Shown here piece by piece: positions 1-64,000 of a DNA stretch of 64,000 nt. Source of the stretch: Actinomycetes bacterium (GTDB lineage: Bacteria > Actinomycetota > Acidimicrobiia > Acidimicrobiales > RAAP-2); assembly GCA_021778895.1 (NCBI GenBank), contig JAJYBR010000007.1, forward strand, positions 1 to 64,000, in the 5' to 3' direction. Numbering within the stretch: position 1 is the first letter of the stretch; the number at the start of each line of letters is the position of its first letter. A program made the position numbers and the translations under genes. The notes under the pieces are model-generated. The model searched no databases. It was not told the DNA's origin and saw nothing but the letters and a program-made list of their open reading frames with translations.

Positions 1-121
1 CGTGTTACTCACCCGTTCGCCACTAAATCTTTCGGAGCAAGCTCCTTGGATTCCGTTCGACTTGCATGTATTAAGCACGCCGCCAGCGTTCATTCTGAGC
101 CAGAATCAAACTCTCCATCAA
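1..121 (-). rRNA. rrs: 16S ribosomal RNA, 5' end (partial)
   Basis: Read on the minus strand, this is the first ~120 nt of small-subunit rRNA. It contains the universal 27F-type block (AGAGTTTGATTCTGGCTCAG), then the GAACGCTGGCGGCGTGCTTAA block and ATGCAAGTCGAACGG, and ends inside GGCGAACGGGTGAGTAAC at the window edge. The 5' end was placed by aligning AGAGTTTGAT to E. coli position 8, so it is accurate to a few bases. The rest of the gene lies beyond position 1. The GATTCTGG variant and the overall sequence fit a deep-branching actinobacterium. Confidence 0.97.
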
Positions 122-383
122 GACTCTCGGGTTTCCCCTTCGAATCAGAGAGCCGGACAGGTAGCTCTAACTCCTGTCCGACAGCGGTGGCACCACGGGG
201 TGGTACCGCCGCTACTGCAACTTCGAACGACGAGTCCGGTTAGGCCCGTCCATCGTCGCCCTTACTGGCTTTTGGCTCTCGTTCTTCCGTTTTCAAGGAG
301 CGACCACGCACGCGGCAAGCCGGAGGTGCGCCTCACTTCCCGGGTCTCCCCGGCCCTTCCACCTCTCAGTGGCAGGGAATAAC
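122..383 (-). other. rRNA operon leader (non-coding)
   Basis: This is the untranslated leader between the predicted rrn promoter and 16S. Together with the promoter it is the only stretch of more than 300 nt in the window without a protein gene. It holds a hairpin-forming segment at 184-209, with 11-nt arms (two mismatches) around an ACGG loop, plus a boxA-like element. Short ORF-track entries here are not supported as genes. Confidence 0.6.
289..301 (-). promoter_or_regulatory. boxA-like antitermination site of the rrn leader
   Basis: The minus strand reads GCTCCTTGAAAAC, close to the bacterial boxA consensus (TGCTCTTTGAAMA) that binds NusB/NusE for rRNA antitermination. It lies about 170 nt upstream of mature 16S, the usual position. 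nusB is present further along this window. Confidence 0.5.
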
Positions 384-412
384 ACTCTAGCAGTGTGACC
401 ACCAGCGTGCAA
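384..412 (-). promoter_or_regulatory. Predicted rrn promoter
   Basis: On the minus strand a TTGCAC -35 (407-412) and a TAGAGT -10 (384-389) are separated by exactly 17 nt. The -10 is preceded by TGC, giving an extended -10. The expected start is near 376, which leaves a ~255-nt leader before 16S. Pattern-based only. Confidence 0.5.
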
Positions 413-440
413 CTCGGCGAGTTCCCGTCGTACCCTTCCG

Positions 441-3400
441 TCACTCAGGCGGTTGGGCCGGATACCACTCTAGCGCATCCTCGACGAACGCATTGAGCGT
501 CGCGATGAGCCGCATCTCCTCGGTGGAGCGCGCCCGCGTCTCGAGCAGCTCCTCGGTCGAGATCACGACGGCGAGGCAGCGCGCGCGGCTGATGGCGACG
601 TTCAGCCGATGACGGGAGAAGAGGAACTCCGCGCCGCGCACCAGCTCGGCGGCCGACGAGGTGGTCATCGAGAAGAACACCACGGGCGCCTCGCGGCCCT
701 GGAACTTGTCGACCGTGCCCACCTGCACGTCACCCAGGCGCTGGCCATCCAAGTGGTCCCGGATCGTTCTCACCTGATCGTTGAAGGGCGCCACCACCAT
801 GAAGTCGGCCGGCTCGAGGGGGCGTGTGCGGCCTTGGTGATCGGTCCACGGCGTGCCCAGCAACTGCGCCACGGCCTGGGCGATCGCGCTCGCCTCCACC
901 GGTGACGACGTCGAGCAGTCGGTATGCGAGACCCGGATCCAGCGCAGCCCGGTGCCCAGCACAGTCGACTGGCTCGCGCACGCGGGGTGGCTGGTGAGGC
1001 GGTCCTCGTAGATCTGATGGGAGATGTACCGGCACACGTCCGGGTGCATGCGGCGCGACTCGGTCAGGAAGACCCCGGCCGCCGTCGGGATCGTCGCGTG
1101 CGGGCCCAGCACGTGGGCCAGCACGCTCGAGCCCGCATCGCCGGGGTGGTCCGCCTGGGCGACTTGCGCGAGCTGCAGCGGATCGCCCAGCAGGATGAGG
1201 TTGCGCGCGGCGTTGGTGCAAGCGACAGCGTCGGCGAGAGCCAGCTGACCCGCCTCGTCGATGATGAGCACGTCGACGGGATAGGGACGCATGCCCGTGC
1301 GGGCCCACAGCCACGGGGACCCCGCCACGAGATTCATCTGGTTCGACTCGATCAGCGCGTGCCTCGAGCTCGTGTAGATGACGCCGTCGAGGCGCTTGCG
1401 CGAGTCGCCGCCCCAGCGCACCGCGCGCACCCCCTCGAGGGCTCCCTGCTCGCTCAGCTCCCGGTGCGCGGCCCCCAGCAGGTTGTCGATCGCCGCGTGG
1501 CTCATCGCGGTCACGCCGACGCGCAGTCCCGACTCGATGAGGTGCGCGACCAGGCGCGCGCCCCGGTAGGTCTTGCCGGTACCCGGTGGACCCTGGATGG
1601 CGACGTACGAGCCGTCCAGCTCGGTGCTCCAGGCCAGCATCTCGCCCACGTCGTCACGGAACTCCCCCGTCGGCGGGCCCCCGCCCGCGACGAAACGCGG
1701 TGGTCTCGCCGCCAGCAGCTCGGTGGCCACGGGATTGACGGCTTCCGCTCCGCCGGGGAAGGCCAGGCGGTGTGCCAACTCGGCGAGCGCGACGGCCTTG
1801 TCGTGCGGGGGGAAGAAGTCATCGCGAATCGCGACGATCGGAACGCGGAGGTCGTCGAGAGACGTCGGCGCCCACCGGATCATTGCCGTCCGGAGGTCGC
1901 CGTCGAAGCCGCGGATCGTCCCGAATCCCGGCTCGCCGTCGTCGAAGATCAGCAGGACGCTGCCCCGGGCCGCAAACGCCTCGTCGACAGGTTGTTCCGG
2001 CCAGGAGACCGCAACCTCGTAGCGCAGGGCGTCGGGCCGCCCCCGCACCGCCACCGCTGCGGGCTCACCCGACGCCCGCAGTGCGGCCAGGTAGTTCGTG
2101 TCCCCGAGCAGCACGTCGAGGCCCGCAGCCGCGGCCGCGAACTTGGGTGTCGTGGTCGCGCTGCGCTCGCGTCGCCAGTATCCCGTCAGGTCGCCCACCA
2201 GACGCTCGACGCTGGCGGCGGGGTACCCGCCGAGGATGCGCACCGCCTCGTCGACGATGTCCTCGTCCTCCTCGGCCACCAGCACGGCGGGTCGCCACAC
2301 CATGTCCGGGGGCCGCAGGGCGACCAGCCACTGGCGCAGGCTCCGTGTCGCATCGACATCGTCGCGGTTGTACCGGGCGATCGCGTCGAGGATCCGGGAG
2401 TCGTGGGTCTTCAGGTAGTTCTCGTACTCGACAACGGCTCCCGCCCCGCGCTCGATCCCCCCCTGGCGCTCGAATCCGGTCAACTTCTCCATCGCCTTGA
2501 GTCCGTACGACTCCACTCCCACGCGCACGGCATTGCGCACGACGGCGTAGAGGTCCACGAAGAGCCCCGTGTGGACGAGCTGGTCGAAGACGGCCTCGGT
2601 CGGCGTCCCCACGACGAACCGCTCGATCGCCGAGCGCTCGGTGTGGTTGTAGTGGTAGACGTGCATGCCGGGAAACTGGGTCCGCCGCTCGCCAAAGAAG
2701 TCGACCAGTCCGTCGAGCATCTCGCGCTGCGCGTCGAGGTCGTGGGCCCAACGCGCCTCGTAGTGCCATGCGCCCGAAGCAGTCCGGTAGGAGAGCCCGG
2801 CGAGGAAGAGTAGTTCCGCCTGGGGCGTCCAGAAGGGGTGACCCTCGAAGTCGAAGAACACGTCCCCGTCATCGGGTGCCGGCAGCAGCTCCAGACCGCG
2901 CCCGTAGAACGGGTCGTCCGAAGCCTCGATGAGCTCGAACGGCGGCGGCTCCTCGGGCCGCTCGCGCGACGACACCTGCAGGACGGCCTGGCGATGATGC
3001 CGGTGCCAGCGCTCGGGCGCGAGTGCCGGTCCACGATCCCTCGCCGCCAACTCGCCGAGCCGCGACACGCCCGCGTGCTCGAGCACGTGGCGCTCGGCCG
3101 CTCCGAGCGATGCGACCCACACCAGCGAATCGTTACGGCGCCACTCGGCTTCGCACACCGGTGCGTATTCGCAGATCGCGCAGTGCGCGCACTGCTCGGG
3201 TTCGGTCGCCTCGTCCCCTTCGTCGAGGAGGTGCCGGGCTACCTGCCGGCGCAGCCGGCGCCAGTACGGGCTGAACTGGTCGACGACCAGAGTCTCGATC
3301 TCCCCCGACCCGAGCCAGAGGTGCATCTGGCGGGGCTCGGTGCCCAAGACGGCGTGAATCGCCTCGGCGTAGAAGCACAGCTGGAGCACGTGCCCGGGCC

Positions 3401-3812
3401 GCGCGGCCGCACGGGTCAGCTTGGCGTCCACGGGCTCGTAGGTGCCAGCCTCGCCCGGCACCTGGATCACGAAGTCGGCGATCCCCCGAATGCCTCCCGA
3501 CAGCAGAGGCATCTGGTACAGCACTTCGTGACCCTCGTGCCACAGTGGGGCCACGCGCTCCACCCAGTCCGCGAAGTCCTCGGCGGGCTCACGGGGGGGC
3601 ACGCGCACGACGTCGCGCCCCTGGGCCTCAAAGGAACGCAGGCACGCGTCCTCGTGGCTCATCCCCTTCTCCATCAGCAGATCCGCCAGATCGCCCGCTG
3701 GGCTCGGCAGCGGAGTGATGGCTCCGCGCTCCTCGAGCCGGCGCAACGTCATCGAGTGCGCGCACTCGAGCCACGCCGAGATCTTGGACGGGGTCAGCAG
3801 GGTCTCGGTCAT
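441..3812 (-). CDS. TM0106-type RecB-like nuclease fused to SF1 (Dna2/Upf1-like) helicase
   Basis: A ~1123-residue DNA-processing enzyme with three parts. The N-terminal part (about 1-230) is a RecB-like nuclease ending in a cysteine cluster (CAHCAICEYAPVC) like the Fe-S clusters of AddB/Cas4 nucleases. The middle (about 310-500) is an RNase H-like DEDD exonuclease region (DVFFDFEG; YHYNHTE). The C-terminal half is an SF1 helicase with Walker A GPPGTGKT, IIDEAGQ, GDPLQLAQ and the late motifs DKFQGREA and NVAISRAR. The first possible start (GTG, 3827) lacks a good ribosome site, while the ATG at 3812 has AAGGA four to five nt upstream, so the latter is chosen. It is probably a repair or RNA/DNA-hybrid processing enzyme; substrate unknown. 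Confidence 0.9.
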   Translation of the reverse strand: MTETLLTPSKISAWLECAHSMTLRRLEERGAITPLPSPAGDLADLLMEKGMSHEDACLRSFEAQGRDVVRVPPREPAEDFADWVERVAPLWHEGHEVLYQMPLLSGGIRGIADFVIQVPGEAGTYEPVDAKLTRAAARPGHVLQLCFYAEAIHAVLGTEPRQMHLWLGSGEIETLVVDQFSPYWRRLRRQVARHLLDEGDEATEPEQCAHCAICEYAPVCEAEWRRNDSLVWVASLGAAERHVLEHAGVSRLGELAARDRGPALAPERWHRHHRQAVLQVSSRERPEEPPPFELIEASDDPFYGRGLELLPAPDDGDVFFDFEGHPFWTPQAELLFLAGLSYRTASGAWHYEARWAHDLDAQREMLDGLVDFFGERRTQFPGMHVYHYNHTERSAIERFVVGTPTEAVFDQLVHTGLFVDLYAVVRNAVRVGVESYGLKAMEKLTGFERQGGIERGAGAVVEYENYLKTHDSRILDAIARYNRDDVDATRSLRQWLVALRPPDMVWRPAVLVAEEDEDIVDEAVRILGGYPAASVERLVGDLTGYWRRERSATTTPKFAAAAAGLDVLLGDTNYLAALRASGEPAAVAVRGRPDALRYEVAVSWPEQPVDEAFAARGSVLLIFDDGEPGFGTIRGFDGDLRTAMIRWAPTSLDDLRVPIVAIRDDFFPPHDKAVALAELAHRLAFPGGAEAVNPVATELLAARPPRFVAGGGPPTGEFRDDVGEMLAWSTELDGSYVAIQGPPGTGKTYRGARLVAHLIESGLRVGVTAMSHAAIDNLLGAAHRELSEQGALEGVRAVRWGGDSRKRLDGVIYTSSRHALIESNQMNLVAGSPWLWARTGMRPYPVDVLIIDEAGQLALADAVACTNAARNLILLGDPLQLAQVAQADHPGDAGSSVLAHVLGPHATIPTAAGVFLTESRRMHPDVCRYISHQIYEDRLTSHPACASQSTVLGTGLRWIRVSHTDCSTSSPVEASAIAQAVAQLLGTPWTDHQGRTRPLEPADFMVVAPFNDQVRTIRDHLDGQRLGDVQVGTVDKFQGREAPVVFFSMTTSSAAELVRGAEFLFSRHRLNVAISRARCLAVVISTEELLETRARSTEEMRLIATLNAFVEDALEWYPAQPPE

Positions 3813-3859
3813 CGCATCCTTCGGCACCTCGGGTCAGCAACCACGGTGGCACCGCAGTG

Positions 3860-4363
3860 TCACACGCCCTCCACCGCTCCCACGGCGAGCGCCGTCCCGC
3901 CCGTGATGCGCACCAACTCCTCGAAGGACGTGGGAAAGACGTAGCTGGGATGCCCGCCAGCCGCCCACACCACCGGCCACGCGGCCAGTGCCGTGTCGAC
4001 GATCGTCCGCACCGGCGCGGGATGCCCGAGCGGTGCGACACCCCCGATGGGCTGGCCGGTGTGCTCGCGCACGAAGTCCGGACCCGGTCGCCGTATCGCG
4101 GTCACGCCCAGCTCCTCGGCGATCCGATGGGTGTCGACGCGATGGGCGCCCGACGCGAGGATCAGGAGTGGTCCGCCGTCGGCCTCGAACAGCAGAGAGT
4201 TGGCCACCTGACCCACCTCGATGTCCAGTTGCGCGGCCGCGCGAGCGGCGGTCGGCGAGGGCTCCACGGTCTCGACGATGCGCGCGCTCGACCCCGCCGC
4301 CTCAAGTGCCGCCTGCACGCGCAGTCCGTTAGGGTGCCACGACTCGATCTCGCGGACGTTCAC
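3860..4363 (-). CDS. YbaK/EbsC-family aminoacyl-tRNA deacylase
   Basis: A 167-residue YbaK/ProX-like protein that probably hydrolyses mischarged tRNA (Cys- or Ala-tRNA(Pro)). Family features are VGQVANSLLFEADG, LASGAHRVD and the GGVAPLGHPAPV loop. Translation most likely begins at GTG 4363, which overlaps the argH stop codon as GTGA. The longer ORF in the track simply reads back through argH. It is the last gene of the arginine operon by position and overlap, but has no known role in arginine synthesis. Exact substrate cannot be told from sequence. Confidence 0.88.
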   Translation of the reverse strand: MNVREIESWHPNGLRVQAALEAAGSSARIVETVEPSPTAARAAAQLDIEVGQVANSLLFEADGGPLLILASGAHRVDTHRIAEELGVTAIRRPGPDFVREHTGQPIGGVAPLGHPAPVRTIVDTALAAWPVVWAAGGHPSYVFPTSFEELVRITGGTALAVGAVEGV

Positions 4364-5753
4364 GTCGTCTCTCCCGCGCGCGCGGCCGCGATCCGGTCCT
4401 GCAGGGTCGCGTCCACGGCGTGCCAGGTCTCCAGCTGGTACGGCCACGCGACCGGCCCGGCCGCTCCGCGCGAGCTCCGGCTGCGCAGCGTCGCCTCGGG
4501 TTCGAAGACCGCCAGCAGTCCCGCCAGCTCGGCGGTCTCGGCAACGACGTCCCGGAAGGGGCGCCCCGAGCGCACGGACTCGCCCACCACCCGCCCCACC
4601 AGCTCGTGCGCCTCCCGGAACGGTCGACCCTGCTCCACGAGGCGCTCGGCTAGGTCGATGGCGGCCATGTACGGATCGTCGGCGGCCGTGCGGGCCACCT
4701 GGTCGTGGAAGTCCAAGGACCCGTAGGCCCCCCGCAGCGCCTCCAGGACCAGTGCGATCTGGGTCACCGAGTCGAGCAGGGGCTCCTTGTCCTCCTGCAG
4801 GTCGCGGTTGTAGGACAGTGGCAGACCCTTCAACACGACCAGCATGGTCGTCAGATTGCCGATGAACCGGCCCGACTTGCCCCGCGCCAGCTCGGCGACG
4901 TCGCTGTTCTTCTTGTGCGGCAGCATGGACGACCCCGTGGTGAAGTCGTCACCCAGGGTCGCGAAGCCGAACTCGCTGCTGGTCCACAAGACCAGCTCCT
5001 CGCCCATGCGCGAGAGGTGCACACCGAGCATCGCGATGTCGAAGAGCAGCTCGGCCACGTAGTCGCGGTCGCTGACCGCGTCCATGGAGTTGGCGAACGT
5101 CCGGTCGAACCCGAGGAGCTGCGCGGTGTATCCCGGGTCGAGGGGCAGTGACGACCCGGCGAGCGCCCCCGCGCCCAGCGGCGACACGTTGATGCGCCGG
5201 CGGGTCTCGAGCAGCCGGTCGACGTCGCGCGTCAGTGACCAGGCGTGGGCGGCGAGGTGATGGGCCAGGAGGACCGGTTGGGCCCGCTGCAGGTGGGTGT
5301 AACCCGGCAGGTACCGCGTCGGGTCGCGCTGGCCCAGATCCATCAGGGCCTCCCCGAGCCGCAGGGCGCCCTCGGCGATGTCGACGGTGGCGTCGCGCAC
5401 GAAGAGCTTGACCGTGGTGGCGACCTGGTCGTTGCGGCTGCGTCCCGTGTGCAGTTTGGCGCCCACGGGTCCCGCGATCTCCGTCACCCGGCGCTCGATC
5501 GCCATGTGGACGTCCTCGTCGCCCGGACCGCGCACGAAGGCCCCGCGAGCGAACTCGTCCTCGACGGCATCCAGCGCAGCCAGAATCTGCTCAGCCTCCG
5601 CAGCACTCAGGAGCGATGCCTCGACCAGGCCGCGGACGTGCGCGCGCGAGCCGGCCACGTCTTGCCGGTAGAGCAGGTGGTCGAAGGGGAAGCTCTCCGA
5701 GAGCCGCCACAGCGACTCGGCCATGGCCGAGTCGAACCGTCCGTGCCAGAGCG

Positions 5754-5757
<4 letters not shown>
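4360..5757 (-). CDS. argH: Argininosuccinate lyase
   Basis: A 465-residue cytosolic enzyme that splits argininosuccinate into arginine and fumarate, the last step of arginine synthesis. The fumarase-superfamily signature GSSMLPHKKNSDVAEL is intact, as are HTGRSRNDQVAT and the TRYLPGYTHLQRAQPV region. The ATG at 5757 overlaps the argG stop as ATGA, so the 15 upstream codons in the ORF track are not used. The start MTLWHGRFDS matches the family. Confidence 0.97.
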
Positions 5758-6976
<1,219 letters not shown>

Positions 6977-6977
<1 letters not shown>

Positions 6978-7465
6978 TACGCGCCCCTTCCCTGCTTGCC
7001 CACCGGCAAGGCTGCCAGCTGGCGGAACTGACCAACCAGTCGCCGTCCGCAGCGCTCGTCACGCGCGATGACGAGCACGGTGTCGTCCCCCGCAACACTA
7101 CCGAGTACGTCAGGCAGCACGCTTCGATCGAGTGCCGACGCCACGACGTGCGCGCATCCGGGCGGGGTGTGCAGCACGACGAGGTTGATCGAGCCCTCCA
7201 CGGACACGACCCATTCGGTCATCATGCGGCGCAGGTGGTCCAGCGGTGGAGCGCTCATCTTCGTGACGGTGGGCAGCACCAGGCGGCGCACCCCCTGGTC
7301 GTCGCGCACCTTGATGCTGCCCAGCTCGTGGAGGTCGCGCGTGACGGTCGCCTGGGTGGCGGCGACCCCCTCGGACTGGAGGCGGCCGACCAGCTGGGCC
7401 GCCGTCGAAATCGTCTCGTGCTCCAGCATCTCCGCGATGCGGTGCTGGCGCTGCGTCTTGGTCAT
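6977..7465 (-). CDS. argR: Arginine repressor
   Basis: A 162-residue ArgR/AhrC regulator. The N-terminal winged helix (about 1-75) contains QATVTRDLHELG. The C-terminal arginine-binding/oligomerisation domain contains GCAHVVASALDR and SVAGDDTVLVI. The true start is ATG 7465 (MTKTQRQHRI), in ATGA overlap with argF. It probably binds the paired operators at 10161-10200 upstream of argC, closing a feedback loop on its own operon. Confidence 0.95.
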
Positions 7466-8376
7466 GAGTCCTCCTTCATCCAGCGCAGTGCGCCGCGCAT
7501 CGCCGACACCCGATGGGCGACCTGGCGCCACACCAGCGATCGCGGCGAGTCCAGCACCTGCGCGTCGACTTCCTCGCCCCGGTGGGCCGGCAGGCAGTGC
7601 ATCACCACGGCAGCGCGATCCGCACCAGCCAGGAGCTCCTCGGTCACCTGGAACTCCCCCAACGCAGCGAGTCGCTCGGCCCGCTCGGCCTCGAGACCCA
7701 TCGAGATCCACGAGTCCGTGTAGACCACGTGAGCACCGGCCACGGCCTCGCGAGCCGACGCGACCAGGCGCAGCGACCCGCGCTCGATGCGACGGGGATC
7801 CTCGGGCCCGGCCGCCGCCAGCTGGTACGCGTCGGGTGCCCCGAGCACGACCTCGGCGCCGAGCCGGCGCAGCGCGACCGCCAGGGACCGGGCCACGTTC
7901 GTGACGTCCCCCACGTAGGCCACGCGCAGTCCCGCCAGATCCTCGACGCGCCCCGCGGTGAAGTGCTCGGCCATGGTCAGCACGTCAGCGATGGCCTGCG
8001 TCGGGTGGGCGGCCCGGCTGAGCAGGTTGATCACGCCCAGTCGGTCACCGACAGTCGCGACGAGCCGCTCAAAGACTCCGTGGTCGCGCACGCGCAGCGC
8101 ACAGACCGAGTAGTACTCCGCCAGGACGCGCCCCACGTCCTCGACCGACTCGCGGTGGTCGAGCCCGATCTCGTCACCGGTGATGAACATCGGCCAGCCC
8201 CCCAGCGCGCGCACGGCCAGCGCACTGGAGCTCCGGGTCCGCAGGCTCGGCTGCTCGAACACCAGCGCCACGCCCTGGCCGTGCAGGACGTCGCGCGGCT
8301 CTTCGAGCGCGTAGGAGCAGATCGCGGCCAGCGCGCCCTCCCCCAACTCCTCAAGGGTCACCACATGTCTCTTCAC
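7462..8376 (-). CDS. argF: Ornithine carbamoyltransferase
   Basis: A 304-residue enzyme making citrulline from ornithine and carbamoyl phosphate. The C-terminal HCLPAHRGEEV motif is that of ornithine carbamoyltransferases. The carbamoyl-phosphate loop reads SLRTR rather than the usual STRTR, an uncommon change at a phosphate-contacting position. It starts at GTG 8376 (GTGA overlap with argB). An acetylornithine-type transferase cannot be fully excluded, but argG/argH downstream and the HCLPAHRG motif favour ArgF. Confidence 0.92.
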   Translation of the reverse strand: MKRHVVTLEELGEGALAAICSYALEEPRDVLHGQGVALVFEQPSLRTRSSSALAVRALGGWPMFITGDEIGLDHRESVEDVGRVLAEYYSVCALRVRDHGVFERLVATVGDRLGVINLLSRAAHPTQAIADVLTMAEHFTAGRVEDLAGLRVAYVGDVTNVARSLAVALRRLGAEVVLGAPDAYQLAAAGPEDPRRIERGSLRLVASAREAVAGAHVVYTDSWISMGLEAERAERLAALGEFQVTEELLAGADRAAVVMHCLPAHRGEEVDAQVLDSPRSLVWRQVAHRVSAMRGALRWMKEDS

Positions 8377-9155
8377 GCCACGACCTCCGTACTCGGCGCC
8401 TGGTCGGCCAGCAGGTCGCGCACCGCGTGGGGCCGTGTGCCGTCACCGACCACGACCCGTCGAGCCCCCGCGCGCACGGCGTCCAGCGCCGCGCGTGCCT
8501 TGGGCCGCATCCCGTCGCGGATCGCCCCCGACTCCAGCATCCGCGTGATGTCCTCGCCGGTGACGTGCGCCAGGGCGGAGGACGCATCGTCGGGATCGGC
8601 GCGCAGCTGTTCCACGTCGCTGAGGAGGAACAGCGCCCGGGCACCCACCGCTCTGGCAATCGAACCGGCCACGGTGTCGGCATTGACGTTGACCATCCCA
8701 CCGTCACGCGCTAGGGCGATGGGGCTGATCACGGGGACCCACGACGCGCGCACCAGGGCCATCAGCGGTGCTGGGTCGACGTCGACGTCGAGGGCGGTAC
8801 GGCCCCATGCCGGACCAGCGGGTGTCCCTTGGACCATGCCGCCGCTGACCCCCGCCAGGCCGACCGCGGGGAGCCCGGCGTGCACCAGGGCGCAGGTCAC
8901 GGCGAGGTTCACCTCGCTGAGGGCCCACGCCACCACGCGCATCGTCTCGGTGTCGGTCACGCGCAGTCCGTCCGAGAAGTGGCTGGTCACGCCCATCCGG
9001 TCGGACAGCTCGCCGATCTGGGGGCCGCCGCCGTGCACGATGAGGACGCCCTCGTCGCGCAGGGCCTGCACGTCGGCCGCCAGCTCGACGAGGCGCGGCG
9101 CGTCGGCATCGACCCGATCGAGGGCGTGCCCGCCCAGCTTGACCACCACGGTCAC
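8373..9155 (-). CDS. argB: Acetylglutamate kinase
   Basis: A 260-residue amino-acid kinase phosphorylating N-acetylglutamate. It has VVVKLGGHAL, the glycine-rich IVHGGGPQIG and NVNADTVAGSIA. The start is GTG 9155 in GTGA overlap with argC. The long upstream extension in the ORF track is an artefact of reading through argC. In most relatives argJ sits between argC and argB, and argD between argB and argF; both are missing here. Confidence 0.95.
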   Translation of the reverse strand: MTVVVKLGGHALDRVDADAPRLVELAADVQALRDEGVLIVHGGGPQIGELSDRMGVTSHFSDGLRVTDTETMRVVAWALSEVNLAVTCALVHAGLPAVGLAGVSGGMVQGTPAGPAWGRTALDVDVDPAPLMALVRASWVPVISPIALARDGGMVNVNADTVAGSIARAVGARALFLLSDVEQLRADPDDASSALAHVTGEDITRMLESGAIRDGMRPKARAALDAVRAGARRVVVGDGTRPHAVRDLLADQAPSTEVVA

Positions 9156-10159
9156 GGCGTGACCCCCGCCCGCGGCAGGCCGGTGGTCTCTCCGAGACCG
9201 GTCGCGACGTTCCAGGCCTGGATCGCCTGGCCGGCCGCCCCCTTGATCAGGTTGTCGATCGCGCTCAGAACGATCAGCCACCCGGTGCGCGGGTCGAGGC
9301 GGGCCGAGACGACGCACAGGTTCGACCCCACCGCATCCTTCAGCGCAGGAGGATCGTCCTGGACGACGACGAAGGGCTCGTCGGCGTAGGCCTCCCGCAG
9401 GAGCGCGAGTGGGTCGAAACTCTGGTCGCGGACGCGGGCGTAGGCCGTCACCAGCATGCCGCGGCTCACCGGCAGAAGGTGCGGCGTGAACAGGACGCCC
9501 TCGCCGAGCTCCATCTCCATCTCGGCGGTGTGGCGGTGCGTGAGGAGCCCGTAGGCCTCCGCATTGCCCGCCAGACGGCTGAATTGCAGCCGTTCGCTCA
9601 ACGACCGGCCCGCTCCCGAGGTGCCGCTCAAGGCGTTGACGATGACGCTGCCCGGCTCGAGCAGGCCGGCGTCCGCGAAGGGCCCCAGCGCCAGGATGGA
9701 CGCCGTGGGATAGCACCCGGGCGACGCGACCAGGCGCGCCCCGGCCAGCTCGGAGCGGTGGCGCTCGACCAGCCCGTAGACGGCGTCACCCAGGTGCTGG
9801 GGCGCCACGTGCTCGTGCCCGTACCACCGCGCGTACGTCGCGGCGTCCCCCAGGCGGAAGTCCGCTCCGAGGTCCACGACGCGCACCCCGCGCGCCAGGA
9901 GCCCCGGGACGAGAGACTGGCTCTCACCGTGGGGCAAGGCGATGAACGCCGTGTCGACGTCGGCCTCGAGGGCCGCCTCGGTCGGGGCGTAGCGCTGGTC
10001 GCCCGCGATCGCCGCGAGGGCCGGCACGACCTCGCTCACCCGCCGTCCCGCCTGCGATGACCCCGTCGCCACCACGACGTCGAGGGCGGGATGGGCGTCG
10101 GCCAGCCGGTAGAGCTCGGATCCGGCATAGCCGCTGGCCCCGATGATCGCCACGTCCAT
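9152..10159 (-). CDS. argC: N-acetyl-gamma-glutamyl-phosphate reductase
   Basis: A 335-residue NADPH-dependent reductase, first gene of the arginine operon. It has the Rossmann GASGYAGSELYRL, the catalytic cysteine in SPGCYPT, and HRHTAEME. A TAAACT hexamer lies exactly 6 nt upstream of the ATG, predicting a leaderless transcript, and it sits inside an ArgR-type box. Confidence 0.96.
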   Translation of the reverse strand: MDVAIIGASGYAGSELYRLADAHPALDVVVATGSSQAGRRVSEVVPALAAIAGDQRYAPTEAALEADVDTAFIALPHGESQSLVPGLLARGVRVVDLGADFRLGDAATYARWYGHEHVAPQHLGDAVYGLVERHRSELAGARLVASPGCYPTASILALGPFADAGLLEPGSVIVNALSGTSGAGRSLSERLQFSRLAGNAEAYGLLTHRHTAEMEMELGEGVLFTPHLLPVSRGMLVTAYARVRDQSFDPLALLREAYADEPFVVVQDDPPALKDAVGSNLCVVSARLDPRTGWLIVLSAIDNLIKGAAGQAIQAWNVATGLGETTGLPRAGVTP

Positions 10160-10160
10160 G

Positions 10161-10178
10161 ACGCAAGTTTATGCACAC
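10161..10178 (-). promoter_or_regulatory. ArgR operator (ARG box) 1
   Basis: The minus strand reads GTGTGCATAAACTTGCGT. The TGCATAAA half-site and the partial dyad resemble actinobacterial ARG boxes. It covers the argC -10 element, so bound ArgR would block argC transcription. Confidence 0.65.
10166..10171 (-). promoter_or_regulatory. -10 element for argC (leaderless)
   Basis: TAAACT on the minus strand followed by six bases (TGCGTC) and the argC ATG. The transcription start should coincide with the start codon. Confidence 0.6.
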
Positions 10179-10182
10179 TGGT

Positions 10183-10200
10183 GCCCTTTTATGCAAACGG
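10183..10200 (-). promoter_or_regulatory. ArgR operator (ARG box) 2
   Basis: The minus strand reads CCGTTTGCATAAAAGGGC. It is a second TGCATAAA-containing box, 22 bp (about two helical turns) from the first, the spacing expected for a hexamer contacting two boxes. It lies where the -35 of the divergent EamA gene would be. Confidence 0.65.
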
Positions 10201-10212
10201 CCGCGCTCCCGA

Positions 10213-10218
10213 TACACT
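10213..10218 (+). promoter_or_regulatory. -10 element for the EamA gene (leaderless)
   Basis: TACACT followed by six bases and GTG 10225. This supports GTG 10225 as the start rather than the upstream ATG at 10171. Confidence 0.6.
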
Positions 10219-10224
10219 GGTCGG

Positions 10225-11124
10225 GTGTCACGTCGCGGCTGGGTGCTCTTCGCGGCCATGTCGGTCGTGTGGGGCATTCCGTACTTCTTCATCCGGATCG
10301 CCGTTCGCCAGCTCGACCCGGGCGTCCTGGTGCTCGGGCGCACCGCCCCGGCAGCGCTGGTCCTGATCCCCGTTGTCCTGCGCGGCCGCCACGTGTCTGC
10401 CGTGTGGCGTCATCTGGGCTGGATCGCGGCCTTCGCGTTCGTCGAGTTCGGCGTCCCCTGGTACCTGATGGCCACCGCCGAGCGCCACATCTCGAGCTCG
10501 CTCACGAGTCTGCTCATCGCGGCGGTCCCCCTGATCTCGGTGATCGTCCAGCTGGCACGGCGTGATGGGGAGCGCTTCGCGCCGCGGCGCTACGCCGGCC
10601 TGCTGGTCGGCGCCTCGGGCGTGATCCTGCTCGTCGTCAACGGCGCCCATGGCGGCTCGCTGCGCTGGATCGGACTCATGTTCGTGATCACCATCGGCTA
10701 CACCTTCGGACCGATGATCCTGGCGACCAAGCTGGCTGACGTCCCCGGCGTGGCCGTGGTGGCCGGGGCGACGGCCATGGTGGCAATCGCCTGGACGCCG
10801 TGGGCCATCGTGCACTGGCCCCACCACGTCGACGGCGAGACCCTCAGCTCGGTCGCGATCCTCTCGCTGGTCTGCACCGCCGGCGCCTTCCTGATCTTCT
10901 TCGAGCTCGTCAAGGAGGTCGGCTCCACGCGCGGTGTCGTGGTGACCTACACGAACACCGCGATCGCCGTCGTTTTGGGCATCGCGTTCTTGCACGAGCC
11001 CCTGACCGGGGCCATCGCAGTGGGCTTCCCGCTGGTGCTGCTGGGCAGCATCCTGGCCACCGCGCCCGCGTCAGCCACCGAGCGCGTAGACGCCTTCGAC
11101 GTGGACGAGCTCCTGCACGGTTAG
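10225..11124 (+). CDS. EamA/DMT-family transporter
   Basis: A 299-residue inner-membrane protein with about ten hydrophobic helices arranged as two EamA repeats (for example WGIPYFFIRIAVRQL in the first and GIAFLHEPLTGAIAVGFPLVL in the second). Family members often export amino acids or metabolites. It is divergent from argC and shares the ARG-box region, which hints at arginine-linked control and perhaps arginine or precursor export (inference). The leaderless promoter sets the start at GTG 10225. The last 54 bp overlap the convergent thioesterase gene. Confidence 0.88.
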   Translation: MSRRGWVLFAAMSVVWGIPYFFIRIAVRQLDPGVLVLGRTAPAALVLIPVVLRGRHVSAVWRHLGWIAAFAFVEFGVPWYLMATAERHISSSLTSLLIAAVPLISVIVQLARRDGERFAPRRYAGLLVGASGVILLVVNGAHGGSLRWIGLMFVITIGYTFGPMILATKLADVPGVAVVAGATAMVAIAWTPWAIVHWPHHVDGETLSSVAILSLVCTAGAFLIFFELVKEVGSTRGVVVTYTNTAIAVVLGIAFLHEPLTGAIAVGFPLVLLGSILATAPASATERVDAFDVDELLHG

Positions 11125-11805
11125 CCACCACCGGTTGCCCGCCACCACGAGCTCCGGAGTGTCATTGCCCGTCACCGGTGCGTGGTGGATCACGCGAGCG
11201 AACGTCAAGGGCGTCGTGGCCAGCTCGACGAGGGGCGACCACAGCGCCGCGTTGTTGACGTGCCCCACGATGTCCAGGTCGCTGCGCCGAAGCGGCCACG
11301 GCCGGCGCTCGGCGTCTGGTGGCGGCGGCGCCAGGCTCACGCGGCCCGACACCTTGCGTCGCGCGGACTCCCCGTAGGACGCGTAGAAGTCCGGGCCGAG
11401 CCGCATCGGGCGGCCGGTGGGTCCGACCGGCACCCACAGGGTGGCCGTCTCGATCCGGCACTCGCCGGCGACCTCGATGTCGGTGCGGCGCTCCGCCCAC
11501 GCCGCCCCGGTGCCCGAGCACCAGGTCGTCAGGGTGACCTCGTCACCGATCTCGGGCCACCGCGCCCCCGGCGTCACTCGGAAGGCGGCGTGGCGCACCA
11601 GCCACGTCTCGTTCTGGGGCAGACCGGTGTCGATCCAGTCGTCACTCGCCACGTCCTGGAGGTACCGCACCAGCCCGTCGGACCGCAACCGGCCGTCGGG
11701 ACCACAGTCGCCCAGACGCACCGGCCAGTGCGTCGAGAAGGCGCGGCTCCCGGCCATGCGCGAAGCGAACGTCACGCTCGCGCCCGGAGTCGCCGACGGG
11801 CTCAC
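11071..11805 (-). CDS. Acyl-ACP thioesterase-like double-hotdog protein
   Basis: A 244-residue protein resembling FatA/FatB-type acyl-ACP thioesterases. The N-terminal hotdog (about 25-130) has GLVRYLQDVASDDW and WLVRHAAFRV. The C-terminal hotdog carries the conserved SDLDIVGHVNNAALW segment with the asparagine and histidine expected for catalysis. It would release fatty acids from acyl carrier protein in the cytosol. GTG 11805 overlaps the pheT stop (GTGA), so it is cotranslated with pheST although functionally unrelated. Confidence 0.82.
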   Translation of the reverse strand: MSPSATPGASVTFASRMAGSRAFSTHWPVRLGDCGPDGRLRSDGLVRYLQDVASDDWIDTGLPQNETWLVRHAAFRVTPGARWPEIGDEVTLTTWCSGTGAAWAERRTDIEVAGECRIETATLWVPVGPTGRPMRLGPDFYASYGESARRKVSGRVSLAPPPPDAERRPWPLRRSDLDIVGHVNNAALWSPLVELATTPLTFARVIHHAPVTGNDTPELVVAGNRWWLTVQELVHVEGVYALGG

Positions 11806-14273
11806 CGCAGATGCGCTCCTTGCTCGCCCGCCGCGTCGATCAGCTGCTGGCGCAACGCGGCGACCTCGGCGTCGTCGAGGGTGTGATCCGGAGCGCTGAG
11901 GCGAAGGGCGAAGGCGAGGCTCCGCGTGTCGGCGGGCAGTCCGGCCCCTCGGTAGACGTCGAACAGCCGCACCGACTCCACCCGCGCCGACGTCGCCCGC
12001 AGGGCATCGGCGATGGCTCCCGCCGGCACCGCGTCGGGAACCGTGAAGGCGAGGTCGATGAGGGCGCTCGGAAAGCGGCTGGGCATCTGCGCACCACGGT
12101 GCGGTCGGTTCGCCAGCTGGGCTTCGAGCACACCGACGTCCAGGTCCAGCAGGCCGATGCGTCGCGCCGCGCCGTTGATCTCGAGCACCAGGTCCGGGTC
12201 GAGCTCCCCGACCACTCCGACGACCGCGCCACTGTGGCGGGCGATGATCTCGGCGCTACGGGTGGGATGCGTGGCGGTCACGTCGGCTCGGGCCCGCAGG
12301 CGGAAGTCCGACTCTCCCAGTCCGAGCAATCCGGCCAGCGTGGTCCACAGCGCCACGGCGCTCGTCGCGTCGTCGTCGTGGTGGCCCAGCAGCACGGTGA
12401 GCCGCTCGGTCTCGGTCGGCAGGTCCAGCTGCGCGCCCCCGCCAACGCCTCCACGGCTGCGTCGCGGCTCCGCGACGTCGCCGGGGTGCGTGAAGACCAC
12501 GCCCAGCTCGGCCAGGCGCAGGTCCACGAATCCGCGTTCCCGATTGCGGGCCCAGGCCTCGGCGATGCCCGAGACCAGGGTCGGACGCAAGACGACGCTG
12601 TCACTCGCCAGGGGGTTGGTCACCCGGATCGGCTGCGCGTGGCGGTGCGTGCGGGCGAACTGTCTCTCGCTGACCAGTGACGGCGTCCAGACCTCGGTGA
12701 TCCCCAGATCCACCACGGCCGTGCGCAGGCGACGGCGAAGGCGCTGGCGATCGCTCAGCCCACCGGGCGTGGCCCACGTCGGGGTGCGCCGCGGGAGGCG
12801 ACGGTAGCTGTGCAGCCGGGCGATCTCTTCGATCACGTCGGCCCGTCCCGCAGCACCCTCGCGCACGTCGGGCCGCGAGCTCGGCGCGTCGACCACCAGG
12901 CCTCCTCCCGCGCCCGCCTCGACCGAGAAGCCCAGGGCCTCCAGGCTCTGACGAACCTCGGCCTCAGCGATGGGGGCACCGAGTGCTCGTTCCACATCAC
13001 CCGGGCGCAGCTCGACGCGCGCCGGAGGCGTCACCACGCCACGGACGTCGAGGGGCTCGGAGCGCCAGACGAGGCCGGGCACCGACGCGCGCAGCACCTC
13101 GACCAGGCGAGCCACCGCGCGCAGGGCCAGTTCGGGATCCACGCCCCGCTCGAAGCGCGTCGACGCCTCGGTGCGCAGACCGTGGCGCTTGGAAGAGCGC
13201 GCAATGGTCATCGCATCGAAGCACGCCGCCTCGACCAGGACCCGCGTCGTCGTGTCGGCGATCTCGGTCGAGGCTCCACCCATGATGCCGGCCAGCCCGA
13301 TGACCTGGTCGTCACCATCGGTGATCACGCAGTCGATGCCCGTGTCCCCGAGGCCGCGTCCCGGTCGCGCCAGGGACCGTTCGGTGCCATCGAGCGTCGT
13401 CAACGTCTCGCCCGGGCGCGCCGCGCGTACCTGGAGCGTGGCCCCGGCCACCCGATCCAAGTCGTAGGGGTGCGTCGGCTGCCCGAGCTCGAGCATCACG
13501 TAGTTGGACGCGTCGACCACGTTGGAGATCGCGCGCATCCCGGCACGCTCCAGCCGACGCACGACCCACGTCGGCGAGGGACCGGTCACCACGTTCTCCA
13601 GGACCGACACGGTGAGCCGCTCACCCAACTCGGGGGCCCCGAGCACGGCGCCAGCGACGTCCGCCGTCGCGGGTCCGGGGTCGGGACTCGCCAGCGCCGG
13701 CGCGCGCAGGGGGCGCCCGAGACGCGCCGCCAAGTCGCGAGCCACCCCGTAGATGGACCAGGCATCGGGGCGGTTGCCTTCGACCGAGATCGTGAAGACC
13801 ACGTCCTCTCCCAGTCCGAGCGCCTCCCCCACGGGCTGGCCCACCTGGTCCACGCCGCGGTCGTCCAAGATGAGCAGCCCGCCGTGGTCGTCGCCGATCT
13901 CGAGCTCCAGGGGCGAGCAGAGCATGCCGTTGCTGGTGACGCCGCGCATGACGCGGCGATTGATCGCCAGGCCGCCGGGCAACACGGTGCCGACGGGGGC
14001 GAAGGGCACGTGCTGGCCGACCGCGAAGTTCCAGGCCCCGCACACCACCTCGACGGGACCGTCTCCGGCATCGACCACGATGCGCCGGATCCGGTCGGCA
14101 CCGGGAATCGCGTGGATCTCCTCGACCCGGGCCACGACGACCTGGTCCAGACCGGCGCCCACCCGCGTGACGGCCTCGACGACCAGGCCGAGATCGTCGA
14201 GGATCTCGCGCAGTTCAGCGTCGGACTCGGGCAGGTCGACGAACTCGTGGAGCCAGGTCCGGGGCACGCGCAT
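11802..14273 (-). CDS. pheT: Phenylalanyl-tRNA synthetase, beta subunit
   Basis: A full-length 823-residue beta subunit of the alpha2-beta2 PheRS. An N-terminal tRNA-binding OB fold (VVVARVEEIHAIPGADRIRRI) is followed by the B3/4 editing and B5 domains, the catalytic-like core and a C-terminal anticodon-binding domain (MPSRFPSALIDLAFTV). ATG 14273 overlaps the pheS stop by one base (TGATG). The longer ORF in the track runs back through pheS and is not used. Confidence 0.96.
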   Translation of the reverse strand: MRVPRTWLHEFVDLPESDAELREILDDLGLVVEAVTRVGAGLDQVVVARVEEIHAIPGADRIRRIVVDAGDGPVEVVCGAWNFAVGQHVPFAPVGTVLPGGLAINRRVMRGVTSNGMLCSPLELEIGDDHGGLLILDDRGVDQVGQPVGEALGLGEDVVFTISVEGNRPDAWSIYGVARDLAARLGRPLRAPALASPDPGPATADVAGAVLGAPELGERLTVSVLENVVTGPSPTWVVRRLERAGMRAISNVVDASNYVMLELGQPTHPYDLDRVAGATLQVRAARPGETLTTLDGTERSLARPGRGLGDTGIDCVITDGDDQVIGLAGIMGGASTEIADTTTRVLVEAACFDAMTIARSSKRHGLRTEASTRFERGVDPELALRAVARLVEVLRASVPGLVWRSEPLDVRGVVTPPARVELRPGDVERALGAPIAEAEVRQSLEALGFSVEAGAGGGLVVDAPSSRPDVREGAAGRADVIEEIARLHSYRRLPRRTPTWATPGGLSDRQRLRRRLRTAVVDLGITEVWTPSLVSERQFARTHRHAQPIRVTNPLASDSVVLRPTLVSGIAEAWARNRERGFVDLRLAELGVVFTHPGDVAEPRRSRGGVGGGAQLDLPTETERLTVLLGHHDDDATSAVALWTTLAGLLGLGESDFRLRARADVTATHPTRSAEIIARHSGAVVGVVGELDPDLVLEINGAARRIGLLDLDVGVLEAQLANRPHRGAQMPSRFPSALIDLAFTVPDAVPAGAIADALRATSARVESVRLFDVYRGAGLPADTRSLAFALRLSAPDHTLDDAEVAALRQQLIDAAGEQGAHLR

Positions 14274-15340
14274 CAGAACTGCTCCAGGAAGCGGATGTCG
14301 TTCTCGGTGAGGGCGCGCAGGTCGGCGATCCCCGCGCGCATCTGGGCGCAGCGGTCGATCCCGAATCCGAAGGCGAAGCCGCTCCAGCGCTCCGCGTCGA
14401 TCCCCACGGCCGCGAAGACGGCGGGATCCATCATCCCGCACCCGCCGAGCTCGATCCAGCCGGTCTGGGAGCAGGTGCGGCATCCGGCACCCCGGCAGAT
14501 GGTGCAGGTGATCTCGAACTCGGCCGAGGGCTCGGTGAAGGGGAAGTAGCCCGGTCGCAGCCGCGAACGGATGTCGGGACCGAAGAACGCGCTCGTGAAG
14601 GTCTCGATCGTCCCGGCCAGGTCAGCGAACGTGATGTCCTCGTCGACCACGAGCCCCTCGACCTGGTGGAACACCGCCAGGTGGCGCGCGTCAGGCGTGT
14701 CGCGCCGGTAGCAGCGGCCGGGCATGACCGAGTGGATCGGCAGCGTGCCGGCCGCGACCGCCTGCTCCATCAGGTGCACCTGCGTCGGAGAGGTGTGGGT
14801 GCGCAGGACGATCGTCTCGGGATCACCGAGCTCGACGTAGAACGTGTCCCACAGTCCCCGTGCCGGGTGGGCCGGCGGGATGTTCAGCGCCTCGAAGTTG
14901 TACCAATCGGTCTCGACCTCGGGACCCTCGGCCACCGTGAAGCCCATGGCCACGAACACGTCTTCCAGCTCGGCCTGGACGGCGGGGATCAGACCGCCGT
15001 GCCCCGCACTGAGCGCCCAGGGCCGCGCCGAGGCGATCACGTCGCCCAGGTCGAGGGCGTCGCTGGCCAGCTGGGTCTGCCGGTGCGCCGCGACGAGCTC
15101 GCCCCGTCGCTCGGCCGCAGCGCTCTCAATGCGCGCCCGACTCGCCTGCAGGAGGGCCCCCCGCCGGCGGCGCTCCTCGGGATCGATGTCACGCAGCGAT
15201 CGCTGCAGGCCGGCCAGCGTCGAGCGCTTCCCGATCGACGCGGCCGCGGCCGCGTCGATCGTGTCGAGCGAGTCGGCCGCGCGCAGGGCATCGAGCGCGG
15301 CCGACTCCACGTGATCGAGCTCGAGATCCCAGTCAGTCAT
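14273..15340 (-). CDS. pheS: Phenylalanyl-tRNA synthetase, alpha subunit
   Basis: A 355-residue catalytic subunit. An N-terminal coiled coil (about 1-90) is followed by the class II core with HPARGLWDTFY, LRTHTSPTQVHLM, PGRCYRRDTPDARH and FGFGIDRCAQMR. A four-cysteine stretch (CTICRGAGCRTC) precedes motif 3. The gene probably starts its own transcript: TAGCCT lies 8 nt upstream of the ATG. Confidence 0.97.
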   Translation of the reverse strand: MTDWDLELDHVESAALDALRAADSLDTIDAAAAASIGKRSTLAGLQRSLRDIDPEERRRRGALLQASRARIESAAAERRGELVAAHRQTQLASDALDLGDVIASARPWALSAGHGGLIPAVQAELEDVFVAMGFTVAEGPEVETDWYNFEALNIPPAHPARGLWDTFYVELGDPETIVLRTHTSPTQVHLMEQAVAAGTLPIHSVMPGRCYRRDTPDARHLAVFHQVEGLVVDEDITFADLAGTIETFTSAFFGPDIRSRLRPGYFPFTEPSAEFEITCTICRGAGCRTCSQTGWIELGGCGMMDPAVFAAVGIDAERWSGFAFGFGIDRCAQMRAGIADLRALTENDIRFLEQF

Positions 15341-16079
15341 GTTTCTCCAGGCTAGGCGGTGCGTCGAGGGGGATCCGTCCCTGAGACTGCCAGCGCGCGA
15401 CGAACGCGATCAGCGACGCCGCCACGCCGGCGTTGAGCGACTCGCCCGCCGCCATCGGGATGGTCAGACGCCCGTCGCAGCGCTCCACGAGTGACGCGTC
15501 GAGTCCCGCCGCCTCGTTGCCGATCACGATGGCGGCCGCCCCGCGCAGATCGGCCGCGAGCAGGTCCTGGCCCCCGTGCACCACCGTGGCCCAGGTGGGC
15601 ACGTGATCACGGCGCAGGCGCGCCAGGACTTCGTCGACGTCGGCGAGGATCACGGGCAGTCGGAAGATCGCCCCCGTGGTCGCCCGCAGCGTCTTGGGGT
15701 TGTAGGGGTCGACGCTGTGCCCCGAGAGGATCACGGCGCACGCGCCCGCGGCCTCGGCACTGCGGATCACGGTGCCGGCGTTGCCCGGGTCCTGGACGTC
15801 ATGCAGCACGACCACCAGGCCGTCGAAGCGCGCGTCGGTCAGTGCGGCCGGGACGAAGCGCGCCGTCGCGAGCACCGGCTGGGGCGTGGTCGACTGGGCC
15901 GCCAGGCGGAGCACCTCGGGCTCGAGGCCGTAGACGGCCACGCCCCGGGCTGCCGCCTCAGCGACCAGGTCGGCCGTCGGGCTCTCGCCCCACCGCTCGC
16001 GGTCCACGTACAGCGCCTCGACCTCCGCGCGCGCCTCGAGCGCCGCTGCGACCAGGTCGGGTCCCTCGAGCACGCACAC
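15333..16079 (-). CDS. SpoU/TrmH-family rRNA 2'-O-methyltransferase (N-terminus unresolved)
   Basis: A SPOUT methyltransferase that methylates a ribose of rRNA or tRNA. All three family motifs are present: LHDVQDPGNAGTVIRSAEAAG (motif 1), VIGNEAAGLD (motif 2), IPMAAGESLNAGVAASL (motif 3). The first usual start codon is GTG 16079 (248 residues). The same frame continues upstream with typical family residues (SSHQRVRRLRRLARKRDLRW), with no ATG, GTG or TTG before it merges into rplT. The real start may be a rare codon, or a frameshift may lie near 16130-16175. Gene order rplT then SpoU matches other actinobacteria. Confidence 0.88.
   Translation of the reverse strand: MCVLEGPDLVAAALEARAEVEALYVDRERWGESPTADLVAEAAARGVAVYGLEPEVLRLAAQSTTPQPVLATARFVPAALTDARFDGLVVVLHDVQDPGNAGTVIRSAEAAGACAVILSGHSVDPYNPKTLRATTGAIFRLPVILADVDEVLARLRRDHVPTWATVVHGGQDLLAADLRGAAAIVIGNEAAGLDASLVERCDGRLTIPMAAGESLNAGVAASLIAFVARWQSQGRIPLDAPPSLEKHD
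15349..15354 (-). promoter_or_regulatory. -10 element for pheS (near-leaderless)
   Basis: TAGCCT on the minus strand, 8 nt from the pheS ATG. The same spacer contains GGAGAAAC, so a short leader with a ribosome site is also possible. Confidence 0.45.
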
Positions 16080-16171
16080 CTGCTCGCGCCAGCGCAGGTC
16101 GCGCTTGCGCGCCAGGCGCCGCAGTCGTCGGACGCGCTGGTGGGACGAGCCGATGTCGACCGGGTGCGTCG

Positions 16172-16531
16172 CTACTCGCTCAGGGCCGCCGACGCCTGAG
16201 CCACCAGCGCGGCGAAGGCCGCCTGGTCGGTCACGGCCAAGTCGGCCAGGATGCGCCGGTCCACGGTGATGCCGGCCGCGTGCAGGCCGGCGATGAACCG
16301 GCTGTAGCTGAGGCCGTGCATCCGAGTGGCCGCGTTGATCCGCTGGATCCAGAGCTGACGGAACTCGCCCTTGCGCGCCCGCCGGTCGCGAAACGCGTAG
16401 ACCCCGGAATGCTGCACCGCCTGGTTGGCGGCCCGGAACGTCCGGCTCCGGTCGCCGTAGTAGCCCTTGGCCTGCTCCAGGATCGCCTTGTGGTGCTTCT
16501 TGGCGTTAACACCTCGCTTGACGCGCGCCAT
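16172..16531 (-). CDS. rplT: 50S ribosomal protein L20
   Basis: A 119-residue L20, nearly full consensus: [42 protein letters not shown]. It is an early 23S assembly protein. It follows infC and rpmI in the universal IF3-L35-L20 operon. L20 autoregulates this operon in several bacteria, and a structured infC leader is present here. Confidence 0.98.
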
Positions 16532-16549
16532 GGTGACTCCTCTCTCGTC

Positions 16550-16744
16550 CTACCGGCCCAACAGCTTCTTGACGTTGCGCTCGACGCCCGGCGCGAAATC
16601 GGTCTCGCGTCCCAGACGGCGCGCTCGCACCGACGTCTTCTTCTCCATCAGATGCCCGCGAAATGCCTTGCCCCGGCGCAGCCGACCGGTTCCGGTCACC
16701 TTGACGCGCTTCTTGGCCCCACTGTCAGTCTTCATCTTTGGCAT
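16550..16744 (-). CDS. rpmI: 50S ribosomal protein L35
   Basis: A 64-residue basic L35 (MPKMKTDSGAKKRVKVTG, LRRGKAFRGHLMEKK). Short intergenic gaps (18 nt to rplT, 15 nt from infC) are consistent with a single transcript. Confidence 0.98.
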   Translation of the reverse strand: MPKMKTDSGAKKRVKVTGTGRLRRGKAFRGHLMEKKTSVRARRLGRETDFAPGVERNVKKLLGR

Positions 16745-16759
16745 GTCGTCTTCCTTCCC

Positions 16760-17320
16760 TCACTGCCCCTCGGGTGACGCGGCTGCCTCCACCGAGGCCG
16801 GGCGCGTCGTCTCGTTCTTCGTCTTGGCCCGTCGCTCGGGCCCCAGCACCATCGTCATGTTCCGCCCGTCGAGCTTGGCGGCCGCCTCGACCTTGGCCCC
16901 CTCGCCGAGTCGCTCGACGATCCGGTCCAGGATGCGGCGCCCCAACTCCGGGTGCGCGGTCTCGCGTCCGCGGAACATGATGGTGATCTTGACCTTGTGA
17001 CCCTCGCCGAGGAACTTCTCCACCAGTCGGGTCTTGGTCTCGAAGTCGCCGGCCCCGATCTTGGGCCGGTACTTCATCTCCTTGATCCCCACGTTGGTCG
17101 ACTTGCGCCGCGACTCCTTCGCCTTTTGCGCCTCGTCGAACTTGAACTTTCCGTAGTCCATGATCCGACAGACCGGCGGACTCGCAGTCGGCGCGATCTC
17201 GACGAGATCCAGATCGAGACTGCGGGCCAGTGCCAGCGCCTCGCGCGTAGCCATGATGCCCCGCTGCGTCCCGTCTTGATCGATCAGGCGAACGGACTCC
17301 ACACGGATCCGCTCGTTGAT
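16760..17320 (-). CDS. infC: Translation initiation factor IF-3 (ATC start)
   Basis: IF-3 binds the 30S subunit and proofreads start-codon selection. The ORF track starts at an internal GTG (17302), but the frame continues upstream as INERIRVESVRLID, the canonical IF-3 N-terminus. The codon for that isoleucine is ATC (17318-17320), with GGAG eight nt upstream, so translation very probably begins at ATC, giving 186 residues. Non-AUG starts of the AUU/AUC/AUA type are a known self-regulating feature of infC. Other motifs: CRIMDYGKFKFDEAQK, MKYRPKIGAGDF and IMFRGRE. A C-terminal tail of ~20 residues is unstructured. Confidence 0.93.
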   Translation of the reverse strand: MNERIRVESVRLIDQDGTQRGIMATREALALARSLDLDLVEIAPTASPPVCRIMDYGKFKFDEAQKAKESRRKSTNVGIKEMKYRPKIGAGDFETKTRLVEKFLGEGHKVKITIMFRGRETAHPELGRRILDRIVERLGEGAKVEAAAKLDGRNMTMVLGPERRAKTKNETTRPASVEAAASPEGQ

Positions 17321-17412
17321 GCGATGGTCTCCAGGTCCAGTTGCGATACTCGTCTCCTCATCTCATTCCACGGCGCCTGCGCGCCGCCACGACAAGCGAG
17401 GCGAGTCTTTGA

Positions 17413-17457
17413 ACCTGGACCATCGGCGATGGCCAGGTGGACGTTGGCCGAGCCAAC
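17413..17457 (-). promoter_or_regulatory. Structured leader of the infC-rpmI-rplT operon
   Basis: Two strong hairpins lie in the leader. The first is a perfect 6-bp stem (GTTGGC/GCCAAC, 3-nt loop, 17443-17457). The second is an 11-bp stem with one bulge (ACCTGG-CCATC / GATGG-T-CCAGGT, 3-nt loop, 17413-17438). Their position between the promoter and the ATC start suggests L20- or IF-3-linked control (inference); they could also act as an attenuator. Confidence 0.5.
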
Positions 17458-17483
17458 CCCACTTGCTGTGTTCGTGCCGCGAC

Positions 17484-17489
17484 AGCCTA
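17484..17489 (-). promoter_or_regulatory. -10 element for infC
   Basis: The minus strand reads TGC-TAGGCT, an extended -10. It would start a ~155-nt leader carrying the two hairpins. No convincing -35 was seen. Confidence 0.4.
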
Positions 17490-17521
17490 GCAGACAGCCC
17501 CGGCGCTCCCAGGCGGTGGGC

Positions 17522-17527
17522 TACCCT
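17522..17527 (+). promoter_or_regulatory. -10 element for the DUF1844-like gene (leaderless)
   Basis: TACCCT, then six bases (GAGGCC), then ATG 17534. Confidence 0.6.
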
Positions 17528-17533
17528 GAGGCC

Positions 17534-17827
17534 ATGGCCGCGACCGAGGACCCGAATCTCGACCACGACGAGCAGCACACGTTCCTGGCCTCGACGCCCG
17601 TCGAGATCCTGGTGGCGACCGAGCTGCTCCAGCTCCTCCAAGCGGCGGCGATCCGCCTCGCCGCCGAGCCCCCGGACCTCCCGGCCGCGCAGCTGGCGAT
17701 CGACATCGCTGGGGCGATCGTGGGCGCGGGGGGCGAGCGCCTCGGGCAGAACGTGCCGCTCTACCGCACGGCGCTGGCCGAGGTCCAGCAGGTCTGGGTC
17801 AAGCTCTCCACGCCGCCGACGGCCTAA
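17534..17827 (+). CDS. Small DUF1844-like protein
   Basis: A 97-residue, mostly helical, soluble protein (PVEILVATELLQLLQAAAIRLA then QLAIDIAGAIVGAGGERLGQN). Its layout resembles DUF1844, whose members lie next to infC in other actinobacteria; that assignment is from pattern and position. Function unknown. The start is fixed by a leaderless promoter. It is divergent from infC, and its last 4 nt overlap the end of convergent ribH. Confidence 0.75.
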   Translation: MAATEDPNLDHDEQHTFLASTPVEILVATELLQLLQAAAIRLAAEPPDLPAAQLAIDIAGAIVGAGGERLGQNVPLYRTALAEVQQVWVKLSTPPTA

Positions 17828-18357
17828 GGCCGCCGCGTCCGGCGGACCAGGGCCGCCATCTCCAGTGCGGTGAGCGCCGCCTCCCGGCCCTTGTTGGCCT
17901 CGTCGTCCATCGAGCGTGCGAGTGCCTGGGCGACCGTGTCGGTGGTCAGGACGCCGAACACCACGGGCACGCCCGTCTCGAGCTGGACGGCCTGGAGGCC
18001 CTGCGCGCACTGCCCAGCGACGAAGTCGTAGTGGCCGGTCTCACCCCGGATCACCGCGCCCAGCGCGATGATCGCGTCGCTGGCCCCGGCTCGGGCCAGC
18101 GCCTTGGCCACGAAGGGCAGCTCGAAGGCTCCGGGGGCCCAGGCGACCGTCACGTCGTCGCGGGCCACGCCCGCCTCGTCGAGCGAGCGCAGAGCTCCCG
18201 CGAGCAGGCGCAGCGTGATGCCACCGTTGAAGCGGGCCGCGACGATCGCCACCCGTCGTCCGGCGCCCGCGGCCCCGACGTCCAGCCAGGTGCCCACCTG
18301 ACCACGGAGCCCCTCGGCCACGCTCTCGTCGAAAGCCGTCTCGTCACTCGATGTCAT
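17824..18357 (-). CDS. ribH: 6,7-dimethyl-8-ribityllumazine synthase
   Basis: A 177-residue lumazine synthase, the penultimate riboflavin step. It has ARFNGGITLRLLAGAL, GAFELPFVAKALA and GAVIRGETGHYDFV. An N-terminal extension of ~35 residues precedes the core. The start overlaps the end of ribBA by 14 nt. Confidence 0.96.
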   Translation of the reverse strand: MTSSDETAFDESVAEGLRGQVGTWLDVGAAGAGRRVAIVAARFNGGITLRLLAGALRSLDEAGVARDDVTVAWAPGAFELPFVAKALARAGASDAIIALGAVIRGETGHYDFVAGQCAQGLQAVQLETGVPVVFGVLTTDTVAQALARSMDDEANKGREAALTALEMAALVRRTRRP

Positions 18358-19564
18358 CGAGACCCTCCAGCAGATGTCCGAGCCGCTCGCGCTTGGTGCG
18401 CAGGTAGTCGATGTTGTAGGGCGTGGGCCGGCTCTCGATGGGCACGCGCCCCTCGATGTTCAGCCCGAAGCCCTCGAGACCCCCGTACTTGGCCGGGTTG
18501 TTGGTCATCAGGCGCATCGAGCTGACCCCCAGGTCGACCAGGATCTGGGCGCCGATCCCGTACTCGCGCGAGTCGACGGGCAGTCCGAGCTCCAGGTTGG
18601 CGTCGACGGTGTCGCGACCGTCCTCTTGGAGCGCGTAGGCCCGGATCTTGTGACCGAGCCCAATGCCCCGGCCCTCGTGGCCCCGCAGGTAGACGATGAC
18701 CCCCAGGCCCGCCTCGGCGATGGTGGCCATCGCGGTCTGGAGCTGGGGCCCGCAGTCGCAGCGCAGCGAACCCAGGGCGTCGCCCGTCAGGCACTCGGAG
18801 TGCACGCGCACCAGGACCGACTCGCGCCCGTCGACGTCGCCGCACACCAGGGCCACATGCTGCTCGCCATCGAGCACCGACTCGAACACGATCGCGCGGA
18901 AGATCCCGAACTCCGTGGGCAGACTCGCCTCGGACACCCGCCGCACCAGCTTCTCGTGCTGGCGCCGGTACCGGATGAGCTCGGCGATGGTGATGATCGG
19001 TAGTCCGTGCTCAGCGGCGAAGGTCTCCAGCTCGGGGAGACGCGCCATGTCCGCCTTGTCGGCGCTCACGATCTCGCACAGCACGCCCGAGGGGGCCATG
19101 CCGGCCAGCCGGCACAGGTCGACCGTCGCCTCGGTGTGGCCCGCGCGCTTGAGGACACCGCCGGGCCGGTAGCGCAGCGGGAAGATGTGACCCGGACGAC
19201 TGAGGTCGGCGGGCCGCGTCGCCGGAGAGATCAGCGCGCGGATGGTGGCGGCGCGGTCATGGGCGGAGATGCCCGTCGTGGTCCCGATGCGGTAGTCCAC
19301 CGACACGGTGAATGCCGTGCGCTGGGACTCGGTGTTCTCCACCACCATCAGGGGCAGATCGAGCTCGTCGGCGCGGGCCGGCTCGAGGGGAACGCAGAAG
19401 ATGCCCGACGTGTACTCCAGGTAGAACGCGATGGCCTCGGGCGTCACGTGCTCGGCCGCCATGATGAGATCGCCCTCGTTCTCGCGGTCCTCGTCGTCGA
19501 CGACAACCACCATCCCACCGGCGCGAATGGCGTCGATGGCCTCTTCGATGGTCGACAGGGCCAT
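18344..19564 (-). CDS. ribBA: Bifunctional DHBP synthase / GTP cyclohydrolase II
   Basis: A 406-residue fusion making both riboflavin precursors. The N-terminal half (about 1-200) is the ribulose-5-phosphate-derived DHBP synthase with DDEDRENEGDL. The C-terminal half is GTP cyclohydrolase II, with the zinc cysteines in CLTGDALGSLRCDC and RGHEGRGIGL. The ATG at 19564 (TGATG overlap with ribD, GGAGG upstream) is preferred to the GTG one codon earlier. Confidence 0.97.
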   Translation of the reverse strand: MALSTIEEAIDAIRAGGMVVVVDDEDRENEGDLIMAAEHVTPEAIAFYLEYTSGIFCVPLEPARADELDLPLMVVENTESQRTAFTVSVDYRIGTTTGISAHDRAATIRALISPATRPADLSRPGHIFPLRYRPGGVLKRAGHTEATVDLCRLAGMAPSGVLCEIVSADKADMARLPELETFAAEHGLPIITIAELIRYRRQHEKLVRRVSEASLPTEFGIFRAIVFESVLDGEQHVALVCGDVDGRESVLVRVHSECLTGDALGSLRCDCGPQLQTAMATIAEAGLGVIVYLRGHEGRGIGLGHKIRAYALQEDGRDTVDANLELGLPVDSREYGIGAQILVDLGVSSMRLMTNNPAKYGGLEGFGLNIEGRVPIESRPTPYNIDYLRTKRERLGHLLEGLDDIE

Positions 19565-20543
19565 CACACCTCCATTTCGATTCGCAGATCCTCGCCCAGT
19601 CGGTCCACCGAGACCACGCGTCCGCGACGCAGGTGGTCAATCGATGCCGTAGAGAGGTTCCGCAACGCTCCCAGCGTATTGCGAGCGCCGGCCAGGGCCG
19701 GCGCGACGTACCAGACGACGCGGTTAACGAGTCCCGCGGCGACGAAGGCGCTGGCGGTCGCGGGGCCCCCTTCGACCAGCACCTGGAGCACGCCGTGCCC
19801 GCCGAGCTCGTCGAGGACCTCCTCCAAGGGACCCGAGCGCTCCCAGCACGGGCGCACCCGCGCGGTGGCCGGCGCCGTCCCCAGCACGACGCGCAACGGC
19901 TCGAGAGTGCGACCCGGGAGCCGCGCGGTGAGGGCCGGGTCGTCGGCGCGCACGGTCCCGGCACCCACGATGATCGCCTGGCTCTCGGCGCGCAGGCGAT
20001 GGGCGTCGGCGCGCGCCGCCTCCCCGGTGATCCACTGACTGGACCCGTCAGCCGCCGCGACCACGCCGTCGAGCGTGGCCGCCACCTTGAGCACGACCCA
20101 CGGCCGGCCGGTGCGCCGCTGCCACAGGTACGGCGCCAGCGCTGCGCCCACTTCGCCGGCCAGCACGCCCTCGGTGACCTCCACGCCGGCCTGGCGCAAC
20201 CGCTCGATTCCCCGTCCGGCGACCTGCGCGTCCGGGTCGCGCACCCCAACGACGACGCGGTGGATTCCCGCCGCGATGATCGCCCCGGTGCACGGAGGCG
20301 TGCGGCCCTGGTGGTCACAGGGCTCGAGGGTGACGACCAGCGTGCCGCCCCGGGCCGCGTCGCCGGCCTCGCCCAGGGCGACGACCTCGGCGTGCGGGCC
20401 CCCGGGTGGGCGGGTCCCCCCGAGCCCCTGGACCACGCCGTGCTGGTCGATCACCAGGGCACCGACCCAGGGATTGGGTGGGGCGTCGATCCGGGCCGCG
20501 GCCGAGGCCTCGAGGGCTCGGGTCATGAGCTCGGCGTCGCGCG

Positions 20544-20547
<4 letters not shown>
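19564..20547 (-). CDS. ribD: Bifunctional riboflavin deaminase/reductase
   Basis: A 327-residue RibD. The N-terminal deaminase domain has the zinc site GPHAEVVAL and PCDHQGRTPPCTG. The C-terminal reductase domain has DGVVAAADGSSQWITG and VLVEGGPATASAF. GTG 20547 overlaps the rpe stop (GTGA). No ribE (riboflavin synthase) lies between ribD and ribBA, where it usually sits. Confidence 0.96.
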
Positions 20548-21227
<680 letters not shown>

Positions 21228-21234
21228 CGCGCCC

Positions 21235-21240
21235 AGCCTA
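21235..21240 (-). promoter_or_regulatory. -10 element for rpe-rib operon (leaderless)
   Basis: TAGGCT on the minus strand, 7 nt from the rpe ATG. It would drive rpe-ribD-ribBA-ribH. Confidence 0.5.
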
Positions 21241-21253
21241 CGCAGCCTCGTCC

Positions 21254-22117
21254 TCAGGCCCAAGAACGCGTTGCGGCACGCCGGCCGCGCCACCAGGCAT
21301 CGCCGGCCATGGCGTGGCGGCCGGCCGGGCGCACCTGGTCCAACTCGAGCGCTCCGTCGGCCAGGCCGATGCACACGCGCCCTGGCACGCAGATCTGACC
21401 CGGGGCGCACGCCGACGCCGCGGGGCGCACGCCCAGCACGTGCACCCGCTCGCCGTCGACCTCGAGCCACGCGCGCTCCAGGCGCACCACCCGTTGCGCC
21501 TGGGCCCGCGCCATCGCAGGGGTCAGGTGGAAGTCCTCGGGTGTGAGCTTCTCGGCGTAGGTCGGCTCACCCACCTGGGGGACGGGATGTGCCAGCAGCG
21601 ACGGGTCGCCGAGCACGTCGACGAGGGCCACTGCCCCGAGCTGGGCCAGCTCAGCGCTCAGTGCGGACAGCGTGCGCTCCCCGACCGGGAGGGTGCGCAC
21701 CAGGTGCACCGGTCCCGTGTCCAAGGTCGGCTCGAGGGACATGATCGACACGCCGGTCTGCTCGTCACCGGCGAGGATCGCGCGGGCCACCGGCGCGGCT
21801 CCCCGCCACCGGGGCAGCAGGGAGAAGTGGACGTTGAGCATGGGTAGGCGCTCGAGCAGCGCCGCGGGGACCAGGGCACCGTAGGCGACCACGACCCCGA
21901 TGTCGGCTCTAGCGGCGTCCAGGTCGGCCAGGCGATGCACCACGTCTAGCCCCCGTCGGTGTGCGATCTGCCCGACGGGGCTGGGTGCGACGCCACTGCC
22001 GCGGCCGCGCCGGCGATCGGGGCGGGTGACGACCGTGACGACGTCGTGGCCGGCCTCGAGCAGAGCCTCGAGCGCGGGAACGGCCTCCACGGGCGTCCCC
22101 AGGAAGACGACGCGCAT
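21254..22117 (-). CDS. fmt: Methionyl-tRNA formyltransferase
   Basis: A 287-residue enzyme that formylates initiator Met-tRNA. The N-terminal domain has MRVVFLGTP and the catalytic SLLPRWRGAAPV. The C-terminal domain is tRNA-binding and rather short. It lies directly after def (start at 22117, stop of def at 22118), the usual def-fmt pair. Confidence 0.95.
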   Translation of the reverse strand: MRVVFLGTPVEAVPALEALLEAGHDVVTVVTRPDRRRGRGSGVAPSPVGQIAHRRGLDVVHRLADLDAARADIGVVVAYGALVPAALLERLPMLNVHFSLLPRWRGAAPVARAILAGDEQTGVSIMSLEPTLDTGPVHLVRTLPVGERTLSALSAELAQLGAVALVDVLGDPSLLAHPVPQVGEPTYAEKLTPEDFHLTPAMARAQAQRVVRLERAWLEVDGERVHVLGVRPAASACAPGQICVPGRVCIGLADGALELDQVRPAGRHAMAGDAWWRGRRAATRSWA

Positions 22118-22648
22118 CTAGTCGTCCAGCAGCTGGCGAAGCCCGTCGGGGTCTGGCCGCTGGCGCAGCGCGCCCTGGCGGAGCATCCTCTTGGCCTCCC
22201 GGCGCTGCTCGGGGTCGAGCCGCTCGACCAGGAGGATGCCGTCGAGATGGTCGAGCTCGTGCTGGAGGATCCGCCCCTCGAACTCGTCGACTTGCATGTC
22301 GAGCTCGTTGCCCTCCAGGTCGAAGCCGCGCACGTGGACCTCATTGGGCCGTTCAATCTCCCAGCTGTGACCCGGGATCGACAGGCATCCCTCCTCGAAG
22401 ACCCAGGTTCCGGCACTCTCGACCAGCACCGGGTTGATCACCACGAGGGGGCCCTCCCCCTTGTCGTAGACGAAGAGGCGCCGGTTGATGCCCACCTGGT
22501 TCGCGGCCAGCCCCACGCCCGGGGCGTCGTACATCGTCTCGATCATGCTGTCGACCAGGCCCGCCAGGCGTCCATCGATGTCGATGACGGGCAGCGTCGG
22601 CGTCGCGAGGACCGGGTCCCCAAAGACGCGGATCGGCAGCGTGCTCAC
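22118..22648 (-). CDS. def: Peptide deformylase
   Basis: A 176-residue metalloenzyme removing formyl groups from nascent proteins. All three motifs are intact: GVGLAANQ, EGCLS, and the metal-binding QHELDHLDG. GTG 22648 is supported by TAGCGT exactly 6 nt upstream. Confidence 0.96.
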   Translation of the reverse strand: MSTLPIRVFGDPVLATPTLPVIDIDGRLAGLVDSMIETMYDAPGVGLAANQVGINRRLFVYDKGEGPLVVINPVLVESAGTWVFEEGCLSIPGHSWEIERPNEVHVRGFDLEGNELDMQVDEFEGRILQHELDHLDGILLVERLDPEQRREAKRMLRQGALRQRPDPDGLRQLLDD

Positions 22649-22654
22649 GGAGCC

Positions 22655-22660
22655 ACGCTA
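22655..22660 (-). promoter_or_regulatory. -10 element for def-fmt (leaderless)
   Basis: TAGCGT on the minus strand, six bases (GGCTCC) before GTG 22648. Confidence 0.6.
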
Positions 22661-22665
22661 CCGGT

Positions 22666-24354
22666 TCACTCGACGTCGAGCCGCACCCCGGGCCCGAGCG
22701 GGACTCCTCTCAGCGCCTCGTGCAGGGCCCGGGTGTCGGGCGCCCACACGGTCCAGCCGTCCTCGCCCGCCCACACGCGCAGCCCGGGAGCCAGAGCCCC
22801 GGCCGCCGCGTCGGCGCCGGCGCCGCGCAAGGTGGCCGTCGCTCCGAAGGGCGCCAGTCCCAGCTGCCGCGCGGTCTCGACCTCCTCGCCCAGCACCTCG
22901 TCGATGTCGCCGCTCTCGAGGGCGCGCACCACCGGATCCTCGCTGCGCCGCGTCTGGAGGATGACGGCCCCGCGGCCCTCGGCCCGGCCGCCGACGACCC
23001 GTCCGGCCCGCGCGGCTGCCAGCAGCGCCTCCCGGCGCGCGTCGGCCCGCGGGGCCAGGAGATACTGGTCGAAGTCGGCCATGATCACCAGCGCCGCCCG
23101 GCGCACCCGGCCCCAGAGCGCCTCGGTGCCCACGACGACCCGCTCGAGCCTCTCGACCCGCGGGGCCGACGTCACGACGCTGACCGGCTGGGCCAGCTGC
23201 GCCGCCACCGCCGTGGCCAGTCCCTGCACGCCGACCCGCCGGCGCCGGACCTGCGTCGACCCACACGCCCGGCAGAAGGCCGGCCGGGTCGCGTGCTGCT
23301 CGCGGCACGCGACCATCTCGCCCTGCTCGATCTCGGCTCCCCCACAGGTCTCGCAGCGGTACAGCTCGCCGCAGCGTCCACAGGCCAGCAGGCGCCCGGT
23401 CCCCAGGCGCTGGAGGAGGACCGCGACGGCCACGTCCTCGCTCGTGGCCAGGGCCTGGCGCGCCGCCCGCACCGCCTCGGCGGCCAGCCACCCGTCGTGG
23501 GGATCGCTGCGACGCCGATCGATCACGCGCAGCGCGGGCCACAGCGCGGGGCGCGTCTCGCGGCGCGTGACCTGGACGGCCAGGGCCGGCGGTGGCACGA
23601 CGGTCGTGGCCCACCACGGGGCACCCGCCGCCTCGGCGCGGCGCTGGGCCACCTCGGTCGCGCCCCAGCGGGGCCAGGCCGACGAGACGAGGGCCGGGTC
23701 GTCGGCATCGAGCACGACCAGGGCGGCCAGGACGGGCACGGGGGCCCACACCGCCGAGCGCGTGCCCACGACGACGGGCCAGCCGGCAACCACCCGCTCG
23801 GCATCCTCGGAGCTGGCCACGGGAACGCCGCGACGCTCCAGCCGCTGGCGCAAGCGCTGCGCCCAGCCCTCGGTCGGCACCACGACGATGAGAGACCCCG
23901 AGCGCGCGGCGCACGTCCGGTAGGCCGTGGCGACCACGCCCAGGACGTCGGCGGTCGGTCCCACCTGCACCACGCCGGGCGCCACATCCCAGGCGCCGTC
24001 GGTCAGGGCCGGCGCCGCCGGTGCCCCGGGAGGCGTCAGCACCTCGCGCACGAGCCGGTGCGGGCTGGCTGCGCCAAGGAACCGCGCCGTCGGGGCCATC
24101 CAGCGGTCGGCGGCCCAGCGGGCCAGGTCGACGACCTCGCGAGTCACGCCGCCGTCGAGTCGGGTCCGCACGGCCTTGAGCGCGTCATCGGGCGTCGCCG
24201 CACCAACCACCCACCCGCGAACCGAGCGGCTCTGCAGGGGCACGCGAACGCGATCGCCCACCTCGAGGTCCGGCCATCCCTCGGGGACGAGGTAGTCCAG
24301 GGGCCGGTCGATAGCCCCGACCTCGGTGATCACCTGCACCGCGTGCGTGGTCAC
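22666..24354 (-). CDS. priA: PriA-like primosomal protein without helicase motifs
   Basis: A 562-residue PriA-related protein. The N-terminal DNA-binding domain (AIDRPLDYLVPEGW ... VGDRVRVPLQ) and the zinc-binding cysteine pairs (CGRCGELYRCETCGG; FCRACGS) are recognisable. Walker A (GSGKT) and a DEAH box are absent, so it cannot be an active helicase. This matches the degenerate PriA known in actinobacteria. GTG 24354 is used; the 90-codon extension reads into metK. Confidence 0.82.
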   Translation of the reverse strand: MTTHAVQVITEVGAIDRPLDYLVPEGWPDLEVGDRVRVPLQSRSVRGWVVGAATPDDALKAVRTRLDGGVTREVVDLARWAADRWMAPTARFLGAASPHRLVREVLTPPGAPAAPALTDGAWDVAPGVVQVGPTADVLGVVATAYRTCAARSGSLIVVVPTEGWAQRLRQRLERRGVPVASSEDAERVVAGWPVVVGTRSAVWAPVPVLAALVVLDADDPALVSSAWPRWGATEVAQRRAEAAGAPWWATTVVPPPALAVQVTRRETRPALWPALRVIDRRRSDPHDGWLAAEAVRAARQALATSEDVAVAVLLQRLGTGRLLACGRCGELYRCETCGGAEIEQGEMVACREQHATRPAFCRACGSTQVRRRRVGVQGLATAVAAQLAQPVSVVTSAPRVERLERVVVGTEALWGRVRRAALVIMADFDQYLLAPRADARREALLAAARAGRVVGGRAEGRGAVILQTRRSEDPVVRALESGDIDEVLGEEVETARQLGLAPFGATATLRGAGADAAAGALAPGLRVWAGEDGWTVWAPDTRALHEALRGVPLGPGVRLDVE

Positions 24355-24356
24355 TG

Positions 24357-25553
24357 CTAGTCCAGCGCGAGCTCCCGGCGGAAGTCGTCGAGACGGGGCG
24401 TCTGCTCCCAGGTGAACGCCGAGTCCGCCCGCCCGAAGTGGCCGTAGGCCGCAGTGCGCTGGTAGATGGGGCGCTGCAGGTCGAGGTCCCGGATGATGGC
24501 CGCCGGCCGCAGGTCGAACAGGGCGTCGACGGCCTTGGCGATGCGGGCCCGGTCGACGGTCTCGGTCCCGAAGGTCTCCACCAGCACCGAGACCGGGCGA
24601 GCCACCCCGATGGCGTAGGCCACCTGCACCTCGCAGCGGCGCGCCGCGCCCGACGCGACCACGTGCTTGGCCACCCAACGCGCCGCGTACGCCGCCGAGC
24701 GGTCGACCTTGGAGGGGTCCTTGCCCGAGAAGGCGCCGCCGCCGTGACGAGCCATGCCGCCGTAGGTGTCGACGATGATCTTGCGGCCCGTCAGGCCGGC
24801 GTCAGCGTGGGGCCCGCCGAGAACGAACTTCCCCGACGGGTTGACGATGACGCGCATGGCACCCGTGTCCAGGTGCGGGGGCAGGATGGGACGGATCACG
24901 TGTTCGAGCACGTCGTCGTGGATCGACCGCCACTCGATGCCGTCCTCGTGCTGGGTCGACACCAGCACGGTGTCGACCGCGACGGGCTCGCCCCCCTCGT
25001 AGGCCACGGTCACCTGCGTCTTGCCGTCGGGCCCCAGGTACGGGATCAGCCCCGAGCGGCGCGTCTGGCTCAAGCGCATCGAGAGCCGGTGCGCCAGCCA
25101 GATGGGCAGCGGCATCAGGTCCTCGGTGTCGTCGCAGGCGTAGCCGAACATCATGCCCTGGTCGCCCGCGCCCAGCGCGTTCAGCTGGTCCTCGCTGCCG
25201 GCGCCGCTGCGCGACTCGAGCGCCGCGTCCACGCCGCCCGCGATGTCGGGGCTCTGCTTGTCCAGCGACACCAGTACCGCACACGATCGCCCGTCGAAGC
25301 CCTTGGTGCTCGAGTCGTACCCGATGGACACGATGGTCTCGCGCGCCACGGCGCTGATGTCGACGATCGCGGAGGTGCTGATCTCGCCCGCCACCACGCA
25401 CAGGCCCGTGGTGAGCAGCGTCTCGCAGGCCACGCGCGCATCGGGATCCTGCGTCAAGATCGCGTCGAGGACGCCATCGGAGATCTGATCGGCGATCTTG
25501 TCGGGATGCCCCTCGGTGACCGACTCCGAGGTGAACAAGGTGCGATCGGTCAT
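24357..25553 (-). CDS. metK: S-adenosylmethionine synthetase
   Basis: A 398-residue enzyme making SAM from methionine and ATP. Signatures [12 protein letters not shown] and [16 protein letters not shown] are intact. It starts in overlap with the coaBC stop. Three nt separate it from the priA-like gene. Confidence 0.98.
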
Positions 25554-26776
25554 GCGTCTCCTCGTGAAAGCAGTGAGGCCACCCTAGCCAAGATGGCTTG
25601 CGCGACCTCGTCCTTGGAGCGCTGCGAGAGCGCCTCCTCGCCCGACGCGTCGAGCAGGACGACCTCGTTGGTGGCAACGTCGAAGCCCGCTCCCGGGCGC
25701 GACACGTCGTTGAGGACCAGCAGGTCCACGTGCTTGTTGCGCAGCTTCTCGCGCGCGTTGGCCAGGGCGTCACTCGACTCGGCCGCGAAGCCCACGATGA
25801 CCTGTCCGGCGTGCCGGCCGGCGACGGCCTCGGCGAGGATGTCCGCGGTGGGTTCGAGGTGGAGCTCGGGCACTCCGTCCCGCCGCTTGAGCTTGGTGGG
25901 CGCGGCCGAGAGGGTGAAGTCCGACACGGCGGCCGCCATCACCAGCGCGTCGGACTCGTCCAGGTGGTCGAGGACCGCCTCGCGCATGGAGGCAGCGCTC
26001 GCCACCCGCACGACCTCGATCCGGCCCGCGTGGTCGCGCACCGGCAGTTCGCTCGCCGTGACCAGGGTCACGTGGGCCCCCCAGCGTGCGGCGACCTCGG
26101 CCAGCGCGTGCCCTTGGCGTCCCGACGAGCGGTTCGTGAGCACGCGGACCGGGTCGATCGCCTCGCGCGTCCCCCCGGCCGTGACCAGGATCCGGCGACC
26201 CATCAGCGCCCGGGCGTGGCCCCCGAGGATCGTGGCGACCTCGTCGACGATCGTGGGGATCTCGGGCAGTCGGCCCGCGCCCGCGTCGCCCCCGGCCAGC
26301 GCGCCGTTCTCCGGCTCGAGCACGTGGACGCCCCGGCGCCGCAGCGTCGCGATGTTCTCTTGGACGGCCGGGTGCTCCCACATCTCCTGGTGCATCGCCG
26401 GGCACACCAGCACGGGCGCGGAGGTGGCCAGCAACGTGGCCGTCAGGACGTCGTTGGCGAGGCCCGCCGCGTAGCGTCCGAGGACGTCGGCCGTCGCGGG
26501 AGCGACGACCACGATGTCCGCACGGCGTCCCAGCCGGGTGTGCGGGATCGGCCCACCCTCGGGCACGAACAGCTCGCGCACCACCGGCTCGCTGGCCAGC
26601 GTCCCGAGCGCCAGGGGTGAGACGAACTGCTCACCCGCCGCGGTCACGACGACGGCCACGTGGTAGTCCTGGTCGCGCAGGCGGCGCACCAGTTCGACGG
26701 TCTTGTAGGCGGCGATGCCGCCGCTCACCCCCAGAACGACGAAGGGGTGCTCCGGCTCAGGCGTCCCGGAGGGCAT
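25550..26776 (-). CDS. coaBC: Bifunctional phosphopantothenoylcysteine decarboxylase/ligase
   Basis: A 408-residue coenzyme A enzyme. The N-terminal flavoprotein decarboxylase (CoaC) has [18 protein letters not shown] and PAMHQEMW. The C-terminal ligase (CoaB) has [32 protein letters not shown] (shown in parts here: [22 protein letters not shown]). Start ATG 26776 overlaps the end of rpoZ by 20 nt. Confidence 0.95.
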
Positions 26777-27101
26777 CGGTGAAGGCGTCCAAGTCGGTGG
26801 AAGACTCCTGGGTCGCCGACTCCCGAGCACGCTTCTCGTCCTCGAGCTCCTCGGCGGTCGGACGGTGGAAGACCAGCTTGCCCTCGTAGAGCTCCTCGAG
26901 CGCCAGCGAGAGGGCCTTGTTGGACACCAGCGCCACCTGGGGTGGGATCACCGCACCGTGGCCGGCTCCCAGACCGTTGTAGTAGTCGTTGATCTCCCGC
27001 GCACGCGTCGCCGCCACGGCGACCAGGGTGAAGCGCGAGTTCTCAACCTTGCCCAGGAGGTCCTCGATGGGCGGATCCACAAGCGTGGGGCGTTCAGCCA
27101 T
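26757..27101 (-). CDS. rpoZ: RNA polymerase omega subunit
   Basis: A 114-residue omega subunit that helps assemble RNA polymerase. The conserved core is RFTLVAVAATRAREINDYYNG, followed by KALSLALEELYEGKL. AAAGGA lies eight nt upstream of the ATG. The position between gmk and coaBC is classical. Confidence 0.95.
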   Translation of the reverse strand: MAERPTLVDPPIEDLLGKVENSRFTLVAVAATRAREINDYYNGLGAGHGAVIPPQVALVSNKALSLALEELYEGKLVFHRPTAEELEDEKRARESATQESSTDLDAFTDALRDA

Positions 27102-27113
27102 AGTTCAGGTCCT

Positions 27114-27668
27114 TTACGCCGCTGGGGGACGAGGTTCCCGGCGAACCCCGTCCAGTATAGAGAGAATCTCGCCCGCGACCCGCTCGACGTCGTCGTTGAC
27201 GACGACCGCGTCGGCGATCGCGCGCCCCGCCGCGAGCTCGCCCGGGGCGCTCGCCAAGCGGCTGGCCACGTGCTCGTCGTCGTCGCCCCTTCGGCGCAGC
27301 CGCCCCTCCAACTCGGACGTCGACGGCGCCTCGACCAGGATCACGACGGACTGCGGATCGCGCCGCCGCACCTGGATCGCGCCTTGCACGTCGATCTCCA
27401 GCAGGAGGTCACGTCCCGGCAGGGGCGGGGGCGCGGGCGTGCCGTACAGATTCCCGTGGAACTGGGCCCATTCGAGGAACTCGTCGGCGGCGATGGCCTG
27501 GGCGAACCGCTCCCGGTCCACGAAGACGTACTCGTCGCCGTGCTCGCTGGGACGCACCGGACGCGTCGTCCAACTACGGCTCAGGTACAAGCGCGCGTCG
27601 CGCTCCACGAGGCGCCGCGCGATGGTGCCCTTGCCCACGCCTCCGGGCCCGATGAGGACGACGATCAC
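27114..27668 (-). CDS. gmk: Guanylate kinase
   Basis: A 184-residue enzyme converting GMP to GDP. The P-loop is GPGGVGKGT, followed by LSRSWTTRPVRPSEHGDEY and DVQGAIQVRRR. The family usually has GPSGVGK and LSVS; the small changes are conservative. It starts 5 nt after the mihF stop. Confidence 0.94.
   Translation of the reverse strand: MIVVLIGPGGVGKGTIARRLVERDARLYLSRSWTTRPVRPSEHGDEYVFVDRERFAQAIAADEFLEWAQFHGNLYGTPAPPPLPGRDLLLEIDVQGAIQVRRRDPQSVVILVEAPSTSELEGRLRRRGDDDEHVASRLASAPGELAAGRAIADAVVVNDDVERVAGEILSILDGVRREPRPPAA
27154..27159 (-). promoter_or_regulatory. Possible internal -10 element for rpoZ
   Basis: TATACT on the minus strand inside the end of gmk, 52 nt from the rpoZ start. It is one of the most AT-rich hexamers in this region. 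No good -35. Confidence 0.3.
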
Positions 27669-27672
27669 CGCG

Positions 27673-27993
27673 TCAGCGGGTCAGCACGCGGAAGAGTTCA
27701 GCCCGCTGCTTGGGCCCCAGACCGCGGATCCGCCGTGACCGGGCGATGCGCGCCTTGGCCATGATGCGCTCCGCCTTGATCTCCCCGATGGCCGGCAGCG
27801 CGCTGATCAGGTCGAACGCACGCATCTGAGCCACGGGCTCCTCACGGTCCGCCAGCTCGAAGATCTGGGAGAGCGTGAGCTCACCCGCCTTGACCTGGCG
27901 TTTTACCTCGGCGCGGCGGCGCCGGTTGGCCACCGCCAGGCGTGACGCTTCAACCCTCTGATCCTGGGTCAGTCGAGGTGGAGTCGGTGTCAC
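27673..27993 (-). CDS. mihF: Integration host factor, actinobacterial type
   Basis: A 106-residue basic nucleoid protein of the mIHF family: a helical N-terminus (RLTQDQRVEASRLAVANRRRRAEVK) and a helix-two-turn-helix with LPAIGEIKAERIMAKARIA and RGLGPKQR. It bends DNA and is restricted to actinobacteria, a useful lineage marker. GTG 27993 has TAGTCT exactly 6 nt upstream. Confidence 0.95.
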   Translation of the reverse strand: MTPTPPRLTQDQRVEASRLAVANRRRRAEVKRQVKAGELTLSQIFELADREEPVAQMRAFDLISALPAIGEIKAERIMAKARIARSRRIRGLGPKQRAELFRVLTR

Positions 27994-27999
27994 GGCCCC

Positions 28000-28005
28000 A
28001 GACTA
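28000..28005 (-). promoter_or_regulatory. -10 element for mihF (leaderless)
   Basis: TAGTCT on the minus strand, six bases (GGGGCC) before GTG 27993. It would drive mihF-gmk. Confidence 0.6.
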
Positions 28006-28043
28006 CCGCGTGGGCGCGCCGTGTGGCCGCACCCTCCTCCTGG

Positions 28044-28874
28044 TCAGGCGAGAGTTCGCACCAGGTCGTTGCGCCAGTGCTGGGCGGCGGCGGCCAGCCG
28101 GCGCGGGTCCGGGCCGAGGTCGGTGATCGCCCGCGACACCGCGACCGCCACCGAGTTGGGCGCGGCCGACGCGGTCACGCGGCGCACGTCCGCGGCGGTC
28201 CCGCTTTGCGCACCCACGCCGGGGACCAGGACCGCTCCCCCCAGGTCGGCCAGTTCCCCCGCGCCGGCACTGGTGGCACCCACAACCACTCCCACCGCGC
28301 CCGCCGCCGGACCAGCGTTCCAGGCGCGCACCTGAGAGACGACGTCCTCGGCGACCGTGGCCCCCTCCGGCGTGCGGGCGCCCTGGAGGCGCTCGCCCTC
28401 GGGGTTCGAGGTCCGCGCCAGCACGAACACCCCTCGTCCACCGCGGACCGCCCGCTCCACCAGGGGCGTCAGTGCCCCGACCCCGAGGTAGGGGCTGGCG
28501 GTCACCGCGTCGACAGCGAGGGGCGAGTCGCCGTCCAGCCACGCCTCGGCGTAGCCCTCGTTCGACGAACCGATGTCGCCGCGCTTGACGTCGGCGATCA
28601 CCAGCAGCCCCGCCTCGCGGGCGTCCTCGAGCACCTCCTCCAGAGCGGCGTAGCCGCGCGACCCGAGCCGCTCGAAGAAGGCCACCTGGATCTTGATGGC
28701 CGCCGCGAAGGGGGCGCACGCGCCGAGCAGCGCTCGCGAGATCGTGCGCAGTCCCGTGGCGTCGCTGGCCACTCCCCACGCGCGAGCGACCGCCGGCGAG
28801 GGATCGATTCCCACGACCAGGGGACCCGAGGCCGCGACCGACCGGCGCAGGCGCTCGGAGAAGCTCTCAGTCAT
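28044..28874 (-). CDS. pyrF: Orotidine-5'-phosphate decarboxylase (type 2)
   Basis: A 276-residue OMP decarboxylase of the longer type 2 subfamily, final step of UMP synthesis. The catalytic motif DVKRGDIGSS and the phosphate loop VLVPGVGAQ are present. The start overlaps the pyrD stop by 8 nt. It is the last gene of the pyr operon. Confidence 0.95.
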   Translation of the reverse strand: MTESFSERLRRSVAASGPLVVGIDPSPAVARAWGVASDATGLRTISRALLGACAPFAAAIKIQVAFFERLGSRGYAALEEVLEDAREAGLLVIADVKRGDIGSSNEGYAEAWLDGDSPLAVDAVTASPYLGVGALTPLVERAVRGGRGVFVLARTSNPEGERLQGARTPEGATVAEDVVSQVRAWNAGPAAGAVGVVVGATSAGAGELADLGGAVLVPGVGAQSGTAADVRRVTASAAPNSVAVAVSRAITDLGPDPRRLAAAAQHWRNDLVRTLA

Positions 28875-29774
28875 GGCCGGCCCCCACCAGGTCGCTGACG
28901 TTGGCCACGCCGTGGCGGCGCATCCAATGCACCAGGCCCCGCTGGACCCGCCACGGGGCTCGCGGGTCGGCCAGGGAGGCCGTGCCCACCTGGACGGCGT
29001 TGGCCCCGGCCATCAGCATGGCAACCGCGTCGCGGCCCCGGGCGATGCCCCCCACCCCCACGATCGGCGTCGTCGGCAGCGCACTGCGGCAGTCGTAGAC
29101 CGCCCGCAGCGCGACCGGCCCCAGTCCGGCGCCGCTCAGCCCGCCGCCGCCGGCCCCGAGCGCGGGGCGGCGGTGCTCAACGTCCATGACCAAGGCCAGG
29201 AGCGTGTTCACCAGGACGAGCGCCTCGGCCCCCGCCGCGACGGCGCTGGCGGCGATATCGATCAGGTCGGGCGTGTTGGGGCTCAGCTTGACCCAGACGG
29301 GGTGGTGCCCGGCGCGGGCCGCCTCGACGAGCTCGGCCGTCGCGGTGGCCGAGTGCGCGAACATCTGCGAGCGATCCTCCACGTTGGGACAGCTGGCGTT
29401 CACCTCGATGGCCACGATCGGCTCGCCGGCCAGTGCGGCGGCCGCGGCGGCGTAGTCCTCGCTGCGCCGGCCCCAGATGGACACGACCACGGTCGCGCCC
29501 GCCGCCTGCAGGCGGGGCGCGTCGTCGCGCCGCCACGCCTCGACCCCGGGACCCGCCAAGCCCACCGAGTTCACGAGGTGCTCGTCCATCGTCGCCAGAC
29601 GGGGTGCCGGGTTCCCGTCCCACGCGAAGGGCGCCAGAGACTTCGTCACGACGGCCCCCAGCTCGGCCAGGTCTCCGTACCCCGCGAGCTCCAGGCCGAA
29701 TCCCGCCGTCCCGGCCGCGGTCATCACGGGACTTTTCAGCTCGACGGACCCTACGCGAGTGCTGAGCCCGGTGG

Positions 29775-29778
<4 letters not shown>
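28867..29778 (-). CDS. pyrD: Dihydroorotate dehydrogenase, class 1
   Basis: A 303-residue soluble FMN enzyme oxidising dihydroorotate. It has [15 protein letters not shown], the catalytic cysteine in EVNASCPN, and [15 protein letters not shown]. Length and sequence resemble the class 1B catalytic subunit, which normally needs a PyrK electron-transfer partner; no pyrK is in the operon. Start GTG 29778 overlaps the carB stop (GTGA). Confidence 0.92.
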
Positions 29779-33061
<3,283 letters not shown>

Positions 33062-33062
<1 letters not shown>

Positions 33063-34150
33063 TAGCGGTCCATCCGTCCGCTGTCCACCAGGCCCGCGAA
33101 GCGCTCGAAGAGGTACCGGGCGTCGTGGGGTCCCGGAGCCGCCTCGGGGTGGTACTGGACCGAGAAGCAGCGCTGCGAGGCGTCCGCCAGCCCCTCCACG
33201 ACGCCGTCGTTGGCGTTGCGGTGCGTCACCACCGCGGCGCGCAGCGAGCCCTCGTCGACCGCGTAGTTGTGGTTCTGCGCGGTGATCTCGATGCGTCCGG
33301 TCGTCAGGTCGCGCACCGGGTGGTTGCTCCCGTGGTGCCCGAAGGGCAGCTTGAAGGTGCTCGCCCCCAGGGCGCGGGCCAGCAGCTGGTGGCCCAGGCA
33401 GATGCCCATCAGGGGCACCTGGCCGAGCCAGGCCCGGATCTGGGCGACCTGGAAGTCCAGGGCCGCCGGGTCACCGGGACCGTTCGACAGGAAGATGGCG
33501 TCGGGCTTGCGGGCCAGGACGTCGGCGGCGGCCGTATCCGCGGGCAGCACGGTCACCCGGAAGCGCTGGGCGAGCTGGCGCACCATCGAGCGCTTGATCC
33601 CGTAGTCCAGCGCCACCAGGTGGGGACCCTCGGTGCCCTCGCGGTAGGGCTCGGGCGTCGAGACCTCGCGAAGGAAGTCCATCCCGTCGGTTCCGCGGGC
33701 CCCGGCCGCTGCCGCCGCCACCGTGGCGGGGTCGGCGTGCCCGAAGGCACCCGCCAGGGCTCCGTGCTCGCGCAGGTGCCGCGTGAGCCGCCGGGTGTCC
33801 ACGCCTACGATCGCCGCGATGCGACGCTCGACGAGGTACTCCTCGAGCGAGCGCTCGGCCCGCCACCCCGACGGCGAGTCCGTGAGGGCCCGAGCGACGA
33901 CCCCGGAGCACCATGACTGGCGGGACTCGTCGTCGGCCGGGGTGACGCCGTAGTTGCCCAGGTGGGGGTAGGTGAAGGTGACGATCTGGCCGAAGTAGCT
34001 GGGGTCGGTGATGATCTCCTGGTAGCCGCTGAGGGCCGTGTTGAAGACGAACTCACCCGTCGTGACGCCCGACGCGGGCAGGTATCCGGCCGCCCAGCCG
34101 TCGAGTTCGAGCCCGTCGGCGAGCACCAAGGTGGCGGGGAGCCGCGTCAC
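33062..34150 (-). CDS. carA: Carbamoyl-phosphate synthase, small (glutaminase) subunit
   Basis: A 362-residue subunit delivering ammonia from glutamine. The class I amidotransferase nucleophile is in [14 protein letters not shown], and the His/Glu pair in [16 protein letters not shown] 34150 overlaps the pyrC stop (GTGA), and the 170-codon extension in the ORF track is a read-through of pyrC. Confidence 0.97.
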
Positions 34151-35451
34151 ACCATCTCCCCGTCTCGGGCCACGACGTGGCCCGAGATGATCGTGGCCAC
34201 GGCCCGGCCCGTCATCTCGCGCCCGTGGTAGGGCGTGTTGCGCGCCCGGCTCTGGAGGGCCGCACGGTCGACGACCCAGCTTCGGAGCGGATTGAAGACG
34301 ACCAGGTGCGCCTCGTCGCCCGGCTCGACCCAGCCACCGTGCTGGCCCAGCCCCTGGGGGCACCGCGGCCCGCGCAGGCCGGCCAGCGCGGCCGGGCGCC
34401 GGCTGAGCAGGTCGAAGAACCGCTGGGGATCGCTGTCGGGGCCGCCCAGGGCCGCCAACGTGAGCGACGCCGCGTGCTCGAGACCCAGGACGCCCGCCGG
34501 TGCCTCGTCGAAGGCCTGGTCCTTGGTCTCGGGCGCGTGCGGCGCGTGGTCGGTGGCGACGGCGTCGATCTCCCCGTCGCGCAGTGCTTGCTGGAGCGCC
34601 GCGACGTCGGCCGCCGTGCGCAGCGGCGGGTTCACCTTGACGTTGGCGTCGAAGGACGCGCACGCCGACTCGTCCAACGTCAGGTGGTGGGGGGTCACCT
34701 CGGTCGTCACGTCGACACCCTCGCGGCGCGCCCGGAGAATCGCCGCCAGCGCCGACGCCGTCGACACGTGGAGGATGTGCAGAGACCCTCCGGTCTCGCG
34801 CGCCAGCTCGATGTCCCGCAGGACCGTCACCAGCTCGGCGACGGCTGGTCGACCCGTCAGCCCGAGCCGACCGCTCCAGACGCCCTCGTTCATCACGCCG
34901 TCGCCCACCAGATCCGGGTCCTCGGCGTGCTCGGCGATGCGCACCCCCAAGGGGCGCGCGTAGGCCAGGGCCCGGCGCAGGACCGCTGGGTCCCGCACGG
35001 CCGCGCCGTCGTCGGTGAAGAGGCGCACCCCGAGCTCGGTCAGTTCGGCCATGGCCGTCAGGTCCTGACCGCGCCGGCCCACGGTGATGCTGGCGGCTGC
35101 CGCGATGTCGATGACGGCTCGGCGGCCGACCTCCAGGACGAAGCGCACCGCGGCCACCGAGTCCAGGGCCGGCTCGGTGTTGGGCATGGCCACTAGGGCC
35201 CCGTACCCGCCGACCGCCCCGGCCCGCGCGCCGCTCTCGATGGTCTCGGCGTCCTCGTTGCCGGGCTCGCGCAGGTGCGTGTGGATGTCCACGAAGGCCG
35301 GGCCGACCCAGCAGCCCTCGGCGTCGATCACCGTTGCGCCCCGAGCGCTCAGCGACGGCCCCACCTCGCGCACCTGGCCGTCGGCGACCAGGACGTCAGC
35401 GACGCCCGCCTGGCGCCCCACGACCAGCCCGCCGCGAATCAGCACTGTCAC
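34147..35451 (-). CDS. pyrC: Dihydroorotase (type I)
   Basis: A 434-residue zinc amidohydrolase of the long (type I) class. Metal ligands are in DIHTHLREPG and ATDHAPH; TDDGAAVRDP is the substrate loop. Start GTG 35451 overlaps the pyrB stop. PyrB and PyrC of this type may form a complex (family knowledge). Confidence 0.96.
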   Translation of the reverse strand: MTVLIRGGLVVGRQAGVADVLVADGQVREVGPSLSARGATVIDAEGCWVGPAFVDIHTHLREPGNEDAETIESGARAGAVGGYGALVAMPNTEPALDSVAAVRFVLEVGRRAVIDIAAAASITVGRRGQDLTAMAELTELGVRLFTDDGAAVRDPAVLRRALAYARPLGVRIAEHAEDPDLVGDGVMNEGVWSGRLGLTGRPAVAELVTVLRDIELARETGGSLHILHVSTASALAAILRARREGVDVTTEVTPHHLTLDESACASFDANVKVNPPLRTAADVAALQQALRDGEIDAVATDHAPHAPETKDQAFDEAPAGVLGLEHAASLTLAALGGPDSDPQRFFDLLSRRPAALAGLRGPRCPQGLGQHGGWVEPGDEAHLVVFNPLRSWVVDRAALQSRARNTPYHGREMTGRAVATIISGHVVARDGEMV

Positions 35452-36428
35452 GACACGTCCTCCCGGTTTCCGGCGATCGTCAAGAAGAGCACGGCCATGC
35501 GGATCGGCACGCCGTTGGCTACCTGGCGCGTGATGACCGCGGCCGGCGCGTCGGCCACCGCGGCGTCCAGCTCGACACCGCGGTTGATCGGTCCCGGGTG
35601 CATGATCAGCGCCCCGGGACGCACGCGGGCCAGCCGCTCGACCGTGAGACCGAAGGTCGCGGTGAACTCGGCCAGGCTGGGCACGAAGCGCCCCGTCCCG
35701 CGCTCGTGCTGCAGGCGCAGGAGCGAGACGATGTCGGCCCACTCGAGCGTGTCGTCGAGCCGGTCCACCACCTTCACCGGCCACGTCTCGATGCCGGGCG
35801 GCAGGAGGGTCGGCGGCGCGACGACGCGGATCTCGGCACCCAGGGCCGCGTAGGCATCGATGTCGCTGCGAGCCACGCGGCTGTGGCGGATGTCACCCAC
35901 GATCAGGACGTGCAGGCCCGCGAAGAGCTCGCTGCCCGTCTCCGAGCCCCGGGCCCCCTGACGCTCGGCGAGGACCTGGCGCACGGTGAAGGCGTCGAGC
36001 AGGCCCTGGGAGGGGTGCTGGTGCTGCCCGTCTCCGGCGTTGATCACGCGGACGTCGGGCACGTAGCGGGCCACCTGCTCGGCGGCACCGCTGGCCCGGT
36101 GGCGCAGGACCACCGCGTCGATGCCCAGTGCCTCGATGGTGGCGATGGTGTCGCGCAGGGACTCCCCCTTCTTGACACTGCTCGAGGCCACGGCCAGGGA
36201 CAGGACGTCGGCGCTCAAGCGCTTGGCGGCGGTCTCGAAGCTGAGCCGCGTCCGCGTCGACTCCTCGTAGAAGAGCGATGCCACGACCCTTCCGCGCAAG
36301 GCGGGCACCTTCTTGACCGAACGGCGGTTCACTTCGACGAAGGACTCGGCCGCGTCGAGCACCTCCACGAGGTCGGCACGTGTCAGGTCGGAAAGGGTCA
36401 ACAGGCTGCGTCCACGGATCGTGCTCAC
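35448..36428 (-). CDS. pyrB: Aspartate carbamoyltransferase, catalytic chain
   Basis: A 326-residue enzyme committing carbamoyl phosphate to pyrimidines. It has the carbamoyl-phosphate motif EESTRTRLSFE, HPSQGLLDAF and HPGPINRGVE. No PyrI regulatory chain is adjacent. Start GTG 36428 overlaps the pyrR stop. Confidence 0.96.
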   Translation of the reverse strand: MSTIRGRSLLTLSDLTRADLVEVLDAAESFVEVNRRSVKKVPALRGRVVASLFYEESTRTRLSFETAAKRLSADVLSLAVASSSVKKGESLRDTIATIEALGIDAVVLRHRASGAAEQVARYVPDVRVINAGDGQHQHPSQGLLDAFTVRQVLAERQGARGSETGSELFAGLHVLIVGDIRHSRVARSDIDAYAALGAEIRVVAPPTLLPPGIETWPVKVVDRLDDTLEWADIVSLLRLQHERGTGRFVPSLAEFTATFGLTVERLARVRPGALIMHPGPINRGVELDAAVADAPAAVITRQVANGVPIRMAVLFLTIAGNREDVS

Positions 36429-36997
36429 GCTCTCGTCCCTCCGGTTGCCGGGTCGCCGATCCAGACGCCGTCGACCGTCGCGACGACGGCCTCCCGCAGC
36501 GAGGTCGGCACGTTCTTGCCCACGAAGTCCGGGCGGATCGGCAGCTCGCGGTGGCCCCGATCGACGAGGACCGCCAGCTGGATCGACCGCGGCCGCCCCC
36601 ACTCGACGACCGCGTTCAGCGCGGCGCGGATGGTGCGACCGGTGAAGAGGACGTCATCGACGAGGACGACCGTCGCGTCGGTGAGGTCGACCGGGATGGC
36701 CGTCGCCTGGGGGCCACGCAGGGGGCGCCGATCCAGGTCATCACGATGGAATGCCACGTCGAGGGCACCCAGGGAGATCGTCGCGCCTCCGAGAGTGCGC
36801 AACTCCTCGGCCAGCAACTCGGCGATCGCGACGCCGCCGTGCTGGAGGCCTAGCACCACCAGCGCACCCTGCTCGGCGTTTCGCTCGAGGATCTCGTGCG
36901 CCATGCGTCGCAGCGCCCGTCGGACGGCTGGGGCATCCAGCAACTGAGCGCGCGCCACGAAACCGCCACCCGGCGCATCGGTCGACCTGTCGCTCAC
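36425..36997 (-). CDS. pyrR: PyrR regulator / uracil phosphoribosyltransferase
   Basis: A 190-residue PRPP-binding protein with VVLVDDVLFTGRTIRAAL. PyrR senses UMP and binds pyr mRNA. A perfect match to its RNA target lies in its own leader (37015-37030), 8 nt before the GGGAGG ribosome site. Start GTG 36997. Confidence 0.96.
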   Translation of the reverse strand: MSDRSTDAPGGGFVARAQLLDAPAVRRALRRMAHEILERNAEQGALVVLGLQHGGVAIAELLAEELRTLGGATISLGALDVAFHRDDLDRRPLRGPQATAIPVDLTDATVVLVDDVLFTGRTIRAALNAVVEWGRPRSIQLAVLVDRGHRELPIRPDFVGKNVPTSLREAVVATVDGVWIGDPATGGTRA

Positions 36998-37014
36998 GTT
37001 GCCTCCCGCCGTAT

Positions 37015-37030
37015 GGGCCTCACGGGACCC
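37015..37030 (-). promoter_or_regulatory. PyrR-binding RNA loop
   Basis: The minus strand (mRNA) reads GGGTCCCGTGAGGCCC. It fits the PyrR target UCCNGNGAGG, and the flanks pair as the upper stem (GGGUC with GGCCC). A CGU/ACG lower stem brackets it. Being just upstream of the ribosome site, it suggests translational repression as described for mycobacterial pyr genes. Confidence 0.8.
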
Positions 37031-37049
37031 GCTTCACGACGCTGGAGCG

Positions 37050-37055
37050 ACCTTA
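37050..37055 (-). promoter_or_regulatory. -10 element for the pyr operon
   Basis: TGC-TAAGGT (extended -10) on the minus strand. It places the start near 37043 and the PyrR loop at the beginning of a ~46-nt leader. No clear -35. Confidence 0.45.
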
Positions 37056-37071
37056 GCAGGGGTGCGCGGGC

Positions 37072-37983
37072 TCAGCGCCCGACCGACTTGGGTGCCGGCA
37101 CGATGTCGGTGGCCAGGCGCGCCGACCGCTGGCGCCAGTGGTCGAGAACGTCGCCCACCGAGCCCTCGGTCTCGATCACCCGGCGCACCAGCGCGGCGAG
37201 TGTCGGCAGCGCCCAGAAGTCGCCGCACACCCACAGGATCGCCGCCCCGATCTGCTGGTCGGCGAAGGCCGGTAGGGTCACGCCGGCGATGTGGTCGTAG
37301 CTCGGGTACCACGACGTCGTGGTGAGGATGCTCATCGAGATGGCCAGCACCGTCATGATGGCGTTGGTCGCCAGGATGGCGCCGATCTGGAATGCCGGTC
37401 CGCGGCGGGGCCGCAGGGGGTGCGACGGGAAGATCTGCAGCCAGAAGAGCGTGCCCGTCACGAGGAAGCTGCCGTGCATGAGCCACACGTGGACCAGCGC
37501 GTTGCGCTCCGAGAGCTCGAAGAGGGCCGGCACGTGCCAGGCCAGCATCGCGACGTTGAACGAGATCACCGCGGTCCAGGGATGGCGGAGGAACCGCCCC
37601 ACCGAGCGCAGCCACCCCCATCGCGGCGCGTGGAGCAGCGAGCGCAGGACCGAGCGGCGCGCCGGGGCGGGCAGCGCGAACAGCAGCGGGATCCAGGGAG
37701 CCCCGCGGACGATCAGGATGGGGACGAAGAAGGCGGCCACCACGTGGTCGATCATGTGCACGAAGAAGTAGCTGCTGGCCCAGTAGTCCAGGGGTGAGAC
37801 GATGCTGACGAGCAAGACGACGAGTCCGGCGTAGAAGCTCCACGAACGTCGGCGGCGCTGGCGCGCGTGCGCGGCCGTGGCGCGCTGGCGCAGCCGCGCG
37901 AGCCCGAGCTCGTGGGCCGCAACCACCAGCGCGGTGACGAAGACGACCGGGTCGAGGCTCCAGTGAGCCGTCAGGTAGGACAT
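37072..37983 (-). CDS. ctaG: CtaG-type cytochrome c oxidase assembly protein 1
   Basis: A 303-residue polytopic membrane protein of the caa3_CtaG family, thought to help metallate or assemble the oxidase. About seven helices are visible, with [20 protein letters not shown] and the C-terminal [13 protein letters not shown] signature. It is cotranscribed with the small membrane protein upstream (GGGGG ribosome site). A second, more divergent CtaG is encoded at 39904-40647. Confidence 0.88.
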
Positions 37984-38001
37984 GCGGCCCCCGACGACCG
38001 G

Positions 38002-38355
38002 TCAGCGGGCCGTGTCATGGTCCTCGTCGTTGCCCGCGGCACCCGGCGCGCTACGGGCCTGGTGGTCGAGCCAGGCCTGCCGCATGGCGTCGTATTCGGG
38101 CGCCAGCCCCGGCTCGCGGCGCGCTCGATGCGGGTGAGGCTCGCCGTGCTGGACGCGCCACCAGATGTAGACGGCGAAGACCGCCAGCAGCGGCCACTCG
38201 AACACGTAGGCCCAGCTCAGGGCGTTGCCGTGCTCCGCGCGCCCCAGTTCGAACCAGAAGGCTGCGCCGCACAGTGCGAGGCCCGCGACCAGGAGCGCGT
38301 GGGTCCGCCACGTCGCGCGCGGACCCTCGGCGGGGTTCACGGGTCCCGCCCCCAC
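38002..38355 (-). CDS. Two-helix membrane protein of the oxidase locus (paralogue A)
   Basis: A 117-residue protein with two membrane helices. The second is preceded by the block GNALSWAYVFEWPLLAVFAVYIWW. The protein at 45209-45595 has the same block, so the two are paralogues at opposite ends of the oxidase island. GTG 38340 (five codons in) is an alternative start. It heads a two-gene unit with ctaG and is divergent from the SCO gene. Function unknown; an oxidase assembly or accessory role is inferred from context. Confidence 0.75.
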   Translation of the reverse strand: MGAGPVNPAEGPRATWRTHALLVAGLALCGAAFWFELGRAEHGNALSWAYVFEWPLLAVFAVYIWWRVQHGEPHPHRARREPGLAPEYDAMRQAWLDHQARSAPGAAGNDEDHDTAR

Positions 38356-38381
38356 GACCGTCCGTCGGCGACCACGCTGCG

Positions 38382-38387
38382 ACTGTA
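38382..38387 (-). promoter_or_regulatory. -10 element for the small membrane protein-ctaG unit
   Basis: TACAGT on the minus strand. The expected start near 38375 gives a leader of about 20-35 nt. Confidence 0.4.
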
Positions 38388-38430
38388 CCGGGCCGCCGAG
38401 GACGGAAACCTGCGAAGGCGCTCAGCCGAC

Positions 38431-38436
38431 TACCGT
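38431..38436 (+). promoter_or_regulatory. -10 element for the SCO gene
   Basis: TACCGT, 11 nt before ATG 38448. The leader would be about 5 nt. Confidence 0.4.
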
Positions 38437-38447
38437 CCCTGAGAAGA

Positions 38448-39230
38448 ATGTCAACTCCGCCCACCCCGTCGGATCCCGACCACGCCGAATTTCGCGCCGC
38501 GGCCCTCCGGGCCGGGCGCACGCCCGTGCCCCGGCGATTCATCCTCCTGGTGGCAGCGGCGTTCGTCGTGCTCGGTGGTGGTGGCGTGCTCCTCGAGCGG
38601 GCCCTGGGCTCGACGGGGTCGCCCGCGCCCGTCACCACCGCGACGACGACCCACGAGCTCACTCCCCCGTCATCGGCCGCGATCTTGGGCGCACGAGCGC
38701 TCTCGGGGGCACCAGCGCCCGCGATCCCGCTGCTCGACCAGTCGGGTCACCGGTGGTCCTGGCGCGAGCACCGCGGCCGCACCACCCTGGTCTCCTTCGT
38801 CAACGCGTCGTGCGACGACATCTGCCCCGTGCTCGGGGCCGAGCTGCGCCAGCTGCGCGCCGACATGGGTTCGCGTGCCCCCAACATCGTGATCGTGAAC
38901 ACCGATCCCCGCGCGACGGCCGTCGCGCCGCGCCCGGCCGCCCTCGTCGTGCCCCATCTGACGACGGGACGCGTGTGGTTCCTGACCGGCTCCTTGCGCG
39001 CCCTCACGACGGTCTGGACCGACTACGGCGTCCAAGTGCGCACGACTGGTGCTGGGGAGGCGCCGGTCCACAACGACGTCGTCTATCTCATCGACGCTCG
39101 CGGTCGCCTCCGGGAGGCCGTCACGCCCTTCGCCAACGAGACCCGCGCCGGCCACTTCTGGCTGGACGCGGCCACCGAGCGGTCCTTCGCGACGGCCCTG
39201 GCCGCGCTCGCCGGTAGGGTGAACGCGTGA
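38448..39230 (+). CDS. SCO1/SenC-family copper chaperone
   Basis: A 260-residue membrane-anchored thioredoxin-fold protein that delivers copper to the CuA site. One N-terminal helix (about 32-52) is followed by SFVNASCDDICPVLGAEL, giving the CxxxCP copper site, and the ligand histidine in VHNDVVYLID. The true start is ATG 38448; the ORF extension lies in the divergent gene. It overlaps the next gene (GTGA). Confidence 0.9.
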   Translation: MSTPPTPSDPDHAEFRAAALRAGRTPVPRRFILLVAAAFVVLGGGGVLLERALGSTGSPAPVTTATTTHELTPPSSAAILGARALSGAPAPAIPLLDQSGHRWSWREHRGRTTLVSFVNASCDDICPVLGAELRQLRADMGSRAPNIVIVNTDPRATAVAPRPAALVVPHLTTGRVWFLTGSLRALTTVWTDYGVQVRTTGAGEAPVHNDVVYLIDARGRLREAVTPFANETRAGHFWLDAATERSFATALAALAGRVNA

Positions 39231-39907
39231 CGGGCCCGGGCAGTGAGGAGCGCGCCAGCGCCTACGACCCCGGCTCGATGCCCGCATCGTCGCTCGTCTT
39301 GCGCAAGGCGGTCTGGTACCGGCGCCCGTGGTTCCTGATCATGCTCACCGTCGTGGTGCTGGCCGCGGTCTCCATCGCGGCCGACCTCCCCCATCACCTG
39401 ACCACCGCCCAGGATGCCGCCGACCAGAACGCCACGATCGCCCTGATCAACACGGACATCGCGGCGTGCAGCTACGCCCTCACCGAGAGCTACGGCTTCT
39501 ACAACGACTGGCGCCACGGATCCCTCACGTCGGCCCAGTCCCAGCAGGTTCCCCCGCTGCTCGCTCAGGACCAGACGTCGTGCACCCTGGCCAGCGGACC
39601 GCTCTACGACCTGGCCAACAACATCCAGCCCGTGGACACCGCGGCCGGACGCAAGATCGACAGCGCCTACCAAGAGGTGATCCGCTGGGCGACCAACGAT
39701 GCCAAGGATGCCGTGACCGACATCATCGCGGTCATCACCCGGCCCGCGGCGCGCGCGTCCGCCCAGCGTGACCTACTGCGGCGTGACGCCTATCTGCGCG
39801 CCGACCGCCTCACGGTCCAGCGGCTCGTCGGGGAGGCCGAGGCCATCTTGCACCAGCACTTGACCCCCGTACGCCTGCCCCGGCTGCCGTCGCTTGCCGC
39901 GACCTAG
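39227..39907 (+). CDS. Single-helix membrane protein, unknown
   Basis: A 226-residue protein not recognised. One membrane helix (about 35-55, WFLIMLTVVVLAAVSIAADL) is followed by a ~165-residue, largely helical domain probably outside the membrane. Two cysteines (ACSYALTES; SCTLASGP) could pair. Start GTG 39227 overlaps the SCO stop, so it is coupled to a copper chaperone inside the oxidase island. Its end overlaps convergent ctaG 2 by 4 nt. Confidence 0.75.
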   Translation: MTGPGSEERASAYDPGSMPASSLVLRKAVWYRRPWFLIMLTVVVLAAVSIAADLPHHLTTAQDAADQNATIALINTDIAACSYALTESYGFYNDWRHGSLTSAQSQQVPPLLAQDQTSCTLASGPLYDLANNIQPVDTAAGRKIDSAYQEVIRWATNDAKDAVTDIIAVITRPAARASAQRDLLRRDAYLRADRLTVQRLVGEAEAILHQHLTPVRLPRLPSLAAT

Positions 39908-40647
39908 TCGCCTCGACCGAAGAACCCGCGGTCCTTCTCCTGGCGCACCAGCCGGTACAGCTCGTCGTCGGGATCCTCCTCGCTCTGGAGCCAGCGCACC
40001 AGGTTCGCGAAGATGATCGGCAGGAACACGCCCGCCGTCACCACCCACACCGAGCCGGCGGCCAGCTGCTGGTCCGCCACCCGCGAGAGCGTCGTGGTGC
40101 CGCGAAAGACGCTGTACCAGGAGTGCGACGCCATCCCGTCGAGGTAGGCCATGATCCAGACCACCCACATCACCACCGCGGACATCCCGATGCGGTAGGG
40201 CCGCGACGTGCCCGGCCGCAACGGCGGCGAGACGACCAAGTCGGCGAACAGCGCCGTCGCGACAACGGTCAGCGTGAGAGCCTCCACGACCATCAGCACG
40301 GGATCGCGCACGAGGGTGTCCACGACGGGTGCGGTCCGCCACACGACCGCCAGGACGACGAGCGAGAACGCCTCGAGCAGGGACCGCCGCTGACCGGCGA
40401 CCCCCGCGGGTCGCACGCGGCCCCAGACGTGCACCTCGCCACTGGGCAGGACGCGCGCCCAGCCGAGCACGCGCCACGGCGCGCCGAGCGCGATCAGCGC
40501 CGGCGCGACGAAGGCGAACGTCAGGTACTGCGCCGTCTCGACGACCTCATAGCGCCGGGCGAGCGGCGCGAGCGGGGGCACGAGCACCGCCAGCCACGTG
40601 GCCAGTCCCAGCGCAGCGAGCCAGCCACGTGCGCGCCGCACCGCCAT
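39904..40647 (-). CDS. CtaG-type cytochrome c oxidase assembly protein 2
   Basis: A 247-residue membrane protein with about six helices. The C-terminal signature VADQQLAAGSVWVVTAGVFLP matches the CtaG family, but the rest is divergent from the copy at 37072. It is the last gene of the cupredoxin-coxBAC operon. The two CtaG copies may serve different copper steps or one may be specialised (inference). Confidence 0.82.
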   Translation of the reverse strand: MAVRRARGWLAALGLATWLAVLVPPLAPLARRYEVVETAQYLTFAFVAPALIALGAPWRVLGWARVLPSGEVHVWGRVRPAGVAGQRRSLLEAFSLVVLAVVWRTAPVVDTLVRDPVLMVVEALTLTVVATALFADLVVSPPLRPGTSRPYRIGMSAVVMWVVWIMAYLDGMASHSWYSVFRGTTTLSRVADQQLAAGSVWVVTAGVFLPIIFANLVRWLQSEEDPDDELYRLVRQEKDRGFFGRGD

Positions 40648-40651
40648 AGCG

Positions 40652-40762
40652 TCAGTCCGATGGATGACGCTGGAAGAACCCCCAGATCAAGACGGCGATA
40701 AGCACGCCCAAGAGCACCAGCGTCGTCTGAACCTGCGGGCCCAGGTACATGTCTGCGATCAC
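40652..40762 (-). CDS. Tiny single-helix membrane protein (36 aa) in the oxidase operon
   Basis: Not in the ORF track. The minus strand encodes a 36-residue peptide: VIADMYLGPQ, then one membrane helix (TTLVLLGVLIAVLIWGFF), then QRHPSD and stop. AAAGGGGA lies six nt before the GTG. It sits between coxC (21-nt gap) and ctaG 2 (4-nt gap) on the same strand. It resembles the tiny subunit IV/CcoQ-like peptides of other oxidases in size and position only. Confidence 0.7.
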   Translation of the reverse strand: MIADMYLGPQVQTTLVLLGVLIAVLIWGFFQRHPSD

Positions 40763-40783
40763 GCGCGTCCCCTTTTGCCTGGC

Positions 40784-41431
40784 CTAGATCTGATAGAACA
40801 TCGCGAACAGGAACGCCCCGCTCAGCGCCACGAAGCCCACGAAGTACGTCATGGCCGAGACGTTCGCCCGCCACGACTGCGCGTCGACGTCGGTCGACAG
40901 CAAGGCGTTGCCCCCCCGCTCGTGGGCCAGGCGGTGCGACCGGGTCAGCGTCGTCTCGAGCCAGAACGTCGTGATCACGAGCGTCATGATGTTGAAGACG
41001 CTGAAGCCGATGAACGTCGAGGCGTACCCGCTGGAGCCCGGGTAGAACGGCAGCGACGACAGCTCCCAGATCTGCAGGATCAACGCGATGGCGGCAGTGG
41101 TGAACGCCGTCCAGCCCGCGACCTGCCAGTCCACCAGTGCCCCACCGCGCAGGCGTCGCCGGCCGGTCACGGCCATGATGCCCGTCGCGACCGTGGCCAG
41201 GAAGATCGCCCACCCGTAGTGCGTGGGCGCAGTGACGTGGTCCGGCCGCCACAACAGCCCGTTGTTGGCCGAGCGCAGGTAGAAGTAGGCGAACACCAGG
41301 GACGCCAGCAGGAACGTGTACATGCCGATGAAGAGCCGGCCGCCGGACCAGATCGAGCCGATGTGGGCACGCAACTCGAACTCAGCCTCCTCGGGAGTCG
41401 ACGTGTAGCTCTGGTCTTCGATCGTCTTCAT
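40784..41431 (-). CDS. ctaE: Cytochrome c oxidase subunit III
   Basis: A 215-residue, five-helix subunit III of the CoxC/CyoC type (FIGMYTFLLASLVFAYFYLR, HYGWAIFLAT, FVGFVALSGAFLFAMFYQI). It stabilises the catalytic core. It follows subunit I by 10 nt. Confidence 0.93.
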   Translation of the reverse strand: MKTIEDQSYTSTPEEAEFELRAHIGSIWSGGRLFIGMYTFLLASLVFAYFYLRSANNGLLWRPDHVTAPTHYGWAIFLATVATGIMAVTGRRRLRGGALVDWQVAGWTAFTTAAIALILQIWELSSLPFYPGSSGYASTFIGFSVFNIMTLVITTFWLETTLTRSHRLAHERGGNALLSTDVDAQSWRANVSAMTYFVGFVALSGAFLFAMFYQI

Positions 41432-41441
41432 TCTGTGCTCC

Positions 41442-43391
41442 TCACACCGGCACTCCGCTGAGGGAGGGCTCGTCGGGGGGACTCGTGGGTCCCAGGTCGG
41501 CTACGGCGGGCGCGTTCTCCTCGCTGTAGTGGTACGGGTCGGCCAGGACCACGGGGATCCGGTCGAAGTTGTGGGCCGGGACCGGGGTGGCCGTCTGCCA
41601 CTCGAGGCCCAGGGAGTCCCAGGGGTTGGCCGGTGCCTTGACCGGGTTGATGTAAAGCGACCACACCAGGTTGAAGAAGAAGATCAGGAACGAGAAGCCC
41701 AGGATGAAGGCGCTGATCGACGAGAAGTCGTTCAGGCCCTGCAGGTTCTTCGCGTACGTGAAGACCCGTCGCGGCTGGCCCAGCAGGCCGATGATGAACA
41801 TCGGGAAGAAGGTCAGGTTGAAGAAGATGAACATCGTCCAGAAGTGCCACATCCCGATGCGACGATTCATCATGCGACCCGTCATCTTGGGCAGCCAGTA
41901 GTAGAGGCCCGCCATGAAGGCGAACAGCAGACCGCCCATGATCGTGTAGTGGAAGTGCGCGAGCACGAAGAACCCGCCGTGGACCGTCACGTTCACCGGG
42001 ACGTCGGATAGGAAGACCCCGGTGACCCCCCCGATCAGGAAGTTGAAGTACAGCGCCATGACGAACAGCATCGGTAGGTCGAAGCGGATCTTGGCCCGAT
42101 ACAGCGTTCCCATCCCGACGAGGTAGATGAAGCCCGTGGGGATCGAGATCAGCTCGGTCGTCAGCATGAACAGTGGCCGCATGTCCGGGTTGATGCCGCT
42201 CTGGAAGAGGTGGTGCTGCCACACGAAGAACGACAGCAGGGACACGCCGATCATCCCGGCCGCGCCCACCTTGTAGGCGAAGAGCGGCTTTCGGGTGAAC
42301 ACCGGCAGGATCTCCCCGGCGATGCCGAATCCGGGCAGCGCCATGATGTACACCTCGGGATGCCCGAAGAACCAGAAGAGGTTCTCCCACAGGTACGAAC
42401 TCCCCCCGTGTTCGGTCACGTAGAACGCCGTCTGCACCGTCCGGTCGAGCAGCCCGAAGACCCCGGCGGCGAACAGCGTCGGCGTGGCCAGGGTCAGTAG
42501 GGCGGCCGTGGCCAGGATGGACCACACGAAGATCGGGACGCGGCTCCACGTCATGCCCGGAGCCCGGTAGTTGATGATCGTGACCGCGATGTTGAAGCCG
42601 GCCGCCATCATCCCGAGGCCGATCACCGCGAACCCGAACAGGTAGGACACCATCCCGGGACCCGACTGCGTCTGCAGGGGCGCGTAGCCGGTCCAGCCCG
42701 TGGGGAAGCCGCCGAAGGGCAGGGCCGAGAAGATGACCATGTAGCCCGCGACGAAGATCCAGAAGCTGAAGGCCTCGATGCGGGGGAAGGCCATCCGGCG
42801 TGAGCCGATCATCAGGGGCACCAGATAGTTGCCCAGCGGCCCCACGACGATGGACGTGGCCATCATCATCATCACCGTGCCGTGCTCACTGACGATCTTG
42901 ATGTACGTGTCGGGGCTGAAGACGTGCGTCGTCGGGCTCAGCAGCTCGGTCCGGATCGCCATGGCCAGCAGGCCGCCGGTGAACATGAATAGCAAGACCC
43001 CCACGACGTACTGCAGACCCACGGTCTTGTGGTTCGTGCTGTAGCGGAAGTACTTGCTCCAGCCCTGGATCTCCACCTCACTGTTCGGCTGGCGACCCGT
43101 CAGCTTGGCCAGGGGGTAGTTCAAGGCGCCGATGCCGAGCAGCCAGCCCAGCACGCCGAACATCAGGCCCAGGGTGTCGGCGATGGCGTTCTGCCCGCTG
43201 TTGGCGATGTAGGGGTAGTGGCCCGAGATGGTGTTGCCCAGCCAATGGCCGATCGCGTAGCCGACGATGGCGGCGAGGATCGCGGTCCCCACATGCTGGC
43301 TGAGCAGGCCGGGCCGCTGGGTCAGCGGGGGCCGCTCGGTGCTCGACGCGGCCAGCGCGACGTCGTGCGGACGCTCGTGGACTGTGCTCAT
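41442..43391 (-). CDS. ctaD: Cytochrome c oxidase subunit I (atypical proton-channel residues)
   Basis: A 649-residue haem-copper oxidase subunit I. Haem and CuB ligands are intact: SEHGTVMMMM, FFGHPEVYI (with the Glu and cross-linked Tyr), WQHHLF and AHFHYTIMGG. Compared with aa3 oxidases, the D-channel Asp (PDMAFPR) is Arg (SRRMAFPR), the K-channel Lys (PTGIKVF) is absent (PTGFIYL), and the Mg-site HD is HG. About 110 N-terminal residues add two extra helices before the usual first helix. Start ATG overlaps the 20-codon ORF that follows coxB. Confidence 0.95.
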   Translation of the reverse strand: MSTVHERPHDVALAASSTERPPLTQRPGLLSQHVGTAILAAIVGYAIGHWLGNTISGHYPYIANSGQNAIADTLGLMFGVLGWLLGIGALNYPLAKLTGRQPNSEVEIQGWSKYFRYSTNHKTVGLQYVVGVLLFMFTGGLLAMAIRTELLSPTTHVFSPDTYIKIVSEHGTVMMMMATSIVVGPLGNYLVPLMIGSRRMAFPRIEAFSFWIFVAGYMVIFSALPFGGFPTGWTGYAPLQTQSGPGMVSYLFGFAVIGLGMMAAGFNIAVTIINYRAPGMTWSRVPIFVWSILATAALLTLATPTLFAAGVFGLLDRTVQTAFYVTEHGGSSYLWENLFWFFGHPEVYIMALPGFGIAGEILPVFTRKPLFAYKVGAAGMIGVSLLSFFVWQHHLFQSGINPDMRPLFMLTTELISIPTGFIYLVGMGTLYRAKIRFDLPMLFVMALYFNFLIGGVTGVFLSDVPVNVTVHGGFFVLAHFHYTIMGGLLFAFMAGLYYWLPKMTGRMMNRRIGMWHFWTMFIFFNLTFFPMFIIGLLGQPRRVFTYAKNLQGLNDFSSISAFILGFSFLIFFFNLVWSLYINPVKAPANPWDSLGLEWQTATPVPAHNFDRIPVVLADPYHYSEENAPAVADLGPTSPPDEPSLSGVPV

Positions 43392-43450
43392 CGCCCCAAC
43401 TCCCTCTCCGAGGTGCTCATCGGACTCCCCTTCCGCGTGCCCACGCTCAT
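43388..43450 (-). CDS. 20-codon ORF bridging coxB and coxA
   Basis: The minus strand encodes MSVGTRKGSPMSTSERELGR. Its ATG overlaps the coxB stop (ATGA) and its stop overlaps the coxA start (ATGA). It may only couple translation of the two subunits rather than make a functional peptide. Too short to judge by homology. Confidence 0.35.
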   Translation of the reverse strand: MSVGTRKGSPMSTSERELGR

Positions 43451-44436
43451 GACGCCGGCTGCTTGGCGCCGTAGATCTCGGCCGGACTGTACGGCGTCAC
43501 CTTGCCGTCGGGGTAGTACCCGCCGGCGGCCCCATTGGCGTCGGGCGTGTAGGTCCAGGCAAACGCCGGCAGCAGCTTGGTGTTGGCGGCGTTGGCGGCC
43601 TGAGCCTGCTGGGCCCAGGTCATGAACGACTGCTGGGACACGACGCGCCCGTAGTTGTACATCGCGCCGTGCCAGATCCCGCACAGCTCGCTGCAGCGCA
43701 CCACGAACTGTCCCTGCTGGGTGGTCGCCGCGTAGGCCACGTCATTGATCAGCGGGTTGGCGTCGGCCTTCACCCCGAGTTGGTAGGCCCAGAAACTGTG
43801 CGTCACGTCGAGCGACGTCACGTTGAAGACGATCGACGTGTTGGTGGGCAGCACGAGCTGCGGCGACTCGAACCCGCCGAAGGTCGGGTAGCGGTACGTG
43901 AACTTCCACTGCTGGGCGATGACCTGGACGGGGAGGACCTGGCCACTGTTGGGTGACCAGGTCGCTGTCCCCGCCAAGGCCGCGGCTTCGGCCTTCGTCG
44001 CACCCGCAGGAGACCAGACCGGGTTGGGCCCCTCTCCTCCGCCCGATCCGTGATTCACCACGAGCTCGACGGTTCCGAAGCCGGCCAAGAACAGGACCAC
44101 CACGGACGTGATGGTGATCCACGCCACCTGCGCAGTGCGATTCGTCCGAGCGGCCTCTCCTCCGACAGGCTCGGGCCCGCCGCGCTTGGCGCTCCAGACG
44201 ACGATCGTGTACCCCAGGTAGATCCACACCCCGATGAGCACCGGCAGGGCGATCACGAAGAGGATGTTGAAGTCGAACTGGTTCGAGGTGGCCATGTCCG
44301 TCATGCGCCCCGGGGGCACGTGCGGGCCCACGAAGAACCAGAACAGCACGTCGGCCACCACGGACACGATCACCCAGGCGATCGTCATCCGACGCAGGTG
44401 GTGAGTCTCATTCATTGTCGTACGCTCCGTTGCCAT
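43447..44436 (-). CDS. ctaC: Cytochrome c oxidase subunit II
   Basis: A 329-residue CuA-bearing subunit. The CuA ligands are all present: TSLDVTHSFW and CSELCGIWHGAM. Helices lie at about 17-36, 57-80 and 102-125. ATG 44415 (MNETHH, with GGAG nine nt upstream) is an equally likely start. No fused cytochrome c domain is seen, so an external donor is needed; the neighbouring cupredoxin is a candidate. Confidence 0.94.
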   Translation of the reverse strand: MATERTTMNETHHLRRMTIAWVIVSVVADVLFWFFVGPHVPPGRMTDMATSNQFDFNILFVIALPVLIGVWIYLGYTIVVWSAKRGGPEPVGGEAARTNRTAQVAWITITSVVVLFLAGFGTVELVVNHGSGGGEGPNPVWSPAGATKAEAAALAGTATWSPNSGQVLPVQVIAQQWKFTYRYPTFGGFESPQLVLPTNTSIVFNVTSLDVTHSFWAYQLGVKADANPLINDVAYAATTQQGQFVVRCSELCGIWHGAMYNYGRVVSQQSFMTWAQQAQAANAANTKLLPAFAWTYTPDANGAAGGYYPDGKVTPYSPAEIYGAKQPAS

Positions 44437-44439
44437 CGC

Positions 44440-45123
44440 TTACCGGACCACGTCCAAGAAACCGCCCATGTAGTTCTGCGTCGACATGGGGCCGCCGTTG
44501 CCGAACAGGTACCCCAGGCCACACGGGACGAAGCACTGCCAGTGGTAGTTGCCCGGTCCCGGTGTCTTAAAGCTGAAGGTGATCGTGTTGTGCGTCTGGC
44601 TGGGCGAGCAGGGCGCCGAGCCGCACACCTGGGCGGTCGGGCTCACACCGACCAGGGGGACGCTGATGTTGAGCCCGGGCACCGAGAAGGTGTGCCCCAC
44701 GCCATTGCCGGCGTTCGAGTTGTAGAGGCTGTAGGCCGACCCGTTCAGCGAGGCCGTGGAGCCGATCGTCCCTTGGACCTGGCCCCACTCCTGGTTGCGC
44801 AGCGGGCTGCCCGAGTCGTACTGCAGCACGGTCATGTGGATCAGGCTGTGCGCGGGAAGCTCCCACGTCGTGTCCTGGATCCACGTGCCGGTGTGGGGGT
44901 TCTTGACGAGGTACGAGACCCAGGTGGGGTGCGCTCCGTACCCGATCGAGCCCACGGTCTGCACCGTGAGGTTCACGGGCTGGCCGGTCGCTTGGGTATC
45001 GGTGAAGTTCACGACCCCGCCGGGTGTTCCTGGAGTGAGGAAGGCCGCCAAGCTCCAGATGATCAGGCCGACCGCCAGCAAGAACAGCACCGCGACGGTG
45101 GCGAACCTCCCTTGAATCGACAT
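44440..45123 (-). CDS. Membrane-anchored cupredoxin with CuA-like loop
   Basis: A 227-residue protein: one N-terminal helix (about 8-30), then a beta-rich exported domain. Probable metal ligands are His in VGHTFSVPG and the loop CFVPCGLGYLFGNGGPM. The CxxxC spacing copies CuA, but the expected His is Tyr and the Met is displaced. Two further cysteines (VCGSAPC) could form a disulfide. The start MSIQGRF (ATG 45123, AAGGAGA upstream) is used. As first gene of the oxidase operon it is likely an electron donor or copper carrier (inference). Confidence 0.8.
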   Translation of the reverse strand: MSIQGRFATVAVLFLLAVGLIIWSLAAFLTPGTPGGVVNFTDTQATGQPVNLTVQTVGSIGYGAHPTWVSYLVKNPHTGTWIQDTTWELPAHSLIHMTVLQYDSGSPLRNQEWGQVQGTIGSTASLNGSAYSLYNSNAGNGVGHTFSVPGLNISVPLVGVSPTAQVCGSAPCSPSQTHNTITFSFKTPGPGNYHWQCFVPCGLGYLFGNGGPMSTQNYMGGFLDVVR

Positions 45124-45174
45124 CGCGCTCTCCTTCGCTTCCCGGCGCTGGGCCCCAGGACTGCTTCGCGGTCG

Positions 45175-45180
45175 AGGGTA
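45175..45180 (-). promoter_or_regulatory. -10 element for the oxidase operon
   Basis: TACCCT on the minus strand, 51 nt from the cupredoxin ATG. It faces the divergent promoter at 45195-45200. Confidence 0.4.
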
Positions 45181-45194
45181 ACGGCCCGCATCGC

Positions 45195-45200
45195 TACAGT
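45195..45200 (+). promoter_or_regulatory. -10 element for paralogue B (near-leaderless)
   Basis: TACAGT, 8 nt before GTG 45209. Confidence 0.45.
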
Positions 45201-45208
45201 GAGGTTTC

Positions 45209-45595
45209 GTGTCTGAGAAGGCTAAGAATGCTCCCTCGCGGCACCAGTTGCACCTGCTCGTGTCCCTGGCGCAGCTCATCTGCTGGTCCGCGTTCGCGAT
45301 CGAGCTCCACCGTGCAATTCAGGGAAATTCCCTGTCGTGGGCCTACGTCTTCGAGTGGCCCGTCCTGGCGGGATACGCGATCTATATGTGGAAGAAACTT
45401 CTCAGTGAGGGCACCGCACATCCCGCCTCCGACGTGGCACCGGCCAACCCGTCCGACGAGATCGCGCGTCAGCGCTACAACGCCTACTTGCGCCGCGTGC
45501 ACGGCGCTGCGGCCGAGGCCGGCGCTCAGTCCGCGGCAGCGAGGCAGCCCACGAGGACGCCGTTGACGAACGAGGGCGACGAGTCGGTCGAGTAG
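45209..45595 (+). CDS. Two-helix membrane protein of the oxidase locus (paralogue B)
   Basis: A 128-residue protein with two helices (LLVSLAQLICWSAFAIELH and YVFEWPVLAGYAIYMWKKL) joined by GNSLSWAY. It shares this block with the protein at 38002-38355. The C-terminal ~60 residues are polar and probably cytoplasmic. It is divergent from the cupredoxin-oxidase operon. Its last 70 bp overlap convergent nusB, so the C-terminal residues are constrained by two frames. Confidence 0.78.
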   Translation: MSEKAKNAPSRHQLHLLVSLAQLICWSAFAIELHRAIQGNSLSWAYVFEWPVLAGYAIYMWKKLLSEGTAHPASDVAPANPSDEIARQRYNAYLRRVHGAAAEAGAQSAAARQPTRTPLTNEGDESVE

Positions 45596-45924
45596 GTCCG
45601 CACCAGTTCGACGGCTTCGTTGAGGACGACGGCGCGAGGTGGCGCGTCGGGCCAGCTCAGCTCGGCCAGGGCCAGGATCAGCACGAGCCGGTCGATCACG
45701 GCCAAGCGTTCCAGGGTCCAGCCCTCGAGCACAGCCGCCACCCGTGCTTCCAAATCGCGACGCTGCTCGTCGGCCGAACGCGCGAGGCGCTCGGCGTAGG
45801 CGTCCAGGGGCAGGGGGTGCTCGGCGATGATCTCGGCCACGGAGCGCCCCTTGAGCGTCGCCTCGTACAGGACCTCCAAGGCGCGCTCGCGCGCCCGTCG
45901 CCGCGAAACGTCGGCGGTCGCCAC
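45526..45924 (-). CDS. nusB: Transcription antitermination factor NusB
   Basis: A 132-residue all-helical NusB (RRRARERALEVLYEA ... VIDRLVLILALAEL ... VVLNEAVELVRTYSTDSSPSFVNGVL). It binds boxA RNA during rRNA transcription. It follows efp, with the start overlapping the efp stop by one base. Confidence 0.95.
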   Translation of the reverse strand: MATADVSRRRARERALEVLYEATLKGRSVAEIIAEHPLPLDAYAERLARSADEQRRDLEARVAAVLEGWTLERLAVIDRLVLILALAELSWPDAPPRAVVLNEAVELVRTYSTDSSPSFVNGVLVGCLAAAD

Positions 45925-46487
45925 TAGGCCCGGGTGATGTATTCGCCGGTGCGGGTGTCCACCTTGATCATCTCGCCCGGACCGACGAACAGCGGCACCT
46001 GGACCACGAGACCGGTCTCGAGGGTCGCCGCCTTGCGCGCGCCCGAGACCCGGTCACCCTGGATGCCCGGCTCGGTCTCCGCAATGGTCAGTTCGACCGA
46101 CGCGGGCAGCTCGACGCCGATGATCTCGTCGCCGTGCAGGATCAGCATGGCCTTCCCGGTCTCCTTGAGGTAGTTGACCGCGTCGCCCAGGCGCCCCGCC
46201 GCGACGCCGACCTGGTCGTAGCTGACCTGGTCCATGAACACGTAGTCCTCGCCGTCGCGGTACAGGTACTGCATGTCGCGCTTGTCGATGATCGCCTGCT
46301 CCAGGCGCTCGTCGGCCCGGTAGGTCCGCTCGATCACGGCGCCGCTGCGGGCGTTGCGCAGCTTGGTGCGCACGAAGGCGCCACCCTTGCCCGGCTTCAC
46401 GTGCTGGAACTCGACGACCGTGAAGAGCCCGTCCTCGACTTGCAGGGTGATCCCATTCTTCAAGTCGTTGCTGGAGATGGCGGCCAT
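45924..46487 (-). CDS. efp: Elongation factor P
   Basis: A 187-residue EF-P that rescues ribosomes at polyproline. The modified-Lys loop is KPGKGGAF, followed by RTYRADERLEQAIIDKRDMQYLY and the C-terminal OB folds. AAAGGA precedes the ATG. No modification enzyme is next to it. Confidence 0.97.
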   Translation of the reverse strand: MAAISSNDLKNGITLQVEDGLFTVVEFQHVKPGKGGAFVRTKLRNARSGAVIERTYRADERLEQAIIDKRDMQYLYRDGEDYVFMDQVSYDQVGVAAGRLGDAVNYLKETGKAMLILHGDEIIGVELPASVELTIAETEPGIQGDRVSGARKAATLETGLVVQVPLFVGPGEMIKVDTRTGEYITRA

Positions 46488-46520
46488 CGACCCGGTCCTT
46501 TCGCTGCGCGGCAGTGGACC

Positions 46521-46526
46521 AGTCTA
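46521..46526 (-). promoter_or_regulatory. -10 element for efp-nusB
   Basis: TAGACT on the minus strand, overlapping the aroQ stop codon. It would give a ~25-nt leader. Confidence 0.4.
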
Positions 46527-46994
46527 GGCGGCCGGCATGCCCGGCGCGCCGAGCAGTGCCACCACGGCGTCGACGGCGAGGTCGTAGCCGAGCGGTCCGA
46601 AGCCCGCCACCGTGCCGTTGACCACTCCCGCCAGCGTCGACACGTGGCGAAATCCCTCGCGCGCGGCCGGATTCGAGAGGTGGACCTCGACCTTGACACC
46701 CGCGAAGGCCTCGAGCGCGTCGTGGAGGGCCCACGAGCTGTGCGTGAGGGCCCCGGCGTTGATGATCAGGGCGGCTGCCGTCTGGCGCGCCTCGTGCACC
46801 GCCTCGATCAGGACGCTCTCGGCATTGGACTGCACGTGGCGCACGGCCAGTCCGGCGGCGGCGGCTCGGCGTCGCGTGCGTTCGACGATCTCGTCGAGGG
46901 TCGCCGTCCCGTAGTGGCGCGGGTCGCGCTCGCCCAGCAGATCGAGGTTCGGCCCCGACACCAGGAGGATCTCTCGCTGCGCGCTCATGGTCAC
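46524..46994 (-). CDS. aroQ: 3-dehydroquinate dehydratase, type II
   Basis: A 156-residue shikimate enzyme with VSGPNLDLLGERDPRHYG (catalytic Tyr) and EVHLSNPAAREGFRH. ATG 46988 (MSAQREILLV) is an alternative start, but GGAGGTGACC favours 46994. Confidence 0.96.
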   Translation of the reverse strand: MTMSAQREILLVSGPNLDLLGERDPRHYGTATLDEIVERTRRRAAAAGLAVRHVQSNAESVLIEAVHEARQTAAALIINAGALTHSSWALHDALEAFAGVKVEVHLSNPAAREGFRHVSTLAGVVNGTVAGFGPLGYDLAVDAVVALLGAPGMPAA

Positions 46995-47009
46995 CTCCGT
47001 CTCGTCACC

Positions 47010-48080
47010 CTAGCCACGGGTCGCCTCGCCGCCCGAGGACTCGGCGGCGAACTCGGCCAGGGCGGCGCGAACCACGTCCGCGTCCACGCCAGCGACCAGC
47101 TCGAACCCCTCAGGTCCCGCCAGGACGAAGCGGAGGTCGTGGCGCGCCTTCTTGTCGCGTGCCATGTAGTCCATGAGCCCGTCGGCCGACAGCCCCGGCG
47201 GCAGCCATCGCCGCAGGCCCAACGAGGTCAGCACGCGGTCGTGCTCGTCGATCGTGGCGGCGCCCACGCGCCCCAGCCGGGCCGCTAGGCGCACCGCGAA
47301 GGCGATGCCGATGGCGACGGCCTCGCCGTGGCGCAGCTCGTCGGGGTCGCGCTCGAGCACCGTGCGCTCGACCGCGTGGCCCAGCGTGTGCCCGTAGTTG
47401 AGCAGGGCCCGGGCGCCGAGCTCGTGCTCGTCGAGCGCCACCAGCCGCGCCTTGAGCGCCAGGGACACCGCGATCATCTGCTCGTCGTTGGCCCGGACCA
47501 CCTCTTCGTGGTCCCGCCCGTCGAGCAGCCAGCACTTGGCGACCTCGCCGAGCCCGCTGCGCCGCTCGCGGTCCGGGAGCGTCGAGAGGACCTCGGTGTC
47601 GGCGAGGACCCCGAGGGGCTGGTGGAAGGCTCCCACCAGGTTCTTTCCCGCGGGCAGGTTGACCCCCGTCTTGCCACCGACCGACGCGTCGACCATGGCC
47701 AGCAGGGTCGTCGGCACGTGGACGACACGCACGCCCCGCAGGTAGACGGCCGCCGCGAAGCCCGCCAGGTCGGTGACGGCTCCCCCCCCGAGGCCCACCA
47801 CGACGTCGTCGCGCGAGAGCCCCGCCTCGGCGAATGCCTCGCAGAGGCGCTCGACCTCGGCCAGGCTCTTGGCCCGCTCACCATCGGGGACTTCGACGAC
47901 TGTCTGGTCGAGTCCCGTGTCGAGGTCACTCCAGGGCCAGCGTCGCACCTGCGCCGTGGTGACCACGGCCGCCGCCCGCGCCCGGGGCCGCGTGGCCGCG
48001 AGCAGCTCGGCGACCCGGGTGCGCACGCCGGGGCCGACCTCGACGTCGTAGGGCGGCGTGGTCGCCACGGGGATCCTCAC
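47010..48080 (-). CDS. aroB: 3-dehydroquinate synthase
   Basis: A 356-residue NAD/zinc enzyme closing the shikimate ring. It has DGERAKSLAEVERL, GLGGGAVTDLAGF, VGGKTGVNLPAGKNLVGAFHQP and NYGHTLGHAVE. GTG 48080 overlaps the aroK stop (GTGA). Confidence 0.97.
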   Translation of the reverse strand: MRIPVATTPPYDVEVGPGVRTRVAELLAATRPRARAAAVVTTAQVRRWPWSDLDTGLDQTVVEVPDGERAKSLAEVERLCEAFAEAGLSRDDVVVGLGGGAVTDLAGFAAAVYLRGVRVVHVPTTLLAMVDASVGGKTGVNLPAGKNLVGAFHQPLGVLADTEVLSTLPDRERRSGLGEVAKCWLLDGRDHEEVVRANDEQMIAVSLALKARLVALDEHELGARALLNYGHTLGHAVERTVLERDPDELRHGEAVAIGIAFAVRLAARLGRVGAATIDEHDRVLTSLGLRRWLPPGLSADGLMDYMARDKKARHDLRFVLAGPEGFELVAGVDADVVRAALAEFAAESSGGEATRG

Positions 48081-48568
48081 GAGTGCACCACCGCTCGGAT
48101 CGCCGCCACGACCTCGTCGAGCGGCGCCTCGCCGTCCACGCTCACGTGGGCCACCGACGCGTACCAGTGCTCGCGCCGCGCGGCGAGCAGCGTCAGGCGC
48201 TCGGCGGCGTCGCCGGCCAGCAGCGGGCGGTCGCCCTCGGCCACCCGGGTCACCAGGCAGTCCACACCCACGCGCAGCCACACGGTGGTCTGGGCCCGCA
48301 GCAGATCGCGCGCCAGCGCATTCTCGACGACCCCGCCGCCGGTCGCGATCACGGCGTCGGACTCGATGCAGTCGCGCAGGACCGCCGCCTCCTCGTCGCG
48401 GAAGCGCTCCTCGCCGATCTCGCGCAGCAGGTCCGCGGTCGTTGATCCGTAGCGCGCCGCCAGCGCGTCGTCGATGTCGATGGCGTCACAGCCCCAGTGC
48501 TGCGCCAGCCGGCGCGCCACCGTGCTCTTGCCGCTGCCCGGCAGCCCGACGAGGACGATGCGGGCCAT
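48077..48568 (-). CDS. aroK: Shikimate kinase
   Basis: A 163-residue P-loop kinase: GLPGSGKSTVARRLA, DIDDALAARYG and TGGGVV. ATG 48568 lies 4 nt after the aroC stop; the longer ORF reads into aroC. Confidence 0.96.
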   Translation of the reverse strand: MARIVLVGLPGSGKSTVARRLAQHWGCDAIDIDDALAARYGSTTADLLREIGEERFRDEEAAVLRDCIESDAVIATGGGVVENALARDLLRAQTTVWLRVGVDCLVTRVAEGDRPLLAGDAAERLTLLAARREHWYASVAHVSVDGEAPLDEVVAAIRAVVHS

Positions 48569-48572
48569 GGCG

Positions 48573-49757
48573 TCACCCGACGGCCGACGGTGCCGTCCCC
48601 AGTTGGTCGACGAAGGCATCGCGGTTCCGCACGAACTCGGCCACGGAGTCGCCACCGAACTTGCGCAGCGCCTCGTCGGCCAGGATCAGCGCCGTCATCG
48701 CCTCGGCCACCACGCCGAGTGCCGGCACGGCCGTCACGTCGGTGCGCTCCTTGAACGAGACGGTCGACTCGCCCGTGGACAGGTCCACCGTCTCGAGCAC
48801 CGGACGATTGAGCGTGGCCAGCGGCTTCATCGCCGCACGGATGACCAAGGGTGCTCCCGAGGTCACGCCCCCCTCGAGCCCGCCCGCGTGGTCGCTGCGC
48901 CGCCCGAATCCGCCCGCCGCAAGCTGGGTCGGATCCGCGAAGATCGCGTCGTGCGCCTGGCTGCCGCGCTGGGTGGCTTGGGCCCAGCCGTCCCCGAACT
49001 CGATGCCCTTGACCGCCGGAATGCTCATGAGGGCCCCCGCCAGGCGGCCGTCCAGCTTGCGGTCCCACTGCACGTAGCTGCCCAGGCCCACCGGGACGCC
49101 GAACACGACGACCTCGACGATGCCGCCCAGGGAGTCGCCCTCCTTGGCGGCGGCACGGATTTCGGCCACCATCTGCGCGCCGACCGTCGCGTCCGCGCAG
49201 CGCACCTCGTCCGCGTCGATCGCGTCGAGGTCGTCGGGCCCGGGCCGGTAGCCCGATTCCAGCGCCACGGACCCGATCCGGACCACGTGGCTGATGACCC
49301 GCACGCCGATGTGTGCCAGCAGTGCCTTGGCCAGCGCTCCGGCGGCCACCCGGGCCGCCGTCTCGCGCGCGCTGGATCGCTCCAAGACGTCGCGCGCGTC
49401 GTCGAAGCCGTACTTCTGCATGCCCGCCAAGTCGGCGTGACCAGGCCGCGGCGCCGTGAGCCGACGGGTGGGCTGACCCGGGGCGGCGGACATCTCCTGC
49501 TCCCACTTGGGCCACTCGGTGTTGGCGATCTCCAGAGCCACCGGGGACCCCAGGGTCCGCCCGTGACGCACACCCCCGACGATGCGCAACTCGTCGCGTT
49601 CGAAGCGCATCCGGGGGCCCCTCCCGTAGCCGAGGCGGCGGCGCGCGAGCTCGTCGATGATCTCGTCGGCGCTGACAGCGAGGCCCGCGGGCAGCCCCTC
49701 CACGATCACGCTCAGAGCCGGGCCGTGGCTCTCACCGGCCGTGAGGAAGCGGAGCAT
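48573..49757 (-). CDS. aroC: Chorismate synthase
   Basis: A 394-residue FMN-dependent enzyme making chorismate, the precursor used by MenF/MenD and aromatic amino acids. Signatures [36 protein letters not shown] and [16 protein letters not shown] are intact. ATG 49757 has TAGACT exactly 6 nt upstream, the head of the aro operon. Confidence 0.98.
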
Positions 49758-49763
49758 CGCCTG

Positions 49764-49769
49764 AGTCTA
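49764..49769 (-). promoter_or_regulatory. -10 element for the aro operon (leaderless)
   Basis: TAGACT on the minus strand, six bases (CAGGCG) before the aroC ATG. Confidence 0.6.
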
Positions 49770-49801
49770 GAACCGCGTCCGCGACCCCGCGGGCGCCGTG
49801 G

Positions 49802-50455
49802 TCAGGACTCTTCGGCGTAGAAGGGATTCGCCCCCGAGGCGTGGTCGGTGACGTCCACGACGCCCGTCAACTCGGGGATGGCTTCCACGAGAGCCTTCTC
49901 GATCCCCTGGGACAGTGTCATCCGGCTGAGCGAGCATCCCTGGCAACCACCACCCATGACGATGTACGCCACCCGCTTGTCCTCGTCGAGAGCGACGAGG
50001 TCGGCCACGCCGCCGTGCGCGGCAATGGAGGGGTTGATCGTCTCGTCGAGCACGGCGATGGAGCGCAGGGCCAGCGGGCCCGTCACGCCCAAGCTCAAGA
50101 TGTCGGCGGGCACGCCGGGGTACATCTCGGCGGGTGCGGGGGCGTTCGGGTTCACCAGCACCAGGCCACCGCCGCCGTTGGCGGCGAACTCCAGCCGGCT
50201 GCCCCGCAGGCGATCGATGCTCGGAGCCGGCACGACGATGCTGACGTCGCCGTCCTTGGTCACCGAGGCGCCGGCCGGCACGTCGATCAGGTCCGAGAAG
50301 TACAGGTCGTAGGTGTAGCCACCCAGGCGCGTCCCCGTGACCTCGACCCACAGCGCCAGCTCGTCGCTGCGCTCCTCGTTGGCCAGTGCGTCGAGCACGA
50401 CATTTCGCGCCTCGTCGGTGATGGTCAGGATCTCGGCGCTGTCCACGGTCGTCAC
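49802..50455 (-). CDS. NfuA-like Fe-S cluster carrier
   Basis: A 217-residue protein with an N-terminal A-type-like domain (about 1-105, cluster cysteines absent) and a C-terminal NifU domain with the CxxC in MGGGCQGCSLS. This is the NfuA arrangement; it would deliver 4Fe-4S clusters to client enzymes. GTG 50455 has TACACT exactly 6 nt upstream. Confidence 0.9.
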   Translation of the reverse strand: MTTVDSAEILTITDEARNVVLDALANEERSDELALWVEVTGTRLGGYTYDLYFSDLIDVPAGASVTKDGDVSIVVPAPSIDRLRGSRLEFAANGGGGLVLVNPNAPAPAEMYPGVPADILSLGVTGPLALRSIAVLDETINPSIAAHGGVADLVALDEDKRVAYIVMGGGCQGCSLSRMTLSQGIEKALVEAIPELTGVVDVTDHASGANPFYAEES

Positions 50456-50461
50456 CCCGCC

Positions 50462-50467
50462 AGTGTA
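50462..50467 (-). promoter_or_regulatory. -10 element for the NfuA-like gene (leaderless)
   Basis: TACACT on the minus strand, six bases (GGCGGG) before GTG 50455. Confidence 0.6.
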
Positions 50468-50499
50468 GAGGCGGCATCGGCGCGCGGGACCGGCCGTAC

Positions 50500-50505
50500 T
50501 AGGTT
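50500..50505 (+). promoter_or_regulatory. -10 element for the cysteine-rich protein gene (leaderless)
   Basis: TAGGTT, six bases (CGACCC), then GTG 50512. Confidence 0.55.
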
Positions 50506-50511
50506 CGACCC

Positions 50512-51258
50512 GTGACCATGCCCCCGGCCGACACGCACGAGTGGGTGGCCTTCGAAGACGACCGGGAACAGCGCACCTGGATGCTGGACGTGACTTTCCT
50601 GGCCAGCGCCTGGACCTGCATCTTCGGCCAGGGCTGCCAGGGCGTGCTGACCGAGGCGACGCCCGAGCTCGCCCAGGGCTGCTGCAGCTACGGAGCGCAC
50701 CTGACCGACGAGGCCGACCGCCAGCGCGTCGAGGAGGCCGCCCAGAGGCTCACGCCCGAGCAGTGGCAGAACCACCGCCGCAGACAACGCGCCACGACGC
50801 GCGTCACGCGCTCGGGCGAGCTGATGACGCGGCTCGTCGACGACGCCTGCATCTTCCTCAACCGACCCGGCTTCTCCCGGGGACCGGGCTGCGCCCTGCA
50901 CCTGCTGGCCCTGGACGAGGGACGCAGCTACGTCGGCGTCAAGCCCGACGTGTGCTGGCAGCTCCCCTTGCACCGCGAGGACCACGTCACCGACTCGGGA
51001 CACGTCGTGACGCACGTCGGCCCCTGGCTGCGCCGCCATTGGGGCGCGGGTGGCGACGACTTCCACTGGTGGTGCACCGAGTCTGCCGACGCCTACGTCG
51101 GCACGCGCCGCGTCGCCGACGAGATGGGCGACGAACTCACCGCCATGGTCGGCCCGCAGGTCTACGCGCGGCTCCTCGCCTACTTGGAAGATCGCCCGGC
51201 GCACCTTGCGCAGGCGCGACCGGTCGCTGTCCCTCGACGACGAGCAGCCCGGACCTGA
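50512..51258 (+). CDS. Conserved cysteine-rich protein, probable metal binder
   Basis: A 248-residue soluble protein of unknown function that I recognise only as a conserved actinobacterial type. Cysteines fall in clear pairs: CIFGQGCQG, GCCSYGAHL, ACIFLNRPG, GCALHLLAL, DVCWQLPL and HWWCTES. The layout resembles Fe-S or zinc-binding YkgJ/DUF3109-type proteins, but this is not certain. It is divergent from an Fe-S carrier gene. The leaderless promoter selects GTG 50512 as the start. Confidence 0.8.
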   Translation: MTMPPADTHEWVAFEDDREQRTWMLDVTFLASAWTCIFGQGCQGVLTEATPELAQGCCSYGAHLTDEADRQRVEEAAQRLTPEQWQNHRRRQRATTRVTRSGELMTRLVDDACIFLNRPGFSRGPGCALHLLALDEGRSYVGVKPDVCWQLPLHREDHVTDSGHVVTHVGPWLRRHWGAGGDDFHWWCTESADAYVGTRRVADEMGDELTAMVGPQVYARLLAYLEDRPAHLAQARPVAVPRRRAART

Positions 51259-51263
51259 GCCGT

Positions 51264-51476
51264 TCAGCTCTCGGCGGCTAAGGGGTCATCCTCCGCGACT
51301 TCGGTCCGAGGCAGGCTGCCGAGGATCTCGTCGTACCGATCCTCCTCGGCCATGCACCACTCGGCGTGGACGTCGTCGGGAGCCGCCCCGCACTCCGGGC
51401 ACGCCGTCGCCTGAGGTCCCGTGGATCGCTTGAGTTCGCGGGCTTCGACGAAGCGACGATGGCGACCCTTTTTCAC
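51264..51476 (-). CDS. Small zinc-ribbon-like protein
   Basis: A 70-residue protein with a basic N-terminus (MKKGRHRRFVEARELKR), a CPECG...C motif that could bind one zinc ion (CPECGAAPDDVHAEWC), and an acidic tail. GTG 51476 has GAGGAG five nt upstream. Convergent with the cysteine-rich gene. Function unknown. Confidence 0.68.
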   Translation of the reverse strand: MKKGRHRRFVEARELKRSTGPQATACPECGAAPDDVHAEWCMAEEDRYDEILGSLPRTEVAEDDPLAAES

Positions 51477-51544
51477 GGCAACTCCTCACTGGTCGCGGGC
51501 CATACCTGGCGGCAACCCGGCGCTGAACCCGCACGCCACGGTCG

Positions 51545-51550
51545 ATACTA
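51545..51550 (-). promoter_or_regulatory. -10 element for the zinc-ribbon gene
   Basis: TAGTAT on the minus strand, 68 nt from the start codon. Confidence 0.35.
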
Positions 51551-51583
51551 CCAACTGGTACCCCAGTGACGACCGCATCGACC

Positions 51584-51589
51584 TAACAT
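51584..51589 (+). promoter_or_regulatory. -10 element for the 74-aa gene (leaderless)
   Basis: TAACAT, six bases (CTCGGC), then GTG 51596. Confidence 0.55.
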
Positions 51590-51595
51590 CTCGGC

Positions 51596-51820
51596 GTGGC
51601 GAACGGCTTCGATCCCAACGACATGATCGCGCGTTTTCGCGAGAGGGCGGACGCCGTGCGCCGCCGGGGGCTGCCCCCCGTGGAGGGACCCGAGCGCCAG
51701 CGATTCCTCGAGGCTGCCCAGATCGATTTCCAGGACTTCGCCATGCTCGGAGACGCTGAAGCCGCCGTGGAGGACGGGATCCTCCACCTGCGGATCGACC
51801 TGCGACCGCCCGCGTCCTAG
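51596..51820 (+). CDS. Small protein, unknown (74 aa)
   Basis: A soluble protein with a helical, charged N-terminal half (FDPNDMIARFRERADAVRRRG) and a short C-terminal strand region (DGILHLRIDLRPP). Not recognised. The exact leaderless promoter supports it as a real gene. Its last 4 nt overlap convergent 51817-52248. Confidence 0.65.
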   Translation: MANGFDPNDMIARFRERADAVRRRGLPPVEGPERQRFLEAAQIDFQDFAMLGDAEAAVEDGILHLRIDLRPPAS

Positions 51821-52248
51821 TCCGACAGCGCGGCGACGGCCGCGCTCCCCTCGGCCAGCTGCGCCACTCCCCGCTGGAGTTCCGCCACCGCCGCACGGCG
51901 CGCGCTCGCGTTGGACGCCGTGTAGCACAGGTGTGCCGCCGCCCCGAGCGAACCGTAGGCGCGTGACAGCAGGTGCGTGACCTGATCGATCGGGGTGGGC
52001 AGCGACGCGTTGGCCGCCTCGGCATCCACCAGCAGCACCGCGCACACCAGGTGGCGCAGCTTCGCGGTGGGGTGCGCACCCCGCAGCACCCGGGCAGTCG
52101 ACGCGGCGTCCCCGTGCAGCGTCGCAGCAGTCGAGGGGAACCCGCTCTGCGCGGACCACGAGTGCAGGGCCTGGCCGGGCGTGCGCACGGTACCGCACGC
52201 GCCGAGCACCACCGCGGCGGCCACGACGGCGGCCGCCCGCCGGATCAT
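51817..52248 (-). CDS. Predicted lipoprotein
   Basis: A 143-residue protein with a signal peptide ending in the lipobox VVLGAC, so probably anchored on the outer face of the membrane. The mature part is mostly helical and alanine-rich; two cysteines (LVCAVLL, HLCYTAS) could pair. Start overlaps the tyrS stop by 4 nt. Function unknown. Confidence 0.72.
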   Translation of the reverse strand: MIRRAAAVVAAAVVLGACGTVRTPGQALHSWSAQSGFPSTAATLHGDAASTARVLRGAHPTAKLRHLVCAVLLVDAEAANASLPTPIDQVTHLLSRAYGSLGAAAHLCYTASNASARRAAVAELQRGVAQLAEGSAAVAALSD

Positions 52249-53528
52249 GCGACGACGACGAGGTGGAGCTGTCGCCGGCCCCGCCGCAGGACCAGGTACC
52301 GCCCGTGGAGGGTCTGGGCGAGATCCACCGGCTGGTCGGCCACGGCCCGGACGTTGTTGATGTAGACCCCGCCCTGGTCGAGGAATCGTCGCGCCTCGGC
52401 CCGTGAGGCCGCCAGTCCGGTCTCCACCAGGAGCTCGACCGGTCCGACGCCCTCTCGCACCCTCTCGCGAGCGATCGTGGAGCTCGGGGCGTCGGCCACC
52501 ACCTCGAGCAGGAGCTTCTCGTCCAGATCGCCGATCTCCTCGGAGAACAGGGCGCGTCCGGCGCGATCCGCCTGCGTCGCGGCGTCCTCGCCGTGCACCA
52601 GGGCGACGACGGCGTTGGCCAGGGCCCGCTGGCCGCGGCGCTCAGCGGGGCGATCCCGCGTGTCGAGGTCGAGCTGAGAGATGGTGTCGTGGTCGAGGAA
52701 CGTGTAGAAGCGCAGGAGCGTCGGGACCAGGGTGTCCTCGGAGTTCAAGAGGAACTGGTGGAGCGCGAACGGCGAGGTCAGCTCGGGATCGAGCCAGACC
52801 CGCTCGTTGCCGCCTTCGGACTTCCCGTACTTGCGCCCGTCGGAGCGCACCAGGAGCGGAGACGTCAGGCCGTAGGCGCTGTGGCCGGTCACCTTGCGCA
52901 CCAGCTCGGCGCCCATGGTGATGTTGCCCCACTGGTCGGAGCCCCCCAGCTGCACCGTGCAGTCGTAACGCCAGTGCAACTCAAGGAAGTCATAGGCCTG
53001 CAACAGCATGTAGGTGAACTCGGTGAATGACAGCCCGCTGTCGGGACGATCGAGCCGGCTGCGCACGGACTCCTTGGCCACCATCTGGTTCACCGTGAAG
53101 TGCTTGCCGACCCGGCGCAAGAAGTCGGTGACCGAGATCGACGTCAGCCACGTGGCGTTGTCGGCCAGGACCGCCTGCGCGGCCCCCGCCGCGGGAGAGA
53201 AGTCGAGGAAGCGCTCCAGCTGGCCACGGATCCCCTCCAAGTTGGCGGCCAGCTCGTCGGCGTCGAGCAGTCGCCGCTCGGCGTCCTTGAAGCTCGGATC
53301 GCCGATCAGGCCGGTTCCACCTCCGGCCAGTGCGATGGGCCGGTTGCCGGCCTCCTGGAGCCGGCGCAGGTTGCACAGTTGCAGCAGGCTGCCCAGGTGC
53401 AGTGACGACGCGGTCGGGTCGAAACCGATGTAGGCCGTGCGCCCTCCGGCGCCCAGGTAGTCCAGCAGCGCCGGATCCGTGCTCTGGTACACCAAGCCTC
53501 GGAACTCCCAGTCCTGCCGCAGCGTCAT
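52245..53528 (-). CDS. tyrS: Tyrosyl-tRNA synthetase
   Basis: A 427-residue class I synthetase. The HIGH motif is HLGS (FDPTASSLHLGSLL), the KMSKS motif KYGKS. A C-terminal S4-like RNA-binding domain follows (ARRFLDQGGVYINNVR). ATG 53528 has TAGACT 7 nt upstream; the longer ORF reads into ccdA. Confidence 0.97.
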   Translation of the reverse strand: MTLRQDWEFRGLVYQSTDPALLDYLGAGGRTAYIGFDPTASSLHLGSLLQLCNLRRLQEAGNRPIALAGGGTGLIGDPSFKDAERRLLDADELAANLEGIRGQLERFLDFSPAAGAAQAVLADNATWLTSISVTDFLRRVGKHFTVNQMVAKESVRSRLDRPDSGLSFTEFTYMLLQAYDFLELHWRYDCTVQLGGSDQWGNITMGAELVRKVTGHSAYGLTSPLLVRSDGRKYGKSEGGNERVWLDPELTSPFALHQFLLNSEDTLVPTLLRFYTFLDHDTISQLDLDTRDRPAERRGQRALANAVVALVHGEDAATQADRAGRALFSEEIGDLDEKLLLEVVADAPSSTIARERVREGVGPVELLVETGLAASRAEARRFLDQGGVYINNVRAVADQPVDLAQTLHGRYLVLRRGRRQLHLVVVA

Positions 53529-53535
53529 GGCGGCC

Positions 53536-53541
53536 AGTCTA
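53536..53541 (-). promoter_or_regulatory. -10 element for tyrS (leaderless)
   Basis: TAGACT on the minus strand, 7 nt before the tyrS ATG. No T-box leader can fit here. Confidence 0.5.
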
Positions 53542-53557
53542 CGAGCGCGACTCGGGG

Positions 53558-54298
53558 CTACAGGAGGGCCGTCGTGGCCGGGAAGTGGACCTGGAGCCAC
53601 AGGACGAAGCTCGACCACGCACCCGTCATCTCGGCCACGCCGATCGCGATGAGCACGACGCCGCCGATGCGCCCGATCGTCCCGAGGTGCCGGCGCATGC
53701 GCGCGGACGCCAGCGCCATCCAGTCGCTGGCCCACGCGGCCGCCACGAAGGGAACCCCGAGACCCCAGCAGTAGACGAAGGCCAGGAGCGAGCCGCGCAG
53801 CGCCGTCGCGCCCGACGATGAGGCCGCCAAGCCCAGGATCGCCGCCAGGGTCGGCCCGATGCACGGCGTCCACCCCAGGGCGAACGTCACCCCGAGGAGA
53901 CCCGCCCCCGCGACGGTGGCCCGGGGCACGTGGTGCACCCGGCGCTCGCGCTGGAGCCAGGAGCCCGGCCACCACTGCGCGAAGAACAGACCCATCAGGA
54001 TCGTGATGGCGCCGAAGCCGATCTCAAGGCCCCGCTGGTGGTTGCGCAGCGTGGCGCCCAGCCCGCCGAAGAGCGCTCCGAAGCTGACGAAGACGACCGC
54101 GAAGCCAGCCACGAAGGCCAGGGAGCCCCGCAGGGCGCGGCCGCGGCTGCGCGCCCCGGACGCGCCGACGGCGCCCCCGAGGAACGCGACGTACCCCGGG
54201 AGCAGCGGCAGGACGCACGGCGAGATGAAGGAGAGCAGCCCGGCGGCGAAGGCCAGCGGGAAGGCGGCGACCAGTGAGCTGGGCAGTGCCGCGATCAC
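53558..54298 (-). CDS. ccdA: CcdA/DsbD-type thiol-disulfide membrane protein
   Basis: A 246-residue, six-helix protein that carries electrons across the membrane for cytochrome c maturation or disulfide reduction. The paired redox cysteines are in FISPCVLPLLPGY and GWTPCIGPTLAAI. The start overlaps the menD stop by 4 nt. Confidence 0.9.
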   Translation of the reverse strand: MIAALPSSLVAAFPLAFAAGLLSFISPCVLPLLPGYVAFLGGAVGASGARSRGRALRGSLAFVAGFAVVFVSFGALFGGLGATLRNHQRGLEIGFGAITILMGLFFAQWWPGSWLQRERRVHHVPRATVAGAGLLGVTFALGWTPCIGPTLAAILGLAASSSGATALRGSLLAFVYCWGLGVPFVAAAWASDWMALASARMRRHLGTIGRIGGVVLIAIGVAEMTGAWSSFVLWLQVHFPATTALL

Positions 54299-55983
54299 GG
54301 ATCGACGCTAGCGGCCGCCGCGGCCACCACGGCGGCCGCGCGCGCGTACTCCTCGTGGCGCGCTACGTTGGTCGCGCGGTCGGGCACGTCGGCGACGATC
54401 ACGGTGAGACCCCCGCGCTCCAGCGCCGTCGCGATCGCCCGGTCCAGGTCATCCACGGTGGCGACGCGCACGCTGTTGAGGCCCATGGCCTGCGACACCG
54501 CAGCCACGTCGGTGCTCCGGGGCGTCCCGAAGAGGTGCTCGAAGGATGACGGCTCGACCGCCGTGGCCTGGGACAGGAAGGAGAAGATGCCACCCCCTCC
54601 GTTGTCGGCCACCACCAGCGCACAGCTCCCGCCACGCGGCCCGAGACCGTCGGCCAGTCCGGACAGGTCGTGGCGGAACGTGATGTCGCCGACCAGGCCC
54701 ACAGCGCGGCTCCCGGCCGCCACGCCGAGCACCGTGGACACCACCCCGTCGATGCCGTTGGCACCGCGGTTCGCGAAGGTGGGTGTGGTGCGCGGGGGCG
54801 CCCACCACTCCACGTCGCGCACCGGCATCGAGGAGCCGACGACGACCGCGGCGCCCGCCTGGGTCGCCGCTTGCACCACCGAACGGGCCACGTTCACCTC
54901 GTCGAGGGCCGGGTCCGCCACGTCGCGGTCGAAGAGTCGCTCCACGCCCTCACTGGCACCCTCCCACCAGGTGGCGTAGGACGCGTCGGCCATGAGCTGG
55001 GCCCCCGTCGCATCGGGCAGCCCCGGCAGTGATCGCTCGACGAGACCCTCGGGATCGCTCACCGGTCCGGCCCCGCGCCACGCGATCACCGGGGCGCCCC
55101 AGGTGGCGATCCGCTGGGCGACGCTGCGCGAGGCGGGGGCACCGCCCAGGCGCACGACCACGTCGGGGCGAGCCCGGTGCGCGAACCCGTCGTGGCGCAG
55201 CAGCGGATCGGCGTGGGCCAGGGTGCCCGCCACGGTGGCGTCCCCCACGACCGCCCAGCCGAGTCCCCGCAGCGCGCCGACGGTGGACCCAGCCACGCCC
55301 CGGCCGACCACCGCCAGCACCCTCTGGCCGCGCAAGTCGACGGCCCCAGAGACCGCCGAGGGCTCGTCGTCGATGCGCCACGGACGCCCGTCGGGACGGC
55401 CCGCGGGCAAAGGTGCCGGTGCCGCGACCAGTGGCTCGACGAGCGGGACGTTGAGGTGCACGGGACCGGGCACCCCGTCGATGCCGCTGGCCACGCGCCA
55501 CAGGCGTGCGGCCAGCGGTCGCCACGTGGTCTGGGCGTCGTGCCGGGGAACGCCGGCGTCGTCGAAGCGCCGCACCATGGCGCCGTAGAGGTGGAGTTGG
55601 TCGATCGTCTGGGCGGCACCAACACCGTGCAGCTCGGGCGGGCGATCCGCGGTGATGACGAGCAGGGGCACCGCGGCCAGGTCGGCCTCGGCGACCGCAG
55701 CGTGCAGTTCGGCGGCCGCGGTCCCGCTCGTCACGATCAGCGCGACGGGTCGACCCGAGGCCAGAGCCCGGCCCAGCGCGAAGAACCCCGCGCCCCGCTC
55801 GTCGATGCGGACCTCGACGTGCAGGCCCGCACACGACGCGCTGGCCAGTGCCAGCGGTGTCGACCGCGAACCCGGACCGAGGACCACGTCGCGCAGGCCC
55901 AGGCGGGACCACTCGTCGAACAGCGTGGCTGCGAAGCTCGCCTGCACCGCACTGGTGGTGGGTACGCTCGACTCCAATGTCAC
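54295..55983 (-). CDS. menD: SEPHCHC synthase (menaquinone)
   Basis: A ~562-residue ThDP enzyme, first committed step of menaquinone synthesis from isochorismate. It has GPGSRSTPLALA, SGTAAAELHAAVAEAD and the cofactor-binding VADNGGGGIFSFL. GTG 55983 has its GGAGGA immediately adjacent. TTG 55977 has the same site at ideal 7-nt spacing and may be the true start. Its 5' end overlaps divergent menH. Confidence 0.95.
   Translation of the reverse strand: MTLESSVPTTSAVQASFAATLFDEWSRLGLRDVVLGPGSRSTPLALASASCAGLHVEVRIDERGAGFFALGRALASGRPVALIVTSGTAAAELHAAVAEADLAAVPLLVITADRPPELHGVGAAQTIDQLHLYGAMVRRFDDAGVPRHDAQTTWRPLAARLWRVASGIDGVPGPVHLNVPLVEPLVAAPAPLPAGRPDGRPWRIDDEPSAVSGAVDLRGQRVLAVVGRGVAGSTVGALRGLGWAVVGDATVAGTLAHADPLLRHDGFAHRARPDVVVRLGGAPASRSVAQRIATWGAPVIAWRGAGPVSDPEGLVERSLPGLPDATGAQLMADASYATWWEGASEGVERLFDRDVADPALDEVNVARSVVQAATQAGAAVVVGSSMPVRDVEWWAPPRTTPTFANRGANGIDGVVSTVLGVAAGSRAVGLVGDITFRHDLSGLADGLGPRGGSCALVVADNGGGGIFSFLSQATAVEPSSFEHLFGTPRSTDVAAVSQAMGLNSVRVATVDDLDRAIATALERGGLTVIVADVPDRATNVARHEEYARAAAVVAAAAASVDP
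55963..55968 (+). promoter_or_regulatory. -10 element for menH (near-leaderless)
   Basis: TACGCT, 8 nt before ATG 55977. It lies inside the first codons of menD. Confidence 0.4.
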
Positions 55984-56741
55984 TCCTCCGGGTGCACCAT
56001 GAGGGCCGCGGACCGACGCTGCTGTGGCTCCACGGTTTCACCCAGACCCATCGCAGCGCGTGGCGGTTCCGGTCCATTCTGGCAGACCACGTCGACCTGA
56101 TCACGCTGGACCTGCCCGGCCACGGCGACTCCCGCGACCTCGAGGGCGACCTCGAGGGCGTCGCCGACATGGTGGCCGCAGTACTCGATGCGCCCGTCGC
56201 CCTCGGGGGCTACTCCTTCGGCGGCCGGGTGGCGCTCCACCTCGTCCTGCGTCACCCGGACCTCGTGTCCCGACTGGTCGTCCTGGGAGCCACGCGAGGG
56301 ATCAAGGACCCGATCGCCCGCGAGGAGCGACGACGAGACGACGACGCCCGCGCTGACCGCATCGAGGCGGTCGGCACCGAGAGGTTCCTCGACGAGTGGC
56401 TCTCGCAACCCCTCTTCGCCACGATGCCTCCCGACCCCCGCGAGCGAGCCGCGCGCAGTGGAGACGCACACGGCCTGGCCCGATCGCTGCGCCAGTGCGG
56501 GACGGGGACCCAGGAGTGGCTGGGCGGACGGCTCGCCGAGGTCTCCGTCCCGGTGCTGGCACTGGCCGGTGCCCTCGACCGCAAGTTCACCCTCGAGGCA
56601 CGCGCGATCGCCTCCGCGGTCCCTCAGGGCCGCGCCGAGACTATCGAGGGAGCCGGACACGCGGCCCACCTGGAGCAGCCAGAGGACGTCGCCGACCTCG
56701 TCGCGCGCTTCCTCACCCCTGGGCCAAGCGCAGCGCGATGA
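55977..56741 (+). CDS. menH: SHCHC synthase-like alpha/beta hydrolase
   Basis: A 254-residue hydrolase. Family elements are LLWLHGFTQTHRSAW, the nucleophile elbow GYSFGG, DLPGHGDS and the catalytic His in GAGHAAHLEQPE. Divergent from menD and surrounded by men genes. It overlaps convergent menA by 29 bp. Confidence 0.9.
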   Translation: MSLLRVHHEGRGPTLLWLHGFTQTHRSAWRFRSILADHVDLITLDLPGHGDSRDLEGDLEGVADMVAAVLDAPVALGGYSFGGRVALHLVLRHPDLVSRLVVLGATRGIKDPIAREERRRDDDARADRIEAVGTERFLDEWLSQPLFATMPPDPRERAARSGDAHGLARSLRQCGTGTQEWLGGRLAEVSVPVLALAGALDRKFTLEARAIASAVPQGRAETIEGAGHAAHLEQPEDVADLVARFLTPGPSAAR

Positions 56742-57579
56742 CGGCACAGGCGCCCACCAGCAGCTGTCCCCGCGCCGAGGCGGCGAGCAGCGGCAGCAGG
56801 GCACGTCCTTCGCGGGACGAGGTCGCCAGGCGCCACGCGGGGACGAAGACCACCAGAGCAACCAGCGCCACCCACCACAGGTGCGCGCCGACGAGGCCCA
56901 CGACGGCGGCCAGCACCCACGCCACGTAGAGCCAGCCGGCTCCGCGCCGTCCCAGGCGTGCCGCCAGCGTCAACTTCCCCGACGCCCGGTCGGTGGCGGC
57001 ATCGCGCAGGTTGTTCGCCTCGAGGAGCGCGCACGCCATGGCCCCGGTAGTCAGACCGAGCCACCAGGCGGCACCGGGGATGCTGCGGTGCTGCACGTAC
57101 GCGGTGCCCACCGTGGCCACGAACCCGAAGTAGATCAGCACGAACAGCTCGCCCAGGCCCAGGTAGCCGTAGGGGCGCGGTCCGCCCGTGTAGAAGTATC
57201 CCGCCAGGATCGCCGTGGCGCCCAGAGCGACCAGCCACCACGACGTGCGAGCCGACAACACCAATCCGGCCAGCGCCGCCACGGCGAAGGACGCCGCGGC
57301 CGCCGCCCGGACCCACGAGGAGGGCACCAGGCCCGAGGCGGTGAGCCGGAAGGGACCGACCCGCTCGGCGTCCGTCCCCCGGATCCCGTCGGCGTAGTCA
57401 TTGGCGAAGTTGGTCGCGATCTGCAGCCCCAGGGCCACGATGCCGGCCAGCGCACTGTTCAGCCACGAGATGTGCCCCACCGCAGCCGCCCCGACGAACA
57501 CCGGGACCAGGGCGGCGGGCAGCGTCCGCGGCCGAGCCGCGCTTACCCACCGGCCCACGGGGCCCGGCGGCTGGCTCAT
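56713..57579 (-). CDS. menA: 1,4-dihydroxy-2-naphthoate polyprenyltransferase
   Basis: A 288-residue UbiA-family membrane enzyme with about eight helices. The prenyl-diphosphate motifs are [16 protein letters not shown] and [19 protein letters not shown]. It attaches the isoprenoid tail of menaquinone. Start overlaps the menB stop by 4 nt. Confidence 0.96.
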
Positions 57580-58469
57580 GGACGGCGCGGGAACCGCTGG
57601 AAGTCTGGCGCTCGGTGCTCGACGAACGCGTTGCGGCCCTCTTGGCCCTCCTCGCTCATGTAGAAGAGCATCGTGGCGTCACCGGCCAGCTGCTGCACGC
57701 CCGCCAGGCCGTCGTCGGCGGCGTTCATCCCGGCCTTGATCATGCGCAGCGCGATGGGCGAGAGGGTCAGCATCTGGCGGCACCAGGCGACCGTCTCGCG
57801 CTCGAGCTCGTCGAGCGGCACGACCGTGTTCACCAGTCCCCAGTCGAGGGCGGTCGCCGCGTCGTACTGGCGGCATAGGAACCAGACCTCCTTGGCCCGC
57901 TTGAGTCCGATGGTGCGCGCCAGGAGCGACGAGCCGTACCCGCCATCGAAGGATCCCACGCGAGGACCGGTCTGCCCGAAGCGGGCGTTGTCGGCCGCGA
58001 TCGTCAGGTCGCACACCAGGTGCAAGATGTGGCCCCCACCCACCGCGTAGCCGGCCACGGACGCCACGACGGGCTTGGGCAAGCGGCGGATCTGCACCTG
58101 GAGGTCGAGGACGTTCAGTCGTCCAATGCCTTGCCGGGCGACGTCGTCATCGCCCAGGTAGCCGTCCGAGCCGCGGATCTTCTGGTCGCCCCCCGAGCAG
58201 AACGCGTCGGGACCCGCTCCGGTGAGGATGATCACCCCGACCTGGGTGTCGTCGCGGGCCCGCGACATCGCGTCGGCCAGCTCGAACAGCGTCTGGGGCC
58301 GGAAGGCATTGCGGCGCTCGGGACGGTTGATCGTCACGCGCGCGATGCCCTCGGCGACTTCGTAGATGATGTCGCCGTAGTCTCCTCGCCGCTCCCACGC
58401 CGGCAGAGCCAGCGATCGGAACTGCTCCACCGGGTCCACGGGCGATCCTTGAATCACGGTCTCGGCCAT
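57576..58469 (-). CDS. menB: 1,4-dihydroxy-2-naphthoyl-CoA synthase
   Basis: A 297-residue crotonase-fold enzyme with [17 protein letters not shown], the oxyanion region [16 protein letters not shown] and [21 protein letters not shown] 58469 has TAGCGT 7 nt upstream, rejecting the GTG three codons earlier. It leads the menB-menA operon. Confidence 0.97.
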
Positions 58470-58476
58470 GGCGACC

Positions 58477-58482
58477 ACGCTA
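58477..58482 (-). promoter_or_regulatory. -10 element for menB-menA (leaderless)
   Basis: TAGCGT on the minus strand, 7 nt before ATG 58469. Confidence 0.5.
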
Positions 58483-58509
58483 CCGGCAGGGCCTGCGCCG
58501 CGCGCGCCC

Positions 58510-58515
58510 TACCAT
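58510..58515 (+). promoter_or_regulatory. -10 element for menE (leaderless)
   Basis: TACCAT, six bases (GGCCCG), then GTG 58522. It is divergent from the menB promoter 28 bp away. Confidence 0.55.
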
Positions 58516-58521
58516 GGCCCG

Positions 58522-59634
58522 GTGCATCCCCTCGTGGCCCTCGACCTGCCCCTGGGACCCGAGCTCGAAGCCGCCATTCGGGGACTCGTGGACCAGCGGT
58601 CGGCCTTCTGCGTCCTCGATCAGCGACTCGCCCCGCGGGCCCAGGAGCGACAGCTGGCAGCCCTCGGCGCGACGCACGTTCTGGACCGCAACGGTCGCCA
58701 CGACCGCCGGAGCGGGCAGGGGGTCGACCAGGAGGTCGGCCTCGTGATGCTGACCTCGGGATCGAGCGGTGAGCCCAAGGCCGCCGAGCTCACCTGGGAC
58801 GCGCTGGCCGCCAGCGCCCGCATCACCCAGGCGACGCTCCGCCAGCGAGGTGAGCGGCCGGTGTGGTTCCCCGTCCTGCCGCCCAGCCACATCGGCGGGC
58901 TCGCAGTGATCTTGCGAGCGGTGCTCGACGAGGCCGATCTGTGGTGGGGTGACGACACGGACTTCGCGGCCGCGCGCCGCGCCGGAGTGACCCATCTGTC
59001 GGTCGTGCGAACACATCTGGCTCGCCACAGCGTCGAGGGTTTCACAGCGGTCCTGGTCGGAGGGGCCCGGCCACCGGCGGACCGTCCGCCCAACGTCATC
59101 GCCACGTGGGGCATGACCGAGACGGGATCCGGTGTCGTCTACGACGGCACGGCCCTGCCCGAGGTCGAGCTGGCCGTGGTGGCGGGTGAACTCTTGGTGC
59201 GCAGCCCCACGCTCCTGCGCTCGTACCGCAGCCAGCCCCGGCCCGTGGCGACAGGACCCGATGGTCGCGCCGACTGGTTCCCGACGGGGGACGCCGCGGA
59301 ACTGCGCGACGGGAGGCTGCGGGTCCACGGGCGGATCGGGTGGGTCATCGTGACCGGGGGGGAGAAGGTCTGGCCCGATGACCTCGAGGCAGCGCTGGCC
59401 ACCGTGGACGGTGTGCGCGACGTCGCGGTGACCGGGGTGGAGGATCCCGAGTGGGGCCAGCACGTGGTGGCCCTCGTGGTCGGCGACGGGAACAACCTGG
59501 ACGACGCCCTGCGCGCTGCGGCCGCCGAGCGCATCGGTCCTTGGGCCAAGCCCAAGGAGATTCGCTACGTCGCGGCGCTGCCCCGCACCGCCACCGGCAA
59601 GATCCGCCGGCACCTGCTCGCCACGCTGGGCTAG
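58522..59634 (+). CDS. menE: O-succinylbenzoate-CoA ligase
   Basis: A 370-residue member of the adenylate-forming family, shorter than many. P-loop VMLTSGSSGEPKAAELTW, then IATWGMTETGSG, WFPTGDAAELRDGRL and the C-terminal lysine region PRTATGKIRR. It activates o-succinylbenzoate for MenB. The start is set by the leaderless promoter. Confidence 0.93.
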   Translation: MHPLVALDLPLGPELEAAIRGLVDQRSAFCVLDQRLAPRAQERQLAALGATHVLDRNGRHDRRSGQGVDQEVGLVMLTSGSSGEPKAAELTWDALAASARITQATLRQRGERPVWFPVLPPSHIGGLAVILRAVLDEADLWWGDDTDFAAARRAGVTHLSVVRTHLARHSVEGFTAVLVGGARPPADRPPNVIATWGMTETGSGVVYDGTALPEVELAVVAGELLVRSPTLLRSYRSQPRPVATGPDGRADWFPTGDAAELRDGRLRVHGRIGWVIVTGGEKVWPDDLEAALATVDGVRDVAVTGVEDPEWGQHVVALVVGDGNNLDDALRAAAAERIGPWAKPKEIRYVAALPRTATGKIRRHLLATLG

Positions 59635-60401
59635 CCGACCCCGCCGCTCGGTCGGGCCAAGGTGCCGCCGTCCACCGTGAGAGTCGCCCCGGTGATCCAG
59701 GACGCATCGTCGGACAGGAGCATGGCCACGGCCGCCGCCACGTCGGTCGGCTCGCCGATGCGCCCGAGGGGGATGCGCTGCGCCATGAGCTGCTCGGCGG
59801 GCTCCCAGATCGCCCGGGCGAACTCCGTGCGGACGAGCCCGGGCGCCACAGCATTCACGCGCACGCCCGGGGCCAGCTCGTAGGCCAGCTGGCGCGTCAG
59901 CAGGAGCACGGCCGCCTTGGTCGCGTTGTACCACCCGATGCCGGGCTCGACCGACGAACCGCCAATGGAGGCGATGTTCACGACGGCACCACCGTGGTCG
60001 CGCATCCAGCCGTGCCACGCGGCCGCCGTGGCGGCCACCACCCCGGCCTGGTTCACCTCGTACGCCTTGCGCAGGCGTGCCTCGTCCGCCTCGACCAGCG
60101 GACCGAAGTAGGGGTTCGTCGCGGCGTTGTTCACGAGTCCGTCGATCGCGCCGAACGTCTCGAGGGACTGCTCCACGACCCGAGCCGCCTGCTCCCAGGA
60201 CCCGGCGTGCGCAGCCACGGTGAGGACGCGATCGGGCGACGCGAACGTGGCGCGAGCCTGCGCCAGGTCGCTCTCGTGCCGGGCCGTCAGAACGACCCGC
60301 GCCCCTTCGCTGGCGCAGCGTTGCGCGATGGCCAGTCCGATTCCCCGGCTCGCGCCGGTGACCACGACGACCCGGTCCTCCAGGCGCGCGGCGCCGCTCA
60401 T
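59631..60401 (-). CDS. Short-chain dehydrogenase/reductase
   Basis: A 256-residue SDR: VTGASRGIG (cofactor), NNAATNP, the catalytic Ser/Tyr/Lys in NIASIGGSS and GWYNATK, and PLGRIGEPTDVA. Start ATG 60401 overlaps the permease stop (ATGA), so it is in the sugar-transport operon and might oxidise the imported sugar (inference). It overlaps convergent menE by 4 nt. Confidence 0.92.
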   Translation of the reverse strand: MSGAARLEDRVVVVTGASRGIGLAIAQRCASEGARVVLTARHESDLAQARATFASPDRVLTVAAHAGSWEQAARVVEQSLETFGAIDGLVNNAATNPYFGPLVEADEARLRKAYEVNQAGVVAATAAAWHGWMRDHGGAVVNIASIGGSSVEPGIGWYNATKAAVLLLTRQLAYELAPGVRVNAVAPGLVRTEFARAIWEPAEQLMAQRIPLGRIGEPTDVAAAVAMLLSDDASWITGATLTVDGGTLARPSGGVG

Positions 60402-61645
60402 CGCGAGGCGGTGGAGCGCCGAGCGACCGAGTCCATGGCGACCGCGACCAGCAGCACCAATGCCGTGGCGATGAACTGGGTCGCCGCGCTCATGTTGATC
60501 AGCGCCATGCCGTTGTAGATCGATGCGATGACCATCCCGCCGATCACGGCGTGGATGATCTTGCCCCGTCCCCCGAAGAGCGAGGTCCCGCCGATGACGG
60601 CCGACGCCACCGCGAGCAGCACGAGGTTGCCCCCGTCCACCCCGTCGGAGATCCCCCCGAGGCGGGAGGCGTAGATCAGGCCGGCGACACCCGCCGTGAC
60701 CCCCGTGAGGGAGAAGGCCAGCAGGCGATACCGGTCCACGTTGATTCCGGCTCGCCGGGCAGCTTCGGGGTTCCCGCCGATGGCGTAGATGTAGCGCCCG
60801 GCCTTGGTCCTCGTCAGGATGAAGCCACCCGCCGTCAGCATCACGAAGTCGACGGGGATCGCGTAGGGCATCCCGCGCAACACCGTGAACGTGCCACGGT
60901 TCGTGTTGAAGATGAGGACGAGGATGATGCCCGCGACGACCAGGGCGGCGACCTTCATGATGGTCACGGCGAAGGGCACCGACTCCAGCCCGCTCGCGCG
61001 GCGCGACTGGTCCTTGCGCAGGATGCTCCAGCAGAAGATGGCGAGGCTCGCCGCGGTGAATATCCACGTCGCCAAAGGAGACAGATTGCCGTTGACCAGG
61101 TCGTAGAGCACCTTCTCCTGCACCGGGATCGTGCCGCCGGTCCCCTGGCGGTCCACGAAGAAGATGAGGACGCCTTCCCATCCCAGGAGTCCCGCGAGGG
61201 TCACGATGAACGACGGGAGGCGCAGCTTGATGATGATGAAGCCCTGCAACACACCGATCGACGTGGTGACGGCGATCGCGGCCAGCAGCGCCAGGTACCA
61301 CGGCCAGTGGAACTGGGCGTCGAGCAGGATCACCGCGGTCGTGGCGCCGAGTGCCGCCACGTAGCCGACCGACAGGTCGATCTCGCCCAGCAGCAGCAGC
61401 CACGTCTCGGCCATCGCCAGGAGGATGAAGATCGTGGCCTGGACGAAGAGGTTGGTCAGGTTGCCCGCGGACAGGAAGACCGAGTTGCGCACCTGGAAGT
61501 AGATGACCAGCACCGCGAGCCCGAGCAGGATCGGGAGCAGGCTGGCTTCGCCCGAGCGCACCTTGCGCCACAGGGACTCGAACACGCCGGGGGCGTCGGC
61601 GCTCTCGGAGCGCACCTCGGTCACGGTTCCGTCGGAACTGGTCAC
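60398..61645 (-). CDS. Sugar ABC transporter permease (XylH/RbsC family)
   Basis: A 415-residue permease with about ten helices. Signature: GEIDLSVGYVAALG, IGGNPEAARRAGI, and SAVIGGTSLFGGRGK. It forms the membrane channel of a D-xylose-like importer with the ATPase and binding protein encoded upstream. Confidence 0.93.
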   Translation of the reverse strand: MTSSDGTVTEVRSESADAPGVFESLWRKVRSGEASLLPILLGLAVLVIYFQVRNSVFLSAGNLTNLFVQATIFILLAMAETWLLLLGEIDLSVGYVAALGATTAVILLDAQFHWPWYLALLAAIAVTTSIGVLQGFIIIKLRLPSFIVTLAGLLGWEGVLIFFVDRQGTGGTIPVQEKVLYDLVNGNLSPLATWIFTAASLAIFCWSILRKDQSRRASGLESVPFAVTIMKVAALVVAGIILVLIFNTNRGTFTVLRGMPYAIPVDFVMLTAGGFILTRTKAGRYIYAIGGNPEAARRAGINVDRYRLLAFSLTGVTAGVAGLIYASRLGGISDGVDGGNLVLLAVASAVIGGTSLFGGRGKIIHAVIGGMVIASIYNGMALINMSAATQFIATALVLLVAVAMDSVARRSTASR

Positions 61646-61670
61646 AGCATCACCTTCATCTCGTGATCCC

Positions 61671-62495
61671 TCAGCCGTCGGCTCGGGCTCCGGCTCCCGT
61701 CGTGATGAGCTCGACGGCGCGGGTTGTGTCGTAGTTCGCGATGGGGCCGCACTCGACGAGCGTCCCCAGGTACATCACGGCAATGCGGTCGGCCACGGTG
61801 AAGACATCGTTGAGGTTGTGCGAGATCACCAGGACGGCGATCCCGCGGGACGCCAGCCGTGTGATCAGCTCGAGCACCTGGGCCGTCTGGGTCACACCGA
61901 GGGCGGCGGTGGGCTCGTCCATGATCACGAGCTTCGACTCGTGCATGACGGCACGCGCGACGGCGATGGCCTGGCGCTGGCCACCCGAAAGCGAGCCGAC
62001 GAGTTGGCGCACCGACCGGACGGTGAACACCGACAACTCGGTGAGCACGCGCCGTGTCTCGAGCTCCATCGTGATCTCGTCGAGGGTCAGGCGCTTCGAC
62101 GCCTCGTGGCCCAGATACATGTTCTGGACGATGTCGAGGTTGTCGCACAGCGCCAGGTCCTGGTACACCGTCGCGATCCCCAGCTCCTCGGCGGCGCGCG
62201 GGGAGTGCAGGCTCACTCGCTGGCCCTCCCAGAAGATCTCGCCGCTGCTAGGCGGGTAGATCCCCGCGATCGCCTTGATCAGCGTGGACTTGCCCGCGCC
62301 GTTGTCTCCGATCAGCGCGGTGACCTGCCCCGCGGGGACGTCGAGGTCGACGTACTTGAGGGCCTCGACAGCGCCGAAGTGCTTCGAGATCCCCCGCAAC
62401 TGCAGCAAGGGCGGTGATGACGCGACTTCCGGACCCCCGGGTGGGGTGTCATTCTCCGGCATGGCACGGCCCGTCGGTCCGGAAGTCGTCGTCAT
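61671..62495 (-). CDS. Sugar ABC transporter ATPase (single-domain XylG-like)
   Basis: A 274-residue ATPase with Walker A GDNGAGKSTL, signature LSGGQRQAIAVARAV and Walker B VIMDEPTAALG. Classical XylG/RbsA has two tandem ATPase domains; here there is one, so it must act as a dimer. ATG 62462 is an alternative start. It begins 10 nt after the binding-protein stop. Confidence 0.92.
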   Translation of the reverse strand: MTTTSGPTGRAMPENDTPPGGPEVASSPPLLQLRGISKHFGAVEALKYVDLDVPAGQVTALIGDNGAGKSTLIKAIAGIYPPSSGEIFWEGQRVSLHSPRAAEELGIATVYQDLALCDNLDIVQNMYLGHEASKRLTLDEITMELETRRVLTELSVFTVRSVRQLVGSLSGGQRQAIAVARAVMHESKLVIMDEPTAALGVTQTAQVLELITRLASRGIAVLVISHNLNDVFTVADRIAVMYLGTLVECGPIANYDTTRAVELITTGAGARADG

Positions 62496-62505
62496 CTGGC
62501 GCTAC

Positions 62506-63735
62506 TTACTTGATGCCGTAGGTGGCGCAGTCCTGCGCGTAGGTCGGCTGGTGCGTCCCGGCCACCGTCGGAGCCACCTTGGTGCACAGCTGGCTGGCCG
62601 TGATCACGCGGTCCTTGATGACCGTCTTCTGGATCTGCGTCGCCGTGACCCACTCCGCGGTCAGCAAGACCGAGGGAACGTGCTTCAGCGGGTTGATCGT
62701 GGCCTGCGGGTCGACCGACACGCCGTTCACCAGTCCCTTGGGAGGACGCACGCCCGCACGCAGGTAGACGGCCAGTGCCGCCGCTGCCTGGGCCTCGAGC
62801 CAGATGGGCTTGTAGACGGTGCCGCACTGGTATCCCGAGATGATGTTCTGGAACCCGGTCAGCGTCGCGTCCTGACCCGTGAAGGGCATGGACTTGGGCT
62901 TGAGACCCTTGCTCTGCAGGTACGTGATGATCGGCGCGGCGTTCTCGTCATTTGGCGTGACCACAGCGTTGATGCTGGGGTGCGCGGCGTAGGCGCCCTG
63001 GAAGTCGGTCTGGGCAACAGTCGGCGTCCACGTGCCCACGTTCTCGAGGATCGTGTTGGCCGAGCCCGTCTTGGTGTTGTAACCGGCCTTGTTCAGCACA
63101 GCGTCATAGCCCTGCGCGAACAGCGTCGCGTTGTTGTCCGTCGGTGAGCCCTTCATGACGTAGACGACCGGCTTGGAGATCTTCCACGCCGACAGGCACG
63201 CCAGCAGGCCCTTGCCGATGAGTGTCCCGACGGCCACGTTGTTGAAGCTCACGTAGTACGTGCGAGCTCCACCGAGCGTGAGGCGGTCGTAGTCGATCAC
63301 CTTGACACCACGCGCCTTCGCGTAGGCCTCAATCACCGCACCGGTGGTGGAGTCCAGGGCGTCGAGCAGGAGGACCTTGGCGCCGCGCGCGATGTCCGCC
63401 TGTGCGTCGGTGTACTGGGTCGTGTCGCTACCCTGCGCGTTCTGAATGATGAACTGGCTGGGCTTCAGGCCCGCCATCAGGAATGCCTTCTTCAGATACG
63501 GGGCATCAAATTCGGTGTACCGCGTCGAACTCACGGTGTCCGGCAAGATCACCGCGATTGACCCCTTGCCGCGATGCGCGATCGCCCGCAGGTACTTCAT
63601 CGTGGAAAAGCTCGTGTTGAACGTCTTGTCCGACACGGTTGGTGTTCCAGCGGAACTCACCGCAGGCAGCGCGGCGGCCACAAGACCCCCCACCAACGCT
63701 GCGGACGCGAAGAACCGCGCTCGCTTCATATTCAT
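62506..63735 (-). CDS. Sugar ABC transporter substrate-binding protein (XylF-like)
   Basis: A 409-residue secreted binding protein. A signal peptide (MNMKRARFFASAALVGGLVA..., cleaved near SSAGT) is followed by a two-lobed periplasmic-binding fold with NAQGSDTTQYTDAQADIARGA and DYDRLTLGGARTYYVSF, closest to D-xylose-binding proteins. ATG 63735 has GGGGAG upstream. First gene of the importer operon. Confidence 0.92.
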   Translation of the reverse strand: MNMKRARFFASAALVGGLVAAALPAVSSAGTPTVSDKTFNTSFSTMKYLRAIAHRGKGSIAVILPDTVSSTRYTEFDAPYLKKAFLMAGLKPSQFIIQNAQGSDTTQYTDAQADIARGAKVLLLDALDSTTGAVIEAYAKARGVKVIDYDRLTLGGARTYYVSFNNVAVGTLIGKGLLACLSAWKISKPVVYVMKGSPTDNNATLFAQGYDAVLNKAGYNTKTGSANTILENVGTWTPTVAQTDFQGAYAAHPSINAVVTPNDENAAPIITYLQSKGLKPKSMPFTGQDATLTGFQNIISGYQCGTVYKPIWLEAQAAAALAVYLRAGVRPPKGLVNGVSVDPQATINPLKHVPSVLLTAEWVTATQIQKTVIKDRVITASQLCTKVAPTVAGTHQPTYAQDCATYGIK

Positions 63736-63754
63736 AGTCTCCCCAACCCTTCGT

Positions 63755-63770
63755 GGCACCCGGGGGTGCC
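63755..63770 (-). other. Hairpin in the XylF leader
   Basis: A 6-bp GC-rich stem (GGCACC/GGTGCC, 4-nt loop) lies 19 nt upstream of the start codon. It has no U-run, so it is not a standard terminator. Confidence 0.4.
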
Positions 63771-63820
63771 CTTGTCCTTACCACTGCGTAAACGACTCGT
63801 GACGAGCCGTCCAGTCGGTG

Positions 63821-63850
63821 AACCTAGCACTCCCCTTGACACGATGTCAC
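63821..63850 (-). promoter_or_regulatory. Predicted promoter of the sugar-importer operon
   Basis: On the minus strand, GTGACA (-35, 63845-63850) and TGC-TAGGTT (extended -10, 63821-63826) with an 18-nt spacer. It would produce a ~80-nt leader. Confidence 0.5.
63837..63849. promoter_or_regulatory. Palindromic operator candidate at the importer promoter
   Basis: TGACA-CGA-TGTCA, a perfect 5-bp inverted repeat with a 3-nt centre that overlaps the -35 element. A repressor binding here would block the importer operon. No regulator gene for it is in the window. Confidence 0.5.
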
Positions 63851-63899
63851 CTGATGCGACCGCCTCCACCGCTCTGGTTCCCGTCGACGCGACGCTCCT

Positions 63900-63905
63900 T
63901 AGCAT
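63900..63905 (+). promoter_or_regulatory. -10 element for the DUF255 gene (leaderless)
   Basis: TAGCAT, six bases (GAGCCC), then ATG 63912. Confidence 0.55.
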
Positions 63906-63911
63906 GAGCCC

Positions 63912-64000
63912 ATGAACCGCTTAGCGGGCTCGGTCTCGTCGTACCTGCGCCAGCACGCCAACAATCCCGTGGACTGGTGGCCGTGGGGTCCCGATGCGCT
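63912..64000 (+). CDS. DUF255 thioredoxin-domain protein, N-terminus (partial)
   Basis: The first 29 complete codons are visible: [19 protein letters not shown] then [10 protein letters not shown]. The block YLxQHAxNPVDWxPW is diagnostic for the YyaL/SPATA20 (DUF255) family, large proteins with an N-terminal thioredoxin fold and a glycosidase-like C-terminal part. The gene runs off the window. Not in the ORF track. Confidence 0.85.

Follow-up and report, generated by a model that had tools for sequence, protein, structure and literature searches.

A predicted membrane-anchored cupredoxin with a conserved His/two-Cys/two-Met set, encoded before oxidase subunit II in Acidimicrobiia, as candidate redox partner of the oxidase

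The gene directly before subunit II of a heme-copper oxidase in an Actinomycetes bacterium of the Acidimicrobiales (assembly GCA_021778895.1) encodes a cupredoxin, P0002, whose relatives share one histidine, two cysteines and two methionines across otherwise very divergent sequences. We consider it probable, with a likelihood of roughly 0.6, that P0002 is a membrane-anchored copper-binding redox partner of this oxidase, i.e., that it plays a role like that of AcoP with another ligand set. As we envisage it, an N-terminal helix would anchor the cupredoxin at the outer face of the cytoplasmic membrane, the protein would be made together with subunit II, copper would be held by His144, Cys197, Cys201 and Met213 and/or Met219, and electrons would pass to the CuA center of subunit II or their entry there would be supported, in line with what has been proposed for AcoP and the oxidase of Acidithiobacillus ferrooxidans. 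Copper binding, the exact ligand set, the nuclearity of the site and the direction of electron flow are what we infer from conservation, predicted fold and gene neighborhood. The one-His/two-Cys/two-Met set matches no characterized electron carrier among those that we compared.

A cupredoxin gene at the head of an oxidase operon

The analyzed stretch of DNA (the window) comprises positions 1 to 64,000 of contig JAJYBR010000007.1. P0002 (227 amino acids) is encoded on its reverse strand at 44440-45123, including the TAA stop codon, as delimited by the open reading frame with its translation, orthologs and dN/dS, and the ATG is preceded at a distance of 6 nt by a ribosome-binding site, AAGGAG (45130-45135, reverse strand). 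Seven orthologs with 76-93% amino acid identity differ from P0002 mostly at third codon positions, with dN of 0.03-0.18, dS of 0.30-1.27 and dN/dS of about 0.1-0.2. Since dN is well below dS in all seven, P0002 is a gene under purifying selection and not a chance reading frame. Residues 3-29 (45037-45117, reverse strand) are predicted to form an N-terminal membrane helix, based on the AlphaFold2 model and their hydrophobic sequence.

Downstream of P0002, the stop codon is followed by GCG and then by the start codon of coxB, which leaves a gap of only three bases. All genes of the run that follows lie on the reverse strand: coxB for subunit II (43447-44436; PF00116) with a complete CuA motif, CSELCGIWHGAM, coxA for subunit I (41442-43391; PF00115), a probable coxC for subunit III (40784-41431) that is assigned by position and appearance only and matches no family, and a gene for a CtaG-type oxidase assembly protein (39904-40647; PF09678). 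The cupredoxin thus adjoins subunit II and heads a coxB-coxA-coxC-ctaG run, just as the original prediction had stated. The neighborhood also encodes a SCO1/SenC copper-assembly protein (38274-39230, forward strand; PF02630) and a second CtaG-type assembly protein (37072-37983, reverse strand; PF09678).

The gene order of this cluster is kept in 20-odd loci from records named as Acidimicrobiaceae or Actinomycetes MAGs, and the isolate names of many of these loci contain "bog" or "palsa"; our guess from isolate names is that some other host records come from mine drainage. There is also a divergent version of the operon, in which CoxB and CoxA are 27-32% and 39-42% identical to those of the window, respectively, and a divergent cupredoxin is encoded at the same place. 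Two similar small membrane proteins (45209-45595, forward strand, and 38002-38355, reverse strand) flank the oxidase cluster; they share an SWAYVFEWP stretch, are conserved in related loci and have no Pfam match. A protein of 226 amino acids from an unknown family is encoded between SCO and CtaG (39227-39907, forward strand) and found at the same place in most related loci.

Predicted fold and conserved residues

P0002 matches no Pfam or NCBIfam model, and as a single-sequence query against the PDB it yielded chance matches only. The cupredoxin fold that had been proposed for it is borne out by AlphaFold2 and Foldseek, for which cupredoxins were the top matches with E-values down to 1.8e-5 and modest TM-scores (0.3-0.4 by query). 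Of two models (pLDDT 67-68, pTM 0.65-0.72), the second comprising the domain only, both retrieved CuA subunits (2qpe, 1ehk and 2yev for the first model) and rusticyanin (1a3z, 1rcy and 2cal) with E-values of 1e-3 or better, and the first also retrieved AcoP; the recovery of these three kinds of proteins supports the fold. The putative copper loop has a pLDDT below 50 in both models, and the domain-only model is no better there.

This loop extends from Cys197 to Met219 (44467-44535, reverse strand) with the pattern C-x3-C ... M-x5-M-x-G in alignments. The portion that the original prediction had quoted, CFVPCGLGYLFGNGGPM, corresponds to residues 197-213, and the histidine of its VGHTF motif is His144 (44692-44694, reverse strand); both are present as quoted. 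Among 24 sequences from both subfamilies with identities down to 21%, the only invariant columns are G58, H144, C197, C201, M213, M219 and G221. H, C and M account for five of the seven, compared with 15 of all 227 residues (p 1.2e-5 by composition). When 26 members of the oxidase type are considered, Y102, D103, P200 and a small number of Gly, Trp and Val residues join the invariant positions. The two methionines lie six apart in 97/114 members and five apart in 2/114, while the spacing is counted as three in the other 15/114 owing to an extra Met between the two; distances of 15 to 23 separate the first Cys and the last Met across the family. Another cluster, Cys167, Cys172 and His178 (44590-44625, reverse strand), was rejected as a universal core site, being conserved in one branch only; neither the WNCE(F/Y)PCGG branch nor the paralogs have it. 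Probably, it represents either a local disulfide or an addition particular to that lineage, though it may be a second metal site in that one branch.

That the loop keeps the CxxxC spacing of CuA had been noted before, and a CuA-like register of the histidine and the Cys pair was seen when the family was aligned by hhalign with CoxB of the same operons (probability 85, E 6e-6): D103 (44815-44817, reverse strand), H144, C197, C201 and G202 fall on the CuA Asp (SLDV), the first His, both Cys and the following Gly, respectively, whereas nothing corresponds to the second CuA His. With a narrower alignment of oxidase-type members, the match to CoxB was weaker (probability 40, E 3e-4). P0002 itself has no match to PF00116 or TIGR02866 of the COX2 family, for which weak matches were seen in paralogs only.

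Several known systems resemble P0002 in part. The CuA domain of CoxB/CtaC (PF00116) shares its fold and the register of the Asp, first His, C-x3-C and next Gly, but P0002 differs by its pair of Met at a spacing of six, by ca. 40 inserted residues before the His and by the lack of the second His; the pattern C-x3-C-x3-H was found in none of 114 members. Because this second His is missing, we did not file P0002 as CuA. In SCO/SenC proteins, CxxxC and a distant His are carried on a thioredoxin-type fold, whereas P0002 has a cupredoxin fold and no SCO match. Rusticyanin of Acidithiobacillus ferrooxidans is likewise an oxidase-linked cupredoxin from an acidophile, but it is soluble and binds copper by one Cys, two His and one Met (His85/Cys138/His143/Met148); like plastocyanin, it represents a type of blue copper site (one Cys, loop His, Met) from which the P0002 family departs by having no conserved loop His. 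AcoP, a green cupredoxin of the same acidophile (PDB 7z3b/7z3f/7z3g/7z3i), is similar as a single-domain cupredoxin with an N-terminal membrane helix, a gene in an oxidase cluster, an extended loop from Cys to Met and a long additional region, and it was retrieved by Foldseek and as a weak profile match. However, its ligands are H85, C159, H166 and M171 with a single Cys and one loop His (PMC4059628, PMC5982212), i.e., a C-x6-H-x4-M pattern, while the P0002 family has a second Cys (C-x3-C), a second Met and no conserved loop His, which is why P0002 was not filed as AcoP. A sequence link to AcoP was also sought through a paralog, for which the sole PDB match was a CtaC with an E-value of 1. PmoD/AmoD of methane and ammonia oxidizers are operon-linked, membrane-anchored cupredoxins with a non-canonical Cys/Met/His set as well and illustrate that Met can serve as a ligand in CuA-type sites, but they differ by forming CuA in a homodimer with the motif C-x7-MxH-xn-C, by a C-terminal anchor and by having a copper monooxygenase as partner (PMC6189053).

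Distribution of the family and its paralogs

Profile searches detected the family in 31/296 genomes of the class and 14/397 genomes of the phylum. Most of these belong to the order of the window, where many families are represented, and three matches fall outside the class. We collected 115 distinct members. The original prediction had pointed to co-occurrence with this type of oxidase as a check, and indeed 72 of 76 oxidase-type members (71 plus the one at locus L088) are encoded immediately upstream of a coxB whose CuA is intact; among the remaining four, two precede a coxB that is broken or cut by the locus end and two lie at contig or locus edges. One genome has a second cupredoxin-coxB pair (L049, G008:C186, 4367-5947) with the loop CFVACGVGYFL and a broken coxB frame. 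The pair is also present in G073, a single-contig genome of 2.2 Mb from the same order (L095). No plasmid-borne relatives of the cupredoxin were found.

The other 39/115 members form a second subfamily without coxB. In seven clusters of this subfamily that were checked, the cupredoxin genes are mostly in tandem and sit beside genes for a 4Fe-4S protein and/or NrfD, and no CuA protein was recognized in these loci. Arrays of paralogs occur at L037 (2842-7949), L042 (1621-6085), L035 (3736-9281), L036 (5117-8261) and L045 (2694-6655) and likewise at L040 and L044, with up to four tandem cupredoxins that each carry the His/C-x3-C/Met-x5-Met signature. These arrays may constitute an electron module of quinol, Fe-S protein and cupredoxin in related genomes; the genome of the window yielded no NrfD.

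Electron transfer to the oxidase and alternative roles

Elsewhere, this genome (about 94% complete) encodes a cytochrome b, a QcrC-like two-heme cytochrome, COX3 and a second, separate COX1. No other cytochrome c was detected by PF13442 or PF00034, models that leave further c-type families outside their reach. Given the second COX1, the QcrC-like cytochrome and no further cytochrome c, the oxidase of the window is left without an obvious cytochrome c donor. A role of the cupredoxin as substitute for a degenerate CuA in CoxB was ruled out, as CuA is complete in the intact CoxB sequences; CoxB keeps its own site, and the cupredoxin therefore adds one instead of replacing it. The distances among cupredoxins and among CoxB proteins correlate beyond species control (partial r 0.69, 20 loci), which is suggestive only as a sign of partnership.

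We favor a redox partner of the oxidase because of the constant place of the gene before coxB, because CoxB retains CuA, because the oxidase has no obvious donor, because paralogs accompany Fe-S/NrfD electron-transfer genes, and because AcoP, the anchored cupredoxin of a cox cluster, has cytochrome c and the oxidase as interaction partners (PMC4059628, PMC5982212). The earlier idea of an electron donor to the oxidase is likewise plausible, whereas nothing supports the copper store that had been named alongside it.

How the residues would be arranged around copper is a separate matter. It is conceivable, though we would not count on it, that Met213 takes the role of the second CuA His in a CuA-like dinuclear or two-Cys mononuclear site, i.e., a one-His/two-Cys/two-Met site of high potential suited to acid that would serve the partner of a CuA oxidase as well as Fe-S/NrfD modules. 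We found no description of such a site of a monomeric cupredoxin in the literature. The "displaced Met" of the original prediction is this Met213, which is present as described; yet Met219 (NYMGG) is equally invariant and is the one that leads into the last strand like the axial Met of cupredoxins.

A clearly less likely alternative to electron transfer is copper delivery or thiol-redox activity in CuA assembly, in which a soft Cu(I) site would load the CuA cysteines of CoxB, or keep them reduced, alongside SCO and CtaG. One His, two Cys and two Met make up the kind of soft ligand set that is typical of Cu(I) carriers, a SCO protein and two CtaG proteins are encoded nearby, the linkage to the CuA subunit is strict, and the gene neighborhood would look alike if the protein acted in oxidase assembly or stability. 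However, SCO is already there, and paralogs with the same invariant residues adjoin Fe-S/NrfD genes where no CuA protein was recognized; these tandem paralogs are what favors electron transfer over CuA assembly. It is more improbable still that P0002 is a metal-free structural subunit or anchor of the oxidase with a Cys197-Cys201 disulfide. The tight gene linkage would fit and extracellular CxxxC pairs are able to form disulfides, but the Cys pair is no more invariant than His144, Met213 and Met219, and this also holds for paralogs that are unlinked to an oxidase, so that a mere structural disulfide is insufficient to explain the pattern. The proposal that Tyr205 (44509-44511, reverse strand) replaces the second His as copper ligand of a CuA-derived site can practically be dismissed: a Tyr does lie where CuA has His, as had been noted, four residues after the second Cys (C-x3-C-x3-Y), and is found in 23/24 near orthologs, but only 46/114 family members have Tyr at this non-conserved position and none has His, while the same His, Cys and Met are accompanied by R, S, T, A, W, G, F, V or others in 68/114, including Trp or Ser in some members of the same genus.

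Our literature search, which reached few subscription papers, retrieved no description of this cupredoxin family. If P0002 is indeed a redox partner, it would be the electron carrier for a second oxidase whose donor is not apparent in a wide group of Acidimicrobiia-type bacteria known from bog, palsa and other MAGs. If copper is bound as predicted, a natural His/two-Cys/two-Met set would join the small list of cupredoxin sites and would bear on the interconversion of CuA and blue-copper sites.
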